In this document: piece after piece, positions 1-21,646 of the stretch | Layout of the letters: every line of letters starts with the position of its first letter | Position numbering within the stretch: the first letter of the stretch is position 1 | IMG/VR virus record: IMGVR_UViG_3300047666_000656 | Location: 1 to 21,646 of that record | DNA length: 21,646 nt | From: a virus | Reading direction: 5' to 3' (one strand) | The notes under the pieces: model-generated | What the model saw: only the letters and a program-made list of their open reading frames with translations | Told to the model about the DNA's origin: nothing | The model's database searches: none | Translations under genes and position numbers: made by a program

Positions 1-1
1 T

Positions 2-76
2 CATCAGCTAACGTTTTTGGGTATTCCTGTTCGCATTCAGGATGTTTTAACAATCGCTGAAGCTCGCGTAGTTTAA
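2..76 (+). CDS. Major capsid protein, C-terminal fragment
   Basis: An open frame enters from the left edge and stops at a TAA, giving 24 residues that contain FLGIPVRIQDVLTIAEARVV. A 'GIPVR...EARVV' ending is typical of HK97-fold phage capsid proteins, in which the last strand runs to the C-terminus. The gene directly downstream resembles the Bbp16 capsid cement protein, whose upstream neighbour in phage BPP-1 is the major capsid protein, so the position fits. Only the tail of the protein is visible. The identity is inferred from the motif and context. Confidence 0.55.
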   Translation, partial: HQLTFLGIPVRIQDVLTIAEARVV

Positions 77-86
77 GGAGAATATT

Positions 87-560
87 ATGTATATTGATAA
101 ATTTTTAAAAGTCTCTGATTCACAAGCGTTGACAGCAACTGCTGTTGCTACAAATGTGATTGACTTAACCGTTGCACGCGGTATCGGTAATGGCGAGCCA
201 GTGGCTTTCGTGTTTTCTGTAACTGTTGCGGCTGATCAAACATCAGGTGACGAAGATTATACAATTGACGTCGAGTATTCAACTGATGCAGGTCAGACAG
301 CTGGTAGACAGATCATAGGGCGTAGAATCTTTGAATCTGGTACGCCTGATGCGCCCGCACAAAACGCTGACTTGTTAGTGTCTGGGTTTGTATTTGCAAT
401 TCCTTTGCCGCCAACAACTGCGGGTGAAAGCGCTCGATACATTGGTGTGCGTTATACCTTAGCGGGTACATCGCCATCTATGACTATTGACGCTTATCTT
501 GCGCCGTTGAAAGATGTAGGTCAGTACGTGGCTTATGCTGACAACGTGACAATAGGTTAA
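87..560 (+). CDS. Bbp16-like capsid cement (decoration) protein
   Basis: This 157-residue protein opens with MYIDKFLKVSDSQALTATAV, a beginning characteristic of the Bbp16 family of capsid cement proteins (Bordetella phage BPP-1), which bind the outside of the shell and stabilise it. The rest is rich in Thr, Val, Ala and Gly and alternates in a beta-strand pattern (for example DYTIDVEYSTDAG and ARYIGVRYTLAG), as expected of a beta-sandwich. It has no signal peptide or membrane segment. The start has a strong Shine-Dalgarno (TAAGGAG at 74-80), which overlaps the stop codon of the capsid gene. The stop overlaps the start of the next gene by one base, so the three genes form one late operon. The family call is from memory of its N-terminus and from position. 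Confidence 0.75.
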   Translation: MYIDKFLKVSDSQALTATAVATNVIDLTVARGIGNGEPVAFVFSVTVAADQTSGDEDYTIDVEYSTDAGQTAGRQIIGRRIFESGTPDAPAQNADLLVSGFVFAIPLPPTTAGESARYIGVRYTLAGTSPSMTIDAYLAPLKDVGQYVAYADNVTIG

Positions 561-769
561 TGAAAGTAAGGGCAATTAAGCGCGGTTTCTTTGGCGGTCA
601 ATATAGACGCGTTGGAGATGAGTTTGATTGTCCTCTTGAAGAAGTCTCACCTATATGGATGCGAAAGATTCAAGAGGGCGACAAGCCAATTGAGAAGCCA
701 GAGGGTTATGTGCCTCTCGAAATACCAAGCTTAATAAACAAGCCGATCAAGAAGTTTAAAAAGAAGTAA
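560..769 (+). CDS. Small basic phage protein, unknown function
   Basis: This 69-residue protein starts in a TAATG overlap with the cement gene, which implies translational coupling. It opens with MKVRAIKRGFFGGQYRRVGD, an SH3/KOW-like beta-hairpin pattern seen in many small phage proteins of the head region. It then continues with Glu/Pro stretches and a Lys-rich tail (KKFKKK). It has no cysteines, membrane segments or enzyme motifs. A terminator follows, so it is the last gene of the capsid transcription unit. It could be a minor head or head-completion protein, but the sequence does not show its role. Confidence 0.7.
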   Translation: MKVRAIKRGFFGGQYRRVGDEFDCPLEEVSPIWMRKIQEGDKPIEKPEGYVPLEIPSLINKPIKKFKKK

Positions 770-775
770 CCCAAT

Positions 776-804
776 AACCGTCTCAGTTCGGGCGGTTTAT
801 TTTT
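776..804 (+). terminator. Rho-independent terminator after the capsid genes
   Basis: AACCGTCT (776-783) pairs with GGGCGGTT (790-797), with two G-U pairs, around a six-base loop. The stem is followed by TATTTTT. It sits between the small basic protein and the adaptor gene. It probably acts as a partial terminator that lowers expression of the tail genes relative to the capsid genes. Confidence 0.75.
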
Positions 805-816
805 ATAGGTGCAGAG

Positions 817-1455
817 ATGGCGTTAGATAATTTTTCCAACCTGAAAGCGTCTATAAAAGCGCGCTCAAAGCGAAATGATATAAGCAACGATCAACTTGAG
901 GAATATATAGCTCAAACTGAGTCTGAATTTTATACTATTCCTAATAGTCCGCTAAGAGTTCGAGCAATGGAGGCTAGATCGACGGCAACTGTGAGCATAA
1001 CAAGCCGATTCTTAGCACTACCAGATTTATTCCTACAGATGCGCCGGTTAAAGATCAACGAGCCTTATACGGGAAGTCCTGATCATGACATCAAATATTA
1101 TGCTCCTGAGCAGATGCCTATTTGCAATATTCCATGGCTACCATCTTTCTTTACTGTTACAACACAGCTTGAATTTGACTCTGTACCGGATTTAGCTTAC
1201 ACCGTTGAAATGCAATATATTAAAAAAATAACAGCACTAGACGATACAAATACTACAAACTCTATATTAACTGATTACCCAAACATTTATGTCTTTGGTG
1301 GCTTATGGGCTTTATTCCAAGACGCAATGGAGCCTGATGTAGCTGAATATTTCTATGGTAAATTTGTCAGTGCTGTTCAAGGCGCGAATAATGCAGACCA
1401 GGCAGGCAGATACGGCCCCGCTCCAGTTATACGAAAAGAAGGCTATACACCATGA
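817..1455 (+). CDS. Head-tail adaptor protein (SU10/BPP-1-like)
   Basis: This 212-residue protein is probably the adaptor ring subunit that connects the portal to the tail nozzle. Its N-terminal half is predicted helical (DQLEEYIAQTESEFYT) and leads to a segment RAMEARSTATVSITSRFLAL, the layout I associate with SU10-type adaptor proteins of short-tailed phages. A later helical stretch (NIYVFGGLWALFQDAMEPD) also fits that family. It lies immediately before the gp10-like gene, where P22 has gene 4. The start follows a weak ribosome site (AGGTGCAGAG) just after the terminator. The stop overlaps the next start by four bases (ATGA). P22 gp4 is shorter and carries a muramidase activity; I see no such motif here. 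Confidence 0.65.
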   Translation: MALDNFSNLKASIKARSKRNDISNDQLEEYIAQTESEFYTIPNSPLRVRAMEARSTATVSITSRFLALPDLFLQMRRLKINEPYTGSPDHDIKYYAPEQMPICNIPWLPSFFTVTTQLEFDSVPDLAYTVEMQYIKKITALDDTNTTNSILTDYPNIYVFGGLWALFQDAMEPDVAEYFYGKFVSAVQGANNADQAGRYGPAPVIRKEGYTP

Positions 1456-2870
1456 AGATGTCTTCTTTTAAAAATGTACCTTTAAAAGTTGTTGGCCAAA
1501 CCTACGAGCACAGAAGTACAGCGGTATCTATTCAAAAGACTATGCGCTTAATCCCGCAAGCAGAGGTGACAGGCGCTGCTGAGTCTTCTTTAACTTCATG
1601 GCCGGGATGTACAGTATTTAGTACAAACTCTGGATCTAACCGTGGCATGACGGTATTTAAAAACGAGCTATACAAAGTAAATAGCACAACCTTAATTAAA
1701 ATAGATTCACTTGGTACAGCTTCCACGCTTGGCACAATAGCTGGATCAAATAGATGTATCTTTGCTAATGATGGCACTAACATGATCATCACAACGGGTG
1801 GCAATGGCTATCAGTTGACAGGCACAACTCTAACGCAAATAACAGACACAGATTATGAAAGCGCAAATAGCGTTTCATACTTAAACCAGCAAATGATCTA
1901 TGACGGGAACGGCGGACGATTCCAAGTGTCTGATGTGGGAAACCCTGACTCATTACAGCCGAATAACTTTGCAACTGCTGAAAGCTCCCCTGATGATACG
2001 ATAAGAACTTTTGCATTTAGAGAGCGTGTTTATATATTTGGTGAGCGTAGCATAGAAACTTGGTATAACTCAGGATCTGGAAACCCACCATTTGCCCGAG
2101 TTAACGGCGGAACTATGAATGTAGGCTTAAGCGCTGTTCATTCTGTCGCAGCTACTGATGATTATTGTTATTTCCTTGGTGATGATAGGAGAGTTTATAG
2201 GTTTAGCTCACATCAAGCGCAAAATATAACAAGCATAGCTATTAGTCACCAGATATTTAACATGGGAAATACCGGTGATGCTATAGCCTCAATCTTTCAT
2301 ATCGAAGGACAGAGCTTTTATGTGATTGCATTCCCGTCAGCGGGCAAGACGTTAGCGTTTAATGAAGATGCGGGGGCGTGGTTTACACTTTCAACCGGCG
2401 CAGATGAATCTCGATACATTGGTGATGAATTTATCGAATGTTATGGTAAGCGCTTAATATCTGACAAGGATAACGGAAACGTACACGAATTAAGTCTGAC
2501 AACATTCACAGATAATGGTGAAACCTGCATACAAGAAAGAATCTTGGGCCCAATAAACGGCACTGTTTTAGGCATACCCGCTGAAAGGATTATGATGTCT
2601 TATGTTGACCTAGTTATGGAAATGGGCGTAGGTATCGAGACAGGCCAGGGATCTAACCCTCAGTTATTAGTAAGCGCCTCATTTGATGGCGGCGATTCAT
2701 TCACTAATGAGGACGATGTGTTATTAGGTAGAACCGGGCAAGGCAGGTTAAAAGCTAGATGGGATCATACCGAATCTTTTTATAGCGCCTTCATACGGAT
2801 TAGATGTTCAGACCCTGTATTTATATCTTTGTTTAGTGGTTCTATCGGAATTAAAGGGAGCGGCTTCTAA
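1452..2870 (+). CDS. P22 gp10-like packaged DNA stabilization (tail hub) protein
   Basis: This 472-residue protein has the same length as P22 gp10, the tail-machine subunit that closes the portal after packaging and forms the nozzle on which tailspikes sit. The family pattern is visible: an early RLIPQAE...SSLTSWPGC block, a run of short beta-propeller-like repeats (FKNELYKVNSTTLIKIDSLG, LNQQMIYDGNGGRFQVSDVG), and RTFAFRERVYIFGERSIETW, which matches the gp10 'W/R-DxIVxFGxxTIEYF' region. GYxxxHSVAATDDYCYFLGDD also fits. The start lies in an ATGA overlap with the adaptor gene and has AGAAGG nine bases upstream; a second ATG lies two codons in. It has no signal peptide. Its place after the adaptor and before the small fiber genes copies the P22 order. 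Confidence 0.85.
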   Translation: MKMSSFKNVPLKVVGQTYEHRSTAVSIQKTMRLIPQAEVTGAAESSLTSWPGCTVFSTNSGSNRGMTVFKNELYKVNSTTLIKIDSLGTASTLGTIAGSNRCIFANDGTNMIITTGGNGYQLTGTTLTQITDTDYESANSVSYLNQQMIYDGNGGRFQVSDVGNPDSLQPNNFATAESSPDDTIRTFAFRERVYIFGERSIETWYNSGSGNPPFARVNGGTMNVGLSAVHSVAATDDYCYFLGDDRRVYRFSSHQAQNITSIAISHQIFNMGNTGDAIASIFHIEGQSFYVIAFPSAGKTLAFNEDAGAWFTLSTGADESRYIGDEFIECYGKRLISDKDNGNVHELSLTTFTDNGETCIQERILGPINGTVLGIPAERIMMSYVDLVMEMGVGIETGQGSNPQLLVSASFDGGDSFTNEDDVLLGRTGQGRLKARWDHTESFYSAFIRIRCSDPVFISLFSGSIGIKGSGF

Positions 2871-3154
2871 TGCCTAGTATAGATCCAAGAGTTGACCAAA
2901 TACCAAAAGAGCTTCAAGACTCATTTGAAAAGCGAGTTTATTTTGAAGAATTAGAAAGGTTTCTGCACGATGTATGGCAAAACTTAGAGGCGGGAGCTGC
3001 TATCCCCAAAATAACATCAGAAGTAAACAGAAAAGCGGATACGCTTCTGTATGCGGTGCTTGCAAAGGTGTCTTTGGGTGATCCTTTGACATCTGATACA
3101 ACGGGTTTTACTGTCGATTCAACAAAATTAACTGTAGGTATGACGGAGTCTTAA
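2870..3154 (+). CDS. Small virion-region protein, unknown
   Basis: This 94-residue acidic protein starts in a one-base overlap (TAATG) with the gp10-like gene and ends directly before the next start. The N-terminal 50 residues are predicted helical (PKELQDSFEKRVYFEELERF), and the C-terminal part is Thr/Ser rich (SDTTGFTVDSTKLTVGMTES) with a beta pattern. It has no membrane segment or cysteine. Its position between the tail hub and the fiber genes suggests a tail accessory or chaperone role. I do not recognise the family. Confidence 0.7.
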   Translation: MPSIDPRVDQIPKELQDSFEKRVYFEELERFLHDVWQNLEAGAAIPKITSEVNRKADTLLYAVLAKVSLGDPLTSDTTGFTVDSTKLTVGMTES

Positions 3155-3817
3155 ATGGCGCAAGATTTAATTAATGTAGGCGGAGCGCCTAACGACGAAA
3201 CCGGCGACACTTGGCGCGATTCTTTTATAAAAGTAAATGCTAATGAAACTGAGCTATTTGCAGATGTAGCAACCAATACCGCAGGAATAGCAACGAACGC
3301 TCAAGCGATAGTAGACACGGCCGCGCTTGTCACAGGTTTTACAAAAACATATTGGTTTGACGCTAACGACACAGCAACAACAGCAACACCGATAACTCAT
3401 AGCGCTGGTGCAACTGGCACTTATTTAACAAACAATGCTCTTGGATCATCTACGAACACATACAACCCTGATTCAAAAGACGCTTTGTGGAATCCAGCAA
3501 CAAACAAGTTTGATTTCACAAGTTTGAAAATTGGTGACGTTGTATATTTTAGAGTTGATTTAAACATAACAAATGCAGCAGCCCAAGAGATTGACTTGTT
3601 TATTAGTCTGGCTGAAGGATCGGCTGGGCCGTATGAGAAAAATATGGGGCATAGATATTTCAAAACTGCAGCAACGTTAGGAAATGACATGGAGCAATTT
3701 GAAATATATATCGGAGACGAAAACACAAGAACAGGTGGCGCTAGGTTTAGATTTGGCTCTGTAGATGCTGCAACAATCGTTGTAACCGGCTGGTACTACA
3801 GGATAAGCGAGGTATAA
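3155..3817 (+). CDS. Tail needle or short fiber candidate
   Basis: This 220-residue protein has a small N-terminal cap containing GDTWRDSFIKVNANETELFA, a motif found at the start of many phage fibers. A probable coiled coil (residues ~30-62, DVATNTAGIATNAQAIVDTA) follows, and then a beta-rich C-terminal knob (~65-220) ending in VVTGWYYRISEV. The plan of coiled-coil shaft plus beta knob, the length near the 233 residues of P22 gp26, and the position two genes after gp10 fit a tail needle or plug. A head or collar fiber is equally possible. No sequence match to gp26 itself is visible. It starts one base after the previous stop codon. Confidence 0.6.
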   Translation: MAQDLINVGGAPNDETGDTWRDSFIKVNANETELFADVATNTAGIATNAQAIVDTAALVTGFTKTYWFDANDTATTATPITHSAGATGTYLTNNALGSSTNTYNPDSKDALWNPATNKFDFTSLKIGDVVYFRVDLNITNAAAQEIDLFISLAEGSAGPYEKNMGHRYFKTAATLGNDMEQFEIYIGDENTRTGGARFRFGSVDAATIVVTGWYYRISEV

Positions 3818-4150
3818 ATGGCTGATATAATTTTAGTAAACTCCAAATCTAACGCAGCACCTAACGCGATAGAAGATTTTTATACTTCTCCAAGCTCTAG
3901 CGATGGAACATTGATAACCGCCTTTTCAGCAGTTAATAATTCCGCCGCCAATGCTTCTTACAAAGCTTATATTTATGATTCTGCGGGTACAGCTTTAGGT
4001 GCAGTGATTCCATTTAAAATAGTAGTTAAAAACAAATACGATATTGGCCCAAGCATTACTAATCAATTAATTCCAAACGGTGGATCTTTGAGAATGGAAT
4101 CTAGCGCGGCAGGATCTATAACTTTTCGTGTTTCTGGTGTTGTATTATGA
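3818..4150 (+). CDS. Small beta-rich virion protein, unknown
   Basis: This 110-residue protein is almost entirely a beta pattern (DGTLITAFSAVNNSAANASY, AVIPFKIVVKNKYD, SGVVL) and has no cysteines or membrane segments. This is the profile of a small decoration or fiber-associated protein. It starts immediately after the preceding stop and overlaps the next gene by four bases (ATGA), so it belongs to the tail operon. Its function is unknown. A fiber-tip or collar accessory role is a guess from position. Confidence 0.65.
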   Translation: MADIILVNSKSNAAPNAIEDFYTSPSSSDGTLITAFSAVNNSAANASYKAYIYDSAGTALGAVIPFKIVVKNKYDIGPSITNQLIPNGGSLRMESSAAGSITFRVSGVVL

Positions 4151-4593
4151 TAATCAAACCGACTAAAGATGTTGATAAAATAATAAACGTTTTAAAAGAA
4201 CCGTCGATTTTAGATCGAATATCTGAAGACGGTTTTGATGTAGATGTCTGGATGCCTGATATTAAGGAAGCATTCTTTATTACTGATGAAAATAATATTG
4301 GCCTAATGATTTATCATTGGATTAATGGCGTAACTTTGGAATGTCATGTACAGGTATTGCCAGAATTTCGTCAGTATGCCATGGAATTTGGCAAAAAATC
4401 ATTGGAATGGGCGTGGTTAAATACTAAAGCGACAAAGATTGTCGCCCAAATACCAACTATTTACCAAGATGTGGTAAGATTCGCTATAAAGAGCGGGTTT
4501 ATTATTGAAGGTGTCAATCAAAAGTCACACCTAAAAAATGGCGTTTTAAATGATCAGTTTTATTTAGGCTTAATAAAGCCTGTAGGAGTTTAA
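4147..4593 (+). CDS. GNAT-fold protein, P22 gp14-like (DUF2824 type)
   Basis: This 148-residue protein has the order of secondary structure and key blocks of a GCN5-related acetyltransferase fold: a strand pair (EAFFITDENNIGLMIYHWIN), a core strand plus helix (HVQVLPEFRQYAMEFGKKSL), and a final strand-helix with YQDVVRFAIKSGFIIEG, the usual 'GF' end. The acetyl-CoA loop is poor: the R/QxxGxG/A motif is not clear, so it may not be an active enzyme. P22 gene 14, at the same place just before genes 7, 20 and 16, encodes a protein of this type (DUF2824) needed for head or ejection assembly. It overlaps the previous gene by four bases. Confidence 0.7.
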   Translation: MIIKPTKDVDKIINVLKEPSILDRISEDGFDVDVWMPDIKEAFFITDENNIGLMIYHWINGVTLECHVQVLPEFRQYAMEFGKKSLEWAWLNTKATKIVAQIPTIYQDVVRFAIKSGFIIEGVNQKSHLKNGVLNDQFYLGLIKPVGV

Positions 4594-4594
4594 T

Positions 4595-5275
4595 ATGGGT
4601 TTTGTTCGTCAAGCTACAGGTATAGATTTAACGGGCGGTGGTGCTGTTGATGCTGCTGCTGAAGCGGCAAGGTTGCAGACGGCAGCCGGCAGAGAGGGTA
4701 TTGATGTTATCCGTGGTGACTTAGCTCCGTTTAGAGAGGTCGGAACTGAAGCGGCTAACATGCTGATGCAAAATATTATAAACCCTCAAGGGCAAGATCC
4801 TAACGATGTTTTAAACAATCCATTCTTTAGATCAATGGCAGATCAGCAAGATAACGACTTATTGTCTCAGCGGGCGGCATTAGGCTTGTCAGGCTCTGGC
4901 GGCACTGGTGATAAGCTACAAAGAAACCTTTTGCAGCTTGGAAACCAATTTCAGCAACAAAACATCTCTAATCAGCAAGCTAGGTTCCAGCAATTATTTG
5001 GTGTAGCGGGAATGGGTCAAAACGCTGCAGCTCAGTCAGGATCACAAACAGCCGGAATACTCGGTAATATAGCAAACTCTCAAAGTACAGTTCCATTAAT
5101 GCAGGCCCAGGTTGGAGCGCAGCAAGGCCAACAATTAATGAGTGGTTTAGGTGCGGGATTTAGCGGAGCTGGCGGAATGAGCGGGTTATTATCTCTGTTT
5201 GGCGGTGGCGCTGTAAGTGGCGGGGGAGTAACTAGCTCTGGTTTGTCAAACTTTACAGGTCAACCACTTAATTAA
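4595..5275 (+). CDS. P22 gp7-like DNA ejection (internal virion) protein
   Basis: This 226-residue protein is close to the 229 residues of P22 gp7, which is packaged in the head and delivered with the DNA. It contains GREGIDVIRGDLAPFREVGT and FRSMADQQDNDLLSQRAALG...SGSGGTGDKLQR, the blocks I associate with 'DNA transfer protein' families. A Gln/Asn-rich helical middle (NLLQLGNQFQQQNISNQQAR) and a glycine-rich, weakly hydrophobic C-terminus (GAGFSGAGGMSGLLSLFGGG) follow. That glycine-rich end could insert into membranes. A good ribosome site (TAGGAG) precedes the ATG. The gene is the first of the three-gene ejection cluster. Confidence 0.8.
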   Translation: MGFVRQATGIDLTGGGAVDAAAEAARLQTAAGREGIDVIRGDLAPFREVGTEAANMLMQNIINPQGQDPNDVLNNPFFRSMADQQDNDLLSQRAALGLSGSGGTGDKLQRNLLQLGNQFQQQNISNQQARFQQLFGVAGMGQNAAAQSGSQTAGILGNIANSQSTVPLMQAQVGAQQGQQLMSGLGAGFSGAGGMSGLLSLFGGGAVSGGGVTSSGLSNFTGQPLN

Positions 5276-5302
5276 GCACCTTCTTGCTTTAGGAGAATAG
5301 AA

Positions 5303-6520
5303 ATGGCGTTAGATTCAAATTTAATCATGAGAGGCGCTCAAGCCGCTTTAGAGAAGGCACAACCTTTTAGTAATTTTATGGGCGGTGCTCAGTCTGGGCA
5401 ACAGTTAATGCGTGGCGATTTACAGAATCAGCAACTTCAACAAAACGTAGACCAGCAAGCAGCATTGGCGCCACTACAACAGCGGGCATTAGAGCAAGGC
5501 ATAGAGACTGGCGATTTACAGAACCAAACACTACAGGCTAGCTTGGATGCTTTAGGTGTGCCAGACGAAGCAACAGCAAAACAAGTGGCGCTTAATGTTG
5601 CAACGATTGCAGGCTTGCCAACCGCTGAAGCAAAACTAACTAAGATAAAATCATTAAAAGAAATTGCTCTTAAAAACAATAGAACAACCGAAAACCTAGA
5701 TGAACTTGAAGCTGCTTATATGCAAGATCCTGCTGCAGGTGATGAGCTTTTAAATTCAAGTATCGGTGCTTTTCAGCAGACAGGATTTCTTAGCGAGAAA
5801 GATGCTCAGTTAATGTCTGCAGGCGAGGCAGAGTTTGAAAGCTTAATCAAAGACTTTTCACCAGAAGATCAAGTTAAAGCTAGAAGAGTAAAGTCTGGCT
5901 TAGATCCTCGGGCGGTTGGTAGTGGTAATATTACTACTGCAACAACTGAGGGTTTGACTGATCAAGTAGCTGAGTCACAAGCAACAATTAAGCAGCGAGG
6001 AAAGTTTGCAGAACTAACTGGTGAGTCAAGAGCCAAGGCAATTGATGAAGGATTTAGCAAGATTCAAAACATCAATTCTAATATAGGAAATATTGATAGA
6101 GCTATTTCAGCGATAGATGAAGGTGCTAGTACCGGCGCAATTGAAAGTCGATTCTTTCCTACAATCAGGTCGGCAACGGTAAAGCTTGAACAGATACAAA
6201 AAGAACTTGGCTTAGATATAATTGGCGCAGTTTCATTTGGTGCACTATCTGAGGGAGAGCTACAACTAGCTCTTAATACTGCATTACCCACAAACTTGGA
6301 GCCAAAAGAGCTAAAGAAGTTTCTTGAAGATAAGAGGCAAGCACAAAGCAAGCTAAGAGATTATTACAAAGATCAAATAAACTTTTTAGATAGTGGTGGT
6401 ACGCTTGCTGGCTATCTACGATCAAAAGAAAGGGGTAATCAGCAGCAGTCACAAGGTTCGACTCAAACACAAAGTCAACCATCTTCTGTTGGGCGCTTCC
6501 AAATTGAGGTGCTTCCATAA
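5303..6520 (+). CDS. P22 gp20-like DNA ejection protein
   Basis: This 405-residue protein (P22 gp20 has 471) is very rich in Gln, Ala, Leu and Glu. Long stretches are predicted helical, starting MALDSNLIMRGAQAALEKAQ. Repeated Gln-rich segments (LQNQQLQQNVDQQAALAPLQ) and a C-terminal Gln/Ser tail flank a more globular section at residues ~150-370 (KARRVKSGLDPRAVG, TVKLEQIQKELGLDIIGAVS). It has no signal peptide. The gene follows AGGAG with good spacing and overlaps the next gene by one base. In P22, gp7, gp20 and gp16 form the trans-envelope conduit. The call rests on order, size and composition more than on detailed similarity. Confidence 0.7.
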   Translation: MALDSNLIMRGAQAALEKAQPFSNFMGGAQSGQQLMRGDLQNQQLQQNVDQQAALAPLQQRALEQGIETGDLQNQTLQASLDALGVPDEATAKQVALNVATIAGLPTAEAKLTKIKSLKEIALKNNRTTENLDELEAAYMQDPAAGDELLNSSIGAFQQTGFLSEKDAQLMSAGEAEFESLIKDFSPEDQVKARRVKSGLDPRAVGSGNITTATTEGLTDQVAESQATIKQRGKFAELTGESRAKAIDEGFSKIQNINSNIGNIDRAISAIDEGASTGAIESRFFPTIRSATVKLEQIQKELGLDIIGAVSFGALSEGELQLALNTALPTNLEPKELKKFLEDKRQAQSKLRDYYKDQINFLDSGGTLAGYLRSKERGNQQQSQGSTQTQSQPSSVGRFQIEVLP

Positions 6521-8670
6521 TGGCTACTTTTGTAGTAACAGATCCAAATACAGGGCAAAAGGTAAAGCTTACAGGTGATAGCCCACCAAGCGAGCAAGAG
6601 CTTGAGCAAATATTCTCGCAGCTAGGCTCTACTCAGCAACAGCCAGAACCGCAAGCGCAACCTCAGCAGCGTGGCGGCGGTCGATCTGCGCAAGGGCAAA
6701 GGATAGCTAATCAAGAACAAAATACGCAAGATATGCTTTCTCAGTTTGAAGCAGGAAACTTATCGTCTAAAGATTTGACAGACCAGGAAATGGAATCAGT
6801 CAGGGCTGCAAGGATTGAAGCGATACCAGAAATTACAGGAAGCTTTAAGAATCTAAGTAAAAACCTTGGATTTACTCAAGCTTTAGTCGGTATGACAGCT
6901 TTTGACCCTGATGAGTTTGGCGCAATCCTTACTGCTGCAGACCCAAATATAGGAATAGTGACAACGCCAGAAGGCGAACGGTTAGCGATAAATCGTGAAA
7001 CTAATGAAATGATGTCGATTAATAAATCAGGCCCTTCATTAATGGACGCCATACAAATTGGCGGAGCGGCGGCAATGTTTACACCAGCAGGAGGTTTAAA
7101 AACTTTGGCCGCTCAGGGATTAGGCGCAGTCGGCACACAAACTGGTATAGAGGCAGCACAATCTCTTACAGGTGGAGAATTTGACCCAGAAGATGTTGCC
7201 ATCGCGGGTGTAGCTGCCCCTGTTGTAGGCGGGCTGGTTAAGTACGGGAAAGGTGTAATAGAAAACTTCCAGCGGACAGTTAGATCATCAGCCCCATTAA
7301 TTGACGTAAACACCGGAACTGTTACGCCATCATTTGAAAAAGCTTTAGAAAAATATGACATAGATGTAGGCGCCCTAATTGATGATCAAGCCAACCTTCC
7401 TGTAATTTACTCAGGCTCAACAGCAGACGATGTTGTAAGTAATATAATCAAGAAACAAATAAATACAGGCAAGTCACCAAACTATTTAGCTAAGTTACGG
7501 CTAGACGAAAAAGGCGATATTATAGACGACGACCTTGGAAGAACGGCTTTTAGACAAGGCTTTGACCTTGGAGATATAGCGGCAGCAAAGCAAGCCAACG
7601 AGCCGACAAGGAAAGAAGCGCAAAAAATGCTTAGAATGCAGCGCGCAATAATGGCAGACAAAACAAAGGTTGATGAGTTTAGACCTTCGGATGCTGTAGG
7701 CGATTCTGTCATGAAAAGGTTTGATTTTGTCCGAAGAAAGGCAGAAGGCTTAAGAGATGAATTGGATCGTATTGCTTCAAAAGAATTGACCGTATCAGGC
7801 CGAAATCTTATTGGAGAAACTGACAGATTAAAAGGTGTAGATGTAGATCCTAGTATTGTAGAAAATACAGTATTTAGAGAGCTCGATAAGCTAAACATTG
7901 AAAGCTTAGACGATATTTTGGCTGGCAATAGTGCGCCTATATTTGACGCAATAACCCAAAAAGGGTTTTTTGCAGGCTCTAAAATAATGGAAGACCCTAC
8001 TTCCCAGAAGATCATTAAAAGCGTATTTAGACTATTAAGGCATAATCCTGACGGCCCAGTAGACGCACTAAGAGCACATCAAGTAAAAAGGCAGATTGAT
8101 TCCCTTATAGACTTTAATAAAAAATCGTCCAAGGGATTAACTGATGACGGTAAAAGGTTTGCAATGGCTATAAGGAAATCATTAAACGAGTCGATAAGAG
8201 AAGTGTCGCCCAGGTATGCAAAGATCAACGATGATTTAAGTAGAGCTATTACAAGCTTACAAGGTGTTGAGGATTCAGTCGGCAAGCGTATCGATTTATT
8301 TGATGAGAATGCAAACCAAGCAATAGGTACAGAAATGAGAAAGCTTTTATCTAATTACGGTGTAAGGCAAACATTAAATAATTCTTTAAATGTATTAGAT
8401 GACACGTCCAAGGCTTTAGGCGGAACATTTAACACTAATTTTAGAGAACTTAATAGATTCTCAAATGTCTTAGATAAGCGGTTTGGATCAGTAGCAGAAA
8501 ATTCTTTCAAAGGTAATATTGACTCAGCATTAGATTTAAACAGGCTAAGATCAACAAGCGTAAAAGATGCAGTCGTTGAAAAAGGACTTGGCAAGATAGC
8601 TGATAAATTTGGCCCAAACGATAAAAAAGCTATGGATGTTATGAACAAAATTCTTGTTAGAGGAAAGTAA
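6520..8670 (+). CDS. P22 gp16-like DNA ejection protein
   Basis: This 716-residue protein is the third gene of the ejection block (P22 gp16 has 609 residues). It starts with a small domain, MATFVVTDPNTGQKVKLTGD...SEQELEQIFSQLG, a pattern shared by phage internal proteins and fused peptidases. A Gln-rich linker (~40-70) follows. Two hydrophobic, glycine-rich segments at residues ~173-208 and ~225-245 (VAIAGVAAPVVGGLVKYGKG) could cross a membrane. The remaining ~450 residues are helical and charged. I see no lytic transglycosylase or peptidase active-site motif. It begins in a TAATG overlap with the gp20-like gene. Confidence 0.72.
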   Translation: MATFVVTDPNTGQKVKLTGDSPPSEQELEQIFSQLGSTQQQPEPQAQPQQRGGGRSAQGQRIANQEQNTQDMLSQFEAGNLSSKDLTDQEMESVRAARIEAIPEITGSFKNLSKNLGFTQALVGMTAFDPDEFGAILTAADPNIGIVTTPEGERLAINRETNEMMSINKSGPSLMDAIQIGGAAAMFTPAGGLKTLAAQGLGAVGTQTGIEAAQSLTGGEFDPEDVAIAGVAAPVVGGLVKYGKGVIENFQRTVRSSAPLIDVNTGTVTPSFEKALEKYDIDVGALIDDQANLPVIYSGSTADDVVSNIIKKQINTGKSPNYLAKLRLDEKGDIIDDDLGRTAFRQGFDLGDIAAAKQANEPTRKEAQKMLRMQRAIMADKTKVDEFRPSDAVGDSVMKRFDFVRRKAEGLRDELDRIASKELTVSGRNLIGETDRLKGVDVDPSIVENTVFRELDKLNIESLDDILAGNSAPIFDAITQKGFFAGSKIMEDPTSQKIIKSVFRLLRHNPDGPVDALRAHQVKRQIDSLIDFNKKSSKGLTDDGKRFAMAIRKSLNESIREVSPRYAKINDDLSRAITSLQGVEDSVGKRIDLFDENANQAIGTEMRKLLSNYGVRQTLNNSLNVLDDTSKALGGTFNTNFRELNRFSNVLDKRFGSVAENSFKGNIDSALDLNRLRSTSVKDAVVEKGLGKIADKFGPNDKKAMDVMNKILVRGK

Positions 8671-8672
8671 AA

Positions 8673-11159
8673 ATGGCTATCACACCAATTTCAAACGCAG
8701 TTATACAATACAGCAAAAACGCTTCTGGCGCATCTGCTAGCGATTACTACTTAAAACTATATGCCGCTAGCACTTCAACACCTATTAGCATGTATAGCCT
8801 TGCTGATGGCACAGGTGCTTTAGCTAAGTGCCAAATAAACAGCCTTGGTTTTCCTGAAAACGGCTCAGATGCGGTGTTTATTCCCTATATTGACCAAAAA
8901 TATCGAATGGTCTTATACACAAACGCAACAGATGCAGATGCTAACACTTTCGCTAATGCTGTTTTTGATATTGATGATGTGCCACAACAATCAATTGATC
9001 TAGACTATTTAAAGCCGCTAGCAACAATAGTTGCATTAAGAGCCGCAAACCTAACAAGTATAAATTCAGTTCAAACATTGGGCTATTATGCGGCTGGTGA
9101 TGGCGGTTCAGCTTTATATCGAGCAGATTTAACAGATACAACAAGCGCAGATGATGGGTTCTTAGTTATTCTATCGAACGATAGCATAAGATTTAAGCTT
9201 ATCTATGAAGATGTTTTAAATGTGAAATGGGCGGGCTCTGTTGGTGATTCTACCACAGACGATTTAGCAGAAATTCAAAAGGTAATTGATGAAGCTAAAG
9301 CTCTATCATTATCTTATCAGCAATCTTCAGAAAGTAAGGCTAACAGACCTGCAGTTACAGTATTCTTTCCGCCCGCTGATGGTTATCGAGTTTCAGCAGC
9401 TATGACGTGCGATGATCCTATTTCAATGAAATTTGACGGTGGTGGACGTACTTTAATAAGACCTGATAACTTTAATGATTACCCTTTGAAGCTTTCCGGT
9501 GAAATATACAGCATGGAAATTAGAGGCTTCAACTTTGAATCCACACAAGCAGGCTGTATTAATGTAGAGGGCGACAATGTAAGCGCTTCAAGGGTTCTTG
9601 TGTATGATTGCAGGTTTATGGCTGATAACTACGATCATAACACTGGGATAGGCATTCGCTACAGAATGCGAAGCTCTCAGTTATTAGTGCAAAGAACATA
9701 TTTTAATCGAATTGCACATCCTGTTCATAACCGTGAATGCGACTTTGTAACCTTCAACGATAACTGTTGGTTTGGGTTTGCGTTTGAGGCCGTTTACGCT
9801 GATAGAGACGGTTACATTAGAAATGATTCTGGCTTTATGAGAGTTGATAATTGTCTATTTGCGGGCGGCCCTGCTGATAATCCTGTTGGTGTTGGTGGTT
9901 ATGAACCTGCAGGAAGAACAAACGGCACAGAGATTGCGTATTTCAATATTGGCGAAGAAACGCCAAGTGGTGATGTGACAGAAACGCGATCAAGGCTATC
10001 TATTAGAAACACGCGAATAGGCTTTGAGCAGGGCGCGGGCGCATTAGTGAACTATTTCACGCCTTATGTGGGTAGCGGTACTGATTACAGATCAGGTATA
10101 TTTATTGATAATATAATCTCTCAACCCAGAGAAGAAAAAGAATTTAGTGTTGATGGTGTAGAGATTGCTTATCTAATCCGTTTATTTACCATGCCGAATT
10201 ATATAAATATAAACGGTATGCATGGCAGCGCAGGCAATATTGGCGTTTTATGTGCTGGCTCAACGACCACACTAAAAGCTTTGCGCGAATCAATTGGTGT
10301 GCCAGTAAACTATAATAGCAATTTGGCAGATTTAGAAGATCAAACTGCATCTAATCAATATGATGTTAAGGGTATTGCTGCTGTAAACACTTATATGATT
10401 GTGAGTAAGCCTACTGCTACGATTAACTTTGCAGCCGGGTACGCAACAGGCACAGGTGTCACAATGGTAGTAGATGCTTTGATAAAAGCTATTGCTATTG
10501 GTGACGTGCTTACTTTTGCAACAGGTAGCGGTGTATTTACATTAACAGCAGATGCAGCAAAGGGGGCTACCTCTATTGTTGGCGATCTAGTCACAGCCGC
10601 CGTTATAGATGATGAAGTTGGAACAGGCCAACCGACAGTAGAAGAAAATCAAAAGTGGTTAGAATTATTTAACAAGTTTAATTATTTCTTTGCTTCTGAC
10701 TTCCCGCTTCCAACTTCGGCGGGCGATGCGACAGAGATTAATATTGATACTTGGTTTACTGGATTTGAAACGGCTGAAAGCTCAGTATTTAAAGTTCGCG
10801 GCGGCGTTCATACGGCAACAGCGACATTTAACACGCTTGCAACAGCGGGTGTTTTTGGTGTTATATCAATAACAAATGAAAATAACACCTCGAACGATAT
10901 TATTACGCCATATTTTGATTCAATGATTGATTATAGCGCTCAACTTGCAAGCATAGAGATAACGCCATTCTTTCTGGTGGCGGGTTCCCCAGCGGCCACA
11001 ATGACACAAGCACAAGCGGCGGCGGGGGCTACTTTAAGACTCAGAATAAGACACGCTGTAAGCCCAGGATCTTCTAATATTAGATGTCGAGGCTTTATGA
11101 TTAAGCCAATTCAAGACGAATTTAAAAGTCGTCAGATTGGCGGCTTTGTTCAGTCTTAA
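8673..11159 (+). CDS. Tailspike with pectate-lyase-like beta helix
   Basis: This 828-residue receptor-binding and probable polysaccharide-degrading protein has three parts. Residues 1-~105 resemble phage tailspike head-binding domains (ISMYSLADGTGALAKCQINS...PYIDQKYRMVLYT). After a neck, VKWAGSVGDSTTDDLAEIQK (~184-203) is the standard entry to the right-handed parallel beta helix of the pectate lyase superfamily. Repeated Asn/Gly-rich rungs continue to ~560. A short beta module (~581-650, TINFAAGYATGTGV) and a beta-rich C-terminal domain (~660-828) follow. The catalytic residues cannot be assigned by eye. It is the last gene of the late operon, starts two bases after the gp16-like gene, and its final 38 bases overlap the convergent gene. 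Confidence 0.88.
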   Translation: MAITPISNAVIQYSKNASGASASDYYLKLYAASTSTPISMYSLADGTGALAKCQINSLGFPENGSDAVFIPYIDQKYRMVLYTNATDADANTFANAVFDIDDVPQQSIDLDYLKPLATIVALRAANLTSINSVQTLGYYAAGDGGSALYRADLTDTTSADDGFLVILSNDSIRFKLIYEDVLNVKWAGSVGDSTTDDLAEIQKVIDEAKALSLSYQQSSESKANRPAVTVFFPPADGYRVSAAMTCDDPISMKFDGGGRTLIRPDNFNDYPLKLSGEIYSMEIRGFNFESTQAGCINVEGDNVSASRVLVYDCRFMADNYDHNTGIGIRYRMRSSQLLVQRTYFNRIAHPVHNRECDFVTFNDNCWFGFAFEAVYADRDGYIRNDSGFMRVDNCLFAGGPADNPVGVGGYEPAGRTNGTEIAYFNIGEETPSGDVTETRSRLSIRNTRIGFEQGAGALVNYFTPYVGSGTDYRSGIFIDNIISQPREEKEFSVDGVEIAYLIRLFTMPNYININGMHGSAGNIGVLCAGSTTTLKALRESIGVPVNYNSNLADLEDQTASNQYDVKGIAAVNTYMIVSKPTATINFAAGYATGTGVTMVVDALIKAIAIGDVLTFATGSGVFTLTADAAKGATSIVGDLVTAAVIDDEVGTGQPTVEENQKWLELFNKFNYFFASDFPLPTSAGDATEINIDTWFTGFETAESSVFKVRGGVHTATATFNTLATAGVFGVISITNENNTSNDIITPYFDSMIDYSAQLASIEITPFFLVAGSPAATMTQAQAAAGATLRLRIRHAVSPGSSNIRCRGFMIKPIQDEFKSRQIGGFVQS

Positions 11160-11478
11160 CGTGAATATAAGGCTTGCCGTTTGTCTCGTTTATTCGCATG
11201 TTTTCAGAGTGCATATGTTCTCTAAGTTTGCGTTTAAACGAGTCTGACTTTTCATTAATAAACATGCTAAGTATTAGTTTTTCACAAGCATCTAGTCGGG
11301 AAAGTTCTTTATAAGCATCAGCAAGTTTTCCGTTTAAAAACTCAATTTCTTTATCTGTGCGAGCTTCAAGGTCAAACTTATCACAGACATTATTAAACAA
11401 ATCAATTTTCCAGATTTTGCCAGATTTAGGTTTGTTGTATTTATCTGCTATAGTTTCAAGCAGTATTTGATCATTCAT
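11122..11478 (-). CDS. Hypothetical charged helical protein
   Basis: This 118-residue protein is highly charged and predicted mostly helical (KEIEFLNGKLADAYKELSRL, DSFKRKLREHMHSENMRINE). It has no signal peptide or membrane segment. Its end overlaps the last 38 bases of the tailspike gene on the other strand. Its start lies 25 bases from the divergent peptidase start. The ribosome site AAGG is part of a palindrome shared with that gene. It is the far end of the leftward operon. I do not recognise it. Coding on this strand is supported by the good ribosome site and by the absence of a competing rightward frame. Confidence 0.65.
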   Translation of the reverse strand: MNDQILLETIADKYNKPKSGKIWKIDLFNNVCDKFDLEARTDKEIEFLNGKLADAYKELSRLDACEKLILSMFINEKSDSFKRKLREHMHSENMRINETNGKPYIHVKTEQSRQSDDF

Positions 11479-11486
11479 TTTTAAAT

Positions 11487-11496
11487 CCTTATAAGG
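11487..11496. promoter_or_regulatory. Palindromic Shine-Dalgarno shared by two divergent genes
   Basis: CCTTATAAGG is a perfect 10-bp palindrome. On the plus strand its AAGG lies 7 bases before the ATG of the M23 peptidase (11504). On the minus strand its AAGG lies 8 bases before the ATG at 11478. The 25-base gap has no room for separate promoters, so transcripts for both genes must come from further away and overlap in antisense. Confidence 0.7.
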
Positions 11497-11503
11497 TTAT
11501 ATT

Positions 11504-11908
11504 ATGATTAAAATTATACCACCAGACAGAGGACAAGACTGTCACGGCTCAGGCGCTTATTTAGCGTCAAGAGGCTCACGAACACACAACGGAGTAGATA
11601 AGGCTTGCTTAGTCGGCTCTGTCGTCCTGTCGTGCTCTGTGGGGCTTGTGACTAAAATAGGCATTGTTTATTCTGATCCTGAAAAGGCGCGGTTTCGATA
11701 TGTCCAAGTTACAAATCCACTTGGCTATAACTTGCGGTTTTTCTATCTCGATCCTTGCGTTAGTGTAGGTGATGAAATAGGGCGTGATCAGCCTCTTGGT
11801 ACAGTTCAAGAGCTACCTTACGAGGGAATCACACCACATTTTCATTTCGAGATAAAGAAAGACGGTAAATTTATTGATCCTGATAAGTTTCTAAAAAGCT
11901 TTAGCTAA
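11504..11908 (+). CDS. M23-family metallopeptidase, probable endolysin
   Basis: This 134-residue protein is a single LytM/M23 zinc peptidase domain, expected to cut peptide crosslinks of peptidoglycan. The zinc ligands are visible: H28xxxD32 (THNGVD) and H112xH114 followed by FE (PHFHFE). Between them, DEIGRDQPLGTVQELP corresponds to the usual 'VGdxVxxGqxiG' strand. The usual YxHL histidine is replaced: the equivalent segment reads FFYLDP, with Tyr81 in that place, a variant I believe is common in phage members. It has no signal peptide, membrane anchor or wall-binding domain, so release would need a holin or it acts during entry. It is the only rightward gene within the leftward operon, and overlaps its right-hand neighbour by 18 bases. 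Confidence 0.85.
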   Translation: MIKIIPPDRGQDCHGSGAYLASRGSRTHNGVDKACLVGSVVLSCSVGLVTKIGIVYSDPEKARFRYVQVTNPLGYNLRFFYLDPCVSVGDEIGRDQPLGTVQELPYEGITPHFHFEIKKDGKFIDPDKFLKSFS

Positions 11909-12274
11909 AGATTCTTGTTTAATTTCTAAAATCGTTTGTTTGAAGTCTTTTGCAAACTGAAATTTATTTAATGGTTCGGAATAGGCGCCGATCATTTGAT
12001 AATTTTCAGATAGCAAAAGTTCAACTCGTTTATCGTTGCCAGTAGTCGTAACTTCGTCTTCTTTTACCAAAACAAAAACCAGTTTATTTGTTTTAAGCTG
12101 TGTTTTAATATTAGTAGAAACTCGATTAATCGTTTTTGAAATGTCTTTCGATTCCTCGTTTTTATTTTTGTAATACAATAACCGACTTTCAAAAGCGTGA
12201 ATTATTTTTCGAGCTTCACCGTTCCCGAAGTCTTCAATGTATGGAGAAAGTCTTTCGTATAATTCTGAACTCAT
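11891..12274 (-). CDS. Hypothetical protein
   Basis: This 127-residue protein has a helical N-terminal half (ELYERLSPYIEDFGNGEARK, RLLYYKNKNEESKDISKTIN) and a beta/helix C-terminal half (NKLVFVLVKEDEVTTTGNDK...AKDFKQTILEIKQESLAKAF). It has no membrane segment or cysteine pair. A good ribosome site (AGAGGA) lies seven bases before the ATG. Its 3' end overlaps the convergent peptidase gene by 18 bases. It could be a regulator or host-takeover protein, but nothing in the sequence says which. I do not recognise the family. Confidence 0.65.
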   Translation of the reverse strand: MSSELYERLSPYIEDFGNGEARKIIHAFESRLLYYKNKNEESKDISKTINRVSTNIKTQLKTNKLVFVLVKEDEVTTTGNDKRVELLLSENYQMIGAYSEPLNKFQFAKDFKQTILEIKQESLAKAF

Positions 12275-12301
12275 GATTTAATCCTCTTTTACGACAAATA
12301 A

Positions 12302-12454
12302 TTACAATTTAGGTTTGCCGTCGATGTTTTTACAATGGCCTATTGCTTTTGGCGCAGGTCTACCAAATTTACAGCACCAGTTATTATGTTTTCCATCTTT
12401 TACGCCTTTTGACCAGTGGTGAGGGCATTCTCTGCAATGTCTTGGTTGTGCCAT
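12302..12454 (-). CDS. Small Cys/His-rich (zinc-ribbon-like) protein
   Basis: This 50-residue protein starts at the ATG that follows AAGGAG with normal spacing. It contains CRECPHH (C7, C10, H12, H13), a CC pair (C27, C28) and C41, which could bind one zinc. A longer frame exists upstream to 12547, but it runs through the tRNA-like sequence and lacks a ribosome site, so I reject it as the true start. Small proteins of this kind are common in phage early operons, and their function is generally unknown. Confidence 0.7.
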   Translation of the reverse strand: MAQPRHCRECPHHWSKGVKDGKHNNWCCKFGRPAPKAIGHCKNIDGKPKL

Positions 12455-12493
12455 TCCTAACTCCTTCTTGTTCGACAAATTATATATATTTAA

Positions 12494-12522
12494 TGGAGCG
12501 GGGAAAGGGATTCGAACCCCTC
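12494..12522 (-). other. 3' half of a tRNA (T-arm, acceptor strand, CCA): possible attP core
   Basis: Read leftward, the sequence holds T-stem AGGGG, T-loop TTCGAAT, T-stem CCCTT, acceptor strand TCCCCGC, a T discriminator and an encoded CCA. This is a textbook tRNA 3' end; TCCCCGC-T-CCA resembles bacterial tRNA-Gly ends. No proper anticodon or D arm precedes it at normal distance. A matching 5' acceptor strand, GCGGGGG, occurs at 12631-12625, which gives 7 bp (one G-U), but ~120 bases separate the two. The rest of the 12455-12655 gap has no gene. It contains CAGTC/GACTG arms around the palindrome GGTTGCGCAACC. Either this is a phage attachment core copied from a host tRNA gene, or a decayed or inserted tRNA. 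Confidence 0.6.
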
Positions 12523-12655
12523 TAAGCCAGTCATTATGGTTGCGCAACCTTTAAGACTGTTTGAATGCTTTACCCAACACTTACCAAAAATGAAACTATG
12601 ATCACTTGTTTTTATCTCAATAAGCCCCCGCTTAAACCCTTTTAACAACAATTAT

Positions 12656-12892
12656 TTAAGTCTGAGTGCCGCAAATCATGCACTTTTTTTGCATATCAAT
12701 ATTTAATAGACAGGCATGATTATCATCATTACTTTCTAATATTAGACTTTTTACCTTCAAATCTAACTCACCAGATATGGCAAGTAATTCTTTGTTTTTC
12801 GCTTCAAGAGATAAAAACTTATCAGCTAGTTCTTCATGCGAATATGCGCTAATCACATCGCAAATATCTTTCGTGCTATTTTTCTGCTTCAT
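12656..12892 (-). CDS. Small coiled-coil protein with C-terminal CxxC
   Basis: Starting at MKQKNST gives 78 residues. The longer frame to 12964 runs deep into the upstream gene, so I take this start, which overlaps that gene by 17 bases. Residues ~20-50 form a heptad-like helix (EELADKFLSLEAKNKELLAI). The protein ends in KKCMICGTQT, a CxxC pair. The ribosome site is weak (AGGG), so translation may be coupled to the preceding gene. Function unknown. Confidence 0.55.
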   Translation of the reverse strand: MKQKNSTKDICDVISAYSHEELADKFLSLEAKNKELLAISGELDLKVKSLILESNDDNHACLLNIDMQKKCMICGTQT

Positions 12893-13088
12893 CTTTAAAA
12901 CCCTGCTTTTTAAACCAGTTCTCATGCATCGAGTAAAAATTGTCACACTCGAAACCTTCACCAATTACGTTATTTTTTGGCGTAAAACTAGACATACTTT
13001 GTCGTTTCGGATGCGGTTTTGCTTGCTGTCTGTAACAATAACTTCGAGCATAACAAGCGCTATTAACGCACATTGTTATATCAGCCAT
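12876..13088 (-). CDS. Small Cys-rich phage protein
   Basis: This 70-residue protein begins MADITMCVNSACYARSYCYR, with C7, C12 and C18, and has a further cysteine at 48. The pattern 'ITMC...C....CYR..A.P...RQS..F' recurs in small early phage proteins of unknown function and suggests a metal or disulfide knot. A good ribosome site (GGGAGA) precedes the ATG. It is followed by an overlapping coiled-coil gene. Confidence 0.7.
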   Translation of the reverse strand: MADITMCVNSACYARSYCYRQQAKPHPKRQSMSSFTPKNNVIGEGFECDNFYSMHENWFKKQGFKDEAEK

Positions 13089-13114
13089 TTTTAACTTCTC
13101 CCTTTCGACATTTC

Positions 13115-13306
13115 TTAGATTTGGTTTAAATATTTATCGGCAAACTCTCTTGCCTTTTCATCTGTTGCGCCCCACTTACAAGCAGCATCATAAGAATTTA
13201 TCCAGACGATTTTTTCTAACATTTCAGCTTTTTCTCCATAACCCTCTAAAGCTTTGCCAAAATCACCGCAAGCATGATCTTGCTTTAATTGTTCGCTTAA
13301 TTTCAT
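13115..13306 (-). CDS. Hypothetical 63-aa protein
   Basis: A strong ribosome site (GGAGG) lies eight bases before the ATG. The protein is predicted helical (KALEGYGEKAEMLEKIVWIN, DEKAREFADKYLNQI) and has two cysteines and no membrane segment. It sits between other short leftward genes with small gaps. Function not recognisable. Confidence 0.65.
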   Translation of the reverse strand: MKLSEQLKQDHACGDFGKALEGYGEKAEMLEKIVWINSYDAACKWGATDEKAREFADKYLNQI

Positions 13307-13330
13307 TACTCAAACCTCCGACATATTCGC

Positions 13331-13516
13331 TTAAATACTAAACTTATGCTTAGCGCCATCTTTTATACCGCTTTCGCCTGTTTTGACTTGCTCGACGTTT
13401 CCGCCATCTTTAAAGAAAGCTTTCATCTGGGCTTTGATAATCTTGCTTTCTTCTTTTTGAATTCTCATGATGCGGCCGTGTGACATTGCCTCTCCTGGCT
13501 TTAGTAGTGTGCTCAT
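13331..13516 (-). CDS. Hypothetical basic 61-aa protein
   Basis: The protein is rich in Lys and Gly with a central basic helix (MRIQKEESKIIKAQMKAFFK), so nucleic-acid binding is possible but not shown. Its ATG overlaps the stop of the upstream TTG-start gene, and GGAG lies eight bases upstream. A competing frame at 13410-13601 has no ribosome site and I reject it. Confidence 0.6.
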   Translation of the reverse strand: MSTLLKPGEAMSHGRIMRIQKEESKIIKAQMKAFFKDGGNVEQVKTGESGIKDGAKHKFSI

Positions 13517-13653
13517 CGTGGAAACTCCATAGTCTTATTAATGAATGCCATTTGCAGCGCCGTAACTTGGCTTGTGTGCATTGTTTCTTGCTTCTGGCCA
13601 TAATGGTCTGTGAACTCGCAAAACCACCAGCCTGCTAAATTATATAGTTTCAA
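13513..13653 (-). CDS. Small phage protein with a TTG start
   Basis: This 46-residue protein fills the gap between two overlapping genes. The TTG start is eight bases after AAGGAG and overlaps the preceding stop (TTGA). Its own TGA overlaps the next ATG. The sequence (LAGWWFCEFTDHYGQKQETM...TSQVTALQMAFINKTMEF) has normal residue use and no stops, and its WFCEFTD and SQVTALQMAFI blocks look like a conserved small phage protein. Function unknown. Confidence 0.65.
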   Translation of the reverse strand: MKLYNLAGWWFCEFTDHYGQKQETMHTSQVTALQMAFINKTMEFPR

Positions 13654-13829
13654 AATGCGTGACTCCTTAACATAAGTGGTAGGTCGTTTTCTATTATGCC
13701 TAAAAGATCAACATAGAATGATTTTTCTTGTTGTTCAAACTCTTCTATTGCAGAAGCAACAGATTCAGAAGTAATGGTTTCATGTAAAACTAAGCAGCCT
13801 TGCGAGTATGTTATTTCGTAAGCTTTCAT
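13650..13829 (-). CDS. Hypothetical 59-aa protein
   Basis: I start it at MKAYEITYS, because GGGGGA lies at proper distance. The in-frame ATG at 13859 falls inside the inverted repeat and promoter region and has no ribosome site. The protein looks like a small alpha/beta fold (KAYEITYSQGCLVLHETITS followed by a helix ESVASAIEEFEQQEKSFYVD). It is the first gene after the internal promoter and is coupled by TTGA to the TTG-start gene. Confidence 0.65.
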   Translation of the reverse strand: MKAYEITYSQGCLVLHETITSESVASAIEEFEQQEKSFYVDLLGIIENDLPLMLRSHAF

Positions 13830-13850
13830 CGTATATCCCCCGTTTCGATG

Positions 13851-13897
13851 TATAAACATTATCTCTTAATAGAATCATTGTAAAGATAATGTTTATA
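13851..13897. repeat. Perfect 14-bp inverted repeat (operator candidate)
   Basis: TATAAACATTATCT (13851-13864) and AGATAATGTTTATA (13884-13897) are exact reverse complements separated by 19 bases. One arm covers the -10 of a leftward promoter and the other starts at its -35, the geometry of a repressor site. As RNA it would also form a long AU-rich hairpin. It has no U tract, so it does not look like a terminator. Confidence 0.65.
13856..13884 (-). promoter_or_regulatory. Leftward promoter inside the early operon
   Basis: On the minus strand TTTACA (13884-13879) is followed after exactly 17 bases by TAATGT (13861-13856). The sequence across and after the -10 (TGTTTATACATC, 13858-13847) is identical to that of the leftward promoter at 17851. 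The first ATG lies about 27 bases beyond the -10. The -10 itself is a weak match. Confidence 0.45.
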
Positions 13898-13907
13898 TTA
13901 ATTGTGT

Positions 13908-14267
13908 TTATACGTCTGTTGGATCTGGTGCGTTACATCCAGCACTACTTCTCACATATAAATGGGTCTCCTGATAATCATCGCCACCCATAAGGCGAAC
14001 TAAAAGACTGCCTAACTCAAATTCATCTTTATCAACGACTTCTGACAGATCAATGCCGAAATCAAGCTTAAATTCACTTTCGCCTTTTTTCATGACATAT
14101 ATTCCCGCCATATTTACACCTTCAGGATCTATATTTTCAAAATGGCAGTGCATTAAAGGCTGACCATCTTTGTATATTGTGTAATAGTTCTGCGCATCCC
14201 ATAACAGGAAATCAAACGCTGCTGTTGTTGGAATAACGTTCTTTTTAAAATTTGTTACATTGCTCAT
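13908..14267 (-). CDS. Hypothetical acidic 119-aa protein
   Basis: The protein has a mixed alpha/beta pattern (FDFLLWDAQNYYTIYKDGQP, VNMAGIYVMKKGESEFKLDF, DEFELGSLLVRLMGGDDYQE) and is acidic, which could suggest a soluble host-interacting protein. It has no membrane segment. The ribosome site is weak (GAGA). It ends 11 bases before the inverted repeat. I do not recognise the family. Confidence 0.6.
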   Translation of the reverse strand: MSNVTNFKKNVIPTTAAFDFLLWDAQNYYTIYKDGQPLMHCHFENIDPEGVNMAGIYVMKKGESEFKLDFGIDLSEVVDKDEFELGSLLVRLMGGDDYQETHLYVRSSAGCNAPDPTDV

Positions 14268-14283
14268 AATATTCTCGATTAAA

Positions 14284-14439
14284 TTATAAATAGTTAATTA
14301 TTAGGCTTATTTTCTTTGTTTTTTTAAATTCATTCCATATATCAGGCGGTATTTTATTAAGCCTATAACCTGTTTTAAATAGGTAAATACTTAGGCATGC
14401 CGAAATTATAGCTAGAAAACCGTACAATAAAACTTCCAT
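14284..14439 (-). CDS. Small single-pass membrane protein
   Basis: This 51-residue protein starts at the second ATG of GGGGAATGAAGATG, because the first lies only one base after the GGGG ribosome site. The sequence MEVLLYGFLAIISACLSIYL is one membrane helix; a basic, helical cytoplasmic tail (GYRLNKIPPDIWNEFKKTKK) follows. It could be a holin-like, spanin-like or inner-membrane regulator protein; nothing here decides. Confidence 0.6.
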   Translation of the reverse strand: MEVLLYGFLAIISACLSIYLFKTGYRLNKIPPDIWNEFKKTKKISLIINYL

Positions 14440-14451
14440 CTTCATTCCCCT

Positions 14452-14616
14452 TTATACGTCCTCAAATCGTTCTATTCTATCTATCACCCATGCAATTTTA
14501 TTAACCTGCTTTAAAGACTCATCAGCTTTTAATCTTGCCACGTTATATTCATTAGTCCAGTGTGCTAGAAGCTTTTTTAATAACCACATTTGCTTTTTTA
14601 ATAGCCACATTTTCAT
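14452..14616 (-). CDS. Small basic helical protein with an internal duplication
   Basis: This 54-residue protein follows GGGG at seven bases. Its first part repeats itself: MWLLKKQ then MWLLKKL, encoded by two adjacent 21-base units. The rest is a charged helix (ARLKADESLKQVNKIAWVID). The Trp/Leu/Lys start is amphipathic and might touch the membrane. Its stop (TAA) runs into the ribosome site of the next gene. Function unknown. Confidence 0.6.
   Translation of the reverse strand: MKMWLLKKQMWLLKKLLAHWTNEYNVARLKADESLKQVNKIAWVIDRIERFEDV
14569..14610 (-). repeat. Tandem 21-base duplication inside a gene
   Basis: Two adjacent copies, 14610-14590 and 14589-14569, share ATGTGG(C/T)TATTAAAAAAGC and differ at three positions. 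Both keep the reading frame and each supplies a possible ATG, so the protein has three candidate starts close together. Confidence 0.85.
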
Positions 14617-14642
14617 ACTCGGGCCCCTTTATTATCCATAAT

Positions 14643-14849
14643 TCACTCCTGATCATTCGCATATTCAATAGCATCTTCAACATCTAAAAACGGCATGGGC
14701 TTTTTGCATACAGGGCCCGATGGTGTGCCAGTTACTATTTGCAGGTACGTCCAGGCTCCAGCTTCATCGATCCAGTACGTTCTATATTTGTGCGTTTCGC
14801 TACTAGCCACTAGCTGAAGGCTTAGTTCTTCTGTTTCAAATTCAAGCAT
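14643..14849 (-). CDS. Hypothetical 68-aa protein
   Basis: This is a small acidic beta-rich protein (ELSLQLVASSETHKYRTYWI, GAWTYLQIVTGTPSGPVCKK) ending in a helix (LDVEDAIEYANDQE). The start follows AGGGGAATAAGC, the ribosome site type used across this arm. It lies just downstream of the ssb cluster. Function unknown. Confidence 0.65.
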   Translation of the reverse strand: MLEFETEELSLQLVASSETHKYRTYWIDEAGAWTYLQIVTGTPSGPVCKKPMPFLDVEDAIEYANDQE

Positions 14850-14863
14850 GCTTATTCCCCTGG

Positions 14864-15004
14864 TTATCGTTGAGCCACTATAAGCGGCTTCTGGTCAGGC
14901 TTTAGCTTGTTATCAAACCTATGTTCTAGGTTATCGACGCAAAGCTTTAGATCCTGACTGAGAAGGCTTACAAGTGGCGCGTTACATTTTGGGCAAGGTT
15001 GCAT
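14864..15004 (-). CDS. 46-aa CxxC protein coupled to ssb
   Basis: The ATG lies in a TAATG overlap with the ssb stop, and GGAG is present at the end of ssb. The protein begins MQPCPKCNAPLVSLLSQDLK, a typical half zinc ribbon (C4, C7) with another cysteine at 22. A charged helix and a short tail LIVAQR follow. It is possibly a nucleic-acid-binding partner of the recombination genes, judged only by position. Confidence 0.65.
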   Translation of the reverse strand: MQPCPKCNAPLVSLLSQDLKLCVDNLEHRFDNKLKPDQKPLIVAQR

Positions 15005-15507
15005 TAGAAGGGAATATCTTCTCCGTCATTAAAGTTATCTACATGCTGTTGCTGCCTTGGATTAGGCTGGTTGCTTGTTTGCGGCCTTTGTTGCGGCTGT
15101 TGATACGTTGGGTTAGGTTGATTCTGATAGCCTTGCTGCGGCTGTTGTGCTGCTTGCTGTGGAGAACCTTGCGGCTTGCTGTCTAGCATTTGCATATCGC
15201 TTACGTTTATTTCAGTTGTGTACTGATCAGCTCCGTTTTTATCCTGCCATTTCCGAGTAACCTGTTTACCTGAAACATAAGCCTTAGAGCCTTTCTTTAG
15301 ATAATCGCGCATAATTTCAGCTAGGCGACCAAAGCAGACGCATTTAACCCAGTTAGTTTGCTCAACCTTTTGGCCGTTTTTGTCTTTATAGTCATCCCCA
15401 CAAGCTAAATTAAAACTAGCTGTTACTGTGCCGCTTGCGGTCATTCTAATGTCAGGATCATTACCTAAATGTCCTATAAACTGACATAAATTTAAGTCTT
15501 TGCTCAT
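15004..15507 (-). CDS. ssb: Single-stranded DNA-binding protein
   Basis: This 167-residue SSB has an OB fold at residues 1-~107: NLCQFIGHLGNDPDIRMTAS, SFNLACGDDYKD, TNWVKCVCFGRLAEI, LKKGSKAYVSGKQVTRKWQD and YTTEINVSDMQML. A Gln/Pro/Asn-rich linker and the conserved acidic tip ending DIPF, which recruits partner proteins, follow. It coats single-stranded DNA during replication and RecT-mediated annealing. The start overlaps the stop of the HNH gene (ATGA), with AAGGA upstream. recT lies two genes upstream in the same operon. Length and domain plan match bacterial SSB. Confidence 0.95.
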   Translation of the reverse strand: MSKDLNLCQFIGHLGNDPDIRMTASGTVTASFNLACGDDYKDKNGQKVEQTNWVKCVCFGRLAEIMRDYLKKGSKAYVSGKQVTRKWQDKNGADQYTTEINVSDMQMLDSKPQGSPQQAAQQPQQGYQNQPNPTYQQPQQRPQTSNQPNPRQQQHVDNFNDGEDIPF

Positions 15508-16040
15508 GCTGATATTCCTTCTATGTTTGTATTATTGCCATGATTGACATGAAATCCATAACCTATCTCTGCTGATTTTCTAGCCGCAACAGCGTCAAAA
15601 AAAACCTTAAAATAGCCTAGGCATATTTTTTTATAATCAACTGTAATATAAGATTCCCATGACATTTGTTTTGGATACCACTTAACGCCTGTTACTCCAG
15701 ATTTATTTAGCTTATGAAGTTTACAGTTCCTTAAGTTTTCTCTGTTTGACGCGGCTCGCATATTATCCAGTTTATTATCTGATCTAATGCCGTTGATGTG
15801 GTCTATATGTTCAAGTGGTAACGCTCCTTTTGATATTAGCCATGCTATTCTATGTGCAGAATAAAGCTTGTTCCTTATTGAAAAAACCTTATATCCATTT
15901 GCATTAATAGTTCCGGCCTCATCACCAGTCTTAACCCTATTAGCTGGGCTTTTCTTCCATGTAAGGATTCCAGTGTCAGGATCATATTTTAAAAACTCAT
16001 CTACGAATAACTTTAGAGTGGTATTTATTCCGCGAGCCAT
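15504..16040 (-). CDS. HNH homing endonuclease with AP2 domain
   Basis: This 178-residue protein has three parts. An N-terminal strand segment is of the type that precedes HNH_3 domains (FLKYDPDTGILTWKK, GYKVFSIRNKLYSAHRIAWL). The HNH motif follows with H78, D80, H81 and N89/N93 (EHIDHINGIRSDNKLDNMR). At ~111-163 there is an AP2-like DNA-binding domain (SGVTGVKWYPKQMSWESYIT). Such enzymes cut DNA at specific sites and spread as free-standing mobile genes. It sits between recT and ssb, coupled to both: its ribosome site overlaps the recT stop and its stop overlaps the ssb start, so insertion has left the operon intact. Confidence 0.9.
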   Translation of the reverse strand: MARGINTTLKLFVDEFLKYDPDTGILTWKKSPANRVKTGDEAGTINANGYKVFSIRNKLYSAHRIAWLISKGALPLEHIDHINGIRSDNKLDNMRAASNRENLRNCKLHKLNKSGVTGVKWYPKQMSWESYITVDYKKICLGYFKVFFDAVAARKSAEIGYGFHVNHGNNTNIEGISA

Positions 16041-16048
16041 AATCTTTC

Positions 16049-17062
16049 CTATAGTGTTTGAATTTGTTGAAGCTGATGAACTACATCGCCTAAAAGCGGG
16101 TTAATTAACTCAGGATCTAAGTCGTTGTAAGTTTCAAGCGCGCCTTCAATATCATCAAGCTCTAGAGCCGTTTTAATGTCTAAGCAATACTCAGATAGCA
16201 TGTCGAAAGCTTTACGCTCTAAGCCGCTTACAATGGCTTTATTTTCTGTTTTCTTGCCTTTCTCGAATGAATTATACAGCGCCATCCAAATATCGACGCC
16301 AACCTTGTTTTTGAATGTGATTAAGCCGATAGCATCATCATTTTTGATGAGCTCCAGGTAATCAGATTGCTGTTCTAATGTGTAAGCCATGCCTTCAGAA
16401 TCGTGTAGTGCTTCAATAGCTTTATCTAAACGACCTCTGTTATCAGTTTGCGGCCATGACTTATACGCTCGCTTTGTAACGGTTTTCTTTGACATTTCTT
16501 CAAACCAGTCAACCCACGGGCCTTTGCCTTTTTGAAACGCTTTCGATGTATCACGGATCTTTATTATTTCGTCAATCTTCATGACTTCAATTAGCGTGTC
16601 ATTGCTGGGAAGCTTGGCAATACAATAGCCGCCTATAATGTCACCACGTTCGCCAAAAACATCAGCTTCATGTGTTGGAGGTGTAGCAGGCCCCTTATAA
16701 ACAAACTTATCATTTTTATAAACTAGCTCGCTTTTAGCCCAAACGATAGCGCCCGTTTCAGTTGCTATCTTAACTAAGCCTTTATAGCTTATATCTAAAT
16801 AGATAGCTCCATCACGCGGCACTAGATAGGCATGAGCAAGCGCAGGGTTTAAACTGATACCAATACTAGCTATATTTAAAATGGCATTCTGAAGGCTTGC
16901 AGGGTTTCTCTCGGCTACGCTAAAAGAAAAGCTATTCTTCTGTAGTTGCTGTCTGGCAAATAAACATTCTTTCTTCCAGAAAACGGGATTCCCCGTTTCC
17001 GTTGCTACCTTGTTAAAACTTTGCTCCATGCTGTTAATCGTTGCTAATGGACTATTTGACAT
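16049..17062 (-). CDS. recT: RecT-family single-strand annealing recombinase
   Basis: This 337-residue protein begins MSNSPLATINSMEQSFNKVA; I chose this ATG for its ribosome site (AAGGGG), not the one at 17110 inside the upstream gene. RecT hallmarks are present: NPASLQNAILNIASIGISLN, PALAHAYLVPRDGAIYLDIS (the usual 'yLvPr...c.l.isYkG'), GLVKIATETGAIVWAKSELV, and the late W..EM.KKT..KRA.K.WP block that includes MSKKTVTKRAYKSWPQ. It anneals complementary strands, typically with an exonuclease (RecE or YqaJ-like); no exonuclease gene is in this window. It is followed by an HNH gene and ssb, a usual RecT partner. Confidence 0.93.
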   Translation of the reverse strand: MSNSPLATINSMEQSFNKVATETGNPVFWKKECLFARQQLQKNSFSFSVAERNPASLQNAILNIASIGISLNPALAHAYLVPRDGAIYLDISYKGLVKIATETGAIVWAKSELVYKNDKFVYKGPATPPTHEADVFGERGDIIGGYCIAKLPSNDTLIEVMKIDEIIKIRDTSKAFQKGKGPWVDWFEEMSKKTVTKRAYKSWPQTDNRGRLDKAIEALHDSEGMAYTLEQQSDYLELIKNDDAIGLITFKNKVGVDIWMALYNSFEKGKKTENKAIVSGLERKAFDMLSEYCLDIKTALELDDIEGALETYNDLDPELINPLLGDVVHQLQQIQTL

Positions 17063-17063
17063 A

Positions 17064-17360
17064 TTATTCCCCTTGCTCGATACAAAGCAGTGATTGAATC
17101 TTTTCTTCAATGGCGGTTATACGTGCGTAAGAGTCTGCGCGTTCTAATTTTATTGTTTTTTGTAGTTGTTCGACGTGAGCAAGTTTAAACTGCTTTTTGT
17201 CAATAGTTGGGATTGGAACCTCAACTGTTATTTCTGACAATTGAACAGAAACAGTAGCTGCATCTGGCGTAGGTAGTGAAGTTAACACAAGTATTTTAAA
17301 ATCATCTTCCCATGTATATTTAACAGCCTGCACATACAATTTTACTTCTTTAGTTTCCAT
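17064..17360 (-). CDS. Hypothetical 98-aa protein upstream of recT
   Basis: I start it at METKEVKLY, because the ATG two codons earlier lies only one base from the GGGG ribosome site. The N-terminal half has a beta pattern (KLYVQAVKYTWEDDFKILVL, ATVSVQLSEITVEVPIPTID). The C-terminal half is a coiled-coil-like helix (AHVEQLQKTIKLERADSYAR). It ends one base before the recT ATG, so it is co-transcribed with the recombination genes. Function not recognised. Confidence 0.65.
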   Translation of the reverse strand: METKEVKLYVQAVKYTWEDDFKILVLTSLPTPDAATVSVQLSEITVEVPIPTIDKKQFKLAHVEQLQKTIKLERADSYARITAIEEKIQSLLCIEQGE

Positions 17361-17362
17361 AT

Positions 17363-17563
17363 TCATTCCCCTTTGTTTAACTCTGTTAGTAGTGCGTCGG
17401 CCCATTGTACTGCGCTTTCTGCTGCATGACGCCCCATGTATCGGTTTGTACCTGCAAGGCTTGCCATTATTAAGCCTGCGAAGTGTTCACGCTTTGTTAA
17501 GCCTTCATTGCCGTCAAGAGTTGCCCCTATTATTGGGTAAGCTGACATATCTGCATCTTTCAT
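17363..17563 (-). CDS. Small conserved-looking phage protein
   Basis: This 66-residue protein contains GLTKREHFAGLIMASLAG and AAESAVQWADALLTELNKG, a pair of blocks ('xxREhfAglaMq...AVxxADALlxxL') widely seen in small phage proteins of unknown function. Its final codons, GGG GAA TGA, double as the ribosome site of the next gene. The start is the second ATG in GGGGAATGAATATG. The frame upstream to 17668 crosses a terminator and is not credible. Confidence 0.7.
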   Translation of the reverse strand: MKDADMSAYPIIGATLDGNEGLTKREHFAGLIMASLAGTNRYMGRHAAESAVQWADALLTELNKGE

Positions 17564-17593
17564 ATTCATTCCCCTGGTTGATTTGCTTTCACC

Positions 17594-17615
17594 CAAAAAC
17601 CCGCAATTAAGCGGG
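17594..17615 (-). terminator. Leftward terminator or attenuator
   Basis: On the minus strand CCCGC, loop TTAATT, GCGGG is followed by TTTTTGGGT. It lies just after the first leftward gene and before the rest of the arm, so it may act as an attenuator that an antiterminator must overcome. Confidence 0.7.
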
Positions 17616-17633
17616 CTGGTATGGGGCTGTACT

Positions 17634-17813
17634 TTATGCAAACAAAAGAAATCCCGCCCATATGGCAAAGCCAGTACTTATTAACACGGTCACAGTTATT
17701 TGGCCTACTGTCTCGGTTTTAACCTTTGGAAGATTATCTCCCATCAGTCTTAGCAAATTAACAACTATTGCAAATACGCCCATCCAAAAGCTAACTGTTA
17801 TATATGTTTCCAT
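17634..17813 (-). CDS. Two-helix membrane protein, first gene of the leftward arm
   Basis: This 59-residue protein has two membrane helices: VSFWMGVFAIVVNLLRLMG and ITVTVLISTGFAIWAGFLLF, joined by a short charged loop (DNLPKVKTETVGQ). The ribosome site is CGGGGAAT. It lies ~40 bases from the leftward promoter. Small phage membrane proteins of this type (METY...SFW.G) recur in early regions; their function is unknown. A rightward frame on the opposite strand is its shadow. Confidence 0.7.
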   Translation of the reverse strand: METYITVSFWMGVFAIVVNLLRLMGDNLPKVKTETVGQITVTVLISTGFAIWAGFLLFA

Positions 17814-17850
17814 TTTCTATTCCCCGTTCGTTGGTTTAGTTGATGTATAA

Positions 17851-17879
17851 ACAATAGTCCTATTTTCTCAACATATCAA
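17851..17879 (-). promoter_or_regulatory. Leftward early promoter
   Basis: On the minus strand TTGATA (17879-17874) is followed after 17 bases by TATTGT (17856-17851), and then by TTATACATC. The 12-mer TGTTTATACATC (17853-17842) recurs exactly at the promoter near 13856. The spacer holds AATAG-TC-CTATT, a small inverted repeat. Confidence 0.55.
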
Positions 17880-17889
17880 GATTTAATTT

Positions 17890-17932
17890 AGATTATTCTT
17901 AGCTTGTAATCTCACCAGATATAACTTAATAT
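17890..17932 (+). promoter_or_regulatory. Rightward early promoter with inverted repeat
   Basis: TTGTAA (17904-17909), 17 bases and TAATAT (17927-17932) form a moderate promoter for the operon that starts at 17963. AGATTA (17890-17895) and TAATCT (17907-17912) are exact inverted arms spaced by 11; one covers the -35, so this could be an operator. Confidence 0.45.
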
Positions 17933-17962
17933 TTAGCTATCCATAACAAAACAGGTGGCAAA

Positions 17963-18115
17963 ATGAAAGACACAAACGTAAAACTCGTCGCTCACTATAG
18001 AGCTAAGCTAGATGACTTAGTTGAAGTGCGAACAAATAAGCATCATCCGTTTAAAACTAAGCAAAGTATCGTAGAACAGCTAATAGAAGCGGCCCACAAA
18101 AAGGAGTGTAAGTAA
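17963..18115 (+). CDS. Probable ribbon-helix-helix regulator (Arc/CopG-like)
   Basis: This 50-residue protein has an N-terminal strand (DTNVKLVAHYRAK) followed by two helices (KLDDLVEVRTNKHHP and TKQSIVEQLIEAAHKKE), the plan of RHH transcription factors such as P22 Arc, which dimerise through the strand and bind DNA with it. It is the first gene of the rightward operon, next to inverted repeats, which fits an autoregulator. The ribosome site is AGGTGG. It overlaps the next gene in TAATG. The fold assignment is by eye. Confidence 0.6.
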   Translation: MKDTNVKLVAHYRAKLDDLVEVRTNKHHPFKTKQSIVEQLIEAAHKKECK

Positions 18116-18273
18116 TGGAAGTAACAAATAAAATGGTTCATGCGGCAGTTAGGCAGTTAGTCAAAGATAAGATTCTGCCAACTCATGCCGATATGGATAC
18201 TTATACTCATCATTATGAAAGCGTTAAACGTATGATTGAAAAAGCGATAGAGAAAGAAGGCCAAGAATTTTAA
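18115..18273 (+). CDS. Hypothetical 52-aa helical protein
   Basis: It starts in a TAATG overlap, with AAGGAG eight bases upstream. The protein is helical and charged (KMVHAAVRQLVKDKILPTHA, YESVKRMIEKAIEKEGQEF). It has no cysteine or membrane segment. It is co-translated with the RHH regulator. Function unknown. Confidence 0.65.
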   Translation: MEVTNKMVHAAVRQLVKDKILPTHADMDTYTHHYESVKRMIEKAIEKEGQEF

Positions 18274-18296
18274 CTAACAGCATAAGGGGATAAGTA

Positions 18297-18476
18297 ATGA
18301 GAATGTTAATAATTAGAGCATGCCTTTTAATCATACTACCGTTTCTGCCAGTAGTTATTTTAATTGATATTTTAATAGGCGACATAATGACCGGCGTTAA
18401 GATATCTGCAAAGGATAAGACTTTTGAGCAATGGGCTTTATATAAAAGCCTTTGGGTAAATAAAGGGGATAAGTAA
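18297..18476 (+). CDS. Small membrane protein
   Basis: This 59-residue protein has one long hydrophobic segment (MLIIRACLLIILPFLPVVIL), perhaps two turns into a second (LIDILIGDIM), and then a soluble tail (KDKTFEQWALYKSLWVNKGD). The ribosome site AAGGGGATAAGTA is repeated exactly before the next gene, which overlaps in TAATG. It is a holin or exclusion candidate by topology only. Confidence 0.65.
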   Translation: MRMLIIRACLLIILPFLPVVILIDILIGDIMTGVKISAKDKTFEQWALYKSLWVNKGDK

Positions 18477-18664
18477 TGAATATAAAAAACACAGCTTCAT
18501 TAATTCTCATAATTGCGGCTTTTTTATTGATGTTATACGCGAGATATATTGGAAAGGATCTAACAGAGTTTAATTTATGGGCTGAGTATTGGCATTATTT
18601 CTTATCAGCCACAATTTTTTGCTTTATTGCGTCATTAATTTATTTTAAACCTAAAGGACTATAA
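18476..18664 (+). CDS. Two-helix membrane protein
   Basis: This 62-residue protein has two membrane helices, SLILIIAAFLLMLYARYIG and YFLSATIFCFIASLIYF, joined by a loop LTEFNLWAEYWH. It ends in a short basic tail. Two-helix proteins of this size include class II holins, but the genes here belong to the early operon and lie far from the peptidase, so that role is uncertain. It starts in a TAATG overlap. Confidence 0.65.
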   Translation: MNIKNTASLILIIAAFLLMLYARYIGKDLTEFNLWAEYWHYFLSATIFCFIASLIYFKPKGL

Positions 18665-18667
18665 GCA

Positions 18668-18916
18668 ATGAAAAAGCTAATTATATTAGTATGTCTATTA
18701 AACATTTCAGCATGCACGGCGGAGAGGCCAAAAGAGGTTACAGGTCAATTTGATGTTATCAAAGAATTCTATTTGTTTGATGGGTCTAAACATGGCACAA
18801 AAGGGAAGTACATAAAGGATCGTAAATCAGGGAAGTGTTATTTTTATATGTGGGGCGGTATGGGAAATGGTGGCCCAGCAATAACAAATATTGAATGTAA
18901 AGATTTAACCCTATAA
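18668..18916 (+). CDS. Small lipoprotein
   Basis: This 82-residue protein has a lipoprotein signal peptide, MKKLIILVCLLNISAC, with lipobox ISAC and lipid attachment at C16. The mature part (~67 residues) contains EFYLFDGSKHGTKGKYIKDR and CYFYMWGGMGNGGPAITNIE. This part looks bacterial rather than virion-like. Phage lipoproteins made early often block the phage receptor or DNA entry (superinfection exclusion), and its neighbours are membrane proteins, so that is a plausible role. It could also be a spanin-type protein, but it lacks the proline-rich or coiled features. Confidence 0.8.
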   Translation: MKKLIILVCLLNISACTAERPKEVTGQFDVIKEFYLFDGSKHGTKGKYIKDRKSGKCYFYMWGGMGNGGPAITNIECKDLTL

Positions 18917-18931
18917 CTAATGGAGAATAGA

Positions 18932-19078
18932 ATGAAAGCAATACTATTTGCAGCATTATTAATAATCACATTCCTGGGTATATGGGGCTTCTGTATAGCT
19001 TCAGGCGGGATAATCGGAGTAATTTTTGGCTTTCTGCCAGCCTGGGTAGTTGTCGAAATAATGGCTAGAGTTTTTTAA
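18932..19078 (+). CDS. Small membrane protein
   Basis: This 48-residue protein is almost wholly hydrophobic: AILFAALLIITFLGIWGFCI, a SGG turn, and IIGVIFGFLPAWVVVEIM, so it has two helices. The ribosome site GGAGAAT precedes the ATG. It is the third membrane gene in a row. Function unknown. Confidence 0.65.
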   Translation: MKAILFAALLIITFLGIWGFCIASGGIIGVIFGFLPAWVVVEIMARVF

Positions 19079-19092
19079 ATAGGGGGTGAAGC

Positions 19093-19302
19093 ATGATAAT
19101 GTTACCAGATGGTAGTCCGTATAAATTTAACTCACAGCCTGATAATAAAATTCAGGAAGAAGCAAAAAGGGCAGAAAATAAAGCGAAAAGATCGGCAGAG
19201 ATGGCGAGAAGAACAGCTAACGCGAGTATAAGTATTCCAGATAAGCTTGATAAAATTGAAGGCGACTTAGCAAAAATATTAAATATTTTAAATAACAAAT
19301 AG
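19093..19302 (+). CDS. Hypothetical basic coiled-coil protein
   Basis: This 69-residue protein has a helix rich in Ala/Lys/Glu/Arg (IQEEAKRAENKAKRSAEMAR) and a short leucine/isoleucine heptad C-terminus (KLDKIEGDLAKILNILNNK). The ribosome site is AGGGGGTGAAGC. It is a possible oligomeric adaptor. Function unknown. Confidence 0.6.
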   Translation: MIMLPDGSPYKFNSQPDNKIQEEAKRAENKAKRSAEMARRTANASISIPDKLDKIEGDLAKILNILNNK

Positions 19303-19312
19303 GGGAATTAAG

Positions 19313-19579
19313 ATGAAGATCGATTATTTCGATTTAAAATCATTAAAAGAAGCCAAACTTTGCGGAGACACTCACTATATAGGTAAGGACTGCGGTAGAA
19401 ATCATGGAGGGGTTAGGTATGTGTCACAAAATGCTTGCGTGAAATGCACACGTCAGAATCAAGCACTAAAAATGGACGGCGTTACATATAAAGACGCAAT
19501 ATCTAAAGGAAAAAAAAGAAGATCAGCAGAAGACATACTTGAAGCATCTAGGTTAAAAAAAGAGCTAGATGATTACTAA
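19313..19579 (+). CDS. Small Cys-rich (treble-clef-like) protein
   Basis: This 88-residue protein has C17, C27, C42 and C45 (AKLCGDTHYIGKDCGRNHGG, NACVKCTRQNQ), which suggests one zinc site of the kind seen in small phage proteins and in HNH-like folds. The catalytic His/Asn pattern of an endonuclease is not obvious. The C-terminal part is a basic helix (KGKKRRSAEDILEASRLKKE). The ribosome site is AGGGGAATTAAG. Confidence 0.65.
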   Translation: MKIDYFDLKSLKEAKLCGDTHYIGKDCGRNHGGVRYVSQNACVKCTRQNQALKMDGVTYKDAISKGKKRRSAEDILEASRLKKELDDY

Positions 19580-19615
19580 AACCAAAAAGCCCTTGACCAA
19601 TTAAGGAGAATTAAG

Positions 19616-19909
19616 ATGCAGTATAGAAAAAAGCCAGTAGTTATTGAAGCGTTAGTTTGGGATGGGTCACACCATAGAGGGATGTTTGAATTTCTTGGTG
19701 GAAGCGCATGCGAGTATATTTCAGGTTACGGTGACAACTTTTATATTGACCATAGCAAGGTTGAAGGTGGTCTAATTATTAAAACGCTTGAAGGTAAGCA
19801 CAAAGCCAGTATAGGCGATTATATTATCAAAGGTATAAGCGGTGAATTCTATCCATGTAAGCCTGATATATTTGAATTGACATACGATAAACTTGCAAAG
19901 TCAGAATAA
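19616..19909 (+). CDS. PGDYG-like phage protein
   Basis: This 97-residue protein opens MQYRKKPVVIEALVWDG and contains LEGKHKASIGDYIIKGISGE followed by FYPCKPDIFELTYD, the signature I associate with PGDYG-domain phage proteins (here IGDYI). The function of the family is unknown; it is a small beta-rich fold common in early regions. The ribosome site is AAGGAG. It is the last gene before the long non-coding region. Confidence 0.8.
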   Translation: MQYRKKPVVIEALVWDGSHHRGMFEFLGGSACEYISGYGDNFYIDHSKVEGGLIIKTLEGKHKASIGDYIIKGISGEFYPCKPDIFELTYDKLAKSE

Positions 19910-19926
19910 ATAACTATAATTAACGC

Positions 19927-20073
19927 ATCTTCTGAATTAAGTTGTAGAAGATAACAGGCGTGTAGGATCGTCTTTAGAAAGATAACTAGGAAGGGTCATT
20001 AAGATAGAACAGGTTCAATTGGGTTTTTCCTAGTTGATCCGCCCCTCCTACGATTGGGCTTGTTTTATTTTAA
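19927..20073 (+). ncRNA. Structured non-coding segment with three-way junction
   Basis: A hairpin ATCTTCT/AGAAGAT (19927-19933/19946-19952) is followed by a junction. The closing helix is GGATC/GATCC (19965-19969/20036-20040). It encloses a hairpin TCTT-TAGA-AAGA (19971-19982) and the perfect 9-bp helix AACTAGGAA/TTCCTAGTT (19984-19992/20027-20035), with an apical loop containing AACAGGTTCAATT. GCCC/GGGC (20041-20044/20056-20059) plus TTGTTTTATTTT then looks like a weak terminator. An alternative pairing, GTAGGA/TCCTAC (19962-19967/20046-20051), competes. It may be the 3' leader of the operon, a separate small RNA, or the 5' part of the larger RNA. Confidence 0.55.
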
Positions 20074-20122
20074 TGGCCTTTTTTGTGTCTGTAAGTTAAA
20101 CCAAGCAAGTTAAAGCGCGCTA

Positions 20123-20128
20123 TATAAT
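20123..20128 (+). promoter_or_regulatory. Consensus -10 box before the large RNA
   Basis: There is a perfect TATAAT preceded by GCTA. No good -35 lies at 16-18 bases (ACCAAG at 17). AAGTTAAA occurs twice just upstream (20093-20100 and 20107-20114) and could bind an activator. Transcription would begin near 20135. Confidence 0.45.
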
Positions 20129-20134
20129 ACTTGC

Positions 20135-20750
20135 AGACACACCCTTTCTAAAGCTTCAGTCTGTATATGTGGTGGTGTTGTTGCGACGGATAGCCTCCAG
20201 AGCTGGCATAAAATCGATTGTAAGGTTCGAATCCTTAGCAACACCCCTTCATATACAGATTGAACAGTCTAATTAAAGATAGGTAAAAGTGGCTTGCGTC
20301 AGAGCATTATTCGCCACTGCTAATATGGTAAATACAGATTTTTTTACACTTTTATCGCTGTATTTACTTTAAAAACTTATTAGCACCTATCTCTAATTAG
20401 ATTGATTCCCACGCCCATTAAGAACTAACGTTAACAGCAAGCACTAGCAGAAGCCTCGTAAGGGCGTTTGCAAAAGAATCCGTATGCTATTGCGGTGACT
20501 GGATCTAGACGGTGTTAGGTACGCTTTGTTCCAAGCAGAGAGCCTATAAACAGAATCATGCTGCCTTGTTTCAAATATTAGACTGAGTTTAGAAGCTAGA
20601 CTAACAGTAATCACTTTGACAAGAGGCGAGGCTGGTACCCTCGATAAAAACTACGTCTGATAAATTGTTGTTAACGGCTACTTGGTATTAATTGAATATA
20701 TGTGTTGCTAGGCTCCTATAAGGTATAGGGCAGCGAACGTCTAGATGAAC
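20135..20750 (+). ncRNA. Large ornate structured RNA (GOLLD/ROOL-like candidate)
   Basis: There is no credible ORF, but dense complementary helices are seen in serial domains. (a) 15 bp, 20155-20169/20250-20264 with one G-U pair, capped by a tRNA-like element. (b) 11 bp, 20265-20275/20394-20404, then 7 bp, 20278-20284/20385-20391. These open into a junction with AGTGGC/GCCACT (20288-20293/20313-20318) and GCTAATA/TATTAGC (20319-20325/20378-20384). The second arm carries 10 bp GTAAATACAG/CTGTATTTAC (20328-20337/20358-20367). (c) ACGCCC/GGGCGT, 20411-20416/20462-20467. (d) 9 bp, 20503-20511/20738-20746, enclosing GAGCCTA/TAGGCTC (20540-20546/20709-20715) and hairpins at 20586-20602 and 20627-20643. 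GCTGCC/GGCAGC (20560-20565/20729-20734) would make a pseudoknot. Size, phage setting and tRNA-like insertion resemble GOLLD; this class assignment is inference. Confidence 0.75.
20174..20245 (+). ncRNA. tRNA-like element capping a long stem
   Basis: The acceptor helix GTGTTGT/GCAACAC (20175-20181/20238-20244) has an extra G-C pair at 20174/20245, like the G-1:C73 of tRNA-His. The T-arm is canonical: TAAGG, TTCGAAT, CCTTA (20221-20237). CCCT follows instead of CCA. Between the two, no normal D-arm or 5-bp anticodon stem with a 7-base loop can be drawn; only GCC/GGC (20193-20195/20205-20207) pairs. The 5' and 3' flanks continue the helix for another 17 bp, so the element is a domain of the large RNA rather than a free tRNA. 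A degenerate tRNA gene is the alternative. Confidence 0.6.
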
Positions 20751-20803
20751 CTATGTTAAAAATTTAATGGATGAATTCAACAAATTGAGAAGGAGTTAAA
20801 GCT

Positions 20804-20965
20804 ATGGAAATGCAAATTATTCAGTATTTTCGTGAACGCGGGTTAGAGCCTATTAAAGGTGATATTGATTTTTTTAATCGGTTATTTGAATATCATTTAA
20901 AAGAAAAGCTAGAAGAATTAGAAAAGCAAAATAAAGATCGCCATCACTATTTAAACAGGAGTTAA
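20804..20965 (+). CDS. Small helical protein after the structured RNA
   Basis: This 53-residue protein has the start MEMQIIQYFRERGLEPIKGD, a helical second half (FEYHLKEKLEELEKQNKDRH), and an end HHYLNRS encoded within the first leader cassette. The ribosome site AAGGAG is strong. Function unknown. Confidence 0.65.
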   Translation: MEMQIIQYFRERGLEPIKGDIDFFNRLFEYHLKEKLEELEKQNKDRHHYLNRS

Positions 20966-20972
20966 GACTATT
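20939..20972 (+). repeat. Leader cassette, copy 1
   Basis: It shares ATCACTATTTAAACAGGAG and TTAAGACTAT with copies 2 and 3. It carries the stop region of one gene, the AGGAG ribosome site and the start position of the next. Here the start codon is ATT instead of ATG. Confidence 0.9.
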
Positions 20973-21188
20973 AAAACAATAGACGAAGCAATTAATTACG
21001 CTGCGGGTGATTTACCGGAAGATTGTGAAATAAATATTAGAATAGAAAATGGTGGCTGGTCTGTTAAGTTGGTAATGGATGATCAGGTTTTTAATATTGA
21101 CGAGGAAAACATTCTTGATAGCGTTGTCGCTGCAACAGATCAAGCAAAAGCAATTGATAGTTATGATTGCCGAGACTGTCCAAACTGA
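20970..21188 (+). CDS. Small acidic protein with apparent AUU start
   Basis: This 72-residue open frame (KTIDEAINYAAGDLPEDCEI, GGWSVKLVMDDQVFNIDEEN, SVVAATDQAKAIDSYDCRDC) has good codon content and follows the cassette ribosome site AGGAG at the same spacing at which the other two cassette copies place ATG. In this frame a TAA lies six codons upstream (20952-20954), with no ATG, GTG or TTG between it and the ATT. The first internal ATG is codon 36. So either AUU initiates, as known for a few bacterial genes such as infC, or the start has mutated and the gene is silenced. Ends with a CRDC pair. Function unknown. Confidence 0.6.
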   Translation: MKTIDEAINYAAGDLPEDCEINIRIENGGWSVKLVMDDQVFNIDEENILDSVVAATDQAKAIDSYDCRDCPN

Positions 21189-21193
21189 AGAAA

Positions 21194-21230
21194 CACCGTC
21201 ATCACTATTTAAACAGGAACTAAGACTATG
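21194..21230 (+). repeat. Leader cassette, copy 2
   Basis: CACCGTCATCACTATTTAAA is identical to copy 3; CAGGAACTAAGACTATG then differs by two bases (AACT for AGTT), which weakens the ribosome site. It supplies the ATG of the gene at 21228. Confidence 0.92.
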
Positions 21231-21509
21231 AGTGAATATAACATGCACCAAAAAATAGGGATGCTTGAAGAAAAACTAATAGGAAAATCTGCAAAGATAC
21301 ATGAACTTGAATTACAAATTATAAACTTAGAAAACGCACTTAATCAGATTAGAAACCCTGTTAAATTCTTTCAAGATGAGGCTGAAAAAGATGGTGCAAT
21401 ATTGAATGGTTATATGGCGGTACAAATGGCAAAGGATGCAGAAACCTTAAAAGCTTGGGCGAATTCTGCGCTTTTAATTCATGCTCAAAGCACCGTCATC
21501 ACTATTTAA
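21228..21509 (+). CDS. Coiled-coil protein, unknown
   Basis: This 93-residue protein has a long heptad helix at residues ~8-45 (QKIGMLEEKLIGKSAKIHEL, ELQIINLENALNQIRN) and a second helical segment (FFQDEAEKDGAILNGYMAVQ). Its last residues, STVITI, are encoded by the third cassette copy, so the repeat has been added to or extends into the coding end. Probably oligomeric. Function unknown. Confidence 0.65.
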   Translation: MSEYNMHQKIGMLEEKLIGKSAKIHELELQIINLENALNQIRNPVKFFQDEAEKDGAILNGYMAVQMAKDAETLKAWANSALLIHAQSTVITI

Positions 21510-21527
21510 ACAGGAGTTAAGACTATG
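21491..21527 (+). repeat. Leader cassette, copy 3
   Basis: CACCGTCATCACTATTTAAA followed by CAGGAGTTAAGACTATG. It includes the last codons and stop of the coiled-coil gene, the AGGAG ribosome site and the ATG of the methyltransferase. Confidence 0.92.
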
Positions 21528-21646
21528 AAACTAATAAACGGCGATTGCCTGGAAGAAATGAAGAACATCGAAAGCGGAAGTGTTGACTTAATTGTCTGCG
21601 ATTTGCCTTATGGTACCGTTGGCGAAAGTATGAAAGATAATACCGG
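21525..21646 (+). CDS. DNA methyltransferase, N-terminal part (runs off the window)
   Basis: 40 residues are visible. MKLINGDCLEEMKNIESGSV is the typical beginning of amino-methyltransferases that act on adenine N6 or cytosine N4, in which 'GDC' starts the fold. DLIVCDLPYGT contains the catalytic DLPYG (D/N/S-PPY type, motif IV), and motif IV coming first suggests the beta class order. It would methylate phage DNA, which may protect it against host restriction or serve regulation. Target sequence unknown. It starts in the third cassette copy. Truncated at the right edge. Confidence 0.88.
   Translation, partial: MKLINGDCLEEMKNIESGSVDLIVCDLPYGTVGESMKDNT

Follow-up and report, generated by a model that had tools for sequence, protein, structure and literature searches.

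A hitherto unclassified family of large non-coding RNAs with pseudoknots in marine phages

Several large structured RNAs have been described in phages. GOLLD is found in phages and prophages, sometimes carries tRNAs in a linker between its 5' and 3' domains, and has no known function (PMC12286853). ROOL, also a large phage RNA with pseudoknots, is linked to tRNA islands (PMC12286853). GOLLD forms a 14-mer RNA-only cage and ROOL a multimeric RNA-only cage. In the Vibrio phage ICP1, the gp139-gp140 RNA (about 800 nt) is gene-free and abundantly transcribed (PMC7567579). The RNA considered here resembles it in being a large gene-free RNA of a family that occurs in Vibrio phages.

The locus lies in the viral record IMGVR_UViG_3300047666_000656 of IMG/VR, of which positions 1 to 21,646 were analysed (the window). 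The gene content is podovirus-like (SU10-type adaptor, head-closure protein Hc3, tail fibre, SSB and RecT). An HNH endonuclease gene (phrog_99; 15504-16040, - strand) adjoins that for SSB and is possibly a homing element. Downstream of the region of interest, a near-identical 30-base leader, CATCACTATTTAAACAGGAGTTAAGACTAT(G), occurs at 20939-20970, 21195-21231 and 21491-21528, and also in the related contig L082 (about 2028-2062). It precedes successive small ORFs and a methyltransferase-like gene and could be the boundary of a recombination or expression cassette.

The original prediction was that positions 19910-20803 contain no credible reading frame and are built of long RNA helices. The first part is correct: from the end of one gene at 19909 to the start of the next ORF at 20804, the + strand has no ORF of at least 50 amino acids. 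The - strand has a single 56-aa GTG frame, and the longest stop-free runs are 58 codons (+) and 68 codons (-). The genes flanking the region abut or overlap each other. The minimum free energy of the + strand is -282.8 kcal/mol, compared with -219.8 +/- 7.0 for dinucleotide-shuffled sequences (z -8.96; none of 20 shuffles as good), and is therefore clearly lower than expected from composition; the - strand reaches a z of only -3.09. Long stems with G-U pairs are indeed present (a 25-bp helix, P3, together with H1, PK1, P2, P4, P5 and P6), but they do not fill the 890 bases evenly. The strong signal is concentrated in the first 500 bases or so (19926-20415), whereas 20409-20800 folded separately is not unusual (z -0.40).

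No match in the window attains the gathering score of its Rfam family, and no tRNA is predicted there by ARAGORN. Below-threshold matches to miRNA, snoRNA and sraA families were set aside as chance, and tmRNA (RF00023) gives only a weak antisense match (13.3 bits). With the Rfam GOLLD and ROOL models, cmscan detects nothing in the window or in the other members of the family at E 0.5-5. When 15-17 records were searched directly with RF02032 and RF03087, in runs without a positive control, nothing was detected at E 1. A GOLLD control was sought in 121 Bacilli genomes and none was found; because the model searches had no positive control, a very remote kinship with either class is possible at the sequence level. 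The prediction of a giant structured phage RNA with a link to tRNA, possibly of a new class, thus stands, while membership of GOLLD or ROOL, also suggested, has no covariance model match behind it. The window RNA looks to be neither of the two and to be built on a similar plan. It belongs to a separate class, absent from Rfam 15, within the giant tRNA-associated phage RNAs.

Relatives of the window RNA were reached via motif patterns rather than by blastn. A blastn search with the RNA against 50,697 phages and a megablast search with the whole window both gave no match. A neighbouring protein led to the L002/L082 contig, where the upstream bases are identical to those of the window (341/341) and the RNA differs. 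Motifs common to the window and L082 led to further contigs and from there to cultured Vibrio phages. Homologs are present in more than 20 other phage contigs; the cultured Vibrio phages are Seahorse, vB_VaM_H2, BT-1011, phiV208, 242E40-1 and several Nahant isolates.

A covariance model of the 5' domain (R1) also matches loci outside its training set, at 57.6-87.4 bits (L282-L284, L288) and 93.4-100.8 bits (L297-L302). Phage phiV208, which entered the collection via a 3' piece in common, was afterwards matched by R1. A short stretch is also common to phiV208 and phage NF, which was reported without tRNA genes (PMC10196503). Matches below 30 bits are unsafe, one Bacillus genome having scored 29.6 bits; for four loci in this range (L138, L281, L286 and L287) the score by itself was not accepted as proof of membership. 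In L138 (3554-3671), L280, L281, L286 and L287 there are either weak R1 matches (21-26 bits) or a possible interleaved helix pair and a U tract recognised by eye. These may represent a branch of the 5' domain that is more distant, but they lie near the false-positive level. The ICP1 RNA (L266, 2100-3090) was rejected as a member: it has no R1 match and, by reading, no similar scaffold. A scan of the genome contigs with an arm pattern gave chance matches only. The description of Seahorse includes three tRNA genes and does not mention an RNA of the window type (PMC7012835).

The region encodes a non-coding RNA that belongs to a phage family and is built of three modules: a 5' domain, a set of arms and an interchangeable 3' domain. 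All features given below are on the + strand. The 5' domain, about 130 nt long, is common to all homologs and forms the family core (19957-20087 in the window; R1 88.4 bits, the window being in the training set). It is preceded by a leader hairpin, ATCTTCT...AGAAGAT (19927-19952), which is identical in L082 and thus gives no covariation signal. The core consists of two interleaved helices and a third pairing. P3 (19993-20017 with 20054-20078) is about 20-25 bp long among the 19 aligned members, and its 3' strand runs directly into a tract of six U residues, U6 (20079-20084), invariant in 19/19. In H1 (19984-19992 with 20027-20035), the bases just before P3 pair with bases inside the P3 loop, forming a pseudoknot. 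PK1 (19961-19967 with 20046-20052) connects positions 4-12 of the domain with a site that lies close to the P3 3' strand and, in a minority of the members, before the 3' strand of H1. Two further helices are predicted. P2 pairs CTTTAGAAAG (19972-19981) with CTTTCTAAAG (20144-20153). P1 would pair GGCGTG (19957-19962), the last two bases of which are common to PK1, with CACGCC (20410-20415); matching pairs in L086, L098 and L104 were recognised by eye only.

These pairings are maintained by compensatory change in H1, P3 and PK1, and the covariation expected of a genuine structured RNA is therefore present across homologs. Since the MAFFT alignment misplaces H1, this helix was tested in an alignment-free way, by swapping its arms between members. 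Native H1 arms pair at a mean of -14.4 kcal/mol compared with -6.4 for swapped arms, and those of P3 at -29.6 compared with -14.6 (n=19). For each of the two helices the native pairing is better than the row mean in all 19 members, and it beats every swap in 16/19 (H1) and 15/19 (P3). Native PK1 also exceeds the row mean in 19/19. The same test is weak for P2, which barely varies, and the native pairing there is only slightly better than the swapped. In the alignment (A1, 19 members), the covariation score of P3 and PK1 together is 0.407 compared with 0.217 in shuffles, none of 500 of which reaches this value, and it drops to 0.08-0.16 when the pairing is slid by 1-3 columns. The bases pair in 83.9% of cells, with changes on both sides in 20 of 29 pairs. 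The window has what defines the family: U6 and, supported by compensatory change, PK1 and the pseudoknot of H1 and P3.

Between U6 and the 3' domain lie the arms, of which the window has two of hairpin type (P4 and P6) and one degenerate tRNA-like arm (P5). P4 (20085-20140) is a plain hairpin in the window, as in L284, L131 and others. At the same place Seahorse has tRNA-Trp, -Arg and -Gly in tandem, and real tRNAs are also found in H2 (Met and Arg), L297-L300 (Ser and Arg) and L282 (Gly), with tRNA-like elements in L283, L288 and L082. In 1.242.O, 1.110.O and 1.240.O the tRNA lies 3' of a P4 hairpin. P5 (20158-20261; fold z -5.27) is a stem with the handle TGTGGTGGTG/CACCCCTTCA, and homologous arms occur in L004/L138 (two), L085, L086, L131, L134, L140 and L146. 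Its head (20174-20245) has an acceptor-like stem and a T arm, AAGGTTCGAATCCTT, without a valid anticodon arm. It matches tRNA-Sec (RF01852) at 26.3 bits (E 0.009), below the gathering score of 47, and ARAGORN reports neither a tRNA nor a readable anticodon in it. P6 (20266-20403) has a stem, AGTCTAATTA...TAATTAGATT, that ends in a branched hairpin; the same stem is present in L131. Environmental members have further arms (apparently five in all in L131, by eye).

Two types of handle recur, TGTGGTGGTG/CACCCCTTCA and GAGAGT/ACTCTC, and the heads that they carry differ in every case. The heads of L102, L283 and L086 match the tRNA model (RF00005) at 35.7-37.8 bits, above the gathering score of 29. 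They keep the acceptor, the D arm, the T arm (GGUUCGA) and the discriminator base, with 42-48 nt around the anticodon arm where the model has 9-17 positions, and ARAGORN finds no normal anticodon in these arms. The head of L106 is just under the cut-off (28.7 bits), and the insert lies in its D loop rather than around the anticodon arm. As predicted from their sequences, these four heads cannot take part in normal decoding. The first three recall the tRNA-like domain of tmRNA in keeping the acceptor and T arm and in having the anticodon arm replaced, but unlike tmRNA they also keep the D arm. In the open-licence literature we have come across no exchangeable mimic arms on constant handles.

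Similar arms also occur elsewhere. Mimic-type arms that share the handle of P5 but lack the scaffold stand by themselves between phage genes (L004/L138, 3192-3293 and 6768-6877; L085, 6147-6232 on the - strand; and L140). An arm with this handle follows structured 5' regions of other, unrelated kinds in L134 (5747-5858) and L146 (8752-8854). Just upstream of the arm, L134 has a sub-threshold int-alpA RNA match (27.9 bits); in L146 the arm is followed by a CCA-bearing tRNA-like element whose middle part is enlarged.

The 3' domains are of several kinds that cannot be aligned to each other. One kind is found in L104, L117, L106, L131, L134 and L282 and has its own compensatory pairs (for example, CCATG/CATGG, CCAAG/CTTGG and CCAGG/CCTGG), with changes on both sides in 12 of 27 predicted pairs. 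In the window, the putative 3' domain (20416-20790, boundary uncertain) is assigned from its position in relatives. The segment 20409-20800 has no homolog in any locus compared, and a scan with GAGGCTGGTACCCTCG gave no alignable relative. Since this segment has neither special stability nor a homolog, the 3' limit of the window RNA is uncertain. Comparison of close relatives shows exchange of arms and 3' domains between phages with near-identical flanks. For example, 1.242.O and 1.110.O are identical at 130 of 131 positions of the 5' domain and have different tRNAs and 3' domains, and L098 and L102 share 377 of 380 bases of the 3' domain and have different arms. Moreover, L297 and L298 have their tRNAs in common but not the 3' domain, and the identity of the window with L082 does not extend to the 3' half.

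This modular plan invites comparison with the RNA cages. The window family might work as a GOLLD- or ROOL-like RNA-only multimer, unrelated by descent, in which the tRNAs or tRNA-like arms would be internal cargo or a linker. Size class and phage setting agree, tRNAs lie between the 5' and 3' domains in some members as in the GOLLD linker (PMC12286853), pseudoknotting is heavy and the constant handles could be docking sites. There is, however, no covariance model similarity to either class, and the conserved part is reversed: in GOLLD the 3' region is universally conserved and the 5' region variable, whereas the present family has a constant 5' domain and 3' domains that vary. The arms, in addition, carry tRNA mimics on constant handles, which distinguishes them from GOLLD, and, in contrast to ROOL, the tRNAs are inside the RNA rather than beside it and the arms are modular. 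We consider such a cage rather unlikely.

The arms could alternatively be the remains of a phage tRNA operon with a structured leader and trailer, the window copy of which is decaying, its tRNAs having become pseudo-tRNAs and hairpins. In several phages functional-looking tRNAs with CCA ends do lie tightly between U6 and CCTTTCTAAG, and every step from tRNA to hairpin is present among the members. Decay, however, would not be expected to leave the handles constant while the heads change, nor to alter only the anticodon arm of mimics that keep the acceptor, D and T arms. Compensatory change also preserves the scaffold pairing in members that have no tRNA. This explanation is therefore unlikely.

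A sigma-70-type promoter, TTGCAA-16-TATAAT, is predicted at 19893-19920. It matches the consensus at 10 of 12 positions, and an equivalent -10 box is found in the corresponding position ahead of nearly all homologs; promoter-like sites are not in excess in the scan that gave this match. The predicted transcript start is most likely near 19926, downstream of this promoter, instead of at 19910, and we infer that the RNA is transcribed independently from it. In BT-1011 (L277, about 2090-2140), the 5' domain and U6 are followed by the first 18 or so bases of a tRNA-Met and then by the downstream gene. This phage appears to be a natural deletion in which everything after the 5' domain (arms and 3' domain) has been lost, and the RNA would therefore be dispensable there.

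Such a promoter-proximal structure at the head of an operon could also be a cis-acting transcription element, either an attenuator or an antiterminator of the put type. The put RNA of phage HK022 is a promoter-proximal structured antiterminator. P3 followed by the invariant U6 resembles an intrinsic terminator, and a gene follows the 5' domain directly in BT-1011. Nevertheless, the tRNA-Met remnant 3' of U6 marks BT-1011 as a probable deletion derivative, a consensus terminator scan finds no terminator, and the arms, handles and 3' domains would be left unexplained. The window RNA is also far larger than put and has arms and tRNAs. We regard this function as quite improbable.

The functional molecule is the + strand RNA, because G-U combinations greatly outnumber A-C in H1 and P3 (106 compared with 6; the A-C are symmetric mismatches within predicted duplexes and the ratio is indicative) and P3 is more stable on the + than on the - strand in 19/19 members; the energy of H1 by itself shows no strand preference (11/19). 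The many inverted repeats in one intergenic region might also be taken for palindromic DNA that acts as an origin or a packaging site, for example. On these grounds this reading can practically be dismissed, the more so as the promoter, the tRNAs and all homologs lie on one strand and the pseudoknot pairing is non-palindromic.

The reading that we prefer, with about an even chance of being correct, is that of an independently transcribed scaffold RNA with a hub and arms, whose tRNA or mimic heads meet host proteins, as decoys or as a protected reserve. The 5' and 3' domains would together form a rigid hub to which the arms are attached. The heads would engage host proteins by which the acceptor, elbow or T arm of a tRNA is recognised; their most plausible role would be that of decoys for, or a reserve protected against, tRNA-targeting defence enzymes, and perhaps that of cargo. 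The tips would turn over quickly because hosts differ. The decoy function is suggested by shape only: tRNA forms that are of no use for decoding, carried on a scaffold, would suit such a role, which would explain the rapid exchange of tips on a constant base. Phage tRNAs are known to weaken immune systems that cleave tRNA, and it has been proposed that viral tRNAs compete with those of the host for an immune nuclease (PMC12409363). Inhibition of host protein synthesis early in infection is reported for Seahorse (PMC7012835), which, with respect to the RNA, is a correlation only. Many members (the window, L284 and 1.275.O among them) have no tRNA model match above threshold, and tRNA mimicry may for this reason not be a general function. 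More tentatively, and with some doubt, the RNA may be a modular machine in which a pseudoknotted hub presents exchangeable mimics, altered in the anticodon arm, that capture host defence enzymes acting on tRNA.

The members of this family are non-coding RNAs of marine phages, large and pseudoknotted, and had not been classified before. Scans for phage tRNAs miss or mislabel the mimics (for example, one is listed as tRNA-Und in the annotation of phage 242E40-1). GOLLD and ROOL have no known function, and a separate class with cultured Vibrio phages among its carriers allows a direct test of the role of such RNAs in relation to tRNA. Natural material for this is provided by the BT-1011 deletion, by the module swaps between near-identical phages and by tips that range from working tRNA through mimic to hairpin. 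If the heads do capture defence enzymes, phages would diversify their RNA tips as they diversify their anti-defence proteins.
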